Assembly (NCBI GenBank): GCA_947173495.1
Contig: CAMWFQ010000023.1
Coordinates: 1 to 64,000, forward strand
DNA: 64,000 nt
DNA from: an uncultured Lachnospiraceae bacterium
GTDB taxonomy: Bacteria > Bacillota > Clostridia > Lachnospirales > Lachnospiraceae
Reading direction: 5' to 3'
Shown here: piece after piece, positions 1 through 64,000 of the stretch
How the letters are laid out: each line of letters opens with the position of its first letter
Position numbering within the stretch: the first letter of the stretch is position 1
Program-made: the position numbers and the translations under genes
Notes under the pieces: generated by a model
The model's database searches: none
What the model was told of the DNA's origin: nothing
Seen by the model: only the letters and a program-made list of their open reading frames with translations

Positions 1-266
1 TCTGCGAACAGTTCGTCCAGATCGGTATACCCTTTTACTGCCGGGTCTTTCGCAATCCTTTCTGCCTCCAGCATGGCGGCAATCGTCTCGCTGTTCGGCT
101 GGTTGAGCGAAACCTCAAAGGGAATCCGCCCTTCCCGGAGAGATTGGCGGATAAAAATATTAAATGCCGTTGTCAGATTCATGCCGAGTTCCCCGAACAG
201 CCTGTCAGCCTGCGCTTTCAGGTCTGAATCTATGCGGATGCTAATGTTTGTAGTAGAGCCAGCCAT
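1..266 (-). CDS. RelB/DinJ-family antitoxin, 3' end outside window
   Basis: The first 88 residues of a RelB/DinJ antitoxin, the small autoregulatory partner of a YafQ/RelE-type mRNA interferase. The N-terminus (MAGSTTNISIRIDSDLKAQA) is the ribbon-helix-helix DNA-binding segment, followed by the family's typical 'FNIFIRQSLREGRIPFEV' helix region and an acidic toxin-wrapping tail. The ATG at 266 is preceded by AAGGAG at a good distance. The gene runs off the left edge, so its toxin, expected downstream, cannot be seen. The upstream promoter contains two direct repeats that are plausible operator half-sites. Family assignment is firm; activity of the pair is unknown. Confidence 0.85.
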   Translation of the reverse strand, partial: MAGSTTNISIRIDSDLKAQADRLFGELGMNLTTAFNIFIRQSLREGRIPFEVSLNQPNSETIAAMLEAERIAKDPAVKGYTDLDELFA

Positions 267-296
267 ATAACCATCTCCTTTCCTGCTGGTGATTAC

Positions 297-338
297 AGTA
301 TATGCTATCTGCACGAAAAATACAATATTCTGCACGAA
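297..338 (-). promoter_or_regulatory. Promoter and direct-repeat operator of the DinJ-type antitoxin
   Basis: Read on the minus strand there is TTGTAT (325-320), a 17-nt spacer and TATACT (302-297), 31 nt before the antitoxin ATG. The 10-mer TCTGCACGAA (plus-strand reading) occurs at 308-317 and 329-338, exactly 21 bp apart. One copy lies in the -35/-10 spacer and the other just upstream of the -35. This is the geometry expected for a ribbon-helix-helix repressor binding the same helix face. Operator function is inferred. Confidence 0.6.
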
Positions 339-429
339 GAATTAACAGCAAGGTTACATCTGCGCCTGCCGTTGAGTGTCGGGAGGTAATCAAACTTCTG
401 CGGCGCTTAAAATTGAAAAAGATTAAGAT

Positions 430-800
430 TGTATTTGGAGCGTGCGTATCTTTTATAATAAAGCCATAAAGTAAATCTGTTTTTCTTCCTGTTTTCAGAT
501 AATGCCTTACCACATATTTTGCGGTAAAGGGCATGTCCAGTTCAGGCACTTCGTCAAAATCGAACCATTGAAGCATCCCTTCATTGCTGGTCACCTCAAT
601 ATCCGATTCCAGGTTTGCAAAGTAAAAATAATTTTGGCGGATTTCCAATATCCTTTTCCCCAAGTCCCGTTTCCTCCAAAAGCTCGCGCAAAACACAGGC
701 TTTGGGATCGTTAAGCTCTTCTTTTTCAAAATGCCCGCCTGCCGTTCCCGTGTAGCTGTTCTTTATCACCCTGGAACCAATGCGGTAGAGTGTATTGTCC
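430..800 (-). pseudogene. NUDIX hydrolase remnant (5' truncated, internal deletion and frameshift)
   Basis: A reading frame entering from the neighbouring antitoxin remnant encodes a recognisable NUDIX box: GGHFEKEEL followed by RELLEETGL, matching G-x5-E-x7-REUxEExGU, near 660-735. The frame then closes soon after. The rest of the domain continues in another frame: 'EIRQNYFYFANL', then 'SNEGMLQWFDFDEV' and 'MPFTAKYVVRHYLKTGR'. Roughly a dozen residues expected between the two parts, by recall of the family, are missing, so a deletion caused the frame change. The normal N-terminus is also absent: the sequence begins at 'DNTLYRIGSR', joined in frame to VbhA-like sequence near 798-801. A TTG at 729 could start a 162-residue reading frame, but that protein would lack the NUDIX box. 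I read this as a dead gene. Confidence 0.75.
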
Positions 801-1058
801 TCAACCTCGGTGCGGGTAGTCCTCTGCTCATAATAGCTGTGAATACGCTTCTGAGCCTCGTCGATGGTGATTTTGCCCTCGATGTGATCCTTTCAGCAAA
901 TATTCAGACGTATTGAGTCCGTCAACCGCCTGCAAGCCGATAGAAGTTTGCCAAGCTTTACTTTTTTCGGCGCTCTCAGATTCGCCCTGCTTTATATATT
1001 CTTCAAGTTCAAATTGCCAATTCCTATCGGGCATATTTGCACATCGTTTCGTTATCAT
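801..1058 (-). pseudogene. VbhA-family antitoxin of the adjacent Fic protein, frameshifted
   Basis: The ATG at 1058 overlaps the Fic stop codon (ATGA), so the two genes are translationally coupled. The N-terminal part 'WQTSIGLQAVDGLNTSEYLL' is typical of VbhA-like Fic antitoxins in Firmicutes. After LLK the frame is lost and the open frame ends as a 76-residue protein with an unrelated tail (GSHRGQNHHRR...). The expected continuation 'HIEGKITIDEAQKRIHSYYE' is present in another frame, and it then runs into the NUDIX remnant. A canonical S/T-x3-E-G/N inhibitory motif is not evident; the aligned segment reads SIGLQA. The helical N-terminal part might still bind Fic, so loss of function is likely but not proven. 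Confidence 0.7.
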
Positions 1059-1660
1059 AATTCTTCTGTCTTAAAGGTTGTATATCCTTCGTAGTAGTAG
1101 CTGTGGTCGATGCCTTTCATATAGACTTCACGGCTATTGATGTCATCGGTCAGAGCAGTCTTCAGGATATGTTTGATTTCGATATCCTTAATGGGGCTGC
1201 GCTCCATAGCGAGAAGATAATCTTCCTTTTCAACCTTGCTCCAGTCAACAACCTTGTGAAGCTCGGTTTTGAAAATGAGGTCGAGCCAAATACGAGTGCT
1301 GCGCCCATTTCCTTCTCTGAAGGGGTGAGCGATATTCATTTCCACATACTTCTCGACGATTTCATCGAAAGTAGACTGCGGCATTTTATCAATGTTAGCA
1401 AGAGCCGCTTCGAGATACATCAAAGGTGCAAATCGGAAGTTGCCCTTTGAAATGTTTACGGTTCTGAGTTCTCCGGCAAAGTCGTAGATCTCGTCAAAGA
1501 GATACTTATGAATTGCCTTAAGCGCAGAGAATTTTCCCGCTTCTAATTTATCGAGCATACTGTTTTCGAAAAGCGCAAGAGCCTTTTTCTTACTGATGCG
1601 TTCTTCCTCACGGGCAAGGTCTGCGGAACTTGTCAATCCCAATTTATTTTCAAGTGCCAT
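1055..1660 (-). CDS. Fic/DOC-family protein (AMPylating-type toxin)
   Basis: 201 residues, a full-length short Fic protein. Fic enzymes transfer AMP or another nucleotide moiety to target hydroxyls and act as toxins when not inhibited. The catalytic loop HPFREGNGRSTR is intact and matches HPFx[D/E]GNGRxxR, with the catalytic His and the anion-hole Gly-Asn-Gly present. Upstream 'FAGELRTVNISKGNFRFAP' matches the Fic flap region. GGAGGT precedes the ATG at 1660. The gene sits between a small DNA-binding protein and a broken VbhA-type antitoxin with a 4-nt overlap. The toxin reads as intact while its antitoxin does not. The target is unknown. Confidence 0.9.
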   Translation of the reverse strand: MALENKLGLTSSADLAREEERISKKKALALFENSMLDKLEAGKFSALKAIHKYLFDEIYDFAGELRTVNISKGNFRFAPLMYLEAALANIDKMPQSTFDEIVEKYVEMNIAHPFREGNGRSTRIWLDLIFKTELHKVVDWSKVEKEDYLLAMERSPIKDIEIKHILKTALTDDINSREVYMKGIDHSYYYEGYTTFKTEEL

Positions 1661-1680
1661 ATTGCACCTCCAAATTCTAA

Positions 1681-1869
1681 TTACTTATCAGTCGCAACGC
1701 CGGATTTCATCCAGGCATCGACTTCACTGACTTTGAATTTCCACAGTCTGCCGTTTTTAGTGGAGGGCATATTACGATGTTTCATCCAGTCGAGAACTGT
1801 ATCACGGCCAACTCCCAAATATTCCATAAATTCCCTCATTGAATACCAACGTTCAAGGTTGTTATCCAT
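1681..1869 (-). CDS. Small excisionase/MerR-like helix-turn-helix DNA-binding protein
   Basis: A 62-residue protein from the ATG at 1869, which has GGAGGG 7 nt upstream. An in-frame ATG at 1890 lacks a ribosome binding site. The sequence 'YSMREFMEYLGVGRDTVLDW' followed by 'KFKVSEVDAWMKS' is the winged-helix form of the excisionase-family HTH_17 domain. It lies 20 nt before fic in the same direction, and HTH-Fic-VbhA gene trios are common on integrative elements of gut Firmicutes, so regulation of the cassette is the natural guess. A role as an excisionase is possible, but no integrase is nearby. Confidence 0.75.
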   Translation of the reverse strand: MDNNLERWYSMREFMEYLGVGRDTVLDWMKHRNMPSTKNGRLWKFKVSEVDAWMKSGVATDK

Positions 1870-1913
1870 GGTGGAACCCTCCGTTTTCACAAAAATATAA
1901 TTTCACATAATAT

Positions 1914-1942
1914 AGTATAGCACAATTCCCAGAATTTTTCGA
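1914..1942 (-). promoter_or_regulatory. Candidate SigA promoter of the HTH-fic cassette
   Basis: On the minus strand TCGAAA (1942-1937), a 17-nt spacer and TATACT (1919-1914), about 45 nt before the HTH start. The -10 is good and the -35 is 4/6. The surrounding 1891-2137 stretch is otherwise gene-free. It contains the hairpin GGCGAA-AACA-TTCGCC at 2032-2047. Confidence 0.45.
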
Positions 1943-2137
1943 GGTTTAATAAGGGGTTGTTCAGGGTTGTTTCAGTGGAGACCCTATATGGTATTTCAGT
2001 ATGTTGACTTCATTGAGTATTTCAACCTGCAGGCGAAAACATTCGCCGTTTTAAGTGAATACAAAATCTCTGATTCTTGATATACTTTAAAACAAGAGAA
2101 AAACCTATAAGACAGCTCTCTTCAGGAGGTTTTACAG

Positions 2138-3274
2138 ATGAATAAAATAGTATTGCGTATTGCCGACTTGCGTAAAAAAGCAAAAGTAACTCAGCAGGAA
2201 CTGGCAGACTGCATTGGGGTGTCATTCCAAACGATCAGCAAGTGGGAAACCGGAGTCAGTATGCCGGATATAACCCTTCTTCCATTACTGGCAGATTATT
2301 TTAAGGTATCAACAGATCAGTTATTAGGCTTAAAACCGCTTGACGGGGAGACATATATTCCTGAAAAAACAGCAACAAAAGAGTTCTGGAACCAAAAGCA
2401 GGAATACCTTTTAAGGTCGCGAAAGAGTTATTGGAACCATGACTATATTCGCTTTCTTATTTCCCGGGTCTGGAAGATTAATCAACCGATTTCCGTATTG
2501 GACTGCGGCTGTGGATATGGATTTTTAGGACTGTTGCTGCTTCCTTATCTGCCTGAGAAAAGCACATATACAGGAATTGATTTTGCAGAGGATCTGATCA
2601 AAAAGGGAAAAGCTCTTTTTGAAAGTCAAAAATGGGAGGCGGATTTTCTCTGTGAAAATGTTTTTGAGTATTCAGCCGAAAATCAGTATGATTTTGTAGT
2701 ATGTCAGGCTGTTCTCAGGCATTTGGATCATCCGTCAGCTTTTATAAAGAAGATGATTCAGTTTGCAAAACCGGATGGATATGTTGTATGCATTGATACA
2801 AACAGAGAATTTGAGTGCTGTGGGCTCTATATTGATGGCATGGATTATCAGGAATTATGCAGGCATGAAGGGCTGGAAAAAAAGTGGAAGACTGAACTTG
2901 CAATGCAGGGGCGCGATTATGCGGTTGCAATCAGAGCCGCACATATGATGCAGAAGCTGGGGCTTGTTGATGTCGACGTAAGAATGAGCGATAAGGTAGA
3001 GTTTGTTACTACGCAATCTGCAAATTATGAGGAAACAAAAAATGATTTTGTCGCATATAACGATTGGACTTCCGGCATTAGTGATGAGCAAAAGGAAAGG
3101 CTGATTCTCCATTTATTGACCCATGGTTTATCCCGCAAAGAAGCCGAAGATTATTGCAGTCGAAATATTAAAATTGCGGATTTCTTTGCAGAGAACCCGA
3201 CTGCCGGATATACATTTGTGAATGGAAACATGATTTCTTATGGGAAAAAAGTGAATACTTCTGCAGGCAGGTGA
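2138..3274 (+). CDS. XRE-type helix-turn-helix protein fused to a SAM-dependent methyltransferase
   Basis: 378 residues. Residues 1-65 form a Cro/C1-type HTH ('VTQQELADCIGVSFQTISKW', then 'DITLLPLLADYF'). From about residue 120 a class I SAM methyltransferase begins with motif I 'VLDCGCGYGFLGLLLL', an acidic motif II (YTGIDFAEDL) and 'DFVVCQAVLRHLDHP' before the post-motif region. AGGAGG lies 8 nt upstream of the ATG. The substrate is not recognisable; such fusions are usually annotated only as methyltransferase-domain proteins and could be self-regulating modifying enzymes. It sits between two toxin-antitoxin remnants in the accessory patch. Confidence 0.85.
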   Translation: MNKIVLRIADLRKKAKVTQQELADCIGVSFQTISKWETGVSMPDITLLPLLADYFKVSTDQLLGLKPLDGETYIPEKTATKEFWNQKQEYLLRSRKSYWNHDYIRFLISRVWKINQPISVLDCGCGYGFLGLLLLPYLPEKSTYTGIDFAEDLIKKGKALFESQKWEADFLCENVFEYSAENQYDFVVCQAVLRHLDHPSAFIKKMIQFAKPDGYVVCIDTNREFECCGLYIDGMDYQELCRHEGLEKKWKTELAMQGRDYAVAIRAAHMMQKLGLVDVDVRMSDKVEFVTTQSANYEETKNDFVAYNDWTSGISDEQKERLILHLLTHGLSRKEAEDYCSRNIKIADFFAENPTAGYTFVNGNMISYGKKVNTSAGR

Positions 3275-3349
3275 TTATGCGGCTGTTCCCGCCATAACGC
3301 AGATACAGGGGCTGATGAGAAGAGTTAATTTTAAAAATGCACAATGAAT

Positions 3350-3378
3350 TTGAAATTTCTAATAATATCTGGTAAAAT
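3350..3378 (+). promoter_or_regulatory. Candidate promoter of the AbiEi-type gene
   Basis: TTGAAA (3350-3355), 17-nt spacer, TAAAAT (3373-3378). The start codon is 85 nt further on, across an AT-rich leader (3380-3450) that also contains a stand-alone TATAAT at 3386. Confidence 0.5.
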
Positions 3379-3462
3379 GAAAACATATAATTTTTAAAAA
3401 GTCACAAAGTATTAAAAAAAGAAAATATATTGTGCTAATTTTAAAACAGAAGGGGATGCGTA

Positions 3463-4227
3463 ATGAAGCATTATGAAAAAATGCTTGCAAAAGGATGTTT
3501 TTCAAGGGAACAACTGATAGAGCTTGTTGGAACAGCGACAGCGGCGAATCAGGTAATCTATGAATATCAGAAAAAAGGACTGATAGAAAAGGTCAAAAGG
3601 GATTTTTATGTGGTAATCAGTATGGAAACGAAACAGCCGGTTTTCTCCCGTTATCAGATAGGTTCCCATCTGTTTTCGGATGCGTGTATCACGCATCATA
3701 GTGCATTTGAAGTATATGGATATGGAAGTCAGGTGTTTTATGAGTGCTATGTTGCAACGGACAAACGATTTAACGATTTTGAGTATGACGGGGTGAAGTA
3801 TCGGCGCATAGAGCGTAAGCCTGATATGGAAGTAGTAGAGCAGGGAAGCATACGAGTGACATCCGTAGAGCAGACCGTTGTAGACAGTATCCGTGACTTT
3901 GAAAAGATAGCAGGTCTTGAGGAAGTGGTACGTTGCATGATGCTGGTGCCGGGGCTGAATGAGCAGAAAGTTCTGGAATGTCTGATAAGAAATAGTAATG
4001 GCTTTCTGTATCAGAAATGCGGATACCTTTTTGAAAAAATGCAGGAAGAATTTCATTTTTCTACCGGCTTTTTTGAAGAGTGTGAGAAACATTCCTCTGA
4101 TGCAAAGCGTTATCTGATGAAAGAGTCATGGGATAATGTATTTCATAAACGCTGGAAGCTTTATGCACCAACTTCGCTGAAAGGACTAATAGATAAGGGG
4201 GGTTATGATTATGATGCAATGGGATAG
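3463..4227 (+). CDS. AbiEi-family antitoxin (type IV toxin-antitoxin)
   Basis: 254 residues, the usual length. AbiEi proteins have an N-terminal winged helix that represses their promoter and a C-terminal domain that neutralises the AbiEii nucleotidyltransferase. Here 'CFSREQLIELVGTATAANQV' and 'QKKGLIEKVKRDFYVV' form the winged helix. 'SDACITHHSAFEVYGYG' and 'SVEQTVVDSIRDFEKIAGL' are characteristic of the C-terminal domain. The reading frame is intact and ends overlapping the start of the toxin remnant, preserving the bicistronic arrangement. Because the partner is broken, this is now probably an orphan repressor/antitoxin. Confidence 0.85.
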   Translation: MKHYEKMLAKGCFSREQLIELVGTATAANQVIYEYQKKGLIEKVKRDFYVVISMETKQPVFSRYQIGSHLFSDACITHHSAFEVYGYGSQVFYECYVATDKRFNDFEYDGVKYRRIERKPDMEVVEQGSIRVTSVEQTVVDSIRDFEKIAGLEEVVRCMMLVPGLNEQKVLECLIRNSNGFLYQKCGYLFEKMQEEFHFSTGFFEECEKHSSDAKRYLMKESWDNVFHKRWKLYAPTSLKGLIDKGGYDYDAMG

Positions 4228-4535
4228 ATTAACTCTGGGCAGAATGGCAAAAGAATTGGGATTTCTGAGAGATTCGCTGTCATGTACTTCCAGTAGCAAG
4301 AAGAGAAGTGAAATTGCCATGGTGTGCTGTGTTCTATAGTGCAATCGGAGCAGCACAGCCACCGGAAAAATTTGAGCTTGATAATATCGGGAAAGTAAGG
4401 GAGGAAGAACTGTTCTGGAAAGCTTTTTCAGAAGGAAATTACTATCCTGACTGGGTATTTGGGCATAGTAATGAGCTTATGAATGTTGCAAAGCATCCAA
4501 TGGCATTATGGAAGTACAGGAACAAGGAAGCTTAA
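4211..4535 (+). pseudogene. AbiEii-type toxin remnant with large internal deletion
   Basis: The first piece (ATG about 4211, after a purine-rich AAGGGGGG) reads 'MMQWDRLTLGRMAKELGFLRD', an AbiEii-like N-terminus, overlapping the AbiEi stop. Near 4280 the frame breaks. A second frame then supplies 'CHVLPVARREVKLPWC' and 'PPEKFELDNIGKVREEELFW', ending with 'HPMALWKYRN', which resembles the AbiEii C-terminus. AbiEii proteins are around 280-300 residues; only about 25 N-terminal and 80 C-terminal residues remain and the nucleotidyltransferase core is missing. The identity of the second piece rests on recall of the family and on position. Past 4535 to 4634 I see nothing. Confidence 0.7.
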
Positions 4536-4634
4536 GAAATATTTGGCGAATTGGCTCGGTGCGGTAATCAATTTGGCGGGAGATATTAAGCAATACATGT
4601 TGTAAGTACGATTACATTAAGAAAACAGGCATAT

Positions 4635-5231
4635 TCAAAAATCTTTATCAAACTCAATCACAGCTTCACGGTTAAGATCGTCATTATAGATATCCGACTC
4701 AAAAAACTTTCCGCCGTAAACACTTTTCAGATATCCTTCTCTTAATTCCATAGCCATAAAAGCAGGATAATTATGGCCCTCAGCATCAGATATGCCATAA
4801 ATGACTGCCTCCTTGAAACCAAACTGTGGATAGTATTCCGGTCTTCCGAAAAACAAAATAGCACCGTAACCAAGTTTTTTGGCTTTCTCGATCATTGTTT
4901 CAATGAGTGCCTGACCAATGCCCTGACGCTGATATTCAGGAAGTACGCTCAAAGGGCCAAAGTTAAGGACGGGAAGTGTATAGCTTTCCGTTTTAACGAC
5001 TGCTTTACTGCAAATAATGTGTCCGACTATCGTTCCGCTTTTTAGTTGAGCAACTAAACTCAATTCAATAATACCGTCACGGTGTCTTAACTCATGAACC
5101 ATCCAATGTTCATAAGGACAACCAATTTTACCACGCCTGATTCTGTCAGGATAATTGAATGCTGCTCTCGCCAGTTCTTCTACCTTTTGATAATCATTTT
5201 CTTCTTCCCGCCTGACGATTATATGTTCCAT
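4635..5231 (-). CDS. GNAT-family N-acetyltransferase (YhbS-like)
   Basis: 198 residues from the ATG at 5231; GGGAGG lies 13 nt upstream, longer than ideal, and an upstream in-frame TTG at 5252 is the alternative. The acetyl-CoA pyrophosphate-binding motif A reads 'PEYQRQGIGQALIETMIEKA' (R/Q-x-x-G-x-G). The following 'YYPQFGFKEA' is the typical GNAT beta-bulge/tail region of the YhbS subgroup. It transfers an acetyl group from acetyl-CoA to an unknown amine. It lies alone, in the same direction as two further GNAT genes. Confidence 0.85.
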   Translation of the reverse strand: MEHIIVRREEENDYQKVEELARAAFNYPDRIRRGKIGCPYEHWMVHELRHRDGIIELSLVAQLKSGTIVGHIICSKAVVKTESYTLPVLNFGPLSVLPEYQRQGIGQALIETMIEKAKKLGYGAILFFGRPEYYPQFGFKEAVIYGISDAEGHNYPAFMAMELREGYLKSVYGGKFFESDIYNDDLNREAVIEFDKDF

Positions 5232-5369
5232 CTTTATATAAAAGCCTCCCAAACCTATTCACAAGCCACATAAATGCCGGATGTCTGGAGTGTGGATAGT
5301 GGCTACAACCCGCTTCCAGACTAACGCTAAAAATATGATAAAAGTTCTAGTTAATTGGCACGGCATAAG

Positions 5370-5894
5370 TCACGCCGGGTGTTTCGCCGGAAGCGCAATC
5401 CAGTATCTCTGCATCAGGGTATTTCCATCGGTGATTTCATTTTCCAGGACACCCCCGTTTTTCATAATGATTCTTGCAGAGGAAAGGTTGCTCTTGTCAC
5501 AACACACCAGAACATTTTTAAGATCCAGTTTTGCACATTCTTCCAGTGCCAGAGAAAGCATTTTTGTTCCATAGCCTTTTCCTCGTTCGCCGGGTCTGAT
5601 TCCTGCCCCGACATGACCGCCCCCGCTTGCTAAGTCCTCATTGAGATAGTGTCTGATATTGACCGCCCCTATAAAAAGGTTTCTGTCCGTATCCAGACAA
5701 AAGAATGTGGTGTCCGGAACATACTTTCCGAATGACTCTTTTATTTCCAGACTTTCTATGTATTCTCCTATGTTATGGTAGTCGCATTTCCCTATAGACC
5801 ACGGTACGATTTTTTCATTGGTATTTGTCCATTCATCCATCATTTCATTCAGCAGCGGTATGTACTTTTCGTCCATTTTTACCAATTTCAACAT
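5370..5894 (-). CDS. GNAT-family N-acetyltransferase (COG3981-like)
   Basis: 174 residues. Motif A is 'RPGERGKGYGTKMLSLAL', preceded by 'HVGAGI' on the beta-4 strand and followed by 'SNLSSARIIMKNGGVLENE', the classical GNAT motif B. The 'FIGAVNIRHYLNEDLASGGG' stretch is typical of the COG3981 group. GAGGAG stands 9 nt before the ATG. It starts 18 nt after the stop of the next GNAT gene, so the two are probably co-transcribed. Substrate unknown. Confidence 0.85.
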   Translation of the reverse strand: MLKLVKMDEKYIPLLNEMMDEWTNTNEKIVPWSIGKCDYHNIGEYIESLEIKESFGKYVPDTTFFCLDTDRNLFIGAVNIRHYLNEDLASGGGHVGAGIRPGERGKGYGTKMLSLALEECAKLDLKNVLVCCDKSNLSSARIIMKNGGVLENEITDGNTLMQRYWIALPAKHPA

Positions 5895-5912
5895 GGGATG
5901 CGTCTCCTCTTC

Positions 5913-6500
5913 TTAAATGCCGTTTTCCGTTCCCCGTTCACCCCTTAGAGAGTGTAGCTTTATCATTTCTGACCATGAATCGCAAGTCAGTTTATATTCA
6001 TAGCTTTTGAAAGTAATCGGATTTCCGTGCTCATCGTTGCAGAATGAACCCGTGGACTCCTTTACTATCGGCAGGCCCAGCCTTTCCAGCAGCCTGCAGG
6101 ACGGAATGTTTGCAGCCGCCGTCCCGGTAATAACCTCCTTTGCGCCAAGCTCTTCGAAGACATAGGAAATATAAGCCATGCAGCTCTCATATGCATAGCC
6201 CCGGCCATAGTGGTCCGGGCTGAAGATATATCCAAGATTGTAGACACCTTCTCTGTCTGCAGGGTTCATACAGACCATCCCTACCAGGACACCGCTCTCT
6301 TTCTCGCATACAGCCAGGTAATCATCTCCTTTAGAGAACCATTCACAGACTCCCTGGATCCCCTCGTCGTCCATAGGCCATTGGCTGTCATATTTACCGT
6401 AAGCGGATGACATATAAGGGACAATCATTTTTTTTAAGGAATTCCAATCTGCTGTGGCAAAATTCCGAAGAATCAGCCTTGCTGTCCGTATCTCTCTCAT
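5913..6500 (-). CDS. GNAT-family N-acetyltransferase (RimJ/RimL-type)
   Basis: 195 residues beginning 'MREIRTARLILRNF', the standard start of RimJ/RimL-like acetyltransferases. The acetyl-CoA-binding stretch is 'FSPDHYGRGYAYESCMAYIS', in which the usual RGxG/A appears as GRGYA. Motif B is 'NIPSCRLLERLGLPIVKEST'. Family members acetylate N-termini of ribosomal proteins, antibiotics or small metabolites; the target here is unknown. It is the upstream gene of a two-gene GNAT unit. Bases 6501-6591 before the next gene hold nothing I recognise. Confidence 0.85.
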   Translation of the reverse strand: MREIRTARLILRNFATADWNSLKKMIVPYMSSAYGKYDSQWPMDDEGIQGVCEWFSKGDDYLAVCEKESGVLVGMVCMNPADREGVYNLGYIFSPDHYGRGYAYESCMAYISYVFEELGAKEVITGTAAANIPSCRLLERLGLPIVKESTGSFCNDEHGNPITFKSYEYKLTCDSWSEMIKLHSLRGERGTENGI

Positions 6501-6591
6501 AATCCTTGCTGCGCCCCTCTCTTTTCTGTTTAAGCTCTTTACTCATGGATTTGCGCTTTATGTATCCACTGAACTATGTCAAAGCCGTTTG

Positions 6592-7827
6592 TTACCACCG
6601 CGCCAGAATTTCCTCTATAAGGATAATGGCCTGCCGCTCGTATTCTTTACAGGCCGTCAGCACATCGGCAATTACCAGACGTGCGGATTGTGACCAGGCG
6701 GTAAAGGGATAGGCGTTCAGGGTGGCCGCGACCAGATCATTGGGAATTATCTTACTCAATTCAGACACCATTTTACCATAAAGAGCAGCCAAGTCCCACA
6801 GCTTTTTCCCATTTTTTCCGGGAACAAGAGGAGACTTCTCAACCCAGAAATCCCGGGCAGCCCTTCGGGCATCAATCAAACAGGCCAGTAGATTATGGCC
6901 GTTACCTGTAGTCCCATATTGCGTCAAAGCAGCAAAACTGCTATCCTCCAGCCGAAGAGAATCGATCAGGATATCATAGGCCTGCCTGCCGAAGTAATAG
7001 GTGCCGCCACACTGTGGCGCCGCTGTGTAAATGTTCAGAGCTGTTTCCAGAGAGGCCTTTAATGCTTCCTGTATGGGCAAAGGGGATGTCCGTTCCTGCA
7101 GAAAATATACATAATGAGGATCTGTCCGGGAATAGCAGTCGGCAAGAAAATAATGATTGTCTGTGAAAATATCTTCCACGCCTGGCTTTAGAAAGTCAAA
7201 ATAGCTTCTCCCATAGAACCGTCCGTCTCCGGTATAGCCGCACAGGACGCCCCATTCCATCTCTACCCGCGGCTGTATAAGCATAACAGGCTTTGCACAA
7301 TGAATGGCCTCTTTTACGCAGGCATCCATCCGGTCAAAGGAAAGAGAGGCACGCTTCACCCCGACTGCACGCTCCAATACAGCCGCAGGATCATAAAGAA
7401 TATGGGGCATGGTGGCAGAAGGACACCAATTTTTTGTCATGGAAAAATAATAACAGGATCCGGAATATCCCATTACCTCCGCATATGTCAACGATATGCC
7501 GAAGACATCCAACAAAAGCCGCATACAGCCAGCCCAGGTACAATCCTGCATATCTCCCCATTTCAGAGTGAGAACCGCATCAATATAGCATCCGCCCAGG
7601 TAATATTTTACCGAATATTTCCCGGGAATGAGCAGGGAATCAATGGAAACTGAAAGCAATTTTGAGATGTCAGGTAATAGATTGCTTTCCGGGAGATTTT
7701 TACCTGTTTCCCATTTCGATACCGCCTGAGGCGATACATTCAGAAGCTCTGCAAACCTTTCTCCGGTTAAGCCCTGCTTTTTTCGCAATGTGGCCAGGTT
7801 CTCTCCGAATTGTTTTAAATTTATCAT
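6592..7827 (-). CDS. XRE-type regulator fused to a BtrH-like/papain-like domain
   Basis: 411 residues. Residues 1-65 are a Cro/C1 HTH ('GLTGERFAELLNVSPQAVSKW', 'LPDISKLLSVSIDSLL'). The remaining ~340 residues resemble the BtrH N-terminal family, with a Cys-rich start ('DCTWAGCMRLLLDVFG', 'YSGSCYYFS'), a middle 'AIHCAKPVMLIQPR' and a helical C-terminal half. BtrH transfers an acyl group during butirosin synthesis and its fold is papain-like, so this may be a ligand- or peptide-responsive regulator. That reading is inference. AAGGAGG precedes the ATG at 7827. No biosynthetic genes flank it. The 177-nt gap to the next gene holds a GAGATGC-AAA-GCATCTC palindrome (7943-7959). Confidence 0.65.
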   Translation of the reverse strand: MINLKQFGENLATLRKKQGLTGERFAELLNVSPQAVSKWETGKNLPESNLLPDISKLLSVSIDSLLIPGKYSVKYYLGGCYIDAVLTLKWGDMQDCTWAGCMRLLLDVFGISLTYAEVMGYSGSCYYFSMTKNWCPSATMPHILYDPAAVLERAVGVKRASLSFDRMDACVKEAIHCAKPVMLIQPRVEMEWGVLCGYTGDGRFYGRSYFDFLKPGVEDIFTDNHYFLADCYSRTDPHYVYFLQERTSPLPIQEALKASLETALNIYTAAPQCGGTYYFGRQAYDILIDSLRLEDSSFAALTQYGTTGNGHNLLACLIDARRAARDFWVEKSPLVPGKNGKKLWDLAALYGKMVSELSKIIPNDLVAATLNAYPFTAWSQSARLVIADVLTACKEYERQAIILIEEILARW

Positions 7828-8004
7828 AGTCTGTAACCTCCTTGTGAGGCTTAATTATACCATTCTGATCTTCCATATGCCATACTGTCTGCGCGAAGCT
7901 TCCTGAAACCCCAGGTTGATTCCCGCGAGCAATGTTCCCATAGAGATGCAAAGCATCTCATAGACATTTGGTGAATGCCGCGAGGATCTACAGTTGTCTT
8001 ATCT

Positions 8005-8934
8005 TTACTCTATATCTTCCAACGGCAAAGGCTTCACCCATAGCTCCATACTTGCCATATCCGCTGAGCTGCTGTGATATATTTCTGCCGCGAACGGCTC
8101 TGTGGAGAAATTGTGCCGGGGCAGCCATGTGCTGAAAAGATACTTGTTAGCCTGAGCCAGAGCTTCTGTTACCAAATATTCAAAATTCTCAGCCTCAATT
8201 GTGCAGACGATATATTCTCCTGATGAAAGCTCCTGCGCTGCAAAGCCTTCCGGCAACTGTTCCGGGATGATCTGTGCAAGTCCGCCTGCAAAATAAGTGA
8301 AAAACCCGGGTGCGGAATTCCCCATGCAGGACAGCCCCATTTCTGTCTCACTGCTGAGACTCGCCGCAAGCAGTTCCTTCTCTCTGTGATAACGCTCCCA
8401 AAGCTGTCCCGGTATATCTACGCCGGTGCTTTCACCCATTGGAATTTGTTCGGAAATTTTAACTTCTGTTTGAAAGCCGATATACATTTCCGGCTGTTCC
8501 AGAGTTTTTCTTTGAATTTCCAAGACAATATTCTCCACTATCAGCGGAATGCCTTCGTCTATGCATGCATAATTCATAGAGATGTGCGGCCTGATAAACG
8601 TATTAAGCGTCGGAAAATCCTTTCGGTACTGGTCCGGAGTCATCCCATATGTTTCCTTAAAAACCCGTGTGAAGTTGGCGTGACTTGAGTAGCCATAGTC
8701 CAAAGCAATATCCAGAATTCTTCGGTCCGTATCCTTCAGGCTTTCAATCACCTTTGCCAGACGGCGGAGCTTCACATATTCCTGTACCGGCTTTCCGGCC
8801 AATCGTCTGAACAACCGCTGAAAATAAAAGGGAGAGAGTCCAACCGTATGCGACAGTTCCTCCGTTGAAATTTCTTCTGTCAGGTGTTCCTCGATAAAAG
8901 TCAAAGCCTGTTCAATTGTTTCCCATGCGTGCAT
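8005..8934 (-). CDS. AraC-family regulator with GyrI-like effector-binding domain
   Basis: 309 residues, the usual size of this class. The N-terminal AraC domain (residues 1-110) has two HTHs: 'STEELSHTVGLSPFYFQRLF' and 'ILDIALDYGYSSHANFTRVF', ending in the signature 'TPDQYRK'. The C-terminal ~150 residues are a GyrI-like/AraC effector-binding fold ('MYIGFQTEVKISEQIP', 'YIVCTIEAENFEYL', 'AEIYHSS'), which binds amphipathic drugs or metabolites in relatives such as Rob and SbmC. GAGGAGGT precedes the ATG. The divergent neighbour is another drug-sensor-type regulator, but no transporter is adjacent. Confidence 0.88.
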   Translation of the reverse strand: MHAWETIEQALTFIEEHLTEEISTEELSHTVGLSPFYFQRLFRRLAGKPVQEYVKLRRLAKVIESLKDTDRRILDIALDYGYSSHANFTRVFKETYGMTPDQYRKDFPTLNTFIRPHISMNYACIDEGIPLIVENIVLEIQRKTLEQPEMYIGFQTEVKISEQIPMGESTGVDIPGQLWERYHREKELLAASLSSETEMGLSCMGNSAPGFFTYFAGGLAQIIPEQLPEGFAAQELSSGEYIVCTIEAENFEYLVTEALAQANKYLFSTWLPRHNFSTEPFAAEIYHSSSADMASMELWVKPLPLEDIE

Positions 8935-9067
8935 TGGTGTACCTCCTCTTGATATTTCTCATTTCGCTGGTTCATATTGTACCATACTATTTTTAAACGG
9001 GCTTCTCACACCATGCCTTTTTTGTCTGTTGCAAAGATTTTGTTTTAAAAAATATTTGAAATTCCTA

Positions 9068-9098
9068 TTGACACTCACGGAACGTCATGGATTAGAGT
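9068..9098 (+). promoter_or_regulatory. MerR-type promoter with 19-bp spacer
   Basis: TTGACA (9068-9073), a 19-nt spacer (9074-9092) and TAGAGT (9093-9098), 31 nt before the MerR-TipAS start. A 19-bp spacer is the hallmark of promoters that MerR proteins activate by untwisting DNA. The spacer carries an imperfect dyad around 9075-9090 (CTCACGGAACGTCATG). Autoregulation is inferred. Confidence 0.65.
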
Positions 9099-9128
9099 GG
9101 ATATATCAGGAACAGGAGGCCAATAGCT

Positions 9129-9977
9129 ATGAGGACAGTAAAAGAAGTATCAAATTTAACAGGTATCAGCGTGCGCACGCTCCACTATTATGATGAAATC
9201 GGGCTGTTAAAGCCGACTGGCAAAAGTGAAGCGGGATACCGGCTTTATGACGATAAAGCACTGGAAACATTGCAGCAAGTGTTATTTTTCCGGGAATTTG
9301 ATATTCCTTTGAAGGAAATTAAAGCGGTTATGGCAAGCCCGGCTCTTGACAGAAACCAGATTTTACAAATGCAGAGGAAAATGCTGGCAGCAAAAAAGGA
9401 GCGCATGGAACGCTTGATTGCTAACATTGACGACATCCTGAGAGGAGAAAACAAAATGGATTTTGCAATTTTTGACAGAAAAGAGATTGAAGAAATGTTC
9501 CGGCAGACTTATGAACGTATGCCGGAAAAGATACGCCAGATTGCCGCAGATGAATTTGGGGGCGTTGAGGAATGGAAAAAGCATTATATGGAGGCAGTGG
9601 CATCAGAAGATATGCAGAAGAAATATGCGAAGATGGTTGAATGGTACGGCGGAAAGGAAGCATATCAAGCAGCGTCTGCCCATCCATTGGGCAGGGATGT
9701 GGCAGAAAGCTATGGCAGGCGTATAGAGGCGGTTATAAAAAAACTTGCCGGAAAGAAAAAATGTCCGCCGGATTCCTTCGAAGTAAAGGAACTGATCGGC
9801 GAATATGGTTTTGTCATGAAACAGCTTACTCAGGTAAAAGAAGAATCCGGAATGATGAAATACCTTGCGTGGTTCCAGAACTCAGAGCCGGCAAAATCCA
9901 AGATCGACGGGCAGTATGGAGAAGGAACAGCAGAATTTATCGCACAGGCGATGGAGGCCTTTTATGGGAAAGAGTAA
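9129..9977 (+). CDS. MerR-family regulator with TipAS-like antibiotic-recognition domain
   Basis: 282 residues. The MerR winged helix is clear: 'VKEVSNLTGISVRTLHYYDEIGLLKP' in residues 4-29, then 'GYRLYDDKALETLQQVLFFR'. A dimerisation helix (about 75-110) leads to a C-terminal TipAS domain ('MPEKIRQIAADEFGGVEEWK', 'QMGL-like YGEGTAEFIAQAMEAFYG'). In TipA and Mta this domain binds drugs and triggers transcription. GGAGG lies upstream of the ATG. The TTGACA-19-TAGAGT promoter supports self-regulation. Target genes are not visible: the next gene is an aldose epimerase beyond a terminator. Confidence 0.88.
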   Translation: MRTVKEVSNLTGISVRTLHYYDEIGLLKPTGKSEAGYRLYDDKALETLQQVLFFREFDIPLKEIKAVMASPALDRNQILQMQRKMLAAKKERMERLIANIDDILRGENKMDFAIFDRKEIEEMFRQTYERMPEKIRQIAADEFGGVEEWKKHYMEAVASEDMQKKYAKMVEWYGGKEAYQAASAHPLGRDVAESYGRRIEAVIKKLAGKKKCPPDSFEVKELIGEYGFVMKQLTQVKEESGMMKYLAWFQNSEPAKSKIDGQYGEGTAEFIAQAMEAFYGKE

Positions 9978-10018
9978 ATAAAACGACAACGGAATATCAG
10001 CCATCAATTAATGACGGT

Positions 10019-10054
10019 AAAGAGCAGGAAATCTAAACGGGTATCCTGCTCTTT
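10019..10054 (+). terminator. Hairpin terminator after the MerR gene
   Basis: Perfect 11-bp inverted repeat AAAGAGCAGGA / TCCTGCTCTTT with a 14-nt loop, 42 nt after the stop codon. The T-run is short (TTTAAAT), so intrinsic strength is uncertain. Confidence 0.6.
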
Positions 10055-10351
10055 AAATCTTCCCTACTCGATCCCGGAATCCGGGAGAAAGGAGGGCGCA
10101 CGCCTGCCATGCCGGCACGGCACAATCACCATCGCCCGGCGGAGCGGGAATGAATCCGCCGTTTCTGCCGACGCCTGCCGGAAAGCTGTATGGTTCCGGC
10201 TAATGAGGGATAACACAGTCCGCTCCGTATTGCAGCAGGAAATTGATCGATGACAAGAACAGAATGTTATGGTAACATAAATTTATGCATCGGAGTGCTG
10301 TGATCAGAGCAGCCTGCGGTGTAAAAGCGGAATTATAAACAGGAGGGTGTT
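10055..10351. other. Gene-free GC-rich intergenic segment with small hairpins
   Basis: About 300 nt without a credible gene. It contains CTTCCCTACTCGAT at 10059-10072, a motif shared with the hairpin elements at 14.4 and 22.6 kb. It also has the palindrome TCCCGG-AAT-CCGGGA (10072-10086) and several short CG-rich inverted repeats up to 10200. A possible 80-codon frame from 10011 starts inside the terminator and has no homology I recognise. The promoter of the following gene is not obvious. Confidence 0.5.
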
Positions 10352-11221
10352 ATGGCGGTATACGAATTAAAAAACGAAACAGTATCTATCAGGATCCATT
10401 CAATGGGGGCCGAGCTGAAATCTCTGCAAAAGCTGAGTACGGGAACGGAATATCTGTGGAAGGCGGATCCGGCCTTCTGGGGGAGGACCTCGCCGGTATT
10501 GTTTCCCTTTGTGGGATCGGTGAACAATAAGGAGTACCGGACAAAGGGAAAGACATATCCCATGGGGCAACATGGATTTGCAAGAGATATGGAGTTTGAG
10601 CTGCTTTCGCAGACAGAGAATGAAATCTGGTTTGGGATCACAGACAGTGAGGAGACAAGAGAAAAGTATCCTTATGCGTTTGTGCTGAAGCTGGGTTACC
10701 GCCTGCTTTCTTCCGGCGTGGATGTGATCTGGCAGGTGGAGAATCCCGGAACAGAAGAACTGCCCTTTTCCATCGGAGGACATCCGGCCTTTAACTGTCC
10801 TGTTGAGGAGGGCACAGAGAAGACGGATTATTTCCTTTCTTTTGACTGTGGGAAAGAGTTTGCCAGTACCCGGATCAGTAACGGACTGGCGGCGAATGAG
10901 AAAGGGATCTATTCTCTGGATGAGGGATATCTGGCAGTGACAGAGCATTTATTTGACTGCGACACGCTGATGCTGGAGGACAGCCAGGTGGAGGAGGTGG
11001 CGCTGTGCAGAGCGGACAGAACCCCTTATGTTACCTTAAGAAGTAAGGCGCCTTTAATGGCTGTATGGAGTCCGTCGCCCGAAGCCCCCTTTATCTGCAT
11101 TGAACCCTGGTACGGAAGATGTGACAGGGTAGGATTTACCGGAGATCTGAAGGAGAGAGAGTGGGGAAACCTGATTGCTCCGGAGGAGGTCTGGAAGGCG
11201 GGATATCAGATCCTTGTTTAG
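10352..11221 (+). CDS. Aldose 1-epimerase family protein (LacX/YeaD-like)
   Basis: 289 residues, normal for the LacX-like group of galactose mutarotase-fold proteins. Recognisable pieces are 'SIRIHSMGAELKSLQKLSTG', 'WGRTSPVLFPFVGSVNN', the conserved 'MGQHGFARDMEFEL' with its His, 'SIGGHPAFNCP' with the second key His, and 'CIEPWYGRCD' near the C-terminus. These enzymes interconvert anomers of sugars or sugar phosphates; the sugar is unknown here. AGGAGGGTGTT precedes the ATG. It ends 58 nt before cyuA, so co-transcription is possible, though no functional link is evident. Confidence 0.85.
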   Translation: MAVYELKNETVSIRIHSMGAELKSLQKLSTGTEYLWKADPAFWGRTSPVLFPFVGSVNNKEYRTKGKTYPMGQHGFARDMEFELLSQTENEIWFGITDSEETREKYPYAFVLKLGYRLLSSGVDVIWQVENPGTEELPFSIGGHPAFNCPVEEGTEKTDYFLSFDCGKEFASTRISNGLAANEKGIYSLDEGYLAVTEHLFDCDTLMLEDSQVEEVALCRADRTPYVTLRSKAPLMAVWSPSPEAPFICIEPWYGRCDRVGFTGDLKEREWGNLIAPEEVWKAGYQILV

Positions 11222-11279
11222 GGATACGTTTACCAACAAATGAATCGAAGGGGAGTAAAGAGAAACGCAGGAGAAACTT

Positions 11280-12554
11280 ATGGACAGAAAACAGGAAAAA
11301 TACCAGGCATATATCAACATTTTGAAGGAAGAACTGATCACGGCAACCGGATGTACGGAGCCCATAGCGCTTGCTTACGGGGCGGCGAAATGCCGGGAGG
11401 TTCTGGGAGAGATACCGGACGAGGTGGAAGTCTGGGCCAGCGGAAGCATTATCAAAAACGTGAAATCTGTGATCGTTCCCAACACCGGAGGAATGAAAGG
11501 AATCAGGGCGGCGGCTGCAGCCGGGATCATTGCGGGGGATGCTTCGGGAGAGCTGGAAGTGATCGCTTCTGTCAGTGAAGAGGAGAAGGAACGGATCAAG
11601 GAGTATCTGGAACGGACGGATATCCAGGTGCATGCGCTGGAAAGTGACCTGACCTTTGATATCGTGATCGAGGAAAGGAAAGGCAGCAACCACAGCAGGG
11701 TGCGGATCGCCAATTATCATACCAATGTGGTTCTGGTGGAGCATAACGGTGAAAAGGAACTTGAGATTCCCGTAGAGGGCGAGAGCGAGGAGGGCCTGAC
11801 AGACAGATCACTCCTGAATATGGAGGATATCTGGAATTTTGCCATGACCTGCGATACGGAGGATGTGAAGGAGGTTTTGGAGAGGCAGATCGCCTGCAAT
11901 ACGGCTATCTCCCAGGAGGGACTTGCGGGAAATTACGGGGCAAATATCGGATCCGTTATGCTGGGGGCCTATGGAGAAGATATCAGAAACCGCGCCAGCG
12001 CCAAAGCGGCGGCAGGCTCTGACGCCAGGATGAACGGTTGCGAGATGCCTGTGGTCATTAACTCCGGTTCGGGAAATCAGGGGATTACCTGCTCCGTGCC
12101 GGTGATTGAGTATGCCAGGGAGCTGGGAGCCGATGAGGAAAAAACGCTGCGTGCACTGACACTTTCCAATCTGGTGGCCATTCATCAGAAGACCGGGATC
12201 GGACGCTTGTCGGCGTTTTGCGGAGCGGTGTGTGCCGGCGCGGCGGCAGGGGCCGGGATCGCTTATCTGAAGGGAGGCGGCTATCAGGAGGTGATTCATA
12301 CGGTGGTGAATGCGCTGGCAGTTGTTTCCGGTATGGTCTGTGACGGCGCCAAGGCATCCTGTGCTGCAAAGATTGCCTTTTCCGTGAATGCGGGCATCCT
12401 GGGATATGAGATGTATGTGAGAGGGCAGCAGTTTTACGGCGGGGACGGCCTGGTGACCAAGGGAATCGACAACACCATCAGAAATATTGGACGACTGGGC
12501 AGAGAGGGAATGCGGCTGACCAACGATGAGATTATTAAGATTATGATAGAATGA
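11280..12554 (+). CDS. cyuA: L-cysteine desulfidase (CyuA/YhaM family)
   Basis: 424 residues, full length for the UPF0597/serine-dehydratase-alpha-like family. The enzyme degrades L-cysteine to pyruvate, ammonia and sulfide with a [4Fe-4S] cluster. Family signatures are 'ITATGCTEPIALAYGAAKCR' near the N-terminus, 'SGNQGITCSVPV' in the middle, and the Cys pairs C314/C318 (FCGAVCAG) and C354/C361 (VCDGAKASC), which with the N-terminal Cys are the likely cluster ligands. RBS CAGGAG. No cysteine transporter (cyuP) or regulator (cyuR) is adjacent. Biosynthetic serine dehydratase activity has been reported for relatives, so substrate breadth is open. Confidence 0.88.
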   Translation: MDRKQEKYQAYINILKEELITATGCTEPIALAYGAAKCREVLGEIPDEVEVWASGSIIKNVKSVIVPNTGGMKGIRAAAAAGIIAGDASGELEVIASVSEEEKERIKEYLERTDIQVHALESDLTFDIVIEERKGSNHSRVRIANYHTNVVLVEHNGEKELEIPVEGESEEGLTDRSLLNMEDIWNFAMTCDTEDVKEVLERQIACNTAISQEGLAGNYGANIGSVMLGAYGEDIRNRASAKAAAGSDARMNGCEMPVVINSGSGNQGITCSVPVIEYARELGADEEKTLRALTLSNLVAIHQKTGIGRLSAFCGAVCAGAAAGAGIAYLKGGGYQEVIHTVVNALAVVSGMVCDGAKASCAAKIAFSVNAGILGYEMYVRGQQFYGGDGLVTKGIDNTIRNIGRLGREGMRLTNDEIIKIMIE

Positions 12555-12577
12555 AAGAACCATGAAGGGGAACAGGA

Positions 12578-14278
12578 ATGGCAAGACCGGTGGGGATCGG
12601 AAACCAGGATTTCGAGACAATTCGAAAAAATGGATATTTCTATATTGATAAAACAGATTTTATACGACAGTGGTGGGAAAACGGGGATAATGTGACACTG
12701 ATCACCCGTCCCCGGCGTTTCGGAAAGACCCTGAACATGAGTATGCTTGAAAAGTTTTTTTCTATAAATTATGCCGGATGCGGCAGTTTGTTTGAGGGAC
12801 TTTCCATCTGGGATGAGGAAAAGTACAGAAAATTGCAGGGAACGTATCCCGTCCTGTTTTTGAGCTTTGCCAACATAAAGGATCTTACTTTCCCGGAGGC
12901 GAAAAGAGCAATCTGCCAGACCATCGAAGAGCAGTATAATAAGTATGACTATTTATTGGAAAGCTGCCTGCTGAATGAAAAAGAGAGGAACTTTTATCAG
13001 AAGATTTCGGCGGATATGTCTGTTGGGACAGCCTCGGCCTCCTTACGGACCTTATCTGATTTCCTTTGCAGATATCACGGCAGGAAGGCGATTATTCTTT
13101 TGGACGAATACGATACGCCCATGCAGGAAGCCTACGTGAACGGTTATTGGAAGGAGATGGTCTCCTTCATCCGGAGCCTGTTCAATTCCACCTTCAAGAC
13201 AAACCCTTATCTGGAGCGAGCCGTACTCACCGGCATCACAGGAATCAGCATTGCTTCTTACGAAGCATATGAGTCTATTTTTTCTGATTTTAATAACCCA
13301 GAGGTGGTGACTGCTACCTGCGGAAAGTATGAAACCTGCTTCGGATTCACACAGGAGGAGGTCTTCAGCGCATTGGACGAATACGGCCTGTCAGACCGTA
13401 AGGGGCAGGTAAAGGACTGGTACGATGGCTTTACCTTCGGGGAGCGAACGGACATCTATAATCCCTGGTCTATCATCAATTTTCTGGACAAGAAAAGGGT
13501 GGGAACCTATTGGGCAAATACCAGTTCCAACTCGCTTGCGGGAAAAGTTCTCCGGGAGGGAGATCCAGATATCAAACAGTTATTTGAGCGTCTGATGTGC
13601 GGGGAGAGCATCCGGATCCGGATTGACGAGCAGATTATCTATGATCAGCTTTCCGCAAAGAGGGATGCCATATGGAGTCTTCTGCTTGCCAGCGGTTATC
13701 TGAAGGTGGCCGGAATTACCTTCGAGGAAGAGAACGGACGCAAATACTATGACCTGGCGCTGACCAACAGAGAGGTGCGCCTCATGTTTGAGGACATGAT
13801 ACACGACTGGTTTGCACAGGATCACAGCTGCAACGAGTTTATCCGTGCTCTGCTTATCGGTGACCTGAAGGCCATGAATACCTATATGAACCGTATTACC
13901 CTCTCCACCTTCAGCTATTTTGATACGGGAAAGAATCCGTCGGGAGAGGAACCGGAGCGTTTCTACCACGGTTTCGTGCTGGGGCTCATGGTGGAACTGG
14001 CCGACCGGTACGTGATTACCTCCAACCGGGAGAGCGGTTTTGGCAGATATGACATCATGTTAGAGCCCAGGAGCCGGGAGAGAGATGCTATTCTGATCGA
14101 ATTCAAGGTGCAGGATACGGACGAAAAGGAGTTGTCAGATACCGTACGGGAGGCTCTGCGTCAGATCAAGGAAAAGAACTATCAGGCAAATCTGACGGCA
14201 AGGGGAATCCCAAAGGAGCGCATACGCAGGTATGGGTTTGCCTTTTGCGGAAAGAGAGTGTTGATCGGCTCAGACTAA
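12578..14278 (+). CDS. AAA-ATPase-like protein with C-terminal PD-(D/E)XK nuclease domain
   Basis: 566 residues, typical of the large AAA-ATPase_like (PF09820) plus PDDEXK_9 (PF08011) family that is expanded in gut Firmicutes and Bacteroidetes. The start 'IGNQDFETIRKNGYFYIDKT' and the P-loop-like 'ITRPRRFGKTLNMSMLEKFF' are diagnostic. Walker B is 'AIILLDEYDTPMQEA'. The C-terminal nuclease core shows 'GRYDIML' followed by 'AILIEFKV' (D...E-x-K). Cellular role is unknown; mobile-element or defence-related roles have been suggested for the family. It starts 23 nt after cyuA and is followed by a strong terminator. Confidence 0.85.
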   Translation: MARPVGIGNQDFETIRKNGYFYIDKTDFIRQWWENGDNVTLITRPRRFGKTLNMSMLEKFFSINYAGCGSLFEGLSIWDEEKYRKLQGTYPVLFLSFANIKDLTFPEAKRAICQTIEEQYNKYDYLLESCLLNEKERNFYQKISADMSVGTASASLRTLSDFLCRYHGRKAIILLDEYDTPMQEAYVNGYWKEMVSFIRSLFNSTFKTNPYLERAVLTGITGISIASYEAYESIFSDFNNPEVVTATCGKYETCFGFTQEEVFSALDEYGLSDRKGQVKDWYDGFTFGERTDIYNPWSIINFLDKKRVGTYWANTSSNSLAGKVLREGDPDIKQLFERLMCGESIRIRIDEQIIYDQLSAKRDAIWSLLLASGYLKVAGITFEEENGRKYYDLALTNREVRLMFEDMIHDWFAQDHSCNEFIRALLIGDLKAMNTYMNRITLSTFSYFDTGKNPSGEEPERFYHGFVLGLMVELADRYVITSNRESGFGRYDIMLEPRSRERDAILIEFKVQDTDEKELSDTVREALRQIKEKNYQANLTARGIPKERIRRYGFAFCGKRVLIGSD

Positions 14279-14295
14279 AATATTCGGTTCATCGG

Positions 14296-14331
14296 CGGGC
14301 AGGGAAAATTTTTCCCTGCCCGATTTTTTTT
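14296..14331 (+). terminator. Rho-independent terminator
   Basis: CGGGCAGGGAAAA / TTTTTCCCTGCCCG fold into a near-perfect hairpin (14296-14322) followed by ATTTTTTTT. It lies 18 nt after the AAA/PD-(D/E)XK gene. Its 3' arm (TTCCCTGCCCGATT) is a variant of the CCCTRCTCGATT motif seen in the hairpin elements nearby. Confidence 0.9.
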
Positions 14332-14476
14332 GTGCGCAGGAGCGCACACGCATAAATGCGTGGGAAATTTGTTGCTGACGCAACATGCGCCCCGCGCGCG
14401 AGTAGGGGACAAAGACCTTCCCCTACTCGATTTTTACAGAAAAAGAATCTTTGCTCCGCGAAGATTCTTTTTCTGT
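14332..14476. repeat. Array of five intergenic hairpins, including a composite repeated element
   Basis: Consecutive inverted repeats: GTGCGC-AGGA-GCGCAC (14332-14347); ACGCAT-AA-ATGCGT (14348-14361); GTTGC-TGAC-GCAAC (14371-14384); CGAGTAGGGG / CCCCTACTCG with an 11-nt loop (14399-14429) followed by ATTTTT; and a perfect 16-bp pair ACAGAAAAAGAATCTT / AAGATTCTTTTTCTGT with a 9-nt loop (14436-14476). The third and fourth hairpins with their GC-rich linker match two elements at 22.6-22.75 kb. The fourth looks like an intrinsic terminator. Confidence 0.75.
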
Positions 14477-14513
14477 GACCTTCCGGCATCCTTTTTCATC
14501 TAATTGTTGTAAT

Positions 14514-15095
14514 ATGAAAACGGCCATGAGCTGGGGGTTTGTTGGAAATGAAAGACAAGAGCCGGGCAGCAGCAGATATTTTGAGATTTTTGGAACCAAG
14601 ATGGAGGAAAAAGAGGCAGACATTAACATGAATCTGAATTTTACGGCACTTACAGGGCAGGGAGAGAAGGCGGTAGCGGGCCCTGTGCTGATCGAAGGGA
14701 GCTGGGACTTTTCCCTGACAGTCCATCCTTCGGCGTCCCTTCGTTTCGATACAGAACAGGAGTGCGAAATCGCAGGTATTCCGGTATACGTGGAATCGGT
14801 GGAGTTATCCCCGCTTACGGGAAAGATCGTCTGCAGGGGGGCGGATGTTAAGAAGCTGGAGGAAAAGGAAGGCGTGAATCTGGATCAGGCGGACGCACTT
14901 TCCTCTATGTTTGTCAACGGCGTGAAATATCAGGACGGATCCGTTCTGGGGGAGTCAGGCTATCTGATGCTCTGGGAGAAGCTGGAGGAAGCGGGAAATT
15001 ATGAGAAGGTAGTGCGCTTTGACCGGGTCGTCGAACCGGAAAAGGCAGCGGCTTTTCTGCTGGGAGAGGACGGAGACGAAATAGCGTTGCAATAA
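14514..15095 (+). CDS. Hypothetical protein, probable 5'-truncated remnant of a DUF4179/DUF5643-like exported protein
   Basis: 193 residues from the first plausible ATG (14514), which has no ribosome binding site. The sequence 'EGSWDFSLTVHPSASLRFDT' followed by 'IPVYVESVELSPLTGKIVCR' resembles the C-terminal immunoglobulin-like domain of DUF4179/DUF5643 proteins, whose N-terminal signal or transmembrane segment and anti-sigma domain are absent here. Upstream sequence is the hairpin array, one arm of which the open frame runs through. I think the 5' part was lost when the array arose, leaving an untranslated remnant, but an intact small cytosolic protein cannot be excluded. Confidence 0.45.
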   Translation: MKTAMSWGFVGNERQEPGSSRYFEIFGTKMEEKEADINMNLNFTALTGQGEKAVAGPVLIEGSWDFSLTVHPSASLRFDTEQECEIAGIPVYVESVELSPLTGKIVCRGADVKKLEEKEGVNLDQADALSSMFVNGVKYQDGSVLGESGYLMLWEKLEEAGNYEKVVRFDRVVEPEKAAAFLLGEDGDEIALQ

Positions 15096-15105
15096 GCGGT
15101 TTTCA

Positions 15106-15130
15106 CCGGGCGGCTCAAAGTGCCGCCCGG
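15106..15130 (+). terminator. GC-rich hairpin after the hypothetical gene
   Basis: CCGGGCGGC / GCCGCCCGG, a perfect 9-bp stem with a 7-nt loop, 11 nt after the stop codon. It is not followed by a T-run, so it may be a weak or assisted terminator insulating valS. Confidence 0.5.
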
Positions 15131-15167
15131 GCTGCGTTTCAGGACAAAAGGGCAAAAGAAGTAAGGA

Positions 15168-15196
15168 TTGACAAAAGATGCGCTCACAGCTATGAT
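15168..15196 (+). promoter_or_regulatory. SigA promoter of valS
   Basis: TTGACA (15168-15173), exactly 17 nt, TATGAT (15191-15196). Only about 53 nt separate the -10 from the ATG, too little for a T-box leader, which many Firmicute valS genes carry. Confidence 0.8.
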
Positions 15197-15249
15197 GATA
15201 ATATCAGATTTTGCGCTTTAAAATGCAGAAATGAGGAGAAGAGAAAACC

Positions 15250-17943
15250 ATGAGCAGGGAACTTGCAAAGACTTACGACCCGAAAGGGATTGAAGACAGA
15301 TTATATCAGAAATGGCTGGATAAGAAATATTTCCATGCCGAGGTTGATCATTCCAGAAAACCTTTTACCATTGTCATTCCGCCCCCGAACATCACCGGGC
15401 AGCTTCATATGGGACATGCACTGGATAATACCATGCAGGATATTCTGATCCGCTTTAAAAGAATGCAGGGATATAACGCCCTCTGGCAGCCGGGTACGGA
15501 TCATGCCAGCATCGCGACGGAAGTCAGGATCATCGAGAAGCTGAAGGAAGAGGGCACCAGCAAAGAAGAGCTGGGACGTGAAAAATTCCTGGAGCGGGCC
15601 TGGGACTGGAAGAAGGAGTATGGCGGACGGATCATCAGTCAGCTGAAAAAAATGGGTTCTTCCTGCGACTGGGACAGAGAGCGTTTTACCATGGATGAGG
15701 GCTGTAACCGGGCAGTGACGGAAGTGTTCTGCAAGATGCATGAAAAAGGGTGGATTTACAAAGGAAGCCGGATTATCAACTGGTGTCCTGTGTGCAATAC
15801 CTCCATATCGGATGCGGAGGTGGATTATGCAGAGCAGGCGGGACATTTCTGGCATATCAAATATCCTCTGATCGAGGATGACGGCAGTGTGAGCACAGAG
15901 AGATTTGTGGAGTTTGCCACCACCAGACCGGAAACCATGCTGGGTGATACGGCAGTGGCAGTCAATCCTGAAGACGACAGATATCGTGATCTTGTGGGAA
16001 AGAAGGTATTTCTGCCGTTTGTAAACAGAGAAATTCCTGTGGTGGAAGACGCTTATGTGGATATGGAATTCGGTACCGGTGTGGTAAAGATCACTCCAGC
16101 TCATGATCCTAATGATTTTGAGGTAGGCAGGCGTCATAACCTGCCGGAGATCAATATATTAAATGATGATGCCACGATTAATGAAAATGGCGGGAAGTTC
16201 TGCGGAATGGACCGGTATGAGGCCAGAAGAGCCATCGTAAAGGAACTGGAGGAGATGGGGCTTCTGGTGAAAATCGAGGATCACGTACACAATGTGGGAA
16301 CTCATGACAGGTGTAAAACAACCATAGAACCCATGATCAAGCAACAGTGGTTCGTGAAGATGGAGGAACTGATCAAGCCTGCTGTGGAGGGGATTAAGAA
16401 TGGGGATATTCGTCTGATCCCGCCCCGCATGGAGAAAACTTATTTTAACTGGACGGATAATATCCGTGACTGGTGTATCTCCAGACAGCTCTGGTGGGGA
16501 CACCGGATACCGGCCTACTACTGTGACAAATGCGGGGAGATCATTGTGAGCGCCGGAACGCCTGAAGTTTGTCCCAAGTGCGGGCATGATCATCTGACGC
16601 AGGATCCGGATACGCTGGATACCTGGTTTTCGTCTGCGCTCTGGCCGTTTTCCACATTGGGATGGCCTGAGGAGACAGAGGATCTTAAATATTTTTATCC
16701 CACGGATGTGCTGGTGACAGGTTATGATATCATTTTCTTCTGGGTGATCCGCATGATCTTTTCCGGTTATGAGCAGATGAAGGAAAGGCCTTTTAAGACC
16801 GTATTGTTCCACGGCCTGGTGAGGGATTCTCAGGGACGCAAGATGAGTAAGTCTCTGGGCAACGGGATCGATCCGTTAGAGATCATTGATCAGTACGGAG
16901 CGGATGCACTGCGCCTCACGCTGATCACCGGCAATGCACCGGGAAATGATATGCGATTCTACTATGAAAGAGTGGAAGCCAGCAGAAATTTTGCCAATAA
17001 GGTCTGGAATGCATCCCGCTTTATTCTGATGAATATGGAAAATGCCGGAGATCTTGCCGGAGAACTTGAAAATATGACGGCGGACGCTCTTGAAGGGCTT
17101 GCTCTGGAGCCCGCAGATAAGTGGATTATCTCAAAGCTGAATACGCTGGTACGTGATGTCACGGATAATATGGAGAATTTTGAACTGGGCATTGCCGTGC
17201 AGAAGGTTTATGATTTTATCTGGGATGAATTCTGTGACTGGTATATTGAGATGGTCAAACCCCGTCTCTATAATTCAGATAATCGAAAGAGCAAGTGCGC
17301 CGCCCTCTGGACCCTGAAAAATGTGCTTCTGGATGCGCTGAAGCTCCTTCACCCCTATATGCCTTTCATTACGGAAGAGATTTTCTGCTCCCTGCAGTCT
17401 GCAGAAGAGTCCATTATGATCTCAAGGTGGCCTGTTTATGAAGAGCGGAAGAACTTTGTGAGGGAAGAAAAGGAGATTGAGATCCTGAAGGAATCCGTGA
17501 GAGGAATCCGTAATGTGCGGACGGAAATGAATGTTCCCCTGGGGAAAAAAGCGAAGATCTTCGTGGTGAGCGACAGGGAGGAAATCCTCTCCGCCTTCAC
17601 AGAGGGCAGACTTTTCTTCCAGTCTCTGGCAGGCGCATCCGAGGTGGTGATTCAGAAGGATAAAGAAGGCATTGCAGGAGATGCGGTGTCTGTGGTGATC
17701 GCCAATGCGACTTTATACATTCCTTTTGAGGAGCTGGTTGACATCAGTCAGGAGATTGAGCGGCTGAAGAAAGAGGAGAAACGCCTGGAAGGTGAGCTTG
17801 CCCGGGTAAACGGCATGCTTGGCAATGAGAGGTTTTTATCAAAAGCGCCTGAGGACAAAGTTGCGGCGGAGAAAGAGAAGCTGGAGAAATATACGCTGAT
17901 GATGGAACAGGTGAAAGTGAGGCTTGCACAGTTGCAGCAGTAA
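15250..17943 (+). CDS. valS: Valine-tRNA ligase
   Basis: 897 residues, the normal length. It charges tRNA-Val and edits misactivated threonine. Class Ia signatures are present: HIGH-type '[14 protein letters not shown]' near residue 45 and '[18 protein letters not shown]' near residue 535. The CP1 editing domain contains '[17 protein letters not shown]', and there is an inserted zinc-ribbon pattern 'CDKCGEIIV...CPKCGHDHL'. The last ~70 residues form the tRNA-binding coiled-coil arm ('[20 protein letters not shown]'). GAGGAG precedes the ATG, with a consensus promoter upstream. It is followed by other housekeeping genes in the same direction. Confidence 0.98.
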
Positions 17944-18003
17944 GAAATAGAATATTGTAAGAAACCGATGATTTTGGGAATATGACAGATTGGGAGGAGC
18001 AGG

Positions 18004-19554
18004 ATGGCGAATAATGACGATTTTTTATCAGAACGGGAATTACAGGAGCTTCGTCAGGAAATTGACGAGTTTATCGGTAAAAGAGGGATAGATGATAAAA
18101 AGCAGCCGGAAGGTCAGAGCCTGAGCGATATCATAGATGAGGCGAATTCCAGTATCCTTTCTGTGGAGAAGAACGGATCTTATGTGACGATCTCCAAAGA
18201 TAATATGGAAGCATGGCTTTACCTGATCGCCCCCGAAGAGGGAAGAGAAGACTATACTATGGATGAGCTTATGGATTTCCTCAAACAAAACGGAGTTCTT
18301 ACAGGTTTTCACAGATCGAATCTGGCTGCCATGATCAAAAAGAAGGTGTATGAGAGAAAGATTCTGGTGGCGCAGGGGCAGCCGGCGATCGAAGGAAACA
18401 ATGGATATTTTGAATATAAGTTTGATTTGAATCAGCGCAAGGCCCCCAAAGTACTGGCTAACGGCAGGGTGGACTATACCAATATGAGCTCGCTTCAGAA
18501 TGTTCACCAGGGAGAAGTGGTTGCAATTTATCATCATGCAAAAGAAGGTCAGGATGGATATGATATCAAAGGGAAAAATCTGCCAGCCAAAAAGGTGAAA
18601 GAGATTCCCCCTCTTCAGGGAAAGGCAATCTATCACGAGGACGATCCGGACGTTTATCTGGCGGAGAGAGACGGTAAGATTGAACTGAAGAATGGAAAAG
18701 TGGATATTCAGGCAGTGCATGAGATCAACGGAGATGTGACGCTGATTACAGGTAAGATAGAGTTTTACGGGGATGTGATTATCAACGGCAGTGTGGAATC
18801 TGGAGTGGTGATCCGGGCCGGACGAAACATAGAGATTAAAGGAAACGTTGAGGCGGTAAATCTCTTTGCCGGCGGCGATATTGTTCTGAGCCGGGGAATC
18901 CAGGGAGGAAAGAGGGCAAAGGTATCGGCCAGAGGCAATATTTTTGCGGACTTTCTTGAGCACACGGTGGTGGTAGCCGGAGGGGATGTAAAAGCAAATA
19001 CCATCTTAAATTCCAGAGTCTCGGCGGATGGCCAGATTATTCTGACAGGGAAAAAAGGAGCCATCATCGGGGGATATACTCATGCGATGATGGGGATAAA
19101 GGCAACTGAAATCGGAAATTCCGTAGAAACCAAAACAGTCGTTCATGTAGGCTGTGAGAAAGAAGTTTATCAGAAGGTACAGAATATAAGGGCGCAGGAA
19201 GCATCACAGACGAATGAACTAAAGGAACTGATGGAGGAAGTGGACTCCATAATTGAAAGAAAGAAAAGAGCGGGCAAAATTCCGGATGGACTGGAAATTA
19301 AGTTGAAGGTTCTGGAATCCAGAGTGTCATCTGCAAAAAAAGAACTTGATGAAAGCAGAAAAGAGCTGTCCAAACTGGAAGAGCTCATTACGAAAGGCCA
19401 GGATTCGGAGATTGTGGTGAATGGAAATATTTACAGAGGAACGGTAGTGTGTGTAGCGCAGGTACAGACGCCCATTGCAAACGATACCTGTTTCATGAAG
19501 TTTTTCCAGCAGAGGGGAATGATCGAGAGCAGTGTGATTGCATATTCATCATAA
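18004..19554 (+). CDS. FapA/DUF342 domain protein
   Basis: 516 residues. The central part is the DUF342 (FapA) right-handed beta-solenoid: 'HEINGDVTLITGKIEFYGDV' then 'NGSVESGVVIRAGRNIEIKG' and 'VEAVNLFAGGDIVLSRGIQG', a polymer-like glycine-rich repeat. It is followed by a coiled coil (about 390-460) and a short C-terminal domain. Family members are reported in flagellar polarity regulation in Vibrio and are widespread with unknown role in Clostridia. There is no flagellar gene here. GGGAGGAG precedes the ATG; it lies 60 nt after valS and is probably co-transcribed with folC. Confidence 0.85.
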   Translation: MANNDDFLSERELQELRQEIDEFIGKRGIDDKKQPEGQSLSDIIDEANSSILSVEKNGSYVTISKDNMEAWLYLIAPEEGREDYTMDELMDFLKQNGVLTGFHRSNLAAMIKKKVYERKILVAQGQPAIEGNNGYFEYKFDLNQRKAPKVLANGRVDYTNMSSLQNVHQGEVVAIYHHAKEGQDGYDIKGKNLPAKKVKEIPPLQGKAIYHEDDPDVYLAERDGKIELKNGKVDIQAVHEINGDVTLITGKIEFYGDVIINGSVESGVVIRAGRNIEIKGNVEAVNLFAGGDIVLSRGIQGGKRAKVSARGNIFADFLEHTVVVAGGDVKANTILNSRVSADGQIILTGKKGAIIGGYTHAMMGIKATEIGNSVETKTVVHVGCEKEVYQKVQNIRAQEASQTNELKELMEEVDSIIERKKRAGKIPDGLEIKLKVLESRVSSAKKELDESRKELSKLEELITKGQDSEIVVNGNIYRGTVVCVAQVQTPIANDTCFMKFFQQRGMIESSVIAYSS

Positions 19555-19594
19555 AAGAAAACAGAATACGGCGTGGAAGTGAGGGTAACTACAG

Positions 19595-20923
19595 ATGACC
19601 TGTAAAGAAGCGGAAGCATATATACTTGCAATTCCAAAGTTTGCCGGAAAGCGTCCTCTGAAAGATACGGCCCGGCTGCTTGGCCGGATTACGGGAGAGC
19701 CGGAGGCGGGGAGAGAGCGCGGCACAGACGGCACATGCAGGATTCAAAACAGTAAGGTTATTCATATTGCAGGCACAAACGGAAAAGGTTCCGTTTGTGC
19801 TTATTTGCGTTCCATTCTCCTGGAAAGCGGCTGCAGTGTGGGGATGTTTACCTCGCCCCATCTGGAAGAGATGCGTGAGAGGATATGCCTTGGACAGGAA
19901 ATGATCTCCCAGGAGGAGTTCGTCTTCTACTTTGAAAAGATCAGGGCATATACAGAAGAAGAAATGAAATCTTCCCGTCCCCATCCTTCCTTTTTTGAAT
20001 TTCTCTTCCTCATGGCAATGGCTTATTTTGAGGATAAGAAGCCGGAATATATCATTCTGGAGACAGGGCTGGGCGGAAGACTGGATGCCACCAGCTGTGT
20101 GGAGCCGGATGTATGTGTGATTACGGAGATCGGCTATGATCATATGCAGTATCTGGGAGATACCATCGAACAGATCACATCTGAGAAGGCTGCCATTATC
20201 AGACCCGGGGTTCCGGTTGTTTTTGTCGACCGCCGCAGAGAGAGTACGGAGATTTTGACCGGATGTGCCGGAAATTCGGAAAGCCCGGCGACTATTATCG
20301 GAAAAGACAATATTTTGAATGTGAATATAAATCATAAAAGCATTGATTTTTCGCTTCATACTGGTTATTATAAATATGTTAGTTTTTCTCTGAACACAAT
20401 TGCCGTATATCAGACGGAAAATGCGTCCCTGGCAGTTGCTGCAACAGAGTATCTGAGAGATAAAAGGGTTACGGAAAGTACAGTCAGGAAGGGATTATGG
20501 AAGGCCTTCTGGCCGGGCAGGATGGAAGTGCTGATGCCTGGCGTTTATCTGGATGGCGCCCATAATGAAGATGGAATAGAAGCGTTTTTGACCACAGTCG
20601 AAAGAGATGGCTGTGAAGGAAGAAGATTTTTACTGTTTGGAGTTTCAGAGGATAAGCAGTACAGTGTAATGATACAGAAGGTTGCAAAGTCGGGACTTTT
20701 TGAAAGAGCGGCTGTGACGGTTTTTGAAACGGATAGAAGTGCTTCTCTGAACACACTGAAGGCAGCCTGGGCGCAATATAAAGGAATATCCTGTAGTTTT
20801 TATGAAGATGCAGAAAAAGCCTGCCTTGCGCTTTTGAAAGCAAAGGGCGGCGGGGACAGGATATATATTGCCGGGTCGCTGTATTTGGCAGGACAGATAA
20901 AGTCTCTGATAAGGAGAATATAG
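19595..20923 (+). CDS. folC: Folylpolyglutamate synthase / dihydrofolate synthase
   Basis: 442 residues. It adds glutamate to dihydropteroate or folates in an ATP-dependent Mur-ligase-like reaction. The P-loop 'IHIAGTNGKGSVCAYLRSIL' is the FolC signature. 'GMFTSPHLEEMRERI' and 'ILETGLGGRLDATSCV' are the folate-binding and metal-binding segments. 'YDHMQYLGDTIEQITSEKAAII' and the C-terminal domain start 'LDGAHNEDGIEAF' are also present. It lies 40 nt after the DUF342 gene in the same direction. Position next to valS is conserved in many Firmicutes. Confidence 0.96.
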   Translation: MTCKEAEAYILAIPKFAGKRPLKDTARLLGRITGEPEAGRERGTDGTCRIQNSKVIHIAGTNGKGSVCAYLRSILLESGCSVGMFTSPHLEEMRERICLGQEMISQEEFVFYFEKIRAYTEEEMKSSRPHPSFFEFLFLMAMAYFEDKKPEYIILETGLGGRLDATSCVEPDVCVITEIGYDHMQYLGDTIEQITSEKAAIIRPGVPVVFVDRRRESTEILTGCAGNSESPATIIGKDNILNVNINHKSIDFSLHTGYYKYVSFSLNTIAVYQTENASLAVAATEYLRDKRVTESTVRKGLWKAFWPGRMEVLMPGVYLDGAHNEDGIEAFLTTVERDGCEGRRFLLFGVSEDKQYSVMIQKVAKSGLFERAAVTVFETDRSASLNTLKAAWAQYKGISCSFYEDAEKACLALLKAKGGGDRIYIAGSLYLAGQIKSLIRRI

Positions 20924-20924
20924 G

Positions 20925-21077
20925 ATGATTGATTTTGAAGAAGAATTAAAAAAGTTTCAGCCCAGTCTTGAGGTTGAAGATGCAGAAGAGGCAATCAATA
21001 CTCAGAATCAGGAAATAGATATGGCTACGGTCTTATACAGGATCATGGAAGAAAAATCTAAGAAGGAAGAAGAATAA
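20925..21077 (+). CDS. Small conserved-looking protein of 50 residues between folC and the TPR gene
   Basis: ATG at 20925, immediately after the folC stop, with AAGGAG at 20911-20916 inside folC. The product starts MIDFEEELKKFQPSLEVEDA and ends in a highly charged 'KSKKEEE'. It is acidic, helical and has no signal or membrane segment. The start, ribosome binding site, tight spacing (1 nt to folC, 10 nt to the next gene) and codon usage indicate a real gene in the operon. I recall similar short proteins in this position in other Lachnospiraceae, but no function is known. Confidence 0.75.
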   Translation: MIDFEEELKKFQPSLEVEDAEEAINTQNQEIDMATVLYRIMEEKSKKEEE

Positions 21078-21087
21078 GGAGCTTGGC

Positions 21088-22515
21088 ATGAATTGTTATA
21101 AATGCGGTTGCCGTTTGTCAGAATACGATTTTTGTCCGAGCTGTGGTGCAGATGTAGTCCTGTATAAAAGAATCATGTTTACATCAAACCGTTTATATAA
21201 TGACGGATTGGAGAAGGCTACAGTGCGGGATCTGTCCGGGGCGATTGTGAGCCTGCGGCGGAGTTTAAAATTTAATAAAGAGAATATCGATGCAAGGAAT
21301 CTCCTGGGTCTGGTTTATTTTGAGATGGGAGAAGTGGTCTCGGCTCTTCGGGAATGGGTTTTGAGCGTGAATTCCCGCCCCAAGAAAAACATTGCAGTTG
21401 ATTATATTGAAATGATACAGGCAAACCAGTCAAGGCTGGATACCATCAATCAGACCATCAAGAAATACAATCAGGCGCTGGCTTACTGTGCCCAGGACAG
21501 CAGGGATCTGGCAGTGATCCAGCTGAAAAAGGTGCTTTCCTACAATCCCAGGTATGTATGCGCCCACCAGCTGCTTGCATTGCTGTATATTAATTCTGCG
21601 GAATGGGACAGGGCATACAGAGAGCTGCAGAAATGCATACAGATCGACACGAATAATACCACCACCCTTCGCTACCTGCGGGAAGTGGAGGAGATGCTGA
21701 TGCCGGAGGCGGCAGCTAAAAACGGATCCCGGAAAAAATCCGCTCCGATGAAAACCGTGCGCTATCAAAGCGGAAATGAGATGATCATCCAGCCAATGAA
21801 TGTGAAGGAGCCCAGGGGAGTTTCCTCGCTGTTGAATCTGGGACTTGGCCTGATCATTGGAGTGGCAATTGCCTGTTTCCTGATTCTTCCGGGGCGGATC
21901 CAGAGTGCGAAGGCGGATATCAATGAACAGCTCCGGGCTGTGAGCGAACAGTCAGATGCAAAAACGGCCACCATTGATGAACTTGAACAGAAGGTGCAGC
22001 GGCTTTCCGATGAGAATGCGCAGCTTCAGACAGAAATATCCTCATCCGAAGTGACAGACGATCATCTGGCCGTGACAGACGAGCTTATGCTTGCAGTCGG
22101 CGCTTATCTGTCCAATCCGGATGATATAGAAGCCATTGCCGGATATCTGGAGGCGCTTGAGGAGAAAAGCCAGGAGGAGGATGCGGAGCGGTACCAGACA
22201 GAAGCCTATCAGGCTTTGTACAACGGCCTGGTGGAGGCTGTAAGCGTGAAGCTGGAGAGTTACTATTATGCTTCCGGTTACGCCAGCTATAACGCGAAGG
22301 AATTTGAAGCGGCCATACCCGATCTGCGCCGGGCTTACCAATATAATAAAAAGAATGTGAACGCGCTGTTTTTCCTGGGAGTCAGTTACTACCGGAATGA
22401 AAATTTCGATGAAGCAAAAGAGACATTCGCAGAGGTGATTGATAATTTCCCTACCACAAACAGTGCAAGCCAGTCTAAGACATATCTGGCTGAGATCAAT
22501 AACATGGAACAGTAA
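21088..22515 (+). CDS. Zinc-ribbon, membrane-anchored TPR protein
   Basis: 475 residues. An N-terminal zinc ribbon 'CYKCGCRLSEYDFCPSCG' (two CxxC knuckles) is followed by TPR-like helices ('AIVSLRRSLKFNKENIDARN', 'RAYRELQKCIQIDTNN'). One transmembrane helix lies near 250-268 ('LGLGLIIGVAIACFLILPG'). A coiled coil (270-320) and an extracytoplasmic pair of TPRs follow ('EAAIPDLRRAYQYNKKNVN', 'FDEAKETFAEVIDNFP'). The layout suggests a scaffold linking cytoplasmic and external partners, perhaps in envelope or spore assembly; this is inference. AAGGAG precedes the ATG and a terminator follows. Confidence 0.75.
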   Translation: MNCYKCGCRLSEYDFCPSCGADVVLYKRIMFTSNRLYNDGLEKATVRDLSGAIVSLRRSLKFNKENIDARNLLGLVYFEMGEVVSALREWVLSVNSRPKKNIAVDYIEMIQANQSRLDTINQTIKKYNQALAYCAQDSRDLAVIQLKKVLSYNPRYVCAHQLLALLYINSAEWDRAYRELQKCIQIDTNNTTTLRYLREVEEMLMPEAAAKNGSRKKSAPMKTVRYQSGNEMIIQPMNVKEPRGVSSLLNLGLGLIIGVAIACFLILPGRIQSAKADINEQLRAVSEQSDAKTATIDELEQKVQRLSDENAQLQTEISSSEVTDDHLAVTDELMLAVGAYLSNPDDIEAIAGYLEALEEKSQEEDAERYQTEAYQALYNGLVEAVSVKLESYYYASGYASYNAKEFEAAIPDLRRAYQYNKKNVNALFFLGVSYYRNENFDEAKETFAEVIDNFPTTNSASQSKTYLAEINNMEQ

Positions 22516-22537
22516 AATTCATCAGAAAACAGTTTAC

Positions 22538-22570
22538 AAAAGAGAACAGACACAGCGTTTGTTCTCTTTT
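22538..22570 (+). terminator. Rho-independent terminator of the valS-folC-TPR unit
   Basis: AAAAGAGAACA / TGTTCTCTTTT form an 11-bp stem with an 11-nt loop, continuing into TTTTCTT. It starts 22 nt after the TPR gene stop. Confidence 0.85.
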
Positions 22571-22574
22571 CTTA

Positions 22575-22745
22575 TGCACACGGGCACCCAGAGGAAAAAT
22601 GTCAGCAGGCGCTGACAGTGCCCGGTGCACGATCAGGGAGAAAACCTTCCCTGCTCGATTGCGCAGGCCCGTACAGAGGAATATGCCGCTAAAGCGGCGC
22701 ATGGGGGGCGCGGGCAGTGGACAAAAGCGCTTCCCCTGCTCGATT
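22575..22745. repeat. Two copies of a composite intergenic hairpin element
   Basis: Copy A: hairpin TGTCAGC-AGGC-GCTGACA (about 22598-22615), GC-rich linker, then ATCAGGGA / TCCCTGCTCGATT (to 22660). An outer imperfect stem TGCACACGGGCAC / GTGCCCGGTGCA encloses the first hairpin. Copy B: GCCGCT-AA-AGCGGC (about 22686-22699), linker ATGGGGGGCG, then CGGGCAGTGG / TTCCCCTGCTCG (22711-22742) followed by ATT. Both end CTCGATTGCGCA. The layout equals that at 14371-14432. This gene-free gap separates the TPR gene from spoIIAA. Confidence 0.7.
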
Positions 22746-22803
22746 GCGCACAATACCGAAACCCGGTAACACAATTATGTATCAGGCATTAAGGAGGATT
22801 CAT

Positions 22804-23112
22804 ATGGATGATAACTTTAAAGTGATTGAAAATTATCTGATGGTCAGAATGCCGGAGGAGGTGGATCATCACAAATCGGTCTACATAAGCAAAACCGCTG
22901 ATGAGTATATCATGCAGGAGGGTGTGGGAAATGTGGTTTTTGATTTTGAAAAGACGCGTTTTATGGACAGCTCCGGAATAGGGATCATTATTGGAAGGTA
23001 TAAGAAAATATCTTATTTTGGCGGTAAGGTGTTTGCCATCAACACGGATATGAGAATCAGGAGAACGCTGATGATTTGCGGGTTACATAAAGTGATTGAA
23101 ATTATGGAATAG
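22804..23112 (+). CDS. spoIIAA: Anti-sigma F factor antagonist
   Basis: 102 residues from the ATG at 22804, chosen because AAGGAGG lies 9 nt upstream; a longer frame from 22717 runs into the intergenic repeats. STAS-domain protein that, when dephosphorylated, binds SpoIIAB and frees SigF in the forespore. The phosphorylation site lies in 'TRFMDSSGIGIIIGRYKKI', matching the DSSG motif. It is the first gene of the canonical spoIIAA-spoIIAB-sigF cluster. I do not see a convincing SigH promoter in the hairpin-rich upstream region, though one could be hidden there. Confidence 0.93.
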   Translation: MDDNFKVIENYLMVRMPEEVDHHKSVYISKTADEYIMQEGVGNVVFDFEKTRFMDSSGIGIIIGRYKKISYFGGKVFAINTDMRIRRTLMICGLHKVIEIME

Positions 23113-23176
23113 AAATACGATACGGCAGGCCGGTGCGGATGCGGACCTGCAGGACAAATACAAATGGAGGTTAAGT

Positions 23177-23671
23177 ATGCAGACAGGACACAAAACAATT
23201 GTAAAAAATGAGATGGAACTTGCATTTGACGCCATATCCGTCAATGAATCTTTCGCAAGAGTTGCGGTCGCCGCTTTTGTGGCGCCTTTAAACCCTACCA
23301 TGGAGGAGATATCAGATATCAAAACAGCGGTCTCAGAGGCAGTGACCAACGCGATTATTCATGGCTATGATGGTGAATTCCTTCAGGAAAATCAGACGGA
23401 AGGAACAGACAGAGTCTATCTGCACTGCCGGATAGAGGAAGATGTGCTCCAGGTGGAGGTGCGGGATACAGGAAAGGGAATTGAGGATATTGAACAGGCT
23501 ATGGAGCCTTTATTTACCACCAAACCCGAGATGGACAGATCCGGTATGGGATTTGCCTTTATGGAAGCCTTTATGGATGATCTGGAGGTGATATCGGAGC
23601 CGGGCTGCGGCACTGTGGTATTGATGAAGAAGAAACTTGGCGTTACACCATGGATCGGAGAAGAGGAATGA
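23177..23671 (+). CDS. spoIIAB: Anti-sigma F factor, serine kinase
   Basis: 164 residues from the ATG at 23177 with GGAGG upstream; an open frame extends to 23096 but without a ribosome binding site. GHKL-type kinase that binds SigF and phosphorylates SpoIIAA. The N box is 'IKTAVSEAVTNAIIHGYDG', the G1 box 'VEVRDTGKGIEDIEQA' and the G2 region 'DRSGMGFAFMEAFMD'. It is longer than the ~146-residue Bacillus protein because of a C-terminal extension ('KKLGVTPWIGEEE') and a small insertion before the second beta strand. It ends 3 nt before sigF. Confidence 0.93.
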   Translation: MQTGHKTIVKNEMELAFDAISVNESFARVAVAAFVAPLNPTMEEISDIKTAVSEAVTNAIIHGYDGEFLQENQTEGTDRVYLHCRIEEDVLQVEVRDTGKGIEDIEQAMEPLFTTKPEMDRSGMGFAFMEAFMDDLEVISEPGCGTVVLMKKKLGVTPWIGEEE

Positions 23672-23674
23672 TCT

Positions 23675-24400
23675 ATGACAGAGAACGTGGTACTGATTCA
23701 GAGGGCACAGGCGGGAGAAAAAGAAGCACGTGAGACACTGATCGAGCAGAATCTGGGACTGGTACGCCATATTGTGAAGCGGTTTCTGGGAAGAGGACAC
23801 GACCCGGAGGACCTTTTTCAGATCGGCGTGATCGGGCTGATTAAGTCCATAGACAAATTTGATACCAGTTATGAGGTGAAATTTTCAACCTATGCAGTTC
23901 CTCTTATCACCGGGGAAATCAAACGATTTATCAGGGATGACGGAATGATAAAGGTATCGCGTACGCTGAAAGAAAACAATATGAAGGTAAAATATGCGAG
24001 AGAGAGGCTGGCAAATAAACTGAACCGGGAACCGGCCATTGAGGAGGTGGCGGAGGAAGCACAGCTTTCCGTGGAGGAAGTGGTGCTTGCCCTGGAGGCG
24101 AATATACAGGTGGATTCTATCTATAAATCGGTATATCAAAATGATGGGAATGAGATTTTTATGGTAGATCAGTTGGCGGACGAGAAGCAGAACGAACAGG
24201 AAATGGTTCTGGATCATCTGGTTTTGAGTCAGCTGATCGGCTCTCTGGAGGAAAAGGATCAGAAGCTGATCCGACTCAGGTATTATCAGAACAAGACACA
24301 GACAGAGGTTGCAAGGGTCCTGGGGATCAGTCAGGTTCAGGTCAGCCGGATGGAAAAAAGGATTCTGCTGGATATGCGGAGTAAGATTGCGGAAGGGTAA
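23675..24400 (+). CDS. sigF: RNA polymerase sporulation sigma factor SigF
   Basis: 241 residues. The first forespore-specific sigma factor. Region 2: 'NLGLVRHIVKRFLGRGHDPE' and 'DLFQIGVIGLIKSIDKFDTS' with 'FSTYAVPLITGEIKRFIRDD'. Region 4: 'QKLIRLRYYQNKTQTEVARVLGISQVQVSR', of which the HTH recognises the -35. The gene follows spoIIAB by 3 nt, as in Bacillus. In many Clostridia spoVAC-spoVAD follow, but here the next gene is an unrelated cell-wall protein with its own promoter. Confidence 0.96.
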   Translation: MTENVVLIQRAQAGEKEARETLIEQNLGLVRHIVKRFLGRGHDPEDLFQIGVIGLIKSIDKFDTSYEVKFSTYAVPLITGEIKRFIRDDGMIKVSRTLKENNMKVKYARERLANKLNREPAIEEVAEEAQLSVEEVVLALEANIQVDSIYKSVYQNDGNEIFMVDQLADEKQNEQEMVLDHLVLSQLIGSLEEKDQKLIRLRYYQNKTQTEVARVLGISQVQVSRMEKRILLDMRSKIAEG

Positions 24401-24476
24401 TAAGCAATCTGACAGATACGGAAATTGTATTCACTTATGGCATGTTATGATCGTTCTTCATCCGGACGGATATCAG

Positions 24477-24505
24477 TTGACACGGCTATTTCTATATAGT
24501 ATGGT
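24477..24505 (+). promoter_or_regulatory. Promoter of the glucosaminidase-like surface protein
   Basis: TTGACA (24477-24482), 17-nt spacer, TATGGT (24500-24505), about 42 nt before the ATG. A second TTGACA at 24514 is followed too closely by TATAAT (24526) to be a standard pair. Confidence 0.55.
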
Positions 24506-24547
24506 ATAAAATATTGACAGGAAATTTATAATGGGATTGGTGCACGA

Positions 24548-27500
24548 ATGAGGAAGATCAAAAAGATTTTAGTGTTTGTTTTGTGTGTAAGTATTCTGTT
24601 CGGATCAGGGAAAGGAGTGCGGGCAGCACAGGCAGAAGATGGACAGGACCGGGATATGGAGGATATCCTGCGAAGCCTAGAAGATTCTACAGAGAATTCG
24701 GAGGAGCAGGATGAAAGCGGGAAGGACCCGGAAGATCAAACAGACCCGGAAGGCTCAGAGGATCAGAATCAGGATGATGAATCAAATGAGCAGGATGATT
24801 CTGAAGACCAGGATTCAGATTCAGATGAGCAGGAAGAACCGGAGGATCCGGAAGATCAGGAACTGACAGAATATATCAGAGAAGCGCGGGAAGCGCTTGA
24901 GGCGGTTGCGCAGAAAGAAACGCTGATGGCGCTTGTGTATCTTTGCGACAGATATCCGGTGAGAGAAGCGCCTGACACGGAAGGAAAAGAGGCAGTTAAG
25001 CTGCCTTCTGGTACTACGGTTTTTGTCAAAAGCATGGCGGTGGACGAAGAGTTTAATATCTGGTTCCAGATTTCCGCAGAATATAACGGTGTCGTTTACA
25101 ACGGGTACATAGAGAAAATTTACCTTGCTTATTCCAATGAGTATCTGAAGGAATGGGAAAACCTTTATTTGCCGCAGACAGCAATGTTTGCCACGCTGGC
25201 AAGCAGTTATGCGGATGTGGAGCAGTTTCCCGCATCTTATCAGGATAAGCTGATGCGGCTGAAGCAGGCGCATCCCAACTGGATTTTTGTAAGGCAGAAT
25301 ACCAATCTGGACTGGAAAACGGTGGTCAGTAAAGAGGATTATAAAGACAGAAATCTGATCAGCTCTTCTATGGGGGCCGCCTATCGGGGAGACTATCACA
25401 GTCCTAACTGGCACTATGCAAGCAATGCGGCAGTCCAATATTATCTGGATCCCAGAAATTTTCTGGACGAGACCAGAGTGTTCCAGTTTGAACAGCTGAC
25501 CTACAACCCCTCTTATCATACGGGAGCGGCTGTACAGAATATTCTGAATAATACCTTTATGAAGGGGACTCTGCCAGGTGCCGGAATGACTTATGCGGAG
25601 GCATTTTTTCAGATCGGAGTATCTTTAAAGGTCAGCCCCTTTCATCTTGCATGCCGGGTCTATCAGGAGCAGGGCAAAGGAACTTCTGCGCTGATCTCCG
25701 GAACCTATGACGTGGTGCCGGAATATAAGGGATATTATAATTATTTCAATATCGGAGCGTCCGGAACCACTACCAAACAGGTGGTGGAATCAGGGCTGGC
25801 CAGAGCGCGCAAGGAAGGATGGAACACGCCCTATGCAGCTTTGAAGGGAGGGGCAGGGATTCTTTCCAAAGGATACATTTTAAGAGGACAGGATACGCTC
25901 TACCTTCAGAAGTTTGATGTAGATGCAAGTGATGGGACACTGTATACCCACCAGTATATGCAGAATATTATGGCGCCCTATTCAGAGTCCTATATGGTAA
26001 AAAATGCATACAGCAAAACGGGCGCTCTTGAGAATTCCTTTGTGTTTAAGATTCCGGTTTATAACAACATGCCGGCGACGGCATGTCCGGCTCCGGGACA
26101 GACAGCAATCGTAACGCCAACGCCCGAAACAACGCCAACAGCTACCCCGAAAGTCACAGCGACGCCAACAGCGACGCCGAAAGTGACAGCAACGCCCAAA
26201 GCGACGCCAACAGCGACACCAACGCCCAGGACAACGCCGGCTGCGACGCCGAAAGCGACGCCAACAGTGACCTCAAAAGCGACACCAACACCCAGGGCAA
26301 CGCCGGCTCCGACGCCGAGAGCCACAGCAACCCCCAGAGTAACACCAGCAGTTACACCTAAGGCCACAGCGACGCCCGGGGCGGCAACTGCACCAGAGCC
26401 GTCAGCGACGCCCGGACCCACTTCCAAAGCGACCGCCAGGCCCACAGCAATTCCGAAAGCGACGCCGAAAGCCACAGCCAGACCTGACGAGGCGGCCGCA
26501 TCGACCCCGAAGATAACGGCCAGACCTGATGCAACGGCGGCATCGACTCCGAAGATAACGGCCAGGCCTGATGCGACGGCGGCATCGACTCCCAAAGCGA
26601 CACCGGCGGGGACAGCCACGCCAAAGGCGACACCCTCAGAGACATCGACACCGAGGGCGACGCTATCACCGGCACCGGCAGAGACGTCCACACCAAAGGT
26701 GACATCATCACCGGCGCCAGCGGAGTCATCGACGCCGAAGGTGACTTCATCACCGACGGAGACAGCCACGCCGAAGGTGACACCGGTACCGTCACCCTCA
26801 GAGACAGCTGTGCCAAAGGGAACAGAAGCGCCGAAAGTGACAGCTCCGCCTACAGCAACAGCTGCGCCTCCGAAGAAGCCTTCCCGGACACCGGTACAGA
26901 ATACGCAGAATACATCTTCCGGAGAAAGTGGAAGCAGTAATGAAGCAGACAGAGGCGGCGGAGACGCCGGAGGAACTACTGCCGGGAATACGACACCGGC
27001 GCCGGTTCAGGCATCTCCGGCAGCGGAAACCGAAAATGGAAGTGAAAATGAAAGAACGGTCAGTGTGACGGAAAATGCCAATTCTGCAGGTGTAAGGGTG
27101 GCGGCGGCTACGCCGAAGCCCATCACGGAATCAGAAGAAAAAGATGCGGTTGTAATGGACGTAAGTAAGACAGGTATGGTTTATTCCCAGACATTGCAGC
27201 AGATTCATGAGCAGCAGATGAAGGTGGTTCTGAAGATTGACGAGGGTATTACCTGGACCATCGATGGAAGCAGCATGGAAGAAGGAGATTATGAAGATCT
27301 GAATCTGAAGGTGACTCTTGGAAGCAGTCAGATTCCCGGGGACAGGCTGGCGATTCTGGCAGGAGAAGAGAGTTATGTGGAAATGACGCTGGAGCATGAA
27401 GGAGCGTTCGGTTTTTCGGCGCTGCTTTCTGTGGAACTGGATGGAGCGTGGGCCGGAAGATACGCAAATCTGTTCTATTATAATGAAGAAGACGGTGACT

Positions 27501-27793
27501 TTGAATTCATGTGTGCGACAGAGATCGGCAACACCGGCAGTGCGGCCTTTGCGTTCAAACATGCTTCTGATTATGTCATTATCATCAGCGATGAGACGAA
27601 GGAGATGCTGCTTTCTGAAAAAGCCGGGCAGCTGCAGGCAGCTAAAGAGCAGGCGCTGGCGGCTATGGCGCAGGCAAAGGAGGAATTGCCGGCCGAAGAA
27701 CCCAGCCGGGCAGCGGGGATCATTGCAGTGATCCTGCTTGCCAGCATAGCGGTTGGCCTGGGAAGCTATCTGATCTTCAGGAGAAAGGATTGA
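24548..27793 (+). CDS. Cell-surface glucosaminidase with acidic N-terminal region and long Thr/Pro repeat stalk
   Basis: 1081 residues. Signal peptide 1-27 ('ILVFVLCVSILFGSGKGVRA'), then a Glu/Asp/Gln-rich stretch (about 35-105), an SH3-like segment (about 125-195), and a beta-N-acetylglucosaminidase domain (about 210-510: 'RLKQAHPNWIFVRQNTNLDW', 'HLACRVYQEQGKGTSALISG' with the likely catalytic Glu, 'YYNYFNIGASGTTTKQVVES'). Residues 520-790 are a TPKAT-type repeat stalk. A globular part (870-1010) and a C-terminal membrane helix 'AAGIIAVILLASIAVGLGSYLIF' with RRKD end the protein; there is no LPxTG motif. Probably a membrane-anchored peptidoglycan hydrolase. Its own SigA-type promoter suggests vegetative expression despite the adjacent sigF. 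Confidence 0.8.
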   Translation: MRKIKKILVFVLCVSILFGSGKGVRAAQAEDGQDRDMEDILRSLEDSTENSEEQDESGKDPEDQTDPEGSEDQNQDDESNEQDDSEDQDSDSDEQEEPEDPEDQELTEYIREAREALEAVAQKETLMALVYLCDRYPVREAPDTEGKEAVKLPSGTTVFVKSMAVDEEFNIWFQISAEYNGVVYNGYIEKIYLAYSNEYLKEWENLYLPQTAMFATLASSYADVEQFPASYQDKLMRLKQAHPNWIFVRQNTNLDWKTVVSKEDYKDRNLISSSMGAAYRGDYHSPNWHYASNAAVQYYLDPRNFLDETRVFQFEQLTYNPSYHTGAAVQNILNNTFMKGTLPGAGMTYAEAFFQIGVSLKVSPFHLACRVYQEQGKGTSALISGTYDVVPEYKGYYNYFNIGASGTTTKQVVESGLARARKEGWNTPYAALKGGAGILSKGYILRGQDTLYLQKFDVDASDGTLYTHQYMQNIMAPYSESYMVKNAYSKTGALENSFVFKIPVYNNMPATACPAPGQTAIVTPTPETTPTATPKVTATPTATPKVTATPKATPTATPTPRTTPAATPKATPTVTSKATPTPRATPAPTPRATATPRVTPAVTPKATATPGAATAPEPSATPGPTSKATARPTAIPKATPKATARPDEAAASTPKITARPDATAASTPKITARPDATAASTPKATPAGTATPKATPSETSTPRATLSPAPAETSTPKVTSSPAPAESSTPKVTSSPTETATPKVTPVPSPSETAVPKGTEAPKVTAPPTATAAPPKKPSRTPVQNTQNTSSGESGSSNEADRGGGDAGGTTAGNTTPAPVQASPAAETENGSENERTVSVTENANSAGVRVAAATPKPITESEEKDAVVMDVSKTGMVYSQTLQQIHEQQMKVVLKIDEGITWTIDGSSMEEGDYEDLNLKVTLGSSQIPGDRLAILAGEESYVEMTLEHEGAFGFSALLSVELDGAWAGRYANLFYYNEEDGDFEFMCATEIGNTGSAAFAFKHASDYVIIISDETKEMLLSEKAGQLQAAKEQALAAMAQAKEELPAEEPSRAAGIIAVILLASIAVGLGSYLIFRRKD
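26101..26850 (+). repeat. Low-complexity coding repeat (TPKAT/TPxAT stalk)
   Basis: Degenerate tandem repeats of acgcc(a/g)aaagcgac and variants encoding Thr-Pro-Lys/Arg-Ala/Val-Thr. Longer period copies (PDATAASTPKITAR, about 42 bp; near 26475-26590) and SPAPAESSTPKVTS units (near 26660-26760) show recent duplication. Such stretches vary in copy number between strains and create long but meaningless open frames on both strands. Confidence 0.85.
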
Positions 27794-27856
27794 AGGAGGA
27801 AAGAATCAGAGAAGAGGACGGAAAAAAGACAAAAGCGGCACTGAACCGGCCGGGCA

Positions 27857-28927
27857 TTATTCAGCTCTCCGTCTATATAAAAGTATGGAAAGCAGAACGG
27901 CAGCAGCGCCGCCGGCTAATTTGGCGCCTATGAGAGCGCCCAGCAGCTCAGGCTCTGTACTTATGGTAAAGCCTGTGTGAGCGGCGAACAGACTGGCAGC
28001 ACTGACCAGAAATGCCGCGTTTACTACTTTGCCGCGTTCATCCATATTTTGAAACATAGAGATGGCAGGAATAACGCTGACTGCTCCCACAAGCAGGCCC
28101 GTCATTCCTGCCGGATTTATTTTCACCTGTTTTCCCAGAAAGAGAAAAGGTTTCTTCAGGACCCGCTGAAGAAACTCGGCGACAGGAAGACTTCCCAGCA
28201 TAACGATACCAATGGAAGAGACCACTTCCATGGCATCGGTTATGGGAGCCAGTCCCTTAATGAGATGAAATCCGCACAGGTATTCCACGGTACCCAGGAT
28301 AAGCCCCAGAGTGATGATACAGCGGATGCCTCCTGCAAAAAGGATAAATCCCCGGATCATTTGTTCGGGAATCTTCCACAGTCCAAGGAGAAGAAGCAGG
28401 GAAAGGAAAAGGACGGGGAGATTTTGCCGGAAGCATTCTGCAAGGGAGAGATGGCACAGGAGCCCTCCGGTGACAAGTCCTGCAGGCATGGCGGCAAGCC
28501 CCAGCATGATTCCTTTTGCGAAAAAAGGTCTGTCAGTTGTTTTGAGCATTCCCATTCCCACAGGAATCGTAAAGACAACCGTGCAGCCAAAAACAGAGGC
28601 GGCGACGATTCCGGCGTATCCTCCGATCTGCGGATTGACTGCCAGTTCTCTGGCCAGCTGATAGCCGCCCATGTCAATGGCAAGAAGACTCCCAAACATG
28701 GCCGGATCAGCGCCGATCATTCGATAAAAAGGGATAATGACTGTTCCCAGCGCGTCCGCAAGAACCGGTGCCAGGCAGATCATTCCCGCCATGGAAAGCG
28801 CAGTGGGGCCGAGAAACAGGAATCCTTCCTCGAATTTGGCGCCATATCCTTTTTTATTTCCAAGCAGCCGGTCAATACCTCCGATGACAGCACCGGCTGC
28901 CATAATAATCATAAGGATCCGGTTCAT
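27857..28927 (-). CDS. eutH: Ethanolamine permease EutH
   Basis: 356 residues from ATG at 28927 (GAGGAAAACA upstream; ATG at 28939 is in frame but poorly placed). Ten or so hydrophobic segments. EutH signatures: 'GAVIGGIDRLLGNKKGYGAKFEEGF', 'LGPTALSMAGMICLAPVLA', 'GADPAMFGSLLAIDMGGYQL' and 'AAHTGFTISTEPELLGALIG'. EutH carries protonated ethanolamine across the membrane at low external concentration. It normally lies in a eut operon with ammonia-lyase and microcompartment genes; here it stands alone between a surface protein and a methyltransferase, convergent with the former. Confidence 0.92.
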   Translation of the reverse strand: MNRILMIIMAAGAVIGGIDRLLGNKKGYGAKFEEGFLFLGPTALSMAGMICLAPVLADALGTVIIPFYRMIGADPAMFGSLLAIDMGGYQLARELAVNPQIGGYAGIVAASVFGCTVVFTIPVGMGMLKTTDRPFFAKGIMLGLAAMPAGLVTGGLLCHLSLAECFRQNLPVLFLSLLLLLGLWKIPEQMIRGFILFAGGIRCIITLGLILGTVEYLCGFHLIKGLAPITDAMEVVSSIGIVMLGSLPVAEFLQRVLKKPFLFLGKQVKINPAGMTGLLVGAVSVIPAISMFQNMDERGKVVNAAFLVSAASLFAAHTGFTISTEPELLGALIGAKLAGGAAAVLLSILLYRRRAE

Positions 28928-28956
28928 TGTTTTCCTCATTTCCGCGCATTCTGCGT

Positions 28957-28985
28957 CTTATAATTTTATCTGTTCTTCATGACAA
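28957..28985 (-). promoter_or_regulatory. Promoter of eutH
   Basis: On the minus strand TTGTCA (28985-28980), 17-nt spacer, TATAAG (28962-28957), about 30 nt before the chosen ATG. No two-component antiterminator hairpins of the EutV type are evident in the short leader. Confidence 0.65.
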
Positions 28986-29016
28986 TGGAAGACATGCGGT
29001 GCGTGGATTCTATTGT

Positions 29017-29790
29017 TTAAGACGGCCTGCAAAGTGTGACAGGTTTAACGGTCAGCGTTGCCCAGAATGTGGGTATTCCATGCTCATGTAAGAATCCGGA
29101 ACCATTGGTGTCTTCATACAGGTCCAGGAGCTGAAAGCCTGCCTGGAGCTGACCGCGGATCTGTTCTTCCAGGGTGTGGGAAAACTGAACGCCATCGTCC
29201 CGGACCGTCAGGGATGCCATAAGCTCTTTATTCCTGAGAGGGTTGAAGGGAAGAGAAAAGCGGATTTCGCGTTCATTGTCCGGATCTACTAAAAAGTTTA
29301 TTCCATTGTCCAGACCGGCCATCAGACGTCCGCCGGGCTTGAGGATGCGGAAACATTCCTTCCAGACATGCATCACATCCTCAATGTAACAGTTGGAAAC
29401 GGGATGGAAGATCAGATCGAAAGATTCGTCTTCAAAAGGAAGCGGCTGCGTCATATCTGCGCGGATAATCCGGATCTCATATCCTTCACGGGCAGCTACC
29501 ATACGCTCGCTTTCAAGCTGCTGGGGCGAATAATCCAACACCGTGCAGTCGGCTCCCAGTGCGGCAAAAACAGGCATTTGCTGTCCGCCGCCGGAAGCCA
29601 GTCCCAGTACTTTGGTACCTGAAAGGGATGGATACCAGTTTTTGGGGACCGGCCTGGTCGGGGTGAGCAGCATGCTCCAGTCACCGCCTCTGGCGGCCAT
29701 AAAGAGCTCATGCGAGATGGGAATTCCCCATTCCCAACCATCATCGATCCAACGGTCTATTGTCTGAGCATTAATTTCGGTATAGTTCAT
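29017..29790 (-). CDS. Class I SAM-dependent methyltransferase
   Basis: 257 residues from the ATG at 29790, with GAGGAAAAA just upstream; an in-frame start at 29826 has no ribosome binding site. Motif I is 'VLGLASGGGQQMPVFAALGA', followed by 'CTVLDYSPQQLESERMVA', 'IRADMTQPLPFEDESFDLIF' and 'ECFRILKPGGRLMAGLD', the Methyltransf_11 layout. N-terminal 'TIDRWIDDGWEWG' is typical of a Firmicute subgroup. The substrate is unknown. A perfect-consensus promoter drives it, divergent from the downstream phosphodiesterase-fold gene. Confidence 0.88.
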   Translation of the reverse strand: MNYTEINAQTIDRWIDDGWEWGIPISHELFMAARGGDWSMLLTPTRPVPKNWYPSLSGTKVLGLASGGGQQMPVFAALGADCTVLDYSPQQLESERMVAAREGYEIRIIRADMTQPLPFEDESFDLIFHPVSNCYIEDVMHVWKECFRILKPGGRLMAGLDNGINFLVDPDNEREIRFSLPFNPLRNKELMASLTVRDDGVQFSHTLEEQIRGQLQAGFQLLDLYEDTNGSGFLHEHGIPTFWATLTVKPVTLCRPS

Positions 29791-29840
29791 TTTTTCCTCA
29801 TTTCTGTATGATTCGGATACAGGCATGTCCAGTTGGCTAC

Positions 29841-29869
29841 ATTATAAGCAAAGAGGTTCAAACTGTCAA
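29841..29869 (-). promoter_or_regulatory. Perfect-consensus SigA promoter of the methyltransferase
   Basis: On the minus strand TTGACA (29869-29864), 17-nt spacer, TATAAT (29846-29841). Both hexamers match consensus 6/6. A weaker divergent promoter for the next gene may be CGGACA (29880-29885), 17 nt, TATGAT (29903-29908). Confidence 0.85.
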
Positions 29870-29935
29870 ATTTTCGTGGCGGACAGGCTTCTTCTGTGTT
29901 AATATGATATCAGGCAACAACAGGGAGGAGAGCAA

Positions 29936-31015
29936 TTGAAAAGGACAGTCAAACGGATTTTCATTTTATTATTGATACTGATGATTGCTTTTGGAGCTTA
30001 TGCTGTTTATGTGTTCAGAACCTACTACCGGCTTCCGGATAAGTTGACTTTGGAAGTCAAAAGAAGCGGAGAGAATGCATACTTTGATGAAGATTTTGCA
30101 GTGGTCACCGGCAGGGCTTATTTTATTATGACTTACAATATCGGTTTTGGAGCCTACAGAAAGGATTACAGCTTTTTTATGGATGGGGGCAGATCCTCCT
30201 GGGGGAAAGATGAGGAGAGTGTGATAGCGGGAGTGTGCGCCATGGGAGAGATTGTGAATACTGTGGATCCTGATTTCGTTCTTCTGCAGGAAGTGGATGT
30301 GGACGGCACCCGCTCCTATCATGTGGATCAGCTTGAGCTGGTCAATCAGTTTGTCAGAGGATATTATTATAATTTTGCTCAGGATTATGATTCACCGTTT
30401 CTGTTTTTCCCGCCATGGGAGCCCCATGGGGCCAACAAAAGCGGACTGGTGACTTATTCCAGAGGAGAGATTACGGAGGGGATGAGAAGAAGCCTTCCCA
30501 TATCAGAATCCTTCAGCAAGCTGGTAGATCTGGACAGGTGTTATTCGATTTCAAGGATACTTGTGGAGAATGGAAAGCAGCTGTGCATTTACAACGTGCA
30601 TACTTCTGCATACGGAGGGAGCGATGAGATCAGACAGGCGCAGCTTTCCATGCTGTATGAGGACATGAAGAGAGACTTTGACAAAGGAAACTATGTGATC
30701 TGCGGAGGGGATTTTAACCATGATCTGAAAGGAAATCAGGAGAAAGATGTACCGGAATGGGCCTATCCTTTCCCAAGAGAAAGTCTTCCGGAGGGATTCC
30801 ACATGGCGATGGACAGCGCAAGGCAGGAAGATATTGCCCATAATACCTGCCGGAGTGCGGATATGCCTTACGATGAGGAGTTGACTTATACGGTCACTCT
30901 GGACGGCTTTATTGTTTCCGATAATGTGCAGGTAAACTATTATCAGAATATGGACTGGGGATATGAGTTTTCTGATCATGACCCGGTGCTCATGCAGTTT
31001 ATACTGGAGGAATAA
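29936..31015 (+). CDS. Membrane-anchored endonuclease/exonuclease/phosphatase-fold protein
   Basis: 359 residues with a TTG start at 29936: GGGAGGAG lies 6 nt upstream and no nearer ATG fits. An N-terminal helix 'IFILLLILMIAFGAYAVYVF' (8-27) anchors the protein with the enzyme outside. The EEP fold shows 'IMTYNIGFGAYRKDY' (Asn), 'PDFVLLQEVDVDGTRSYHVD' (Glu), 'LCIYNVHTSAYGGSDE', 'YVICGGDFNHDL' and the terminal 'YEFSDHDPVLMQF' (Asp-His). Catalytic residues are complete, so it is an active metal-dependent phosphodiesterase or nuclease; the substrate (phospholipid, nucleic acid, inositol phosphate) is unknown. Confidence 0.85.
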   Translation: MKRTVKRIFILLLILMIAFGAYAVYVFRTYYRLPDKLTLEVKRSGENAYFDEDFAVVTGRAYFIMTYNIGFGAYRKDYSFFMDGGRSSWGKDEESVIAGVCAMGEIVNTVDPDFVLLQEVDVDGTRSYHVDQLELVNQFVRGYYYNFAQDYDSPFLFFPPWEPHGANKSGLVTYSRGEITEGMRRSLPISESFSKLVDLDRCYSISRILVENGKQLCIYNVHTSAYGGSDEIRQAQLSMLYEDMKRDFDKGNYVICGGDFNHDLKGNQEKDVPEWAYPFPRESLPEGFHMAMDSARQEDIAHNTCRSADMPYDEELTYTVTLDGFIVSDNVQVNYYQNMDWGYEFSDHDPVLMQFILEE

Positions 31016-31033
31016 AAAGCGACAGAAAATTGA

Positions 31034-31882
31034 CTACTTCGGTTCTGCCATGTGACGGATAGAAGAAGGCGTCTGGCCGTATAATTCCTTGAAACTGCGG
31101 TTGAACAGTTTCTGGTTGGTAAAGCCGTTAGCTTCCATGATCTCCGCCACGGAGGAATCTGTATACATCAGGTCGCGATACACATGAGAGAGACGGACTT
31201 CGTTCAGATAGTTGAGAAAGGACATTCCCATATTCTTTTTGAAAAAACGGCAGAAATATTCAGTTCCCAGCCCAAGGCATCCGGCAGCGTCCTGAAGGGA
31301 TATGGGATCGCGGAAATGTTTATCCACATATGTGATAACATCCCGGATCCGCTCCATAGTGACCTTGTTGACCACAGGAAGGGCGGAGGCTGTGTTAACA
31401 GAGAAGTTCTGGAGCAGGCAGGCCAGAATATGAAGAATCAGCCCTTCTGCTTTCAGGGGATAAAAGGGATCATCCATAATATAAGTCCGGGTCAGTTCTT
31501 CAATCAGCTCGCAGACCTCGCGATATTGAGGAAAGTTATCGTCCCGGATGTCAGGAGGGGTGCAGTGGATCTGATAGAGTTCGATATCCGGAAGATAGCT
31601 TGTAAGACATGATTTGGACAGATGGATATCAAGAAACATGGATGTTTTGTCGTGGGAATAAGTGCTGTGAACCTGGGAGGATTCAATGACTGCCAGGTTT
31701 TTTTTATTCAGCAGGCAGCGCTGTTTTTCGATCCACAGTTCTATGGATCCATTCAGGGGATAGAGGATTTCCAGCTCCTGATGCCAGTGCATGGGGTGAT
31801 AGCCGCCGGGCGTGGTGACATAGGCAATGTGAATGCCCAGCGGGCTTAAATTCTGTAAGGTTTCATAACGGGGTTCCTTCAT
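31034..31882 (-). CDS. AraC-family regulator with cupin sensor domain
   Basis: 282 residues. An N-terminal cupin ('YVTTPGGYHPMHWHQELEIL' and 'NLAVIESSQVHSTYSH') usually binds sugars. The C-terminal AraC domain (from about 180) has 'ISLQDAAGCLGLGTEYFCRFF' and 'VAEIMEANGFTNQKLFNRSF', ending 'YGQTPSSIRHM'. GGAGG precedes the ATG. It is convergent with the phosphodiesterase gene and divergent from a 41-codon ORF. The gap holds two 11-bp direct repeats exactly 21 bp apart, the usual geometry of an AraC-type binding site. Confidence 0.88.
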   Translation of the reverse strand: MKEPRYETLQNLSPLGIHIAYVTTPGGYHPMHWHQELEILYPLNGSIELWIEKQRCLLNKKNLAVIESSQVHSTYSHDKTSMFLDIHLSKSCLTSYLPDIELYQIHCTPPDIRDDNFPQYREVCELIEELTRTYIMDDPFYPLKAEGLILHILACLLQNFSVNTASALPVVNKVTMERIRDVITYVDKHFRDPISLQDAAGCLGLGTEYFCRFFKKNMGMSFLNYLNEVRLSHVYRDLMYTDSSVAEIMEANGFTNQKLFNRSFKELYGQTPSSIRHMAEPK

Positions 31883-31990
31883 AATAATCCTCCATTCTGC
31901 AGAGTTATAAGCAGCCCTGTGAAAAATGGATAAGTCTGTTTTGACCTATTTATGTATTGAATATATGGATAAATTATATGATAGATGGAA

Positions 31991-32022
31991 AATAAAGTCA
32001 ATATCGACTTAAATAAAGTCAA
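31991..32022. promoter_or_regulatory. Candidate AraC operator: two AATAAAGTCAA direct repeats 21 bp apart
   Basis: AATAAAGTCAA occurs at 31991-32001 and 32012-32022. A 21-bp period puts both half-sites on one face of the helix, like araI1/araI2. The site lies about 110 nt from the AraC start and 95 nt before the 41-codon ORF, whose likely -10 is CATACT (32061-32066) with no good -35, as expected of an activator-dependent promoter. Binding is inferred. Confidence 0.55.
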
Positions 32023-32117
32023 ATACCTCCCTATCTCATACAGGGAAAATCAGTTAGAATCATACTTGTAACAAGGAAACGAAGCAACGGTCTTGGAGAT
32101 GAAAGGAGTTGTTAGTG

Positions 32118-32243
32118 ATGAGTGTTATGAAAAGAGTATCAAGATATTTTGAAAAACATGGAATGGAAATGATGTGCAGCCTGGCTATGCTGAATGAAAA
32201 TTCTTATGCGCCTGCATATATCGATTATATCACAAACAGGTAA
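32118..32243 (+). CDS. 41-residue peptide of unknown function
   Basis: ATG at 32118 with AAAGGAGT 8 nt upstream and a strong terminator 52 nt after the stop make a complete single-gene transcription unit. The peptide begins MSVMKRVSRYFEKHGMEMMC (20 residues) and ends 'YAPAYIDYITNR'. The N-terminal half is basic and amphipathic, with a single Cys at 20 and several Met; the end is Tyr-rich. It superficially recalls AgrD-type or other signal peptides but lacks their acidic C-terminal recognition tail, and no AgrB or maturation enzyme is nearby. Control by the divergent AraC protein is likely. Function unknown. Confidence 0.6.
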   Translation: MSVMKRVSRYFEKHGMEMMCSLAMLNENSYAPAYIDYITNR

Positions 32244-32295
32244 GCAAGAGAACATAGCAGCAGAAAGGCGCTGCGAATCGTAACCAAAGAACGGA

Positions 32296-32329
32296 ACCGT
32301 CCCTGCCGGTAAGGCGGGGGCGGTTTTTT
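32296..32329 (+). terminator. Rho-independent terminator of the 41-codon ORF
   Basis: ACCGTCCCTGCC / GGCGGGGGCGGT form a 12-bp stem (two G-T pairs) with a GGTAA loop, followed by a run of six T. Confidence 0.9.
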
Positions 32330-32359
32330 GTATACAAATGATTTGAAAAGGTCATACTA
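32330..32359 (+). promoter_or_regulatory. SigG/SigF-type forespore promoter of spoVAA-spoVAB
   Basis: GTATA (32330-32334), an 18-nt spacer, CATACTA (32353-32359). This fits the Bacillus SigG consensus GHATR-18-CATNHTA exactly and lies 84 nt before spoVAA. In Bacillus the spoVA operon is SigG-controlled, so sequence and biology agree. SigF recognises almost the same sequence and cannot be separated from it here. Confidence 0.75.
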
Positions 32360-32442
32360 TCCTCCATATCAGAACAACTTACTGCGGTCAACGGTTGTAG
32401 AATAAGGTCGTCAGACTTATAAAAAGGCATCGGAGGTTACGT

Positions 32443-33069
32443 ATGGCAAATACGGTTTTATATCTGAAAGCGGAACAAAATGCGGAGGTGATGAACGAGC
32501 ACGTATGTGTGAAGGATATTGCCTCCCTTTACTGTGCGGACAAAGCAGTCTGCGCAAAGGCAAAATCCCTGAGAATATACCAGTTTGGCGAGAAGGAACA
32601 AAAACGGCAGGTGATCAGTATTTTAAAGGTGATCGAGCTGATCGAAAGGGAGTGCTCCGGAGTTTCAGTGGAAAGCCTGGGAGAAAATGCAGTACTGGTG
32701 GAGCTGGTCGACGTAAATAAGCATAAGGGACCTGTTCAGTGGATCAAGCTTGTTTTTGTGGCTGCAGTGAGCTTTTTCGGAACCGCTTTTACCATCATGG
32801 CCTTTCACAATGATATCAGTATTACAAAAATTTTTTCCCATGTGTATGAGCTTGTAACAGGTACTCCTTCCGAGGGGTGCGGTATTCTGGAGATATCCTA
32901 TTCCATAGGGCTGAGCGTGGGGATCATTGTCTTTTTCAATCATATTGGCGGACGAAGGATCACCAAGGATCCCACGCCCATCGAGGTAGAAATGCGGGTC
33001 TATGAGACGGATGTGAATAAGGCTCTGATCGAGACGGCGGACAGGGAGGGAGAGACGATAGATGTTTGA
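32443..33069 (+). CDS. spoVAA: Stage V sporulation protein AA
   Basis: 208 residues, near the Bacillus length. Integral membrane protein of the SpoVA channel that loads dipicolinic acid into the forespore and releases it at germination. The N-terminal ~110 residues are a soluble domain ('VLYLKAEQNAEV...VCVKDIASLYC'). Two or three membrane helices follow: 'WIKLVFVAAVSFFGTAFTIM' and 'YSIGLSVGIIVFFNHIGGRR'. The start overlaps nothing; RBS is weak (CGGAGGTTACGT). The end overlaps spoVAB by 8 nt. It lies behind a SigG-type promoter. Confidence 0.88.
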   Translation: MANTVLYLKAEQNAEVMNEHVCVKDIASLYCADKAVCAKAKSLRIYQFGEKEQKRQVISILKVIELIERECSGVSVESLGENAVLVELVDVNKHKGPVQWIKLVFVAAVSFFGTAFTIMAFHNDISITKIFSHVYELVTGTPSEGCGILEISYSIGLSVGIIVFFNHIGGRRITKDPTPIEVEMRVYETDVNKALIETADREGETIDV

Positions 33070-33571
33070 TCTGACTATGATTTTCAGGCAGATTTTTCTG
33101 GGGGTATGCGGTCTGAGCTTTGGGCTGCTCTCTTCTGCAGGCGTTTTTACCGTTCTGGTATCTGTGGGGCTGATTCCGCGGTTTGCAGGAAAGATGCATG
33201 TGGCCAAAAAAGTCTTTGTACTGGAAGAGGCAGTGGTGCTGGGGACAATTTTCGGAGGCGTTCTGAGCATTTTTTTTGAGAACGTCTCTCCGGGAAAGAT
33301 GCTTCTGGAGAGAAATCTCCTGGGGGAAAATACCTGGCAGATCTGGAGGCTGATGGGAGGCGTGATTTTGATCCTGTGGGGATTTTTCGCGGGGATGTTT
33401 GTGGGATGCCTTGCCCTCGCCATTGCAGAGATGCTCAATTCCATCCCTATTTTTTCAAGGCGGATCGGTTTCAGGCACGGGCTTGGAATCGCGATTACAG
33501 CGGCTGCCTTCGGGAAGCTTACGGGAAGTCTTATTTATTTTGCAGAAGGAATATTCAGATCCGGTCTGTAA
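33062..33571 (+). CDS. spoVAB: Stage V sporulation protein AB
   Basis: 169 residues with four or five hydrophobic helices. It partners SpoVAA in the spore inner-membrane SpoVA complex. The sequence 'LSFGLLSSAGVFTVLVSVGL', 'PRFAGKMHVAKKVFVLEEAVVLG' and 'GCLALAIAEMLNSIPIFSRR' matches SpoVAB. The start lies inside spoVAA (8-nt overlap) with GGGAGGGAGA upstream, so expression is coupled. SpoVAC and SpoVAD, which follow in Bacillus, are absent here; the next gene begins 97 nt on behind its own promoter. Confidence 0.88.
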   Translation: MFDLTMIFRQIFLGVCGLSFGLLSSAGVFTVLVSVGLIPRFAGKMHVAKKVFVLEEAVVLGTIFGGVLSIFFENVSPGKMLLERNLLGENTWQIWRLMGGVILILWGFFAGMFVGCLALAIAEMLNSIPIFSRRIGFRHGLGIAITAAAFGKLTGSLIYFAEGIFRSGL

Positions 33572-33602
33572 ATGGAAGATCTGTAAAAAGTAAAAGAAGG
33601 AA

Positions 33603-33631
33603 TTGAAAAAATATTCCAATCCGATTACAAT
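33603..33631 (+). promoter_or_regulatory. SigA promoter of the 76-residue protein-ridA-kinase-EamA operon
   Basis: TTGAAA (33603-33608), 17-nt spacer, TACAAT (33626-33631), about 38 nt before the first ATG. Confidence 0.7.
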
Positions 33632-33668
33632 AAAGAAGCATGAAGTAAAACGGTATGGAGGATGAAGC

Positions 33669-33899
33669 ATGCGGCAGATGGAGTTCAAAATGGAGCGTCC
33701 CGGCCTTTTGAAGGAGGGGGATGCGATTACCGTGACGGAAGGCGTACTGCCCAGCAATTACTATTATACCATTGATCCGTCTCTGGCCATGTCGGGCAAT
33801 ATTCCCTTTCGGGAGAGGATGCTTGCCAGAGAGGGAAAGGTGGTCAGTATCGTGGAAAATGCACGGGGGTTTTATGTGACAGCGCAATTCGAGGAATGA
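33669..33899 (+). CDS. Hypothetical 76-residue protein
   Basis: Starts MRQMEFKMERPGLLKEGDAI; no signal peptide, membrane segment or known motif. It looks like a compact, mostly beta protein ('EGDAITVTEGVLPSNYYYTI', 'GKVVSIVENARGFYVTAQFE'). TATGGAGGATGAAGC precedes the ATG. It is first in a tight operon with ridA (25 nt) and then a shikimate-kinase-like gene. The operon position and coding character make it a real gene; function unknown. Confidence 0.75.
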   Translation: MRQMEFKMERPGLLKEGDAITVTEGVLPSNYYYTIDPSLAMSGNIPFRERMLAREGKVVSIVENARGFYVTAQFEE

Positions 33900-33924
33900 A
33901 AACAAAAGAAGCGGAGGAAAAGCT

Positions 33925-34299
33925 ATGTTAACAAAAGTATCAACGGCAAAAGCACCGGCAGCCATAGGGCCTTATTCTCAGGGAATTATTGCAAACGGAT
34001 TTCTCTTTGCATCAGGACAGATTCCCCTGATCCCGGAAAGCGGCGAGGTAGCCGAAGGAGATGTGACCATTCAGGCAGAGCAGGTGATGAAGAATGTGGG
34101 AGAGATTCTGAGGGAAGCGGGAACGGATTACGGTAAGGTTGTAAAGACGACCTGTTTTCTTGCGCAGATGTCAGATTTTGCCGCGTTTAATGCTGTTTAT
34201 GAGAAGTATTTTACCGGAAAGCCTGCCAGAAGCTGTGTGGCGGTAAAGGAGCTTCCCAAAAACGTACTCTGTGAAGTCGAGGTTATCGCGGCAGTATGA
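33925..34299 (+). CDS. ridA: RidA-family enamine/imine deaminase
   Basis: 124 residues, full length for YjgF/YER057c/UK114. It hydrolyses reactive 2-aminoacrylate and related enamines produced by PLP enzymes. Conserved 'KAPAAIGPYSQGIIANGFLF', 'SGQIPLIPESGE' and 'ARSCVAVKELPKNVLCEVEV' (binding-site Arg and Cys-Glu) are present. The GGAGG-like ribosome binding site is good (GCGGAGGAAAAGCT). The stop overlaps the next start (ATGA), so it is coupled to the kinase. Confidence 0.95.
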   Translation: MLTKVSTAKAPAAIGPYSQGIIANGFLFASGQIPLIPESGEVAEGDVTIQAEQVMKNVGEILREAGTDYGKVVKTTCFLAQMSDFAAFNAVYEKYFTGKPARSCVAVKELPKNVLCEVEVIAAV

Positions 34300-34823
34300 G
34301 AAATATCATCTTAATCGGAATGCCGGGTGCCGGGAAGAGCACGGTGGGTGTGGTGCTTGCCAAGAAACTGGGATATCGGTTCCTGGATTCGGATCTGATC
34401 ATTCAGGAGAAATGTGGAAAACTGCTTCATCAGCTCATAGATGAGAGAGGTGAAGCAGGTTTTCTTATGCTTGAAAACGAAATAAATGCGGCGATCCGGG
34501 CGAAGGCAGCGGTGATTGCCACTGGCGGAAGCGCTGTCTACGGAAAAGAAGCCATGGCTCATTTTAAGAAAACCGGACAGGTAGTTTATTTAAGACTGGA
34601 CTGTGAGGAGCTGAGAGAGCGCCTGGGAGATCTGCATGAGCGGGGAGTGGTTCTGAAGGAAGGATATACGCTCCGGGATCTGTATGAAGAGAGGATCCCT
34701 CTGTACGAAAAGTATGCCGACAGGACAGTGGAATGCAGCGGCAGAACTATCCGCAGTATAGTAGAAGAAATTGCCGCGTTTTCTGAAAAGGAAGCCCGCC
34801 GGAGAGAGGGTGACTGCTTATGA
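34296..34823 (+). CDS. Shikimate kinase-like protein with altered substrate site
   Basis: 175 residues, an AroK-like P-loop kinase: Walker A 'GMPGAGKSTVGVVLAKKLG', then 'FLDSDLIIQE' (the Asp pair) and 'RIPLYEKYADRTV' (the conserved R-x-P-L-Y). Canonical AroK has FRxxE after GEE and a GGG motif. Here these read 'GEAGFLMLENE' and 'TGGSAV', so the shikimate-contacting Arg is Leu and the third Gly is Ser. It may still be a weak aroK or may phosphorylate another substrate. Translationally coupled to ridA and to the EamA gene by 4-nt overlaps, with no other aro genes around. Confidence 0.8.
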   Translation: MRNIILIGMPGAGKSTVGVVLAKKLGYRFLDSDLIIQEKCGKLLHQLIDERGEAGFLMLENEINAAIRAKAAVIATGGSAVYGKEAMAHFKKTGQVVYLRLDCEELRERLGDLHERGVVLKEGYTLRDLYEERIPLYEKYADRTVECSGRTIRSIVEEIAAFSEKEARRREGDCL

Positions 34824-35710
34824 AAAAAATGTCTTTGGGAAGCGGCTTTCTGCTGTTTATAACAGCATTGATCTGGGGCGTTGCCTTTGTGGCCCAGAGT
34901 GTGGGAATGGACTATATGGGGCCTTTCTCCTTTAACGGCGCAAGATTTCTTATGGGTGGTATGGTGCTGCTTCCTGTTGTCTGGGTCCGCAGAAGCACAG
35001 ACAGAAAGAAAAAAAATCCCAGGGCAGGATGGAAGGTGACCTTTGCAGGGGGAATCTGTTGCGGCCTGGCACTGTGCACAGCGGCGCTGATCCAGCAGTT
35101 TGGGATCCTTTATACGACGGTGGGGAAGGCGGGATTTATCACAACTTTGTATATTATCATCGTGCCGGTCATGGGAATCTTTCTGGGAAAGCAGGTGAGA
35201 GGCAGAGTGTGGATCGGCGCGGCCCTTGCTGCCCTTGGCATGTATCTTTTATGCATGAGCGAGAGGCTTTCTCTGAGCAGAGGAGATGCCCTGGTGTTTT
35301 TGTGCGCCATTGTGTTTTCTATCCATATCCTGGTGATCGATTATTTTTCACCGAGGGCGGATGGCGTGGAGCTTTCCTGTATCCAGTTTTTCACGGCAGG
35401 ACTGATCGCATCGGCTCTGGCCCTCTGTTTTGAAAATCCCAGGCCTTCGGACTTTTTGAATGGAATCATTCCCCTTGCCTATGCGGGAATCCTGTCAAGC
35501 GGTGTGGCTTATACGCTGCAGGTCATCGGACAGAAAAACATGGAGCCTGCGGTTGCTTCCCTGATCCTGTCTCTGGAATCCGTATTTTCCGTACTGGCAG
35601 GATGGATCATTCTGGGACAGGCTCTGAGCCCGAGAGAGATGGCAGGCTGCGCCCTGGTGTTCGGCGCGGTGATCCTGGTACAGCTGCCGGAGCGCGCAAA
35701 AACCGTATAA
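34820..35710 (+). CDS. EamA/DMT-family transporter
   Basis: 296 residues with ten hydrophobic helices in two repeated EamA halves. The first starts 'LLFITALIWGVAFVAQSVGM' and 'FSFNGARFLMGGMVLLPVVW'. The second ends 'VASLILSLESVFSVLAGWII', 'GQALSPREMAGCALVFGAVI'. The DMT superfamily exports amino acids, nucleotides or metabolites; the substrate is unknown. Start overlaps the kinase stop by 4 nt. Last gene of the operon; no terminator is obvious before the following repeat region. Confidence 0.88.
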   Translation: MKKMSLGSGFLLFITALIWGVAFVAQSVGMDYMGPFSFNGARFLMGGMVLLPVVWVRRSTDRKKKNPRAGWKVTFAGGICCGLALCTAALIQQFGILYTTVGKAGFITTLYIIIVPVMGIFLGKQVRGRVWIGAALAALGMYLLCMSERLSLSRGDALVFLCAIVFSIHILVIDYFSPRADGVELSCIQFFTAGLIASALALCFENPRPSDFLNGIIPLAYAGILSSGVAYTLQVIGQKNMEPAVASLILSLESVFSVLAGWIILGQALSPREMAGCALVFGAVILVQLPERAKTV

Positions 35711-35765
35711 AATGAAAAGAAACGTACATAATAATCCATGATCATATCGTGAAAAAACAGCATAC

Positions 35766-35986
35766 GCGGAACTGGAATAAAAACAGCATATATCCGGAAA
35801 AGCCGGAACGATTTCAGGATGTGCAGCATCCGGAAACCGTTCCAGAGAAAGGGCATTGAAGGATATACGCGGAACTGGAATCAAAAACAGCATATATCCG
35901 GAAAAGCCGGAACGATTTCAGGATGTGCAGCATCCGGAAACCGTTCCAGAGAAAGGGCATTGAAGGATATATGCGGAACTGGAATA
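35766..35986. repeat. Tandem repeat, two units of 103 and 104 bp plus a 14-nt partial unit
   Basis: Units begin GCGGAACTGGAAT at 35766, 35869 and 35973; the first two are almost identical over their full length and the third stops after the first ~14 nt. Each unit folds into an imperfect 17-bp hairpin, GGAACGATTTCAGGATG / CATCCGGAAACCGTTCC, with a 5-nt loop. The array fills the gap between the EamA gene and spoVAE. An open frame through it (35819-36037) merely reflects the repeat. Confidence 0.85.
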
Positions 35987-36009
35987 GAAACTGGAACAGG
36001 AGGATTATC

Positions 36010-36366
36010 ATGGATTATTTTAATGCATTCTGGGTAGGCGGTCTGATCTGTGCGCTGGTACAGATCTTAATGGAAAAAACCAAAATGATGCCCGGGCGCA
36101 TCATGGTACTTTTGGTGTGTACGGGTGCGGCAGTCAGTATATTAGGCTGGTATCAGCCCTTTGTGGAGTTTGCGGGGGCAGGAGCATCAGTCCCTCTTCT
36201 GGGCTTTGGAAATGTGCTGATGAAGGGGGTAAAAGAGGCTGTGGATCAGGAAGGCTTTATGGGACTGTTTTCGGGAGGCTTCAAGGCGGGAGCGGTGGGA
36301 ACTTCCGCGGCTCTGATCTTCGGTTATCTGGCAAGTTTGGTTTTTAACCCCAAGATGAAAAAATAA
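36010..36366 (+). CDS. spoVAE: Stage V sporulation protein AE (SpoVAEb type)
   Basis: 118 residues from ATG 36010, with AGGAGG 7 nt upstream. Matches SpoVAEb: 'FWVGGLICALVQILMEKTKM', 'FVEFAGAGASVPLLGFGNVL' and 'FGYLASLVFNPKMKK'. Three to four membrane helices. Part of the SpoVA dipicolinic-acid channel. In Bacillus it lies within spoVAA-AF; here it stands 2.4 kb from spoVAB with a metabolic operon and a tandem repeat between, and SpoVAC and SpoVAD are missing. No SigG promoter is obvious in the repeat region. Confidence 0.88.
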   Translation: MDYFNAFWVGGLICALVQILMEKTKMMPGRIMVLLVCTGAAVSILGWYQPFVEFAGAGASVPLLGFGNVLMKGVKEAVDQEGFMGLFSGGFKAGAVGTSAALIFGYLASLVFNPKMKK

Positions 36367-36370
36367 GAAG

Positions 36371-36399
36371 TTGTCCTTTTCACTTTTACTTAGTATAAT
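36371..36399 (+). promoter_or_regulatory. SigA promoter of the aminopeptidase gene
   Basis: TTGTCC (36371-36376), 17-nt spacer, TATAAT (36394-36399), 27 nt before the ATG. Confidence 0.75.
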
Positions 36400-36425
36400 G
36401 AAAGACAGAAAGGAAAGTGAAAGCG

Positions 36426-38228
36426 ATGATACAGGACAGATTATGTAAATTAAGAGAAAAAATGAAAGCTGCAGGCATAGATTGTTATCTGATTCCGACT
36501 TCGGATTATCATGACAGCGAATATGTCAGCGGCTTTTTCCGGGTAAGGGAGTATTTCAGCGGTTTTACGGGTTCTGCAGGCACACTGGCAGTCTGGCAGG
36601 AGGAAGCGGCGCTCTTTACCGATGCAAGATATTTTATTCAGGCGGAAAAGGAGCTTGCCTCCTCCGGCGTGAAGCTGATGAAAATGGGGGAGCCGGGGGT
36701 CCCGGAGCTGAAAGAGTATCTTGAGAATGGCCTGAAGGAAGGCCAAAATCTGGGGTTTGATGGAAGAGTAGTGCCAGCCAAAGATGCAGAGAATTACGAG
36801 AAAATGATTTCCCGGAAGAAGGGAAATCTGATCTGGAATCAGGACCTCTCGGAGGAAGTCTGGGAAGAGAGGCCGGAGCTGATCCACCATCCGGTATTTC
36901 TTTTGGAGGAATGCTACAGTGGTGAAAGTACTTCCTCCAAACTTTTCCGTGTGAGAGAAAAGATGAAAGAGGAGGGAGCAGAGGTACATATTTTAACTAC
37001 GCTGGATGATATCGCATGGCTGCTCAATATACGGAGCGATGATGTGAAGTGCTGCCCGGTGGTACTGGCGTTCGCGATCGTCACCATGGAGAAGGTTCTT
37101 CTTTTTGCAGAAGGGGGAAAAAGGGATACAAAGGTCTGGCCCGAGGCCCTGCAGGCGTATCTGCGGGAAAACGGAGTGGAGCTGCTTGCCTATGACAGTT
37201 TTTATGAATATGTGCCCCGGATCCGCAACGAAAAGGTGCTGCTGTGCAAAGACAGGGTCAGCTGCCGGCTGATGAAAGAGCTTTCTGAAGATGTGACGGT
37301 GATTGACAGGACGAATCCCACAACCCTTATGAAGGCGGTGAAAAATCCGCTGGAGATGGAAAATCTCCGGAAATCCCATTTAAAGGATGGAGTGGCGGTT
37401 ACTCATTTTATGTACTGGCTGAAGAAGAATGCCGGCAAGATTCCCATGACCGAAGTGAGTGCTTCAAAGTATCTGGAGGAACAGCGGAGAAAGCAGGAAC
37501 ATTTCATTGAGCTGAGCTTTGAAACAATCTGTGCATACGGACCGAACGGCGCCATGAATCATTACAGCGCCAGAGAAGAGGACTGTGCGGAGATTCTCCC
37601 GGGAGGTCTTCTGGTGGTGGACAGCGGCGGCCATTATCTGGAAGGGTCCACCGATATTACCCGGACCTTTGCAGTGGGAGAGATCACGGAAGAAATGAAG
37701 GAGCACTTTACGCTGGTCCTGCGGGCCATGCTGCGGCTTAAAAATATCCGGTTCCTTTATGGATGCCGGGGAGCGAATCTGGATATTGCGGCGAGAGAGG
37801 TGCTCTGGGAAAAAGGGCTGGACTATAAGCACGGTACAGGGCACGGCGTGGGATATCTGCTGAATGTCCATGAGGGACCCAACAATTTCAGATGGAAACT
37901 TGCATCGGATAACAAGCCGGGAGCCGTACTGGAAGAAGGCATGGTGACCACCGATGAGCCGGGAATTTACATAGAGGGAAGTCATGGAATCCGGATCGAG
38001 AACGAGCTCCTCTGCCGGAAAGGCGAAGAAAACGAGTACGGTCAGTTTATGTACTTTGAGGATCTGACTCTGGCGCCTGTGGATCTGGATGCAGTAGAGG
38101 TGTCCGCCCTTGAGGAATCGGATAAAAGGCGGCTGAATGATTATCACAGAGAAGTGTATGAGAAGCTTTCCCCTTATTTTGAAGGAGAAGAGCTGTCGTG
38201 GCTGAGAAAAGCCACCCGGGCGGTATAA
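36426..38228 (+). CDS. Xaa-Pro aminopeptidase (M24B family, three-domain)
   Basis: 600 residues from ATG 36426 (AGGAAA upstream; a GTG at 36417 is less well placed). It has two creatinase-like N-terminal domains ('DCYLIPTSDYHDSEYVSGFF', 'LTTLDDIAWLLNIRSDD') and an M24 'pita-bread' catalytic domain. The five metal ligands are visible: both Asp in 'VVDSGGHYLEGSTDITRTFA', His in 'KHGTGHGVGYLLNVHEGP', Glu in 'TTDEPGIYIEG' and Glu in 'GIRIENELL'. It cleaves N-terminal residues before proline. It is coupled to the HAD gene by an overlapping TAATG. Confidence 0.95.
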   Translation: MIQDRLCKLREKMKAAGIDCYLIPTSDYHDSEYVSGFFRVREYFSGFTGSAGTLAVWQEEAALFTDARYFIQAEKELASSGVKLMKMGEPGVPELKEYLENGLKEGQNLGFDGRVVPAKDAENYEKMISRKKGNLIWNQDLSEEVWEERPELIHHPVFLLEECYSGESTSSKLFRVREKMKEEGAEVHILTTLDDIAWLLNIRSDDVKCCPVVLAFAIVTMEKVLLFAEGGKRDTKVWPEALQAYLRENGVELLAYDSFYEYVPRIRNEKVLLCKDRVSCRLMKELSEDVTVIDRTNPTTLMKAVKNPLEMENLRKSHLKDGVAVTHFMYWLKKNAGKIPMTEVSASKYLEEQRRKQEHFIELSFETICAYGPNGAMNHYSAREEDCAEILPGGLLVVDSGGHYLEGSTDITRTFAVGEITEEMKEHFTLVLRAMLRLKNIRFLYGCRGANLDIAAREVLWEKGLDYKHGTGHGVGYLLNVHEGPNNFRWKLASDNKPGAVLEEGMVTTDEPGIYIEGSHGIRIENELLCRKGEENEYGQFMYFEDLTLAPVDLDAVEVSALEESDKRRLNDYHREVYEKLSPYFEGEELSWLRKATRAV

Positions 38229-39055
38229 TGAAAATGACGAGACAGGATCTGCCGGAGGTAGACAGGGATGCGGAAAATATTCTGAAGCGCATCACCTGTT
38301 TTGCTCTGGATATGGATGGAACCGTATATCTGGGAAATGAGTGGATCGAAGGGGCAAGAGAGTTTCTGGATGCAGTGGAGGCGGCCGGGAAGCGCTATAT
38401 TTTTCTCACCAATAATTCCTCCAAAAACCAGGAAAGCTATGTGCAGAAGCTGGAAGAAATGGGTCTTGCGGTTACGCCTGACAAAATCGTCACATCGGGC
38501 ATGGCAACCATTGCATATCTGAAAAAGCATTTTCCCGGAAAGCGGGTATACCTTCTGGGAAACGAACTTCTTTGCAGAGAGTTTGAGCGGGAGGGGATCC
38601 GGCTGGAGGAAGAAGCGCCGGAGGTGGTGGTGACAGGATTTGACACTTCTCTTACCTATGCCAAAATGTGCAGAGTCTGCGATCTGGTGCGGGAAGGACT
38701 TCCCTATCTGGCCACCCATCCTGATTTTAACTGTCCCACAGAGACGGGATTTGTGCCTGATGCAGGAGCGATCCATGCGTTTATTCATGCTTCTGCCTTC
38801 CGCTGGCCGGATCATATTATCGGCAAGCCAGGGGGAGATATTATGGATTATCTGGCCCTGAAAGCAGGGGCGGCAAAAGAAGAGACCGCAATGGTGGGAG
38901 ACCGGCTCTATACAGATGTGGCGGCAGGGGTAAACAACGGTTATACCGGAATCCTGGTGCTCAGCGGAGAAGCAGGCATGGAGGACGTCAGAGAGTCTGA
39001 GGTGATTCCGGATCTGATTTTTTCCTCCGTAAAAGAAATGATTCCCTTTCTGTGA
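38228..39055 (+). CDS. HAD-IIA family phosphatase (NagD-like)
   Basis: 275 residues from the ATG at 38228, which overlaps the preceding stop (TAATG). HAD motif I is 'FALDMDGTVYLGNEWIEG' with the nucleophilic Asp; motif II 'FLTNNSSKNQESYVQKLEEM'; the cap-proximal 'GKPGGDIMDYLALKAG'; motif III/IV 'AMVGDRLYTDVAAGVNNGY'. NagD-like enzymes dephosphorylate sugar phosphates or nucleotides; the substrate is unknown. It is probably expressed with the aminopeptidase. Confidence 0.9.
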   Translation: MKMTRQDLPEVDRDAENILKRITCFALDMDGTVYLGNEWIEGAREFLDAVEAAGKRYIFLTNNSSKNQESYVQKLEEMGLAVTPDKIVTSGMATIAYLKKHFPGKRVYLLGNELLCREFEREGIRLEEEAPEVVVTGFDTSLTYAKMCRVCDLVREGLPYLATHPDFNCPTETGFVPDAGAIHAFIHASAFRWPDHIIGKPGGDIMDYLALKAGAAKEETAMVGDRLYTDVAAGVNNGYTGILVLSGEAGMEDVRESEVIPDLIFSSVKEMIPFL

Positions 39056-39119
39056 AATTTCAGGAAGGTCACAGAGAAAGCAGAACAGGTTTTTGTCTGT
39101 ATAAAAGGAAAAGCAGAAT

Positions 39120-42100
39120 ATGGCATTACAGTTTTACTTTGGCGCATCAGGCGCCGGGAAAAGCAGTCGGCTTCATAAAGATGTATTAATGTGGGCAAAG
39201 CAGGAACCAGAACGCAATTTTTTGTTTCTGGTTCCTGATCAGTTTACCATGCAGACGCAGGTGGATCTGGTGAGGGCAAGCGACTGCGGCGGTATCATGA
39301 ACATTGATGTGCTCAGCTTCGGACGTCTGGCGCACCGTATCTTTGAGGAGACAGGCTATGGAAACAGGCCGGTTCTGGACGATACCGGAAAAAGTCTGGT
39401 GCTTCGCAAGGTGGCGGCATCTCTTCAGGAAAAGCTTCCTGTCATAGGGAAAAACCTGAACAAAATCGGTTATATCCATGAAGTGAAGTCAGCAGTGTCG
39501 GAGTTCATGCAGTATGGCATTTCCCCATCCGGAGTGGGGGAGCTGGCGGAGTTTTCCAAAGGACGGGGGGCGCTGCATTATAAATTAAAGGATCTGGAGC
39601 TGATCTACGAAGGCTTTACAAATTACATAAAAGAGAGCTTCATCACCACCGAGGAGACATTGGGACTTCTGACCTGCGCTGTGGGAAAATCCCGTATCAT
39701 CAGAGACAGCGTTGTGGTTTTTGATGGATTTACAGGATTCACCCCCGTACAGTACCGGCTGATCCAGGAGCTGCTTGGATTGACCCAAAAAGTCATTGTA
39801 TCGCTTACCATTGAGGCCGGAGAAGATCCTTTTCAAATGGGCGGAGAACAGGAATTGTTTTATCTGAGTAAGAAAACGGTGCGGGATCTCTGCAGGCTGG
39901 CCGGAACAGAGGGAAGGCAGGCGGAAAATGGCGGGAGGTTAAAAGATGTCTATATAAAACCGGATCCTCTGCCAAGATTTCGGAATAATCCGGAACTGGC
40001 TCATCTGGAAAAAAATCTGTTCCGCTATCCGATCCAGCCATATCGGAAGGAACATGTGGAAAGTATCCATCTGACGGAAAATCTGAATCCGGCTCAGGAG
40101 GTGAAGCAGACATGTGCTATGATCAAAAGACTTGTGCTGGAGGAGGGATATTGTTATCGGGATATTGCAGTGGTAACGGGTGATATGGAAACATACCGGG
40201 ACTATTTTGAGAGGGAGGCCCTTGTATGCGAGCTTCCGGTTTTTATGGATCAGACCAGAGGAATTCTGCTGAATCCCTTTATTGAGTATATCAGAAGTGC
40301 TGTTAAAATCATCCTTCTGGACTTTTCTTATGAAGCGGTCTTCCATTATCTGCGTTGCGGACTTGCAGACTTTCAACAGGAGGAAGTGGATCTTCTGGAG
40401 AATTATGTGCTGGCTCTGGGGATTAAGGGAAAGAAAAAATGGAGCCAGTTATTTACAAGAAAATTAAATTCAAATTTAATAATATCGAATGATACCGAAA
40501 GGGAAGAGGAGGAGGAACAACTGATCCTGCTGGAAAAGCTCAATGAGAGCAGAGCCCGGCTGATGGAACAGATAGCGCCTCTGATGGAAAAGAAAAAAAC
40601 AGCCGGCGAGCTGGTGCTGGCGCTCTATGATTTTATTCTGGCCGGCCGGATTCAGGAAAAACTCCATGATTATGAAAATTATTTTATGGAGAAGGGAGAG
40701 AGAGAGCGGGCGAAGGAGTATGCTCAGATCTACCGGCTGGTGATGGAACTGCTGGAGCAGATCATGTCGCTTCTTAAGGAGGAGGCCATGAGCCTTAAGG
40801 AGTTTGCGGAGATTTTGGATGCGGGATTTGGAGAAATACAGGTGGGGCTGATTCCCGGAAGTGTGGACAGAATTGTGGTAGGGGATATGGAGCGAAGCCG
40901 TTTAAAACAGGTAAAGGTACTGTTTTTCCTGGGAGTAAACGATGGAAATATTCCGAAAAGCAGTGCAAAGGGGGGAATTATATCTGACATTGACAGAGAG
41001 TTTCTGCAGCAGTCGGAGATTGAACTGGCGCCAACGCCCAGACAGAAGATGTATATTCAGCGCCTCTATCTTTATATGAATATGACGAAACCCTCCGAGC
41101 GTCTCTATCTTTCCTGGTCACGGCTGAGCAGCCAGGGAAAAACGCTGCGGCCTTCTTATCTCACAGATATGATCCGGAAGCTTTTTCCTATGATCTCTAT
41201 TAAAAAAGCGAGTGTTATTAATAATGGCTTTGAGCAGATTGTGAATAAAAGAGATGGACTGACCCTGCTGGCGCAGGAGCTGCAGAATTATGCCCAGGCA
41301 AGAGAAGGAGAGCTGACAGAAGGAGAACTCCGGGGAATGTACCGCCTGTATGAAAGAGACAGTACATACCGTACTTATGTACACAGCCTGCAGGAGGCGG
41401 CATTCTCCCATTATGAGCATAAACCGCTGGAAAAGGCGGTGGCAAGAGCCCTTTATGGCAGTATGCTGGAGAATAGTGTCACCCGGCTGGAACGATACGC
41501 GGCCTGTGCTTATTCACATTTCCTGCAATATGGACTTATGCTGAAAGAGCGGGAAGAATTCAGCTTTGAGCAGACGGATCTGGGCAATATTTTCCATGAA
41601 GTGCTGGAAGCCTTTGCAGGAAAACTTGCAGAAAATAATCTCACATGGTTTACGTTTACGCAGGAGGAGGGGGACAGGCTTCTGAGGGAAGCATTAGAGG
41701 CCTGCGTTCAGGTCTATGGAGAGAATATTCTCTACAGCAGCGCCCGGTATGAGTATATGGTGGAGAGGATGTATCGGATTCTGCGAAGAACGGTGCAGAC
41801 GCTGAAAGCACAATTGCAGGAAGGAGAGTTTGTTCCCGCGGCCTTCGAGATGTCTTTTTCGCGGGTGGAAAAACTGGATGCAGTTACCATTGCCCTGTCC
41901 GAGGACGAAAAGATGAAGCTGCGGGGCAGAATCGACAGGATTGATCTGTGTGAGGACGAGGAACATGTCTATGTGAAGGTGGTGGATTACAAGTCAGGGA
42001 ACAAACGATTTGATCTGGCGGCGCTCTATTATGGACTGCAGCTGCAGCTGGTGGTTTATATGAATGTGGCCTCTGAAATTGCGGGACGGAATCACCCTGA

Positions 42101-42611
42101 CAAGGAGATTGTACCGGCAGCTCTGCTCTATTACCACGTAAATGACCCTATGGTCAGGGCGGAGAAGGAGATGACGCCTGAAGAGATTGATCAGCAAATC
42201 TTAAGGGAACTCCGGACTACAGGACTGGTGAGTGAAGATGAAAAAGCGGTCAGCCTGCTGGATAAAAATTTTACAGGAAAGTCTGCGGTAATTCCGGTGG
42301 AACGTAAAAAGGATGGCAGCTTTTCCGCATCCTCTTCCACAGTATCCAGACAGGAGTATGAGATCATCTCACAGTTCGTGAATCATAAGATCCGGCAGCT
42401 GGGCAGAGAGATTCTCTCGGGAAACATTGAGGTCAATCCTTATAAACAGGATAATAAGCAGCCCTGTACCTATTGTGCCTACCGGGGAGTATGCGGGTTT
42501 GAGGAGAAGATCCCCGGCTATCAGATGCGGCGTCTCCCTTCTCTGCCGGAGGAGATTCTGCTTGAAAAGATGAGGGAAGTATGTATTCCCGGAGCGGATA
42601 CCAATTCATAA
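39120..42611 (+). CDS. addB: AddAB helicase-nuclease, subunit B
   Basis: 1163 residues, full length. With AddA it resects double-strand breaks and loads RecA. N-terminal P-loop 'FYFGASGAGKSSRLHKDVL', helicase-like core with 'FLFLVPDQFTMQTQVDLV' and 'LGVNDGNIPKSSAKGGIISD', and a RecB-like nuclease domain with 'LRGRIDRIDLCEDE' and 'VKVVDYKSGNKRFDLAALYYGLQLQ'. The [4Fe-4S] cysteines of AddB are in 'PCTYCAYRGVCGFE' near 1117-1130, with the fourth expected about 320 residues earlier (the AACAYSHF segment). It precedes addA with a 38-nt gap. Confidence 0.97.
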   Translation: MALQFYFGASGAGKSSRLHKDVLMWAKQEPERNFLFLVPDQFTMQTQVDLVRASDCGGIMNIDVLSFGRLAHRIFEETGYGNRPVLDDTGKSLVLRKVAASLQEKLPVIGKNLNKIGYIHEVKSAVSEFMQYGISPSGVGELAEFSKGRGALHYKLKDLELIYEGFTNYIKESFITTEETLGLLTCAVGKSRIIRDSVVVFDGFTGFTPVQYRLIQELLGLTQKVIVSLTIEAGEDPFQMGGEQELFYLSKKTVRDLCRLAGTEGRQAENGGRLKDVYIKPDPLPRFRNNPELAHLEKNLFRYPIQPYRKEHVESIHLTENLNPAQEVKQTCAMIKRLVLEEGYCYRDIAVVTGDMETYRDYFEREALVCELPVFMDQTRGILLNPFIEYIRSAVKIILLDFSYEAVFHYLRCGLADFQQEEVDLLENYVLALGIKGKKKWSQLFTRKLNSNLIISNDTEREEEEEQLILLEKLNESRARLMEQIAPLMEKKKTAGELVLALYDFILAGRIQEKLHDYENYFMEKGERERAKEYAQIYRLVMELLEQIMSLLKEEAMSLKEFAEILDAGFGEIQVGLIPGSVDRIVVGDMERSRLKQVKVLFFLGVNDGNIPKSSAKGGIISDIDREFLQQSEIELAPTPRQKMYIQRLYLYMNMTKPSERLYLSWSRLSSQGKTLRPSYLTDMIRKLFPMISIKKASVINNGFEQIVNKRDGLTLLAQELQNYAQAREGELTEGELRGMYRLYERDSTYRTYVHSLQEAAFSHYEHKPLEKAVARALYGSMLENSVTRLERYAACAYSHFLQYGLMLKEREEFSFEQTDLGNIFHEVLEAFAGKLAENNLTWFTFTQEEGDRLLREALEACVQVYGENILYSSARYEYMVERMYRILRRTVQTLKAQLQEGEFVPAAFEMSFSRVEKLDAVTIALSEDEKMKLRGRIDRIDLCEDEEHVYVKVVDYKSGNKRFDLAALYYGLQLQLVVYMNVASEIAGRNHPDKEIVPAALLYYHVNDPMVRAEKEMTPEEIDQQILRELRTTGLVSEDEKAVSLLDKNFTGKSAVIPVERKKDGSFSASSSTVSRQEYEIISQFVNHKIRQLGREILSGNIEVNPYKQDNKQPCTYCAYRGVCGFEEKIPGYQMRRLPSLPEEILLEKMREVCIPGADTNS

Positions 42612-42649
42612 GATGGATCCGGCCGGAAATCTTACAGATGGAGAAAGAT

Positions 42650-45600
42650 ATGGGAAAATCATTTACACCAGAGCAGCAGAAGGTGATTGAGCTGAGAGAC
42701 AGAAATATTCTGGTATCGGCAGCTGCCGGTTCGGGAAAGACCACTGTGCTTGTGGAACGTATCATACAAAGAATCACAGATGAAAAGCGCCCTGCTGATA
42801 TTGACCGGCTTTTGGTGGTAACCTTCACCAATGCGGCGGCGGCGGAGATGCGGGAGCGGATCAGCCAGGCGGTGAACAACCGTCTCATGGACGATCCGCA
42901 TAATATTCATCTGCAGAAGCAGGCATCCCTGCTTCACAATGCCCAGATTACAACGATCGACAGCTTTTGTCTGTTTATTATTCGGAATAACTTTAATGAC
43001 ATCGGGCTGGATCCGGGATTCCGGGTGGCGGACGAGGGAGAACTGCGATTATTAAAGCAGGATGTAATGAGAGAATTTCTGGAAGAAAAATATCAAAAAG
43101 GAGAAGAAACATTCGTTGACTGTGTGGAATATTTCACGGGAGGAAGCAATGACAGACTTTTGGAGGAGTATATCAGCAGGATTTATGAATTTTCCATGAG
43201 CTTTCCCTGGCCGGAAGACTGGATCAGTCAATGCGGAGAGGGGTATGAGATAAAAGATGTTATGGAAATGGAAAACACCTCCTGGTGCCGGGAACTGCTC
43301 AAATACATCAGAAATATCCTTACAGAGTGCCGAAACAGCATGGAAAATGCTCTGCAGATAGCAGAAAGGCCCGATGGACCTTATATGTACGGGGAGATGC
43401 TGGAACGTGAGGCTGAGATGTTAAATCAACTTTTAACAGCAGAGGGCCTCTGGGAATTGTACGGAGCATTTGATAAAATAACATTTGGAAGGCTTTCATC
43501 CAGGAAGGATCCTTCGGTTGATCCCCTCTGGCGAGAGCAGGTCAAAAAGATAAGAGATAAGGTGAAAAAGCAACTGGAGGAGGTGCGCATCTCCTATCTT
43601 GCAATTTCTCCGGATCAGATGCTGAAGCGGATGCAAAAGGCGGCCCCTGCAGTGAAGGAGCTTCTGCAGCTGGTGCTGGATTATGGGGAACGGCTGGCGG
43701 AGAGAAAGAAAAGAGATAATGTGATTGATTTCGGCGATATGGAGCATTTTGCCCTGAATATCCTGCTGAAAAAGGAAGAAGATGGGAGCGTTTCTCCGAC
43801 GCCCGCGGCCCGGGAGTACAGGCAGTTTTTTCAGGAGATCCTCATTGATGAATATCAGGACAGTAACCTGGTTCAGGAGCTGTTGTTAAAAAGTATATCA
43901 GGCGAAGAGGAAGGGAACTTTAACCGTTTTATGGTAGGGGATGTCAAGCAGAGCATCTATAAGTTCCGGCTGGCGCGTCCGGAGCTTTTTATGGAAAAAT
44001 ATAACTGTTATTCAAAGGGAGATTCGCTCTGTCAGAGAATTGACCTTCACAGAAATTTTCGCAGCCGCAGACAGGTGGTGGATAGTGTCAATGATCTTTT
44101 CAGCCAAATCATGGGACAGGAGCTTGGGGGAGTAGAATACGATGAGGAGGCTGCGCTCTACCCGGGAGCGGAATATCCGGATCCTGAAGAGGGAGCGGCC
44201 TGCTATGAGACAGAGTATCTGCTGATTGGAAAGAATGAGGACCTGCCGCTTACGGCAAGGGAGCAGGAGGCCCTGGCGATTGCCCGCAGAATCCGGGAGC
44301 TGTATCAGAATTTGAAGGTGACCGATCCGGTCAGCAAAGAGCTGCGCCCGGTAAAATACAGCGATATGGTAGTTCTTCTTCGGACAACAACAGGATGGGC
44401 GGAGGAGTTCCGAAGGATATTGGAGAAGGAAAATATCCCGGCTTATGTATCCTCACGCACCGGCTATTTTCAGGCCGCAGAGGTACGGACCCTGCTGCAG
44501 TTTCTGCAGGTGATCGACAATCCCCTTCAGGATATTCCGCTTTACGGCACGCTGAAATCTTTCTTCGGAGGTTTCTCGGATGAGGAGATTGCCTTTCTGC
44601 GGGGGATGGATACAGAGCAGGAGGAGCCGGGAGATAGGAAAACGGCAAAAAAGAAAAAGATATTGTTATATTATCTTTTAACGACGCATGAAGGAAAACT
44701 GAAAGAAAAAATACAGGTGTTTTTGAAACGACTGAACACTTACAGGCAAAAAACTGCTTATACCCCGATCCACAAACTGATCCAGGAGATTCTTGCGGAT
44801 TCCGGCTATCTGGAATATGTACTGGCGTCGCCCGGCGGAGGGCAGCGCAGGGCCAATGTGGAGATGCTCCTTACCAGAGCGGCGGCGTTCGAGAGTACCA
44901 GCTATTATGGACTGTTTCATTTTCTGCGGTATATAGAACAACTGGAAAAGTATGAGGTGGATTACGGGCTGGCGGATATAATGGATGAAAATGCAGATGT
45001 GGTCCGGATTATGAGTATTCATAAAAGTAAGGGGCTGGAGTTTCCTGTCTGTTTCGTCGCCGGACTCTCCAAGCGGTTTAATATGCAGGATGTAAATGGC
45101 AGACTGATTGCGGACGTGGACATGGGGATTGGAGCGGATTATGTTGACAGCAGCCTGCGCATTCAGAGCCATACCCTGAAAAAGCAGGCGGTGGCGCTGA
45201 AAATGAGGCTTGACGCCTTAGGGGAGGAGATGCGGGTTCTTTATGTGGCCATGACCAGAGCAAAAGAAAAGCTGATCCTCTCCGCCACAGTGGATGATCC
45301 TGAAAAGTTCTGGCAGGAGACAGAGATGCAGAGAAAAAAGATTTCTTTTTCTGTTCTCGCAGGGGCAAGGAGTTATCTGGATTTTGTCGCCCCCTGCCTT
45401 GAGAAGGCAACTTTGCTCCCTCCGGAGGAGGGATTTGTCCGGGATGTGAAGGATGCAGTGGCGCAGATTGAACGCAGTCAGAAGCTGTTTGCGGAGAAAA
45501 TTGTGGAGGGTGAAATGACCGAACGGGACAACAGGGCACTGGCGGAGCTGTCAAAAAGGCTGGAGGCATCCTATCCCTGTCAGTATTTATCGGATCTGTT

Positions 45601-46330
45601 CATAAAAACAACGGTGTCAGAGCTTAAGAAGAAAGCAATACATGATTTACCAATGAAGTCAATAGAAGCGCTGGCCTCAGAGCCGGAACCGGAACAGGCA
45701 GGAGCCGGAGAGCAGGCGTTTACCAGGACACTTTTTCCGGAGCCGGAGATCATTCCCTATATTCCTTCTTTTATAGAAGCGAAAGAGACAATGACCGGTA
45801 CGGACAGAGGAAGCGCCTATCATAAGGCCATGGAATTGTTTGATTTTCAGTCAGTTGCCGGGAAAGAGGGAGAAAAGGAGAAGAGGGAGGAGATCAGCCG
45901 CCAGCTGGAGCAGTTTGAAAGTATGGGAATGATCAGCCGCCAGTGGAAGGAAGGGATCTCCCTTTCCCGCCTTATGACCTTTTTCCGGAGCCGCCTTGCA
46001 CAGCGGATGGGACGGGCGGCGCAGGCCGGAACGCTTCAGAGAGAAAAGCCTTTTGTGCTGGGAATCAGCGCCGGAAGGCTGGGCGGGCAGTTCCCGGATT
46101 CGGAACAGGTATTGATCCAGGGAATCATCGATGTGTTTTTTGAGGAAGATGGAAAGATGATCGTGGCCGACTACAAAACCGATGCGGTAAAGACGCCGGA
46201 GGAACTGATCGGCCGCTACCAGATTCAGCTGGACTATTACGCAGAGGCGCTCGGCCGCCTTACAGGCAGGGAGGTAACGGAAAAAATCATATATTCTTTT
46301 GCACTGGGGAAAGAGATTATGTTATACTAA
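42650..46330 (+). CDS. addA: AddAB helicase-nuclease, subunit A
   Basis: 1226 residues from ATG 42650 (GGAGAAAGAT just upstream; a longer frame reaches 42581 without ribosome binding site). UvrD-like helicase with Walker A 'VSAAAGSGKTTVLVERIIQR', motif Ia 'TFTNAAAAEMRERI', Walker B 'LIDEYQDSNLVQELLL', 'LHRNFRSRRQVVDSVNDLF', 'IMSIHKSKGLEFPVCFVAG' and 'VLYVAMTRAKEKL'. The C-terminal RecB-family nuclease shows 'QGIIDVFFEEDGKMIVADYKTD' followed by QIQLDYY. All catalytic residues expected for both activities are seen. Confidence 0.97.
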   Translation: MGKSFTPEQQKVIELRDRNILVSAAAGSGKTTVLVERIIQRITDEKRPADIDRLLVVTFTNAAAAEMRERISQAVNNRLMDDPHNIHLQKQASLLHNAQITTIDSFCLFIIRNNFNDIGLDPGFRVADEGELRLLKQDVMREFLEEKYQKGEETFVDCVEYFTGGSNDRLLEEYISRIYEFSMSFPWPEDWISQCGEGYEIKDVMEMENTSWCRELLKYIRNILTECRNSMENALQIAERPDGPYMYGEMLEREAEMLNQLLTAEGLWELYGAFDKITFGRLSSRKDPSVDPLWREQVKKIRDKVKKQLEEVRISYLAISPDQMLKRMQKAAPAVKELLQLVLDYGERLAERKKRDNVIDFGDMEHFALNILLKKEEDGSVSPTPAAREYRQFFQEILIDEYQDSNLVQELLLKSISGEEEGNFNRFMVGDVKQSIYKFRLARPELFMEKYNCYSKGDSLCQRIDLHRNFRSRRQVVDSVNDLFSQIMGQELGGVEYDEEAALYPGAEYPDPEEGAACYETEYLLIGKNEDLPLTAREQEALAIARRIRELYQNLKVTDPVSKELRPVKYSDMVVLLRTTTGWAEEFRRILEKENIPAYVSSRTGYFQAAEVRTLLQFLQVIDNPLQDIPLYGTLKSFFGGFSDEEIAFLRGMDTEQEEPGDRKTAKKKKILLYYLLTTHEGKLKEKIQVFLKRLNTYRQKTAYTPIHKLIQEILADSGYLEYVLASPGGGQRRANVEMLLTRAAAFESTSYYGLFHFLRYIEQLEKYEVDYGLADIMDENADVVRIMSIHKSKGLEFPVCFVAGLSKRFNMQDVNGRLIADVDMGIGADYVDSSLRIQSHTLKKQAVALKMRLDALGEEMRVLYVAMTRAKEKLILSATVDDPEKFWQETEMQRKKISFSVLAGARSYLDFVAPCLEKATLLPPEEGFVRDVKDAVAQIERSQKLFAEKIVEGEMTERDNRALAELSKRLEASYPCQYLSDLFIKTTVSELKKKAIHDLPMKSIEALASEPEPEQAGAGEQAFTRTLFPEPEIIPYIPSFIEAKETMTGTDRGSAYHKAMELFDFQSVAGKEGEKEKREEISRQLEQFESMGMISRQWKEGISLSRLMTFFRSRLAQRMGRAAQAGTLQREKPFVLGISAGRLGGQFPDSEQVLIQGIIDVFFEEDGKMIVADYKTDAVKTPEELIGRYQIQLDYYAEALGRLTGREVTEKIIYSFALGKEIMLY
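46299..46328 (+). promoter_or_regulatory. Possible promoter of the ECF operon inside the addA end
   Basis: TTGCAC (46299-46304), 18-nt spacer, TATACT (46323-46328), overlapping the last addA codons. A 98-nt leader with a GGACG/CGTCC hairpin (about 46379-46391) follows. I recognise no known riboswitch in this leader. Confidence 0.4.
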
Positions 46331-46428
46331 AGACGAAAACGGTGAAGGCGGCGTATCCTGCATATAAATAGGAGCCGGGACGTCCGGCGTCCGCTGCCGC
46401 ATAACAAACATATGAGGAGGAACATATC

Positions 46429-46983
46429 ATGAAGTTCAAATTTGGTATCAAAGAGGTTGTTGCCATCGGTATTGGAACGGCACTGTTTGTGGCGCTGACA
46501 GAGATTCAGATTCCTACGCCCATTCCCAATACTTATCTGCAGCCGCGTATGGCAGTGATGGCTTTTCTTGCCGCAGTATTCGGACCTGTGGTGGGCGGTG
46601 TGGTAGGTATTCTGGGACATGCTCTGGGTGACGCGATGTTCTATGGCAGCGTGTGGTGGAGCTGGGTCTTTCCGGATGGCCTGGTGGGTCTCGTGATTGG
46701 TCTGTTTGCCGCAAAGTATGCGGTGAAGGAAGGCGGATTCACCAGCACAAAGGCAATTGTGCTCTTTAACGTGGTTCAGGTGGCAGTCAATGCAGCCGCA
46801 TGGATGCTCCTTGCGCCGGCTCTTGATATTCTGATTTATGCGGAGCCTATGGAGAAATTACTTTCCCAGGGTGCCGCTGCATTTTTGGGAAATATCCTGA
46901 TCATTGGTATTTTAGGCACACTTTTGTGTGCGGGATATTCCAAAATAGGAGCAAAATCTTCCAGCCTTACCAAAGAGGATTAA
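46429..46983 (+). CDS. ECF transporter S component, UPF0397 family
   Basis: 184 residues with five or six hydrophobic helices. The UPF0397 family signatures are 'VVAIGIGTALFVALTEIQIP' and 'PRMAVMAFLAAVFGPVVGG', then 'HALGDAMFYGSVWWSWVFPD' and 'NVVQVAVNAAAWMLLAPALD'. S components confer substrate specificity on ECF importers; for this family the cargo is often annotated as riboflavin-like but is not firmly established. GAGGAGG precedes the ATG. It is 3 nt from the ATPase gene and is the first gene of a complete EcfS-EcfA-EcfT set. Confidence 0.88.
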   Translation: MKFKFGIKEVVAIGIGTALFVALTEIQIPTPIPNTYLQPRMAVMAFLAAVFGPVVGGVVGILGHALGDAMFYGSVWWSWVFPDGLVGLVIGLFAAKYAVKEGGFTSTKAIVLFNVVQVAVNAAAWMLLAPALDILIYAEPMEKLLSQGAAAFLGNILIIGILGTLLCAGYSKIGAKSSSLTKED

Positions 46984-46986
46984 TAC

Positions 46987-48711
46987 ATGGAACCCATTAT
47001 CGAGTTTAAAGATTTTTCATTTAAATATCGAGCACAGAAGGAACCCACACTCCGGAACATCAATCTGTCCATTATGTCCGGAGAGAAGGTTCTGATCGTA
47101 GGTCCTTCCGGTTCAGGAAAATCCACACTTGCCCACTGCATCAACGGGCTGGTGCCTTTTTCCTGGTCCGGGGAGATCACAGGCAGTCTCAGGATCGCCG
47201 GGAAGAATCCCGCGGACCTGGGACTGTTTGGTCTCTCCAAGATCGTCGGAACGGTACTGCAGGATACGGATGGACAGTTTATCGGTCTGACCGTGGCGGA
47301 GGATATCGCATTTGCTTTGGAAAACGACATGACGCCTCAGGAAGAAATGTTCCGTAAGGTAAATGAAGTGGCGGAAATGGTGGATGTGAAAGGACTCCTG
47401 GATCATGCGCCCAGAGAGCTTTCAGGCGGGCAGAAGCAGCGGGTTTCCATGGCAGGGGTCATGGTGGATGATGTGAAAATCCTTTTGTTTGATGAACCCC
47501 TTGCCAACCTGGATCCGGCTACAGGAAAGCGTGCCATTGCGATGATCGACCAGATCCGTGAAAAAAGAAATACCACTATCGTCATCATTGAACACCGCCT
47601 TGAGGACGCCCTCTACCGGGATGTGGACAGAATCATTGTAGTGGGGGATGGACGCATCGTCACGGATACCACCCCTGATGAGCTTCTCTGCGGAGATATT
47701 CTGAACCGGCAGGGAATCCGGGAGCCGCTTTATGTCACTGCCATCAAGCATGCGGGAGGGAAGATTTCGCCAAAGGATAAGCCTCAGCATATTGAGAGCA
47801 TGCATCTGGAACCCTATGCTCAGAAGGTGCGGGAATGGTTTGACCGGACGGAGGCAAAGAAACCGAAAGCAGATACACCGTCTGTGCTGAAAGTGGAGGA
47901 TCTGTATTTTTCTTATGTAGAGGGCAGACCCATTCTCCAGCATATACATTTCGATATTCACAAGGGGGAGATGGTGAGTATCGTGGGGAAAAACGGGGCG
48001 GGCAAATCCACCCTTTCCAATCTGATCTGCGGGTTCTATGAGCCGACCAGAGGCCGGATTCTTTTAAACGGCCAGGATATGGCGCCTCTTTCCATCAAAG
48101 AGAGAGGGGAAAAGATCGGTCTGGTGATGCAGAGTCCGAATCAGATGATTTCAAAGCCCATGATCTTCGAGGAGGTGGCGTTAGGTCTTCAGGTGCGGGG
48201 GGTATCTCAGGAGGAAATCGGAGAGAGGGTAAATGAGACCCTGAAAATCTGCGGCCTTTATCCCTTCCGTAACTGGCCGGTATCGGCACTGAGCTTCGGA
48301 CAGAAGAAGCGGGTGTCCATCGCATCGATCCTGGTGATGAAGCCGGAAGTGCTGATTCTGGATGAGCCGACTGCAGGGCAGGACTACCGGCATTACACGG
48401 AAATCATGGAATTCTTAAAGGAGATCAATGAAAACAGCGGGATTACGATCATCATGATCACCCATGATATGCATCTGATGCTGGAATACACGGACAGGGC
48501 CATTGTGATCGCAGACGGACATCTGATCGCCGATGATACGCCTGCAAAGGTATTGACCAACGAGACCATTGCGGATAAGGCGTATCTGAAGAAGACCTCT
48601 CTGTATGATCTGGCGCTGGACTGTCAGATTGAAGATCCTTCGGAGTTTGTAGAGCGGTTTATCGCGTATGAGCGGGAAAAGAGGGGGAAGGAGGATCAGG
48701 GGAATGGCTAA
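46987..48711 (+). CDS. ECF transporter double ATPase (fused EcfA1-EcfA2, with DUF3744 linker)
   Basis: 574 residues containing two ABC ATPase domains. First: Walker A 'IVGPSGSGKSTLAHCINGLV', signature 'LSGGQKQRVSMAGVMVDD', Walker B 'ILLFDEPLANLDP'. Second (from about 300): 'IVGKNGAGKSTLSNLICGFY', 'ALSFGQKKRVSIASILVMKP' and 'VLILDEPTAGQD'. The ~70 residues between (about 225-290) match the DUF3744 linker. The second signature reads LSFGQ instead of LSGGQ, as is common in such fusions. It powers import with the adjacent EcfT and S protein. The end overlaps ecfT by 8 nt. Confidence 0.95.
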   Translation: MEPIIEFKDFSFKYRAQKEPTLRNINLSIMSGEKVLIVGPSGSGKSTLAHCINGLVPFSWSGEITGSLRIAGKNPADLGLFGLSKIVGTVLQDTDGQFIGLTVAEDIAFALENDMTPQEEMFRKVNEVAEMVDVKGLLDHAPRELSGGQKQRVSMAGVMVDDVKILLFDEPLANLDPATGKRAIAMIDQIREKRNTTIVIIEHRLEDALYRDVDRIIVVGDGRIVTDTTPDELLCGDILNRQGIREPLYVTAIKHAGGKISPKDKPQHIESMHLEPYAQKVREWFDRTEAKKPKADTPSVLKVEDLYFSYVEGRPILQHIHFDIHKGEMVSIVGKNGAGKSTLSNLICGFYEPTRGRILLNGQDMAPLSIKERGEKIGLVMQSPNQMISKPMIFEEVALGLQVRGVSQEEIGERVNETLKICGLYPFRNWPVSALSFGQKKRVSIASILVMKPEVLILDEPTAGQDYRHYTEIMEFLKEINENSGITIIMITHDMHLMLEYTDRAIVIADGHLIADDTPAKVLTNETIADKAYLKKTSLYDLALDCQIEDPSEFVERFIAYEREKRGKEDQGNG

Positions 48712-49531
48712 GATATTATCATATGAAGAAAAAGATACCTGGATCCATCGGCTCAGCGGTGTGACCAAGCTGATTTTTTTCTTGCTCTGGTGTCTGACCA
48801 GCATGTTAACCTATGATACCCGGGTGCTGGTGGTGATGCTGATCTTCTCGCTGGTGGTCTTTAAGATCTCAAAGACCCGGTGGAGTCAGGTGGGAGCCGT
48901 GTTTAAACTGGTCATGGTGTTTCTGGCGTTCAATGTATTTGCCATATATCTTTTTTCACCGGATCAGGGAACTGCCATTTACGGTACCAGGACGGTGCTT
49001 TTCCACATTGCGGGGCGCTATGACGTGACGCTGGAACAGCTTTTTTATGAACTGAATGTGGTGATTAAATATTTTACCATTATTCCGGCGGTGTTTATGT
49101 TTCTGGTAACCACCAATCCCAGTGAATTTGCCGCATCTATGAACAAGGTGGGTATCAGCTATAACGTGGGGTATGCCATCTCTATCGCGCTGCGGTATAT
49201 TCCAGACGTGCAGAGCGAATTCACCAAGATCAAGCATGCGCAGGAAGCCAGAGGAATCGAGATGTCGGGCAAGGCTTCTTTTATCAACAGGATTAAAAAT
49301 ACGGCGGCCATTATTTTTCCGCTGATTTTTTCCAGTATGGACAGAATTGATGTGGTGAGCAATGCCATGGAGCTCCGGGGCTATGGCAAGCATAAGAAGA
49401 GAACCTGGTATATGGAAAAAAAGCTTCTGCGCAACGATTATCTGACCATTGGTTTTACCATGCTGTTTACGGCGGCAGCGCTTTTGATCACCTTTGCGGA
49501 TGGAAGCAGATTCTATAATCCCTTTGTGTGA
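48704..49531 (+). CDS. ecfT: ECF transporter transmembrane component EcfT
   Basis: 275 residues from the ATG at 48704 with GGAGG 9 nt upstream; the 8-nt overlap with the ATPase gene (ATGGCTAA) supports coupling. Five hydrophobic helices and the two coupling motifs at the cytoplasmic ends: 'KIKHAQEARGIEMSG' and 'SNAMELRGYGKHKKR' (A-R-G type). It links the ATPases to the S component. The last gene of the operon. Confidence 0.93.
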   Translation: MAKILSYEEKDTWIHRLSGVTKLIFFLLWCLTSMLTYDTRVLVVMLIFSLVVFKISKTRWSQVGAVFKLVMVFLAFNVFAIYLFSPDQGTAIYGTRTVLFHIAGRYDVTLEQLFYELNVVIKYFTIIPAVFMFLVTTNPSEFAASMNKVGISYNVGYAISIALRYIPDVQSEFTKIKHAQEARGIEMSGKASFINRIKNTAAIIFPLIFSSMDRIDVVSNAMELRGYGKHKKRTWYMEKKLLRNDYLTIGFTMLFTAAALLITFADGSRFYNPFV

Positions 49532-49549
49532 GACTGAATATTTAATTAT

Positions 49550-49585
49550 AGTGAACGCCAAAAACAAAAATTTTTGTCGTTCACT
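49550..49585. promoter_or_regulatory. Long palindrome upstream of the capsule operon
   Basis: AGTGAACGCCAAAAA / TTTTTGTCGTTCACT, 15-bp arms with one mismatch and a 6-nt loop. The right arm overlaps the -35 of the promoter at 49574-49602, so it could be an operator. The ecfT stop is 19 nt upstream, so it could alternatively end that transcript. Core is shared with the palindrome at 50593-50632. Confidence 0.7.
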
Positions 49586-49602
49586 CTACATATTTGTATG
49601 AT
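49574..49602 (+). promoter_or_regulatory. Candidate promoter of the capsule operon
   Basis: TTGTCG (49574-49579), 17-nt spacer, TATGAT (49597-49602), about 270 nt before cpsB, leaving a long leader. Confidence 0.55.
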
Positions 49603-49677
49603 CCGGTTTCAGAAGGCTAAAGACAGAAAGAGTTCTGACGATATATAGAGAAGGGGAACCGGATAAAGGGCTAAGGA

Positions 49678-49727
49678 GAGCGTATTTTCAAAGGACTGAA
49701 GAAAAGGAAAATATGCTCTTTTCTTTT
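49678..49727 (+). terminator. Terminator-like hairpin in the capsule operon leader
   Basis: GAGCGTATTTTC / GAAAATATGCTC, 12-bp stem with one G-T pair and a 17-nt loop, followed by TTTTCTTTT (49719-49727). It lies between the presumed promoter and cpsB, so transcription must pass it; an attenuator controlled by an antiterminator is a natural model. Apart from this and the promoter, the 342-nt gap before cpsB holds only AT-rich sequence. Confidence 0.65.
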
Positions 49728-49873
49728 GCTGAAGTAGAGGATATAAACTGGTAATTAATAGATAGTAATTGAGATTTAATTTAGATTGTAGTAGAATGTA
49801 CTGTGGTTTGAGATATCGTTTTAGAGAAAAGCCGGAGCATCAGGCCGGATTTGAAAAAATACAGGTGAGCGCA

Positions 49874-50599
49874 ATGTTTCTTTACACAGATATACATACA
49901 CATATCCTTCCCGGAGTGGATGATGGAGCCAGAAATGAGGAGATGTGTATGGAAATGCTTGCGGCGGCAAATAAGGATGGAGTCAGCAAAATTTTCCTTA
50001 CCCCGCACAGTAAGCCGATGCATCATAACGCGGATCCTTCCAAAATCAGAGAGCTTACGGCAGGACTCCAGGAAGAGGTACAAAAAAACAGTCTGGAACT
50101 GAAGCTGTATACAGGCAATGAACTTTATTATCGGAGTGAGCTCTTAGAACTGCTGGAGGAAGGAGAAGTATGCACACTGGCCGATTCGGATTACGCGCTG
50201 ATTGAATTTGGTCCAATGGATGATTTTGAATACATAAGAAAGAGCATGTACCGGATTCTCTCGGGGGGATATCGTCCGGTTCTGGCTCATGCAGAGCGCT
50301 ATAACGTTCTGTGGAAGTCTGTGGAGAAGGCCGCCGCACTGGTGGAAATGGGATGTTATCTTCAGATAAACGGGGGAAGCATTACGGGAGAGTACGGTTT
50401 TAAAGTCCAAAGGTTCTGCAGACGTCTGCTGGCATTGGATCTTGTGCATTTCGTGGCATCAGATGCTCACGACGATCAAAAAAGAGGCTGCCGTCTGTCG
50501 AAATGCGCCAAATATATCAGCAAAAAATACGGGCAACAGCGGGCGGAGCAGATTTTTGTGAACAATCCGGCCAGCGTCATTGCGAATGATTATATATAG
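49874..50599 (+). CDS. CpsB/CapC-type PHP protein-tyrosine phosphatase
   Basis: 241 residues from ATG 49874 (AGGTGAG upstream). A longer frame to 49769 would add 35 residues that do not fit the family. PHP-fold, metal-dependent phosphatase that removes phosphate from the CpsD tyrosine kinase and so modulates capsule synthesis. Motifs: 'YTDIHTHILPGVDDGARNEE', 'FLTPHSKPMHHNAD', 'RPVLAHAERYNVLW' and 'VHFVASDAHDDQKRG'. The metal-binding His and Asp are present. First gene of the capsule operon; its stop codon lies inside a long palindrome. Confidence 0.92.
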   Translation: MFLYTDIHTHILPGVDDGARNEEMCMEMLAAANKDGVSKIFLTPHSKPMHHNADPSKIRELTAGLQEEVQKNSLELKLYTGNELYYRSELLELLEEGEVCTLADSDYALIEFGPMDDFEYIRKSMYRILSGGYRPVLAHAERYNVLWKSVEKAAALVEMGCYLQINGGSITGEYGFKVQRFCRRLLALDLVHFVASDAHDDQKRGCRLSKCAKYISKKYGQQRAEQIFVNNPASVIANDYI

Positions 50600-50632
50600 T
50601 AAACGACAAAATAATTTGTCGTTTACTATATA
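50593..50632. promoter_or_regulatory. Perfect 18-bp palindrome spanning the cpsB stop codon
   Basis: TATATAGTAAACGACAAA / TTTGTCGTTTACTATATA with an ATAA loop; arms match perfectly. The cpsB TAG is within the left arm. There is no following T-run, so it is not a classical terminator. Its core (GTAAACGACAAA) matches the palindrome before cpsB (AGTGAACG.CAAA). Confidence 0.8.
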
Positions 50633-50670
50633 AAGGAGCAGGAGAAATCTGCAGGATACAGGAGAAGTGA

Positions 50671-51402
50671 ATGGAAAATCGGAGAGGACAGGATGAGATA
50701 GAGATTGATCTGATAGAGGTGTTTGGGATCCTGATCGGCAAAATATGGCTGATCATCGGGAGCGGACTGCTGTTTGCACTTGCGGGCTTTCTGATCAGCA
50801 GATATTTGATTACGCCTGTTTATGAGTCAACCACCAAAATCTACATTCTGAATAAAACGGAGAACGCCTCGATTACTTACAGCGATGTGCAGATGGGCAC
50901 ACAGCTGACCAAGGACTATGCGGAGCTGATCGGCAGCAGGTATGTGCTTGAAAAGGTGATTGAGGAGCTTTCGCTTACCATGGAGTATGACGAGCTGTAT
51001 AAAAAAATAAGCGTGGAAACGCCCAGCGATACCCGTATTGTTTCTATCACGGTGGAAAGTATCGATCCGGCGCAGGCCATGGAAGTTGCCAACTGCATCA
51101 GAGAAGTTGCAAGCACCCACATTCAGAATGTCATGGATATCGATGCGGTGAATGTGGTGGAAACTGCGAATTTCCCGGTGGATAAGGCAAAGCCGAGCTG
51201 TGTAAAATGGGCGCTGGCAGGGGGAATTCTGGGATGCTTTATCGTATGTGCCGTTCTTTTGATCCGCTGTCTTTTAGATGATACCATTAAGTCCTCGGAA
51301 GATGTGGAGAAATACCTGAACCTGAGCACGCTTGCGCTGATTCCCATAACGGAGGAAGAATCTTCATCTGTGCGGAAAAGCAGAAAGAAAAGGCAGAGAT
51401 AA
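50671..51402 (+). CDS. Wzz/CpsC-type polysaccharide chain-length and kinase-activator protein
   Basis: 243 residues with the Wzz layout: an N-terminal helix 'KIWLIIGSGLLFALAGFLIS' (near 25-45), an extracytoplasmic domain ('YESTTKIYILNKTENASITY', 'LGSRYVLEKVIEELS-like segment') and a C-terminal helix 'KWALAGGILGCFIVCAVLLI' (near 182-202). The cytoplasmic tail 'DDTIKSSEDVEKYLNLSTL' contacts the CpsD kinase. In Gram-positives CpsC and CpsD form one functional kinase. GGAGAAGTG is upstream. It begins 71 nt after cpsB. Confidence 0.92.
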   Translation: MENRRGQDEIEIDLIEVFGILIGKIWLIIGSGLLFALAGFLISRYLITPVYESTTKIYILNKTENASITYSDVQMGTQLTKDYAELIGSRYVLEKVIEELSLTMEYDELYKKISVETPSDTRIVSITVESIDPAQAMEVANCIREVASTHIQNVMDIDAVNVVETANFPVDKAKPSCVKWALAGGILGCFIVCAVLLIRCLLDDTIKSSEDVEKYLNLSTLALIPITEEESSSVRKSRKKRQR

Positions 51403-51423
51403 AGAGAGGAAAGGAAATCGATT

Positions 51424-52146
51424 ATGCAGAGTGTAAGCTTACATTTTGATCAGGAAGAGGACTACCGTGCCAGAGAGGCTTTTAAAACTTTAAGGAGCAA
51501 TATTGAATTCTGCGGAGAAGAGATCCGGGTGATCGCAATCACAAGCTGTACCCCCAACGAGGGCAAGTCCAGTATTGCCATGGAGGTGGCGAGGGCGTTT
51601 TCGGAAGCGGGAAACCGTACGCTGCTGATCGACGCGGATATGCGTAAATCGGTGTTGATGGGACGTTATAAGACCGGTGCGGTGAAGCTGGGGCTGACCC
51701 ACAGTCTGATCGGAAGGGCGGATTACAAGGAGATCATATGCAGCACGAACCTTTCAAGGCTTTATATGATTTTTTCAGGACCGGTGCCTCCGAATCCCAG
51801 CGAGCTTCTGGGCGGAGATAAGTTTATCGCTCTTCTGAAAACACTGAAGGAGGTCTTTGACTATATTATTGTGGATACCCCGCCTCTGGGAAGTGTAATC
51901 GATGCGGCCGTGACGGCAAAAAGCTGCGATGGTACCGTGCTGGTGGTGGAAAGCAATGCGGTCAGCTATAAATTTGCACAGAGGGTCAAAGAGCAGCTTG
52001 ACAAGACCGGCTGCAGAATACTGGGAACCGTGCTGAATAAGGTGGATATGAGCAGTAAGGGATATTACGGGCATTACGGAAAATATTACGGCAAATATTA
52101 TGGAAAGTACTACGGAAAATATGGGAAAGAAAAGACCCGGGCTTAG
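51424..52146 (+). CDS. CpsD/CapB-type tyrosine-protein kinase
   Basis: 240 residues. BY-kinase with Walker A 'TPNEGKSSIAMEVARAFS', Walker A' 'LLIDADMRKSVLMGRYK' and Walker B 'YIIVDTPPLGSVIDAAVT'. The autophosphorylated C-terminal tail is a run of repeated YYGK/HYGK units ending 'KEKTRA', with about ten Tyr in 20 residues. It governs capsule length and export with Wzz and is dephosphorylated by CpsB. The tail overlaps the start of the next gene in another frame (26 nt if that gene starts at 52121). Confidence 0.93.
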   Translation: MQSVSLHFDQEEDYRAREAFKTLRSNIEFCGEEIRVIAITSCTPNEGKSSIAMEVARAFSEAGNRTLLIDADMRKSVLMGRYKTGAVKLGLTHSLIGRADYKEIICSTNLSRLYMIFSGPVPPNPSELLGGDKFIALLKTLKEVFDYIIVDTPPLGSVIDAAVTAKSCDGTVLVVESNAVSYKFAQRVKEQLDKTGCRILGTVLNKVDMSSKGYYGHYGKYYGKYYGKYYGKYGKEKTRA

Positions 52147-53203
52147 GCTTTGGATGAAAATACTTCTGGGAGTCATACTGGCGTCCGGTATTGCATATTT
52201 GTCTTTTGAAGCAGTCCGCGCCATCGGCGGAGCAAATTTGAAAAAGAAAGCCAGACAGTCAGCGCCGGAGCTGGTGCAGAGGCCGGATGAAGAGATGAGC
52301 CCCGAACAACTTCCGGAGTCGCCGGAAGAAGAAAGGTGGCAGGAGGGATGGATCCGTTATCAGGGAAGGATCTATGCCTATAATGAAGACATCAGAACCT
52401 TTTTATTTATGGGTATTGACAAAAATTCCGATGTGGAGGAAGTGGAAGAGGGGACAGAGGGAGGACAGGCAGATGCCCTGTTTCTGGCGGTTTTGAACCC
52501 TCACCGTAAATTGATTCAGGTGATCGGCATTAACAGAAATACCATGACAGATATTGATGTGTATGACGATCAGGGAGAATATGTGACCACCACGCAGGCG
52601 CAGATCGCAGTACAGCACGGCTTTGGGAACGGTCTGGAGGAGAGCTGTGACTATCAGCAGAGGGCGGTTGAGCGGCTTTTTTATCAGCTGCCCATACATG
52701 GGTATGCGGCGGTAAATATGAGTGCCATCTCCACCATCAATGACGCGGTGGGAGGCGTGGACGTAACGGTGCAGGAGGATCTGACGAAAGTGGACAAAAC
52801 GCTTACAGAGGGCGCTTTGGTGCATCTGACCGGGGAGAGCGCCTTCTGGTATGTGAAATATCGAGATGCAGAGGAATTCGGCTCCGCGGACCGGCGCCTT
52901 GCCAGGCAGAAACAGTACTTAAATGCTCTGATAAAAGCGGCGAAGCAGGCCGCCGGAGAGGATATCACGGTGGCGGGAAGACTCTATCAGGCAATTTCGG
53001 CGCAGATGGTGACAAACATTTCTCTGGATGAGGTGGTCTATCTTGCCCCGCTTCTGGTGAACTACCGGTTTGATGCAGACAGCTTTTATATGCTGGAGGG
53101 AGAAACGGTCATGGGAGAGAGGTTTGAGGAGTTTTATGCAGATGAAGACGCCCTGTATGAGATGATTCTGGAGATCTTTTATGAGGAAATGAAAGATGAA
53201 TAG
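52121..53203 (+). CDS. LCP (LytR-CpsA-Psr) family glycopolymer ligase
   Basis: 360 residues from the ATG at 52121; an upstream in-frame ATG at 52100 is possible. It overlaps the cpsD tail. An N-terminal helix 'ILLGVILASGIAYLSFEAV' anchors an external LCP domain: 'TFLFMGIDKN', 'QADALFLAVLNPHRKLIQV', 'GINRNTMTDIDVYD', and the C-terminal 'FWYVKYRDAEEFGSADRRLARQKQYL' split Arg motif. LCP enzymes attach capsule or teichoic polymers to peptidoglycan. In place of the usual 'IPRDT' it reads 'INRNT', a small variation. It belongs to the capsule operon and overlaps the next gene by 8 nt. Confidence 0.88.
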   Translation: MGKKRPGLRLWMKILLGVILASGIAYLSFEAVRAIGGANLKKKARQSAPELVQRPDEEMSPEQLPESPEEERWQEGWIRYQGRIYAYNEDIRTFLFMGIDKNSDVEEVEEGTEGGQADALFLAVLNPHRKLIQVIGINRNTMTDIDVYDDQGEYVTTTQAQIAVQHGFGNGLEESCDYQQRAVERLFYQLPIHGYAAVNMSAISTINDAVGGVDVTVQEDLTKVDKTLTEGALVHLTGESAFWYVKYRDAEEFGSADRRLARQKQYLNALIKAAKQAAGEDITVAGRLYQAISAQMVTNISLDEVVYLAPLLVNYRFDADSFYMLEGETVMGERFEEFYADEDALYEMILEIFYEEMKDE

Positions 53204-54092
53204 ATGGGGATTGACCTGGAAAAAAGCCTCCGGTCTCAGGATCTTGTGTAGCATTCTTTCAGTCGGCCTGTTTTTGCTGCCAGGGTGCGGCAGCAGAGAG
53301 AAACCGGAACAAATGACAGTGCCGGAACAGAAAGAGATGCCGGAAACGGGGGAGGAGGCGGCGCAGAAGGCAGAAGAGCAGGCGCTTCAGGGCAAAAAAG
53401 AGGGTAAAGAAAGTAAAGAGGAGAGCGGCTGTCTGGGGGAATCTGCCCGGGACGGGACGATAGACTTTCCAGCGCTCCAAAAGATAAACCCTGATATTTT
53501 CGCATGGCTCTATATTCCGGATACTCAAATTGACTGCCCGATCCTTCAGAGCCAGGAGGCGGACGACTATTACGAAAGCCACAATGCCTTTCAGGAGATC
53601 AGCGAGGAGGGGGCGCCGTATACGGAGCTTGCCAATCTCAGGGATATGTGTGATTTCAACACGGTGATTCACGGGAAGAGCTCTTTTCAGGGGGAGGAGA
53701 CGGGTCAGGAAGCTTCTGCAGAGGGAGTGTTTGCGGATCTGAAGAGATTTGCAGATCCTGCGTTTTTTGACAGTCATCAGGAATTTTATATTTACCTGGA
53801 GGATAATCTTCTGACCTATACCATATTTGCAGCCTATGAGAGGGAAAACACCAGCCTGATCCGAAGCTATGACTTCACATACGGCGGGGGCTGCGAAGCA
53901 TTCCTGGAGGATATGTATGGACTGCGGGAAATGGGAAAAAACCTCCGCGAAGGCTGGGAAGACGTGACCCCTTATCATTTTCTTGTAACACTGACCGCTC
54001 ACAGCAGTGAAAATCCGGAAAAACAGTTTGTGGTACTTGGCGCGCTTATATCCGACGCGGCGGGAAAGATCGACCGGCAGGTAGAGTGGTGA
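53196..54092 (+). CDS. Sortase-B-fold lipoprotein with all three catalytic residues replaced
   Basis: 298 residues. Signal sequence with lipobox 'LSVGLFLLPGC' (Cys near 31), a charged linker (32-90), then a class B sortase fold: 'IDFPALQKINPDIFAWLYIP', 'IDCPILQSQEADDYYESHN', 'EGVFADLKRFADPAFFDSHQ', 'NLLTYTIFAAYE'. Canonical class B shows NTVIYGHN, TLSTC and R-[FY]-VV. Here these read 'NTVIHGKS', 'VTLTAHSS' and 'KQFVVLG': His to Lys, Cys to His and Arg to Gln. So it cannot be a normal transpeptidase. It may be a binding or scaffold protein of the capsule assembly. Start overlaps the LCP stop by 8 nt; GAGGAAATG is upstream. Confidence 0.75.
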   Translation: MNRWGLTWKKASGLRILCSILSVGLFLLPGCGSREKPEQMTVPEQKEMPETGEEAAQKAEEQALQGKKEGKESKEESGCLGESARDGTIDFPALQKINPDIFAWLYIPDTQIDCPILQSQEADDYYESHNAFQEISEEGAPYTELANLRDMCDFNTVIHGKSSFQGEETGQEASAEGVFADLKRFADPAFFDSHQEFYIYLEDNLLTYTIFAAYERENTSLIRSYDFTYGGGCEAFLEDMYGLREMGKNLREGWEDVTPYHFLVTLTAHSSENPEKQFVVLGALISDAAGKIDRQVEW

Positions 54093-54215
54093 AACCGGGA
54101 GTACATTCAGCGCTTTGTACTTCCGCATTTGATGATATTTCCATCCCGGCAACAGCCTGGGATGAGAATATATTTCAGGATACCCGGATATCCGGGGGAA
54201 AGGAGGAAATGCCCA

Positions 54216-55040
54216 GTGAAAAGGATGATCGCTCTTGCAGCGGCAGCAGCCATGATTTGCAGTATGCCTGTTATGGCGGCAACGAGCCCCTCTGCGGCAG
54301 CAGTGATGGCCTCTGTTGCCCAAGAGGCAGCTTCCGAAGGCAAATCGGTAGGAGAATATACCAATAATGCGGTGGTAGAGGTTCCAGGTCTGGACGAGGT
54401 GACACCTATCGCTCAGGGAGGACACGTGATCATTAACGGTGCCCCCAGCAATGTGGTCTTCTTTCTGACCAAGCCTTCAGCCAAAACAGTAACGCTTGCC
54501 AGAAACCAGGCGGATGCCCTTGGAGGGAAGGTGCTCAATGTGGTCGGCACCAAATCCCAGGCGGTGGGGAAATTCGAAACAGCCCAGGTAAACTTCTATG
54601 CAAAGGGAGTAAGGACCGGCCAGCTGATCAAAGTCTATCAGCTCATCGATGGTGAGTGGGTAGAGCTTGAGATCGCAGAGATACGGGACGACCATGTGGT
54701 GGTAAACATGACTGCTCATGGGATTCTGGCCTTTATCGAAGTGCCGGAAGCAGAAAACGCAGAGGAACCGAAGACGGAAGCAGCTGAAGTGACGAAAGCG
54801 GAAGCCGCAGAGGAACCGAAGACGGAAGCAGCTGAAGTGACGAAAGCGGAAAGTGCAGAGAAACCGAAGGCAGAATCTGTCAGTGAGCCGAAAGCGGAAG
54901 CCGCAGACAAATCAAAGGCGAAAACGGCTGAAGTGACAAAAACGGAAGCCACAGAGGAGCCGGAGTCGGAAACAGCAAAAAAATCAGAAGCAGGAACTGC
55001 TGAAGAACCGGCAAAGGAAGCTGTCAAAGCGTCGAAATGA
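54216..55040 (+). CDS. Exported protein with Lys/Glu/Pro/Ala repeat tail
   Basis: 274 residues from a GTG at 54216 with AGGAGG at 54201-54206; an upstream frame from 54129 would disturb the signal peptide. Signal peptide 'MIALAAAAAMICSMPVMA' ends before ATSP. A ~150-residue mature domain ('NAVVEVPGLDEVTPIAQGG', 'SKAKTVTLAR-like NVVFFLTKPSAKTVTLARN', 'GRLIKVYQLIDGEWVELEIA') is followed by ~100 residues of acidic, basic-interspersed AEEPKTEAAEVTKAE repeats, without LPxTG. Such proteins sit at this position in many Lachnospiraceae capsule operons; function unknown. The palindrome CCCGGATATCCGGG (54183-54196) precedes the ribosome binding site. Confidence 0.65.
   Translation: MKRMIALAAAAAMICSMPVMAATSPSAAAVMASVAQEAASEGKSVGEYTNNAVVEVPGLDEVTPIAQGGHVIINGAPSNVVFFLTKPSAKTVTLARNQADALGGKVLNVVGTKSQAVGKFETAQVNFYAKGVRTGQLIKVYQLIDGEWVELEIAEIRDDHVVVNMTAHGILAFIEVPEAENAEEPKTEAAEVTKAEAAEEPKTEAAEVTKAESAEKPKAESVSEPKAEAADKSKAKTAEVTKTEATEEPESETAKKSEAGTAEEPAKEAVKASK
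54759..54902 (+). repeat. 48-bp coding tandem repeat
   Basis: Three units begin GCAGAG at 54759, 54807 and 54855. The first two are almost identical and encode AEEPKTEAAEVTKAEA; the third is degenerate. Likely variable in copy number among strains. Confidence 0.8.
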
Positions 55041-55064
55041 GAATGCCGTAGAGTGGTAAACAGT

Positions 55065-55084
55065 CCGCCGCCTTTGGGCGGCGG
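55065..55084 (+). terminator. GC-rich hairpin between the exported protein and the sugar transferase
   Basis: CCGCCGCC-TTTG-GGCGGCGG, a perfect 8-bp stem, 25 nt after the stop. No T-run follows, so partial termination or mRNA end protection is as likely as full termination. Confidence 0.45.
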
Positions 55085-55125
55085 GGTGGGGAGAAGGAAA
55101 ACTCCCGAAAAGGAGAAGCAGATTA

Positions 55126-55830
55126 ATGGAGATAGTGTCAGCCGATGAGACGGACCGCTTAAATATGCAGAGACAGAGAGAAAAAGCTTACAGAAATGAT
55201 TTACAGAGTATTTATGAGAAAAAAAGCAGCGGCTATAAGCTTATGAAGCGGCTGCTTGATATTGTGCTGTCATGTATGGCACTGGTGTGTCTGTCTCCGG
55301 TTTTTCTGGTCTGTGCTCTGGCGATTAAGCTGGAGGATGGCGGGCCGGTATTTTTCGTTCAGCCCAGAGCCGGGAAAAACTTCAGGCTGTTTCACATTTA
55401 TAAATTCCGCAGCATGTATGTAAATGCCGACGAGGATTTTGCGGAGATGATGAAATATAATGAACAGACAGGCCATGCCTTTAAGATCAGAGAGGATCCC
55501 AGGATCACCAGAGTAGGCAGGGTTCTGCGGAGAATGTCTATCGATGAACTGCCTCAGCTGATCAATATCATCAAAGGGGATATGAGTATTGTAGGTCCCC
55601 GCCCCCTTCTGGCATTTCAAATGACGGAATGCAATGACTACCAGAAACAGAGGCTGCTGGTACAGCCCGGCCTGACCTGTTACTGGCAGATCAGCGGCCG
55701 CGCGGACGTCAGGTGGGACGAGTGGGTGGAAATGGATCTGGATTACATAGAAGATATGAGCTTGTGGACAGACGTGAAAATAATTGTAAAGACGATCCCG
55801 GCGATTGTGTCGGGGGAGGGGGCGTATTAG
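55126..55830 (+). CDS. Priming sugar-phosphate transferase (WbaP/CpsE family)
   Basis: 234 residues. It transfers the first sugar phosphate to undecaprenyl phosphate and so starts repeat-unit synthesis. The short monotopic form: one helix 'LLDIVLSCMALVCLSPVFLV' (near 45-65), then 'FRLFHIYKFRSMYVNADEDF', 'RRMSIDELPQLINIIKGDMS', 'IVGPRPLLAF' and 'VQPGLTCYWQISGRADVRWD'. All bacterial-sugar-transferase core motifs are intact. The sugar cannot be told. GGAGAAGC stands upstream. Confidence 0.93.
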   Translation: MEIVSADETDRLNMQRQREKAYRNDLQSIYEKKSSGYKLMKRLLDIVLSCMALVCLSPVFLVCALAIKLEDGGPVFFVQPRAGKNFRLFHIYKFRSMYVNADEDFAEMMKYNEQTGHAFKIREDPRITRVGRVLRRMSIDELPQLINIIKGDMSIVGPRPLLAFQMTECNDYQKQRLLVQPGLTCYWQISGRADVRWDEWVEMDLDYIEDMSLWTDVKIIVKTIPAIVSGEGAY

Positions 55831-55854
55831 GCTGGTTAGTGTGGACTTGAGAAT

Positions 55855-56757
55855 ATGAGGAAAGAAATTGCAGCAGTAGTGGTCACTTATAACCGAAAAG
55901 CATTATTGGAACAGTGCCTTGAGAAAATTATGAGCCAAGAAGATGCTGAGTGTGATGTCATAGTCATTGATAATGCGAGTACTGATGGGACAGGAGAGAT
56001 GATTAAAAGCCGTTTTGACCGGCTGGAGATCACTTATATAAATACAGGTTCAAATCTTGGCGGAGCCGGCGGATTTCAATATGGCGTAAGGCAGGCAGTG
56101 ATTCTGGGATATCAGTATATCTGGATGATGGATGATGATACCCTGCCGAAAGAAAATGCGCTCTGTGAGCTTTTGAAGGCGAATGAGAAATTAAGTGGGA
56201 ACTGGGGATTTCTTTCCAGTGTTGCATATTGGACGGATGGAAACCTCTGCAGCATGAATATTCAGAAAAAGACGATATTCAGGCATGTCGGAAAGCAGGA
56301 ATATCAAGCAGAAATGGCACCGGTGGTAATGTGTTCTTTTGTCTCTCTGCTAGTCAGAGCGAGTGTCGTAAAGTCGGTCGGGCTGCCCATCGGAGAGTAT
56401 TTTATCTGGACAGATGATTACGAATATACAGGCCGGATATCAAGCCAATATCCTTGCTATATGGTTCCTTCAAGTAAAGTTATCCATGCAATGAAAAAAC
56501 ATACGAGAGTGGACTTTGCAACAGATGACAGTTCCAGGATAGACAGATATCACTATATATACAGAAATGATGTTCATTGTTATCGTCGATATGGGGTGAA
56601 AGGATGGCTGTATATTATTTTGAAGGATATGTATACCCTGCTTAATATCATGATAAATTCCAAAGAAAGAAAATGGGAGAAGATGAAGGTGGTGGTGAAG
56701 GGGGTGAAAGAGGGGATTAGTTTTAGACCAAGGGTAGGAAGTGGTAAGTTTTTATAA
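55855..56757 (+). CDS. Glycosyltransferase family 2
   Basis: 300 residues. GT-A fold with 'AAVVVTYNRKALLEQCLEKI', 'DVIVIDNASTDGTGEMI', 'NTGSNLGGAGGFQYGVRQAV' and the DxD-type 'YIWMMDDDTLPKENALCELL'. The pattern resembles GlfT-like galactofuranosyl- or rhamnosyltransferases of capsule clusters. Substrates are not visible. The ribosome binding site is weak. It starts 24 nt after the priming transferase. Confidence 0.9.
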   Translation: MRKEIAAVVVTYNRKALLEQCLEKIMSQEDAECDVIVIDNASTDGTGEMIKSRFDRLEITYINTGSNLGGAGGFQYGVRQAVILGYQYIWMMDDDTLPKENALCELLKANEKLSGNWGFLSSVAYWTDGNLCSMNIQKKTIFRHVGKQEYQAEMAPVVMCSFVSLLVRASVVKSVGLPIGEYFIWTDDYEYTGRISSQYPCYMVPSSKVIHAMKKHTRVDFATDDSSRIDRYHYIYRNDVHCYRRYGVKGWLYIILKDMYTLLNIMINSKERKWEKMKVVVKGVKEGISFRPRVGSGKFL

Positions 56758-56787
56758 AGTATACAGTGGAAAGTATAAATAAACTCG

Positions 56788-58779
56788 ATGAATAAGAAAT
56801 TTAAGGTTAAAAAAATTATAAAATATGAAGCGGGAAAAATATTAGATGCTTCAAATGATAAAATTGAAAAGGCTATCAGCCAGGCAGAGGTTATTTCTTT
56901 TGATATTTATGACACGTTGGTAAAAAGAAATATTAGCAAACCGGAATATTTGCATGATTTAGTAAATGAATGTTTTTTTGAACAGACTGGAATCAGATAT
57001 GAGGGGTATCCAAAGGATAGAATATGGGCGGAAAAGCAGGCGAGAAAAAATGTTCAGAAAGAAGAGATATCTTTGGAGGAAATATTTATATATTTAAAGG
57101 GAATACCCGAAAAGCATAAAGACATACTTCAAATATTGGAAAAGAAAATGGAGCTCAAAGTTTCTTACCCTAATTTCAGAATGCGGGAAATATATAAAAA
57201 AGCATTAAAAGCCGGTAAGCATATTATTATTACATCAGATATGTATTTAGACGAAAACTTGATAAAAGAAATTTTATATAAATGTGGATATTTCGAATAT
57301 GAAAAATTGTATTTATCCTCGTCTTTTGATAAGTGCAAATCAACAGGAAGCATATATGAGGTTATAAAAAGAGATTATTCAGTATATAAGAGAAAAATAT
57401 TGCATATTGGTGATAATGTAAAAGGTGATTATGTTATTCCCAAAATGAAAAATATAGATGCTTTATTAATTGATGGACAAGATAATTTATTATGGTTTTG
57501 GAAAAAAAATAGTAGAAATATAAATGATCAATTTGTATACCAAATGTGGTATTCTTTTTTAAATAATCATATAGAACAGAAGATAAGTGAAACTGCCCGA
57601 ATTGGCTATGAAGTATTAGGTCCAATACTGTTAGGCTTTTGCAGATGGTTAAACGAGAGAGTATATGAGGATAATATCGAAAAGATTTTTTTCTTAAGTC
57701 GAGAGGGAAAAATAATCCAGAAGGCATTTAATAGTTTATATCCGCAAAATAAGATCCCACAATCTTATTTATATGTATCTCGACAATCATTAGTCATTCC
57801 GTTACTTGAAGATGCAGTTGACTTTGACGAAATAATGAGCAGAATAAAATATCTTTTTCATACACCAGTTCCGACGTTGAAAACTATTTTAGAAGTCTGC
57901 AGGTTGAATGAGAGAAAATATTACAAAGAATTAGAAAAAGCCGGGTTACATGAGAATATAGAAATACGGGATGTTCCATTTGAAAAAAAGGAAAAAGTAT
58001 CCTGGATAATAAAGAAATTAGCAAGAGAGCAATTTAGAAAACAAAAAGAATATATTGTAAAGTATTTAGAGGAAAATAGTTTTAAAGGTAAAGTTGCTGT
58101 AGTTGATATAGGTTGGTCCGGAACTATGCAGAGTTCTTTGCAACAGTATCTATTAGACAGTGAGACAATAATTCAAGGTTACTATATTGGTGTAAGAAAT
58201 TTAGAAAAAGATAAACACTATTCGGATCTTTTAAGGAAAGGATACTTATTTGAACCTGGAGAAAATGAGGATTATGATTTAAGAACAAGATTTACAACTG
58301 AAGTTCTGGAAATGTTATTTTTAAATGGCTCCGGCAGCGTAAAGGAGTATGAAAATAAAAAGAATGTAATCCGACCTGTTTTTATGGAAGCTGAATATGG
58401 TAAGGAAGAGAGAAAATTTGTAGATAGGTTACAGAAGTCGGCATTGGAATTTTTGTATCTAGTAGAAAAAGATAAATTATATAGTAAAGTGCCATTACCA
58501 GTGAATACTATTATGAATATGTATTCACGTTTTGCAGTGCGCCCCAAATATTCTACAGTAGAATTATTTAAAGGTTTCCAAGTCCTAAATGGTAAAACGA
58601 GAAAAATTTTACCAGATCATAGTTTATCTTACTATTTGTGTAATTTTCAGAAATTCAGGATAGACTTGGGTGAAAGTTCATGTAAAATATTTTTTCTTAA
58701 GCAGATTTTCAAAATAGATTTACCGTATTATGAATGGCTATGCTTATTACTGAAAAGAAGGAATCAGAAAAACAAGTAA
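56788..58779 (+). CDS. Large HAD-family protein of polysaccharide clusters (COG5610-like)
   Basis: 663 residues. N-terminal ~230 residues are a HAD domain with 'VISFDIYDTLVKRN' (motif I), 'HIIITSDMYLDENLI' (motif II) and 'KILHIGDNVKGDYVIPKM' (motif III/IV). The C-terminal ~430 residues contain 'EKIFFLSREGKIIQKAFNSL', 'AVVDIGWSGTMQSSLQQYLL' and helical segments of unknown fold. Such proteins occur in capsule and O-antigen loci; a glycan phosphatase or phosphotransfer role is guessed. The base composition is much more AT-rich than its neighbours, suggesting transfer. Confidence 0.8.
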   Translation: MNKKFKVKKIIKYEAGKILDASNDKIEKAISQAEVISFDIYDTLVKRNISKPEYLHDLVNECFFEQTGIRYEGYPKDRIWAEKQARKNVQKEEISLEEIFIYLKGIPEKHKDILQILEKKMELKVSYPNFRMREIYKKALKAGKHIIITSDMYLDENLIKEILYKCGYFEYEKLYLSSSFDKCKSTGSIYEVIKRDYSVYKRKILHIGDNVKGDYVIPKMKNIDALLIDGQDNLLWFWKKNSRNINDQFVYQMWYSFLNNHIEQKISETARIGYEVLGPILLGFCRWLNERVYEDNIEKIFFLSREGKIIQKAFNSLYPQNKIPQSYLYVSRQSLVIPLLEDAVDFDEIMSRIKYLFHTPVPTLKTILEVCRLNERKYYKELEKAGLHENIEIRDVPFEKKEKVSWIIKKLAREQFRKQKEYIVKYLEENSFKGKVAVVDIGWSGTMQSSLQQYLLDSETIIQGYYIGVRNLEKDKHYSDLLRKGYLFEPGENEDYDLRTRFTTEVLEMLFLNGSGSVKEYENKKNVIRPVFMEAEYGKEERKFVDRLQKSALEFLYLVEKDKLYSKVPLPVNTIMNMYSRFAVRPKYSTVELFKGFQVLNGKTRKILPDHSLSYYLCNFQKFRIDLGESSCKIFFLKQIFKIDLPYYEWLCLLLKRRNQKNK

Positions 58780-58822
58780 ATATAAACAGGGGGCCTGAGA
58801 TAAGCAGAGTAAAGGAAAAAGT

Positions 58823-59992
58823 ATGCATATATTGTTTATTTCGGATAGCGATGACAAATATGGGGCATCTCAATCCATGAAACAATTGGTGGAAGAGTTG
58901 TTAGTTTACCATAAGGATATAGAGATAAGCGTTATTTTGCCCCTGAGATCTAATTTGGAAAATTATTATTATCGAATGGGATGTCATGTTTATAAAATAC
59001 TCTATGAGTCTTTTTATCAGGGGATACCGGAGCAAAGATGGAAGATACCTGCAAAAAGATTAGTCAGGGGTATAGAATATTGGATTGGAAGATGGACAGG
59101 GCTATATTGTATAAGAAAGAAATTAGATATAAATACAATAGATATTATACATTCTAATTCTTCAAGAGAAGATTTTGGAGCGATGTTGGCACTAAAATAT
59201 CAAAAGCCGTTAATATGGCATATCAGAGAGTTTGGAGATATAGATTATGAATGTTTTAGTTTTAGAAAAAAATATATAGAGTTTATGAATACGGCAGCGT
59301 CAGAATTTATTGCTGTTTCCGAAGCGGTTAAAATTCACTGGATAAAAAAGGGACTGGAAGAAAAAAAAATAATTCGTATTCATAATGGGGTTTCATCAGA
59401 AATCACGATAAAAGAGAATTATGTAAATAAATTTGGTAAAATTAAGTTTATTATGTTGGGGTCCATACGCGTGACGAAAGGACAGTACCAGATTATTCAG
59501 GCACTAGGACTACTGACAGAAGAAGAGAAGAAGAGAATTACATTAGATTTTATTGGTGGAGGAAGTAGATCCTACATAAAAGAATTACAAAAAATGGTGG
59601 AAAAGTATGGATTAAGGGATAAAATCAGATTCCTTGGATACCAGAAAAATTTGTTGAAGGATATAAGTGAATATGATTGTGGAATTATGTGCTCAAAATC
59701 AGAAGGATTTGGAAGAGTAACGGTAGAATATATGATGGCAGGATTGCCTGTTATTGCATCCGACACAGGTGCTAATTCAGAAATCGTAATTAATAATACA
59801 AATGGGTTCTTATATCACTGGGGTGATATACAAGATTTGAGAGACAAAATCAGTCTGCTAATAAATCATGAAGATTTGATTAAAAAAATGGGAAAGAGAG
59901 CAAGAATGAGTGCTCAAATGTATTTTAATTCTGGGCGAAATGCGCAACTCATATTGAATGAATATAAAAAAATTATGAATAAGAAAGACTGA
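58823..59992 (+). CDS. Glycosyltransferase family 4
   Basis: 389 residues, GT-B fold. N-terminal 'HILFISDSDDKYGASQSMKQ' and 'PLIWHIREFGDIDYECFS'; C-terminal 'KIKFIMLGSIRVTKGQYQII', 'RFLGYQKNLLKDISEYDCGI' and the nucleotide-sugar site 'SEGFGRVTVEYMMAGLPVIA' (E-x7-E) followed by 'DTGANSEIVINNTNGFLY'. It retains its anomeric configuration by family rule. AAAGGAAAAAGT is the ribosome binding site. AT-rich like its neighbours. Sugar unknown. Confidence 0.92.
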   Translation: MHILFISDSDDKYGASQSMKQLVEELLVYHKDIEISVILPLRSNLENYYYRMGCHVYKILYESFYQGIPEQRWKIPAKRLVRGIEYWIGRWTGLYCIRKKLDINTIDIIHSNSSREDFGAMLALKYQKPLIWHIREFGDIDYECFSFRKKYIEFMNTAASEFIAVSEAVKIHWIKKGLEEKKIIRIHNGVSSEITIKENYVNKFGKIKFIMLGSIRVTKGQYQIIQALGLLTEEEKKRITLDFIGGGSRSYIKELQKMVEKYGLRDKIRFLGYQKNLLKDISEYDCGIMCSKSEGFGRVTVEYMMAGLPVIASDTGANSEIVINNTNGFLYHWGDIQDLRDKISLLINHEDLIKKMGKRARMSAQMYFNSGRNAQLILNEYKKIMNKKD

Positions 59993-60041
59993 TTAAGATA
60001 TAAATCAACAAATGGGGAATAAGAGATTATAGAGAAACTTT

Positions 60042-61208
60042 ATGTATAAAAGAATTAGTTTTAAAAATTTTTTTCCGTTAATTTTTACACTTTGGTATAG
60101 CACAGAGATCATTTTTAACACTACGATGAATATGGTCATGGGAGTATCAATAAAAACAATAAGTAGCGCTGTCGATTGGCTGATCCTTGTTTTTCTGATG
60201 ATCGAAATTGTGCTATTCCAAGTTTATAAAAAAAGAGAATTAATGATTATAATTGGAATTACTTTGCCTGTTGTTGCGGCGACGGTATTGTCAGGAAATA
60301 AATCCATTTTATCACTGTGGATGTTTGTTGTGGCAGCAAAAAACAGTGATTTGGATAAAATAATCCATATCGCCTATAAAATTTTATTGCTAATGATTCC
60401 GTTGGTTATTGTTTTATGCCTGTTGGGTGTAATAGAAGATAAGACTTTATTTCGAGACAATACGCAGCGTTTTTCGTTAGGTTTTTCCCATCCGAATCAA
60501 TTAGGATTAAGATGCTTTCAACTAACCCTTTGCCATTTTTATGTTCATAGGAAAAAGCTGAAGCTAAATAATTATATAGTTATTTTTGGAATGATTTTAT
60601 TCATAATTATGGTTCCCAATTCGCAGACAGCATGTATTAGCATTTTTGTATTTTTGCTATTAATACTTATTGACAAATATATTCAAAATCAAAAAAAGAT
60701 TTTGCAGAAAATTTATACAACAAGTTTGTTGGCAGGAGCGTTTTTATTAAATGTATTAAGTCTAATTTTGTCTTATATTGACGTTAATCAAAATTTTGTT
60801 CTGGCAAAAATAAACAGCTGGATGTCGTCAAGATTTTCAGTATGTCATAGAGTATGGATGATATACGGTGTATCGCTTTTTGGACAAAGAGTATATGTGA
60901 CAGAAGCAGAAAGGAAATTAGTAGGTATTAAGAGTGCGTTATGGCTTGACAATGCATATGTAAGTATTTTACTAAGATATGGGGTTTTGGTTTTTTTGTT
61001 TTTTTCCTTTTTTTATATTTACTTATTAGCCAAGATGATCCAACGTAGAGAGTTTATTCTTGCAATTATTTTGTTTGTATATGCAGTATATGGTATTATG
61101 GAAACAGGATTATATATGTTGGCACATAATATCTTTCTGATCTCATTTGCAGAGATACTTTATTCGAAAGGGGCAGGAAATCATATAAATGAAAATAGTA
61201 ATAAATAA
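60042..61208 (+). CDS. Wzy-like polysaccharide polymerase
   Basis: 388 residues with about ten to twelve membrane helices: 'LILVFLMIEIVLFQVY', 'ILLLMIPLVIVLCLLGVIED', 'SIFVFLLLILIDKYIQ', 'GVLVFLFFSFFYIYLLAKM'. A large external loop near 100-150 and 'GFSHPNQLGLRCFQLTLCHFY' resemble O-antigen ligase/polymerase proteins. Wzy proteins share little sequence, so the call rests on topology and position between a glycosyltransferase and a flippase. Codons are strongly AT-biased. It overlaps the next gene by 20 nt. Confidence 0.75.
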   Translation: MYKRISFKNFFPLIFTLWYSTEIIFNTTMNMVMGVSIKTISSAVDWLILVFLMIEIVLFQVYKKRELMIIIGITLPVVAATVLSGNKSILSLWMFVVAAKNSDLDKIIHIAYKILLLMIPLVIVLCLLGVIEDKTLFRDNTQRFSLGFSHPNQLGLRCFQLTLCHFYVHRKKLKLNNYIVIFGMILFIIMVPNSQTACISIFVFLLLILIDKYIQNQKKILQKIYTTSLLAGAFLLNVLSLILSYIDVNQNFVLAKINSWMSSRFSVCHRVWMIYGVSLFGQRVYVTEAERKLVGIKSALWLDNAYVSILLRYGVLVFLFFSFFYIYLLAKMIQRREFILAIILFVYAVYGIMETGLYMLAHNIFLISFAEILYSKGAGNHINENSNK

Positions 61209-62160
61209 ATTATACTATTCGTTTAGAATTGGTGGGCCGTATTATATAGGACTTAGAATTACTGACAAAATTTTTAGAAGCGATAAAGCAAAAAGATTTT
61301 TGTATCTAAAATCGTCAGAGCAGAAAGCCGAAGAAATTGAGAACTTTTTGATAAAAATATATGGTTCCAAAACAGGGAAGAAGCTGAATTTCAGGGAATT
61401 GTATACTTTTAATGAAAAAATGCAATGGTTGAAACTATATGATAATATAGCGTTAAAAACAACTTTAACAGATAAATATCTTGTTCGGGCATGGATAAAG
61501 GAAAAAATTGGAGAACGATATTTGATTCCGCTTTTAGGGGTGTGGAGGACATTTGAAGAGATAGATATAGATAAATTACCGAAATCTTTTGTACTGAAAG
61601 CAAATCATGGAAGTGGATGGAATGTTATTATAAAAAATAAAGAGAAAGAAGATTGGACAAAAGTACGGGAGAAATTTAATGAATGGATAAATTTAAACTT
61701 TGCATTTATGGTAGGGTTTGAAATGCAATATTTCAATATTGAGCCCCGAATAATAGCTGAAGAGTATATTGAAAATGGAAATAATAATCTGTTTGATTAT
61801 AAGATTCATTGCTTTGGCGGGAAACCTGAATATATCCACGTTATTGGGGATAGAAATTTCGAGACACATTGTGCAAAAGAGGCTTTTTACAATAGGGAGT
61901 GGGTTCTACAGCCTTTTATCACAGGAGCATATTCCAGATATGATTCAATAAAAGAAAAGCCTGTACATTTGGAAGAAATGCTTCAAATTGCTGAAAAGTT
62001 GAGTGAAGGATTTATTTATGTACGTGTTGACTTGTATGAATTAGACGATGAAAAAATAAAATTTGGTGAAATGACATTTACGCCCTACTCAGGATTTTAT
62101 GAGTGGGAACCATCAGAGACAGATAAGGTTTTGGGCGAAAAAATCAAATTAAATTTATAA
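61189..62160 (+). CDS. TupA-like ATP-grasp protein
   Basis: 323 residues. 'FNEKMQWLKLYDNIALKTTL' with 'TDKYLVRAWIKEKIGERYLI' and 'LPKSFVLKANHGSGWNVIIK' (ATP-binding), then 'IIAEEYIENGNNNLFDYKIH' and 'FIYVRVDLYELDDEKIKFGEMTF' (metal/ATP-grasp ligands). This is the TupA-like ATPgrasp family common in capsule loci, which may add amino acid or other groups to the glycan; the substrate is uncertain. GGGGCAGG lies upstream within the wzy-like gene. 20-nt overlap with the preceding gene. Confidence 0.85.
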   Translation: MKIVINKLYYSFRIGGPYYIGLRITDKIFRSDKAKRFLYLKSSEQKAEEIENFLIKIYGSKTGKKLNFRELYTFNEKMQWLKLYDNIALKTTLTDKYLVRAWIKEKIGERYLIPLLGVWRTFEEIDIDKLPKSFVLKANHGSGWNVIIKNKEKEDWTKVREKFNEWINLNFAFMVGFEMQYFNIEPRIIAEEYIENGNNNLFDYKIHCFGGKPEYIHVIGDRNFETHCAKEAFYNREWVLQPFITGAYSRYDSIKEKPVHLEEMLQIAEKLSEGFIYVRVDLYELDDEKIKFGEMTFTPYSGFYEWEPSETDKVLGEKIKLNL

Positions 62161-62199
62161 ATGTTTTATCTATAGATCAAGTTACTGGTATAGAGGGAA

Positions 62200-63651
62200 A
62201 TGAAAATGAGCAGCATCAAAAAAAACATAAGTTATCAGATTGCTTATCAATTTTTGACGATTTTAATTCCTCTTGTCACATCTCCATATATTGCCCGAGT
62301 GTTGGGTGCAAAAGGTGTAGGGATTTATTCCTACACTTATTCTATTGCATCGTATTTTGTATTATTTGCTAAATTAGGCATTCAAACATACGGAAATCGT
62401 GTAATTGCTATGGTAAGAGATGATCGTCAGAAATTGAATCAGACCTTTTCTGATTTGCTGGCAGTCCATTTGTGCGTATCTGTAGTTGTATTGTTTATAT
62501 ATAGTGGATATATATTGTTGGGAAAGGTAGATCATCGGGGGATCGCAGTGATCCAGACATTATATATCTTTGCAGAAATGGTAGAGATTAACTGGTTATA
62601 TTTTGGACTTGAAGAATTTAAAATTACTGTGGTAAGAAATTCGGTGGTAAAGATTGTGTCGCTGGCAGCGATATTTCTTTTTGTCAAGTCTCCGGATGAT
62701 GTATGGAAATATTGTACAATTATGGCAGTTGGAGCGGTACTCAGTGAGATTATAGTATGGGGATTTTTTCCAAGGTATATTAAAATAGTCAGGCCGGATT
62801 GGAAGAATGCATGGAGTCAGTTAGGCCCTCTGATCGGATTTTTTATTCCTTCTGTAGCTGTGAGTTTATATAAAGTAATGGATAAGATTATGTTAGGTGC
62901 AATGACAGATACTGTGCAGGTGGGATATTATGAGAATTCAGAAAAAATAATTATTGCAGCATTAGGATTTGTCACAGCAATAGGAAACGTTATGATGCCC
63001 AGAATGAGTAACCTGATATCCCGAGGAGAGGGAAGACAGGGAGAAAAAATATTGGCAGTTTCCATGCAGATTGTGATGGCGGTTTCCATGGCGTTAGCTG
63101 GCGGCATTATGGGAACTGCAAGTACGTTTGCCCCTGTATTTTGGGGAAAAGAATTCAGAGATTGTGATATATTTCTAAGAGGACTTGCACTTTCATTGCT
63201 TTTTACGGCATTTGCAAATGTTCTGCGCACTCAGTATCTCCTTCCACATCAAAAGGACAGAGTATTCCAAATCTCGGTTATTGCCGGTGCGGCTGTGAAT
63301 CTTATCATTAACTTTTTGATGATACCACATTGGAAGGCACTTGGGGCGGTAATTGGTACAATCATAGCGGAGGGAGTTGTATGTTTGATACAGACAGCTT
63401 ATTCTTTTAAATATTTACCAGTAATGGACTATCTGAGAAAAATGATTCCGTATTTATTTTTTACAATTATTATGAGTACGGTAGTATATTTGATTGGCAT
63501 TATAATGGAAGAAAACGTCAGAACTCTTGTAGTACAAATATTAACAGGTGTAGGCTTATATATTGGATTTACAATCACATATCTATATGTAACTAAGAAC
63601 GAATTATGGAATGTGATAATAAAAACAAAAAACAGTCAAAATAATGATTGA
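62200..63651 (+). CDS. Wzx-type polysaccharide flippase (MATE/PST superfamily)
   Basis: 483 residues from ATG 62200 (or 481 from ATG 62206, better spaced from AGAGGG). About 14 helices. 'NISYQIAYQFLTILIPLVTS' and 'PYIARVLGAKGVGIYSYTYS' match Wzx/PST flippases; 'ALGFVTAIGNVMMPRMSNLI' and 'FLMIPHWKALGAVIGTIIAE' are typical mid-protein segments. It moves undecaprenyl-linked repeat units to the outer leaflet for polymerisation. Last gene of the capsule operon. Confidence 0.92.
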   Translation: MKMSSIKKNISYQIAYQFLTILIPLVTSPYIARVLGAKGVGIYSYTYSIASYFVLFAKLGIQTYGNRVIAMVRDDRQKLNQTFSDLLAVHLCVSVVVLFIYSGYILLGKVDHRGIAVIQTLYIFAEMVEINWLYFGLEEFKITVVRNSVVKIVSLAAIFLFVKSPDDVWKYCTIMAVGAVLSEIIVWGFFPRYIKIVRPDWKNAWSQLGPLIGFFIPSVAVSLYKVMDKIMLGAMTDTVQVGYYENSEKIIIAALGFVTAIGNVMMPRMSNLISRGEGRQGEKILAVSMQIVMAVSMALAGGIMGTASTFAPVFWGKEFRDCDIFLRGLALSLLFTAFANVLRTQYLLPHQKDRVFQISVIAGAAVNLIINFLMIPHWKALGAVIGTIIAEGVVCLIQTAYSFKYLPVMDYLRKMIPYLFFTIIMSTVVYLIGIIMEENVRTLVVQILTGVGLYIGFTITYLYVTKNELWNVIIKTKNSQNND

Positions 63652-63676
63652 AATATAGTTATTTCCATGATATAAT
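63648..63676 (+). promoter_or_regulatory. SigA promoter of the Rpn-family gene
   Basis: TTGAAA (63648-63653), 17-nt spacer, TATAAT (63671-63676). The -35 overlaps the flippase stop. A leader of about 235 nt follows with hairpin TTTTCCTC-TACA-GAGGAAAA (63874-63893). Confidence 0.7.
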
Positions 63677-63895
63677 CCAACCAAAGCAAACGATTTCTTT
63701 CAGCAAAAGCTGATACAGCGGTATGGCCGCATCTTACAGAGCGATCTGATCTTTACATTCCTGAAATCCTGCTTTTGAAACCCAACAAACATTAAATACG
63801 GCAGGAGATACAGGAAGAGAAACGGACAGTTAGACCATTAGGTCGAACAGTTTTGTGGGAAAGTCTGCCTGCATTTTCCTCTACAGAGGAAAAGT

Positions 63896-63911
63896 CTCCT
63901 GCGCAAAGGAG
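63896..63911 (+). promoter_or_regulatory. Hairpin covering the ribosome binding site of the Rpn-family gene
   Basis: CTCCT (63896-63900) can pair with AGGAG (63907-63911), which is part of the AAAGGAGG Shine-Dalgarno, across a 6-nt loop. It directly follows an 8-bp hairpin. Such pairing could lower translation of a potentially harmful nuclease. Inference. Confidence 0.45.
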
Positions 63912-63919
63912 GAGAATGC

Positions 63920-64000
63920 ATGAACAATGTGACAACGAAACTGGAGAGCTTAAATCTTGTGGACAAGTTTCTCTTCGATGAGACCATGGAGGATACGGAA
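63920..64000 (+). CDS. Rpn-family PD-(D/E)XK nuclease/putative transposase, N-terminal part only
   Basis: The first 27 codons of a gene cut by the window edge, with AAAGGAGG 6 nt upstream of the ATG. The peptide contains 'LNLVDKFLFDETMED', the typical beginning of Rpn/PDDEXK_2 'recombination-promoting nuclease' proteins of Lachnospiraceae. Such genes are multicopy and often lie at the ends of accessory regions. The catalytic core lies beyond the window and cannot be judged. Confidence 0.7.
   Translation, partial: MNNVTTKLESLNLVDKFLFDETMEDTE

Follow-up and report, generated by a model that had tools for sequence, protein, structure and literature searches.

A conserved sortase-fold lipoprotein without catalytic residues in a capsule operon, and its neighbor without a sorting motif

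The locus and its sortase-like gene

The window, i.e., the whole stretch of 64,000 nucleotides analyzed here, carries a capsule operon in which a gene for a lipoprotein with a class B sortase fold lies between the gene of an LCP glycopolymer transferase and that of a secreted protein, SecX. The features used below are all on the forward strand:

49874..50599, +, CpsB/CapC tyrosine phosphatase of the capsule operon (Pfam PF19567, 5e-91)
50671..51402, +, Wzz chain-length protein (Pfam PF02706, 2e-20)
51424..52146, +, BY-kinase (NCBIfam TIGR01007, above cutoff)
52100..53203, +, predicted LCP glycopolymer transferase (Pfam PF03816, 8.8e-21; GxD and QAD Asp and conserved Arg kept)
53196..54092, +, lipoprotein with a class B sortase fold and a dead active site, 298 aa (frame intact, fold of SrtB, triad residues replaced)
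53286..53288, +, codon of the lipobox Cys31 (LLPGC); aligned Cys in 34/34 orthologues vs 1/85 live rows with a letter there
53649..53651, +, codon of Cys152 in the clade-specific motif MCDFN; Cys in 32/33 readable orthologues vs 1/88 live rows
53676..53678, +, codon of Lys161, aligned with the catalytic His; Lys in 21/34 orthologues
54000..54002, +, codon of His269, aligned with the catalytic Cys; His in the window protein only (n=34 orthologues)
54024..54026, +, codon of Gln277, aligned with the catalytic Arg; Gln in 33/33 readable orthologues
54216..55040, +, SecX, secreted, of a presumed former substrate family, without SPxTG (seed HMM E 2.9e-8, L001 copy)
55126..55830, +, initiating sugar-phosphate transferase (Pfam PF02397, 1.4e-69)

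The open reading frame at 53196-54092 encodes 298 residues plus a stop, its frame is intact, and it shares 8 nt with the LCP gene at 52100-53203, which is the coupling that a sequence-only reading of this DNA had described. The AlphaFold model of the protein (mean pLDDT 78, with 141 of the 298 residues at 90 or more) has a sortase B fold. When this model was searched with Foldseek, the top 19 matches were all class B sortases, with E values between 4.6e-15 and 2.9e-11, the best being SrtB of C. perfringens and S. aureus. The window protein scores 84.6 bits against the class B sortase family of NCBIfam (TIGR03064), below the curated cutoff of 153.75. Five orthologues also stay below it (60.4-109.4 bits), and L088, a relative with an intact triad, reaches 170.3. 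Pfam, searched with an E limit of 1, gave no sortase match for the window protein; among five orthologues tried, one was above the Pfam Sortase cutoff, two were below it, and two had no sortase match. Alignment with class B sortase-like proteins that are intact, L002-L005 of the same genome among them, puts Lys161, His269, and Gln277 where these have the catalytic His, Cys, and Arg. By its fold, with sequence and model in support, the window protein is a class B sortase. It is not a class B sortase enzyme: the catalytic Cys, His, and Arg are absent, the score is below the TIGR03064 cutoff, and there is no membrane signal anchor. Reading frame, alignment, and AlphaFold/Foldseek thus agree with the sequence-only reading on an intact gene, a sortase B fold, and the three replacements.

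Relatives and phylogeny

A sample of 37 genomes of the genus was searched, of which 15 hold 21 copies scoring above 200 bits, and none of these 21 copies has an internal stop. One more distant dead copy was found in another genus (G243). Named contigs, some of them the same ones, gave 17 loci, among them Butyrivibrio spp., Lachnospiraceae bacterium 28-4, IMSAGC_005, and UBA7143. A search of 397 genomes of the family yielded class B sortases of other genera, and most of the matches listed down to about 1e-37 were taken into the set. Once identical sequences were dropped, there were 34 distinct dead proteins, a few with ambiguous residues, and their clade extends across several genera. The resulting set of 143 distinct sortase-like proteins divides into 107 with the triad (hereafter live), 34 that have lost all three residues (dead), and two, L100 and L141, that have lost His and Cys and kept Arg (semi-dead). 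At the two semi-dead genes (L100:6884-7762 and L211:6001-6765, the latter corresponding to L141), the Cys became His (LSTHVS) and the His became Gln or Pro. A later search across the class, in 391 genomes, added four dead proteins (L218-L221) and three live ones.

We built a phylogenetic tree, rooted at the midpoint for drawing only, in which a single branch (support 100/99), recovered in all 200 bootstrap trees, separates the 34 dead proteins from the rest. The dead proteins belong to a superclade of 124 rows (99/96), with 88 intact and 2 semi-dead sortases. The 19 rows outside it include L004, L005, L118, and L119 of the window genome, and none of the 19 has an LCP gene within 3 kb, full flanks being available for two of them. 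The fork joining the dead clade to live relatives is open and the stem is long (1.07), so that no single live relative stands out as nearest. The ancestor is read as intact from the intact outgroup and by parsimony. An LCP gene lies within 3 kb of 66 of the 88 intact sortases in the superclade. Homologues that keep the triad beside an LCP gene, which the sequence-only reading had held to count against it, do therefore exist, though in other lineages than the dead clade.

Residues, anchor, and selection in the dead clade

The triad is missing from all 34 distinct orthologues, and its replacements are unevenly kept. The sequence-only reading had asked whether Lys, His, and Gln are conserved at these places; we found this for Gln277 (invariant in the 33 readable orthologues) and not for Lys161 (21/34) or His269, in whose column the remaining 33 orthologues show Q, V, S, R, E, K, T, G, D, or P. 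The same reading had suggested a new chemistry using the new His, and we reject catalysis by His269 because this His is confined to the window protein among the 34 orthologues. A substitute triad at the old site is not supported, as the old Cys and His columns hold no conserved replacement. The clade has conserved residues of its own: Met151, Cys152, Phe154, Asn204, Cys233, Gly253, Trp254, Phe262, and Asp287 are each present in at least 90% of the dead clade and in less than 30% of live rows. Cys233 is found in 33 of the 34 orthologues. Cys152 and Cys233 would be candidates for a disulfide, but each of the two is missing singly once, with Thr at 152 in L108 and Ala at 233 in L049. Trp254 is absent, by eye, from L218 and L220, two of the four later dead proteins.

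Class B sortases usually carry an N-terminal membrane signal anchor. In the dead clade its place is taken by a lipobox, which fits 32/34 dead proteins vs 7/88 live ones, among which L193 alone was judged convincing. The lipobox noted earlier in the window protein (LLPGC, with an unusual Pro at -2) is borne out by the alignment of Cys31 in 34/34 orthologues. The semi-dead sortases keep the membrane anchor.

The dead-sortase gene is under purifying selection: dN/dS over the sortase domain is 0.086, 0.08, 0.088, and 0.206 in the four pairs with dS <0.3 (among the remaining two of six pairs, one gave 0.034 at dS 2.1 and one was not computable). Constraint has also shifted along the protein. Beta7 (entropy 0.89 in dead vs 0.90 in live proteins) and the beta7/beta8 region (2.51 vs 2.58, hardly tighter) serve as a yardstick, because the dead clade is narrower than the live set. 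Constraint is lower in the dead clade after the old His (2.19 vs 1.03), and the old His and Cys places are themselves variable there. It is higher in the turn before beta4 (0.05 vs 1.61), in the beta6/beta7 loop (1.31 vs 2.61), and likewise in beta6. According to the part of PMC5118464 used here, the beta6/beta7 loop of S. aureus SrtB helps line the substrate groove.

The LCP gene and the capsule operon

In 34/34 cases the dead sortase has an LCP gene on its own strand, 58 nt away or less, with many overlaps, and the usual gene order is LCP, dead sortase, SecX; the L049 locus has a rearranged order. Among the 29 dead rows with more than 4 kb of upstream sequence, 21 have CpsB, Wzz, and BY-kinase genes upstream, L045 has two of the three, and in seven (L040, L044, L046, L104, L105, L107, and L108) all three are absent.

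From its Pfam domain and its catalytic Asp and Arg, the gene at 52100-53203 is predicted to encode an LCP transferase. In the dead clade, the LCPs have retained the GxD Asp, the QAD Asp (once NAD), the Arg of INRN, and one later Arg. We take the Arg among these motif residues to be the counterparts of those named for the A. oris LCP. The residues used for this comparison are those named in the consulted part of PMC6381275. The dead-clade LCPs have NRN vs mostly SRD or PRD at live loci, and the first Arg of YVR is mostly K or Q in them. The change from RD to RN occurs also beside the live L090 and L097 and the semi-dead L100.

SecX and the joint absence of its sorting motif

The gene at 54216-55040, which the sequence-only reading did not mention, has relatives with an SPxTG motif where the sortase is intact and without it where the sortase is dead. 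The C-terminal tail of SecX (54745-55037) is repetitive, rich in K/E/A/P/T, and modeled with low confidence, and many orthologues stop before it. The SecX fold has no significant match in the PDB (best E 0.017); weak matches to GAIN, ankyrin-complex, and NLRP1 chains are a hint at most.

To search for SecX, we used a profile seeded from 36 live-locus proteins that had been picked for having a sorting signal. It found a SecX-like neighbor beside 61/88 live, 32/34 dead, and 2/2 semi-dead sortases. The 61 live rows (60 distinct SecX proteins) comprise 46 full sorting signals, 14 proteins that end at the motif, and one that ends in AKMGE; by rule, an SPxTG-type motif is present in 60 of them, AKMGE being the exception. 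The motif is absent from SecX beside dead (0/32) and semi-dead (0/2) sortases. As 37 of the live rows use a seed protein, the 24 non-seed rows are given separately: 9 full signals, 14 without the tail, and the AKMGE one. A profile made from the dead clade only also matches live-locus proteins ending in SPKTG-like motifs, most of them with a hydrophobic stretch and a basic tail. Over all loci, its 12 live-side matches are 9 full signals, one without the tail, and two cut at the end of the locus, the longer copies of which (L098 and L092) carry signals; the motif occurs in 0/35 of its dead-side matches. For comparison, the motif rule is met by 110 of the 3019 ORFs of at least 100 aa at these loci, repeats and SecX genes included.

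Relatedness matters for how these counts are read. Fisher's test on 0/34 vs 47/66 gives 2e-13 and ignores relatedness, and the tree count is the fair measure. On the tree, the triad changes three times and the motif three times, jointly each time. As the whole dead clade is one event, a sign test on the three independent pairs gives p 0.25, too few pairs for significance. The later search agrees with this pattern: the dead proteins L218-L221 have SecX beside 4/4 and the motif in 0/4, and at the live loci 3/3 neighbors have a signal, those of L226 and L227 being clear SecX relatives and that of L228 a weak one (E 0.004). Since the motif is absent just where the sortase is dead, the histories of sortase and SecX are tied. 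This presence beside intact sortases and absence beside dead or semi-dead ones argues strongly that SecX was probably the substrate of the ancestral capsule-locus sortase.

SecX was not detected beside 27 of the 88 live rows, including 8 of the 66 with an LCP gene. In five of these eight (L086, L094, L087, L174, and L163), a short protein with a signal stands in its place. The tail-less SecX beside intact sortases (L201:4305-4952, L208:6014-6568, L099:6179-6916, L198:5009-5878, L213:550-1353, and nine other rows) end in SPKTGE/N/R, SPKTGDR, SPKMGE, or APKTGE(F), followed by a stop. By eye, no hidden hydrophobic tail was seen for these 14 in three frames over 150 nt downstream. Two genomes hold several cassettes. 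G649 has a live one with an SPRTG SecX (L226) plus a dead one with an untagged SecX (L229), and G298 has five sortase-SecX cassettes (L198 two, L213, L132, and L129), two of which are convergent on one contig.

A proposed history and its alternatives

Judged by sequence, five things stand together: absence of the triad, a single clade, purifying selection, conserved neighbors, and joint absence of motif and triad. With the catalytic residues gone and selection purifying (dN/dS 0.08-0.21 in the four unsaturated pairs), the retained non-enzymatic role put forward in the sequence-only reading is also our best reading. The active site is gone, the neighbor lacks its tag, and yet both genes were kept, which points to such a new role, probably in capsule display. 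The ancestor would have been a capsule-locus class B sortase paired with an LCP ligase, which anchored its neighbor SecX to the wall through SPxTG, in a module of LCP, sortase, and SecX that carried or organized capsule at the wall. Three changes would then have occurred in the ancestor of the clade, whose direction and order we infer: loss of the Cys-His-Arg triad, replacement of the membrane anchor by a lipobox, and loss of the SecX sorting motif. What was retained would be the sortase body, now a docking subunit without catalysis and with a lipid anchor, to which SecX and/or the LCP ligase would attach at the membrane; with this anchor and an untagged SecX, the docking would be non-covalent. 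Docking of either or both would keep the capsule polymer displayed. We believe this account as a whole, from an enzyme that anchored SecX to a docking subunit, somewhat more readily than we doubt it. Within it, continued binding of SecX or LCP by the dead protein is moderately likely. That such binding serves capsule display is an analogy of moderate strength, the comparison with srtB4 (see below) being one of locus type, not of sequence. More tentatively, and as something we suspect rather than expect, the sortase may have turned into a lipid-anchored receptor of its former substrate, with membrane tethering replacing covalent wall anchoring, and a similar inactivation may have begun independently in two other lineages.

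The close association with the LCP gene might instead mean that the dead sortase scaffolds or activates the LCP ligase only, with SecX as a bystander. The LCP gene is on the same strand within 58 nt in 34/34 loci, often overlapping (by 8 nt in the window), and the LCP of the dead clade is itself altered, with INRN and mostly YVK/Q. However, the linkage of SecX is nearly as tight (32/34), and its motif is missing exactly where the sortase is dead, and we consider a pure LCP partner unlikely. Decay of a gene carried along by its operon is scarcely credible. It would fit the lack of all three catalytic residues, but dN/dS is 0.08-0.21, on which gene decay was rejected, 21/21 genus copies have 0 internal stops, clade-specific residues are conserved, and copies occur in several genera.

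One might also suppose that catalysis persists in the window protein at a new active site, e.g., around Cys152. Cys152 (32/33 readable), Cys233 (33/34), and Gln277 (33/33) are indeed typical of the dead clade, and live rows have them rarely or never. Yet Cys152 precedes the old His by nine residues and comes before the model strand at 155-161, and hence is probably far from the old site. Neither cysteine is universal, given the Thr of L108 and the Ala of L049, and the variable old Cys and His places and a SecX without sorting motif speak against this explanation too, which we regard as quite improbable.

Comparison with known systems

The window protein appears to be a conserved sortase pseudoenzyme. 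In the openly licensed literature searched, we found no description of one; in the part of PMC8615915 concerned, 'degenerate sortase' denotes a cleavage motif. With class B sortases (TIGR03064, C. difficile SrtB), the protein shares fold and descent, and the neighbors of its live relatives bear an SPKTG-type motif; C. difficile SrtB is a class B sortase with (S/P)PXTG substrates according to the portion of PMC4155245 consulted. It differs from them in lacking Cys, His, and Arg, in having a lipobox in place of the membrane signal anchor, in scoring below the family cutoff, and in having an adjacent substrate candidate without motif. The A. oris LcpA-GspA-SrtA pathway, in which an LCP glycosylates a sortase substrate (PMC6381275, in part), is alike in that LCP, sortase, and surface protein act together. 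In contrast with the dead protein, the SrtA of that pathway is an active, actinobacterial, housekeeping sortase.

Similar in locus type is M. gnavus srtB4, a class B sortase gene whose capsule cluster, RGna_12030 to RGna_12060, also holds an LCP gene (RGna_12040) and tyrosine phosphatase genes. In the sections of the 2026 study drawn on here (PMC13121745), srtB4 and the LCP gene of the cluster are both required for capsule display, and SrtB4 is treated as a sortase enzyme, unlike the dead protein. Presumably, srtB4 is RGna_12035 and a member of the superclade. The discussion of that study already points out that genes close to these sortases encode candidate targets which bear putative sorting signals, and thus the idea of a neighboring substrate is not new. 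The joint absence of triad and motif supports SecX as a substrate of capsule-locus sortases, and this offers a concrete test of a published question, namely why capsule display in M. gnavus needs a sortase.
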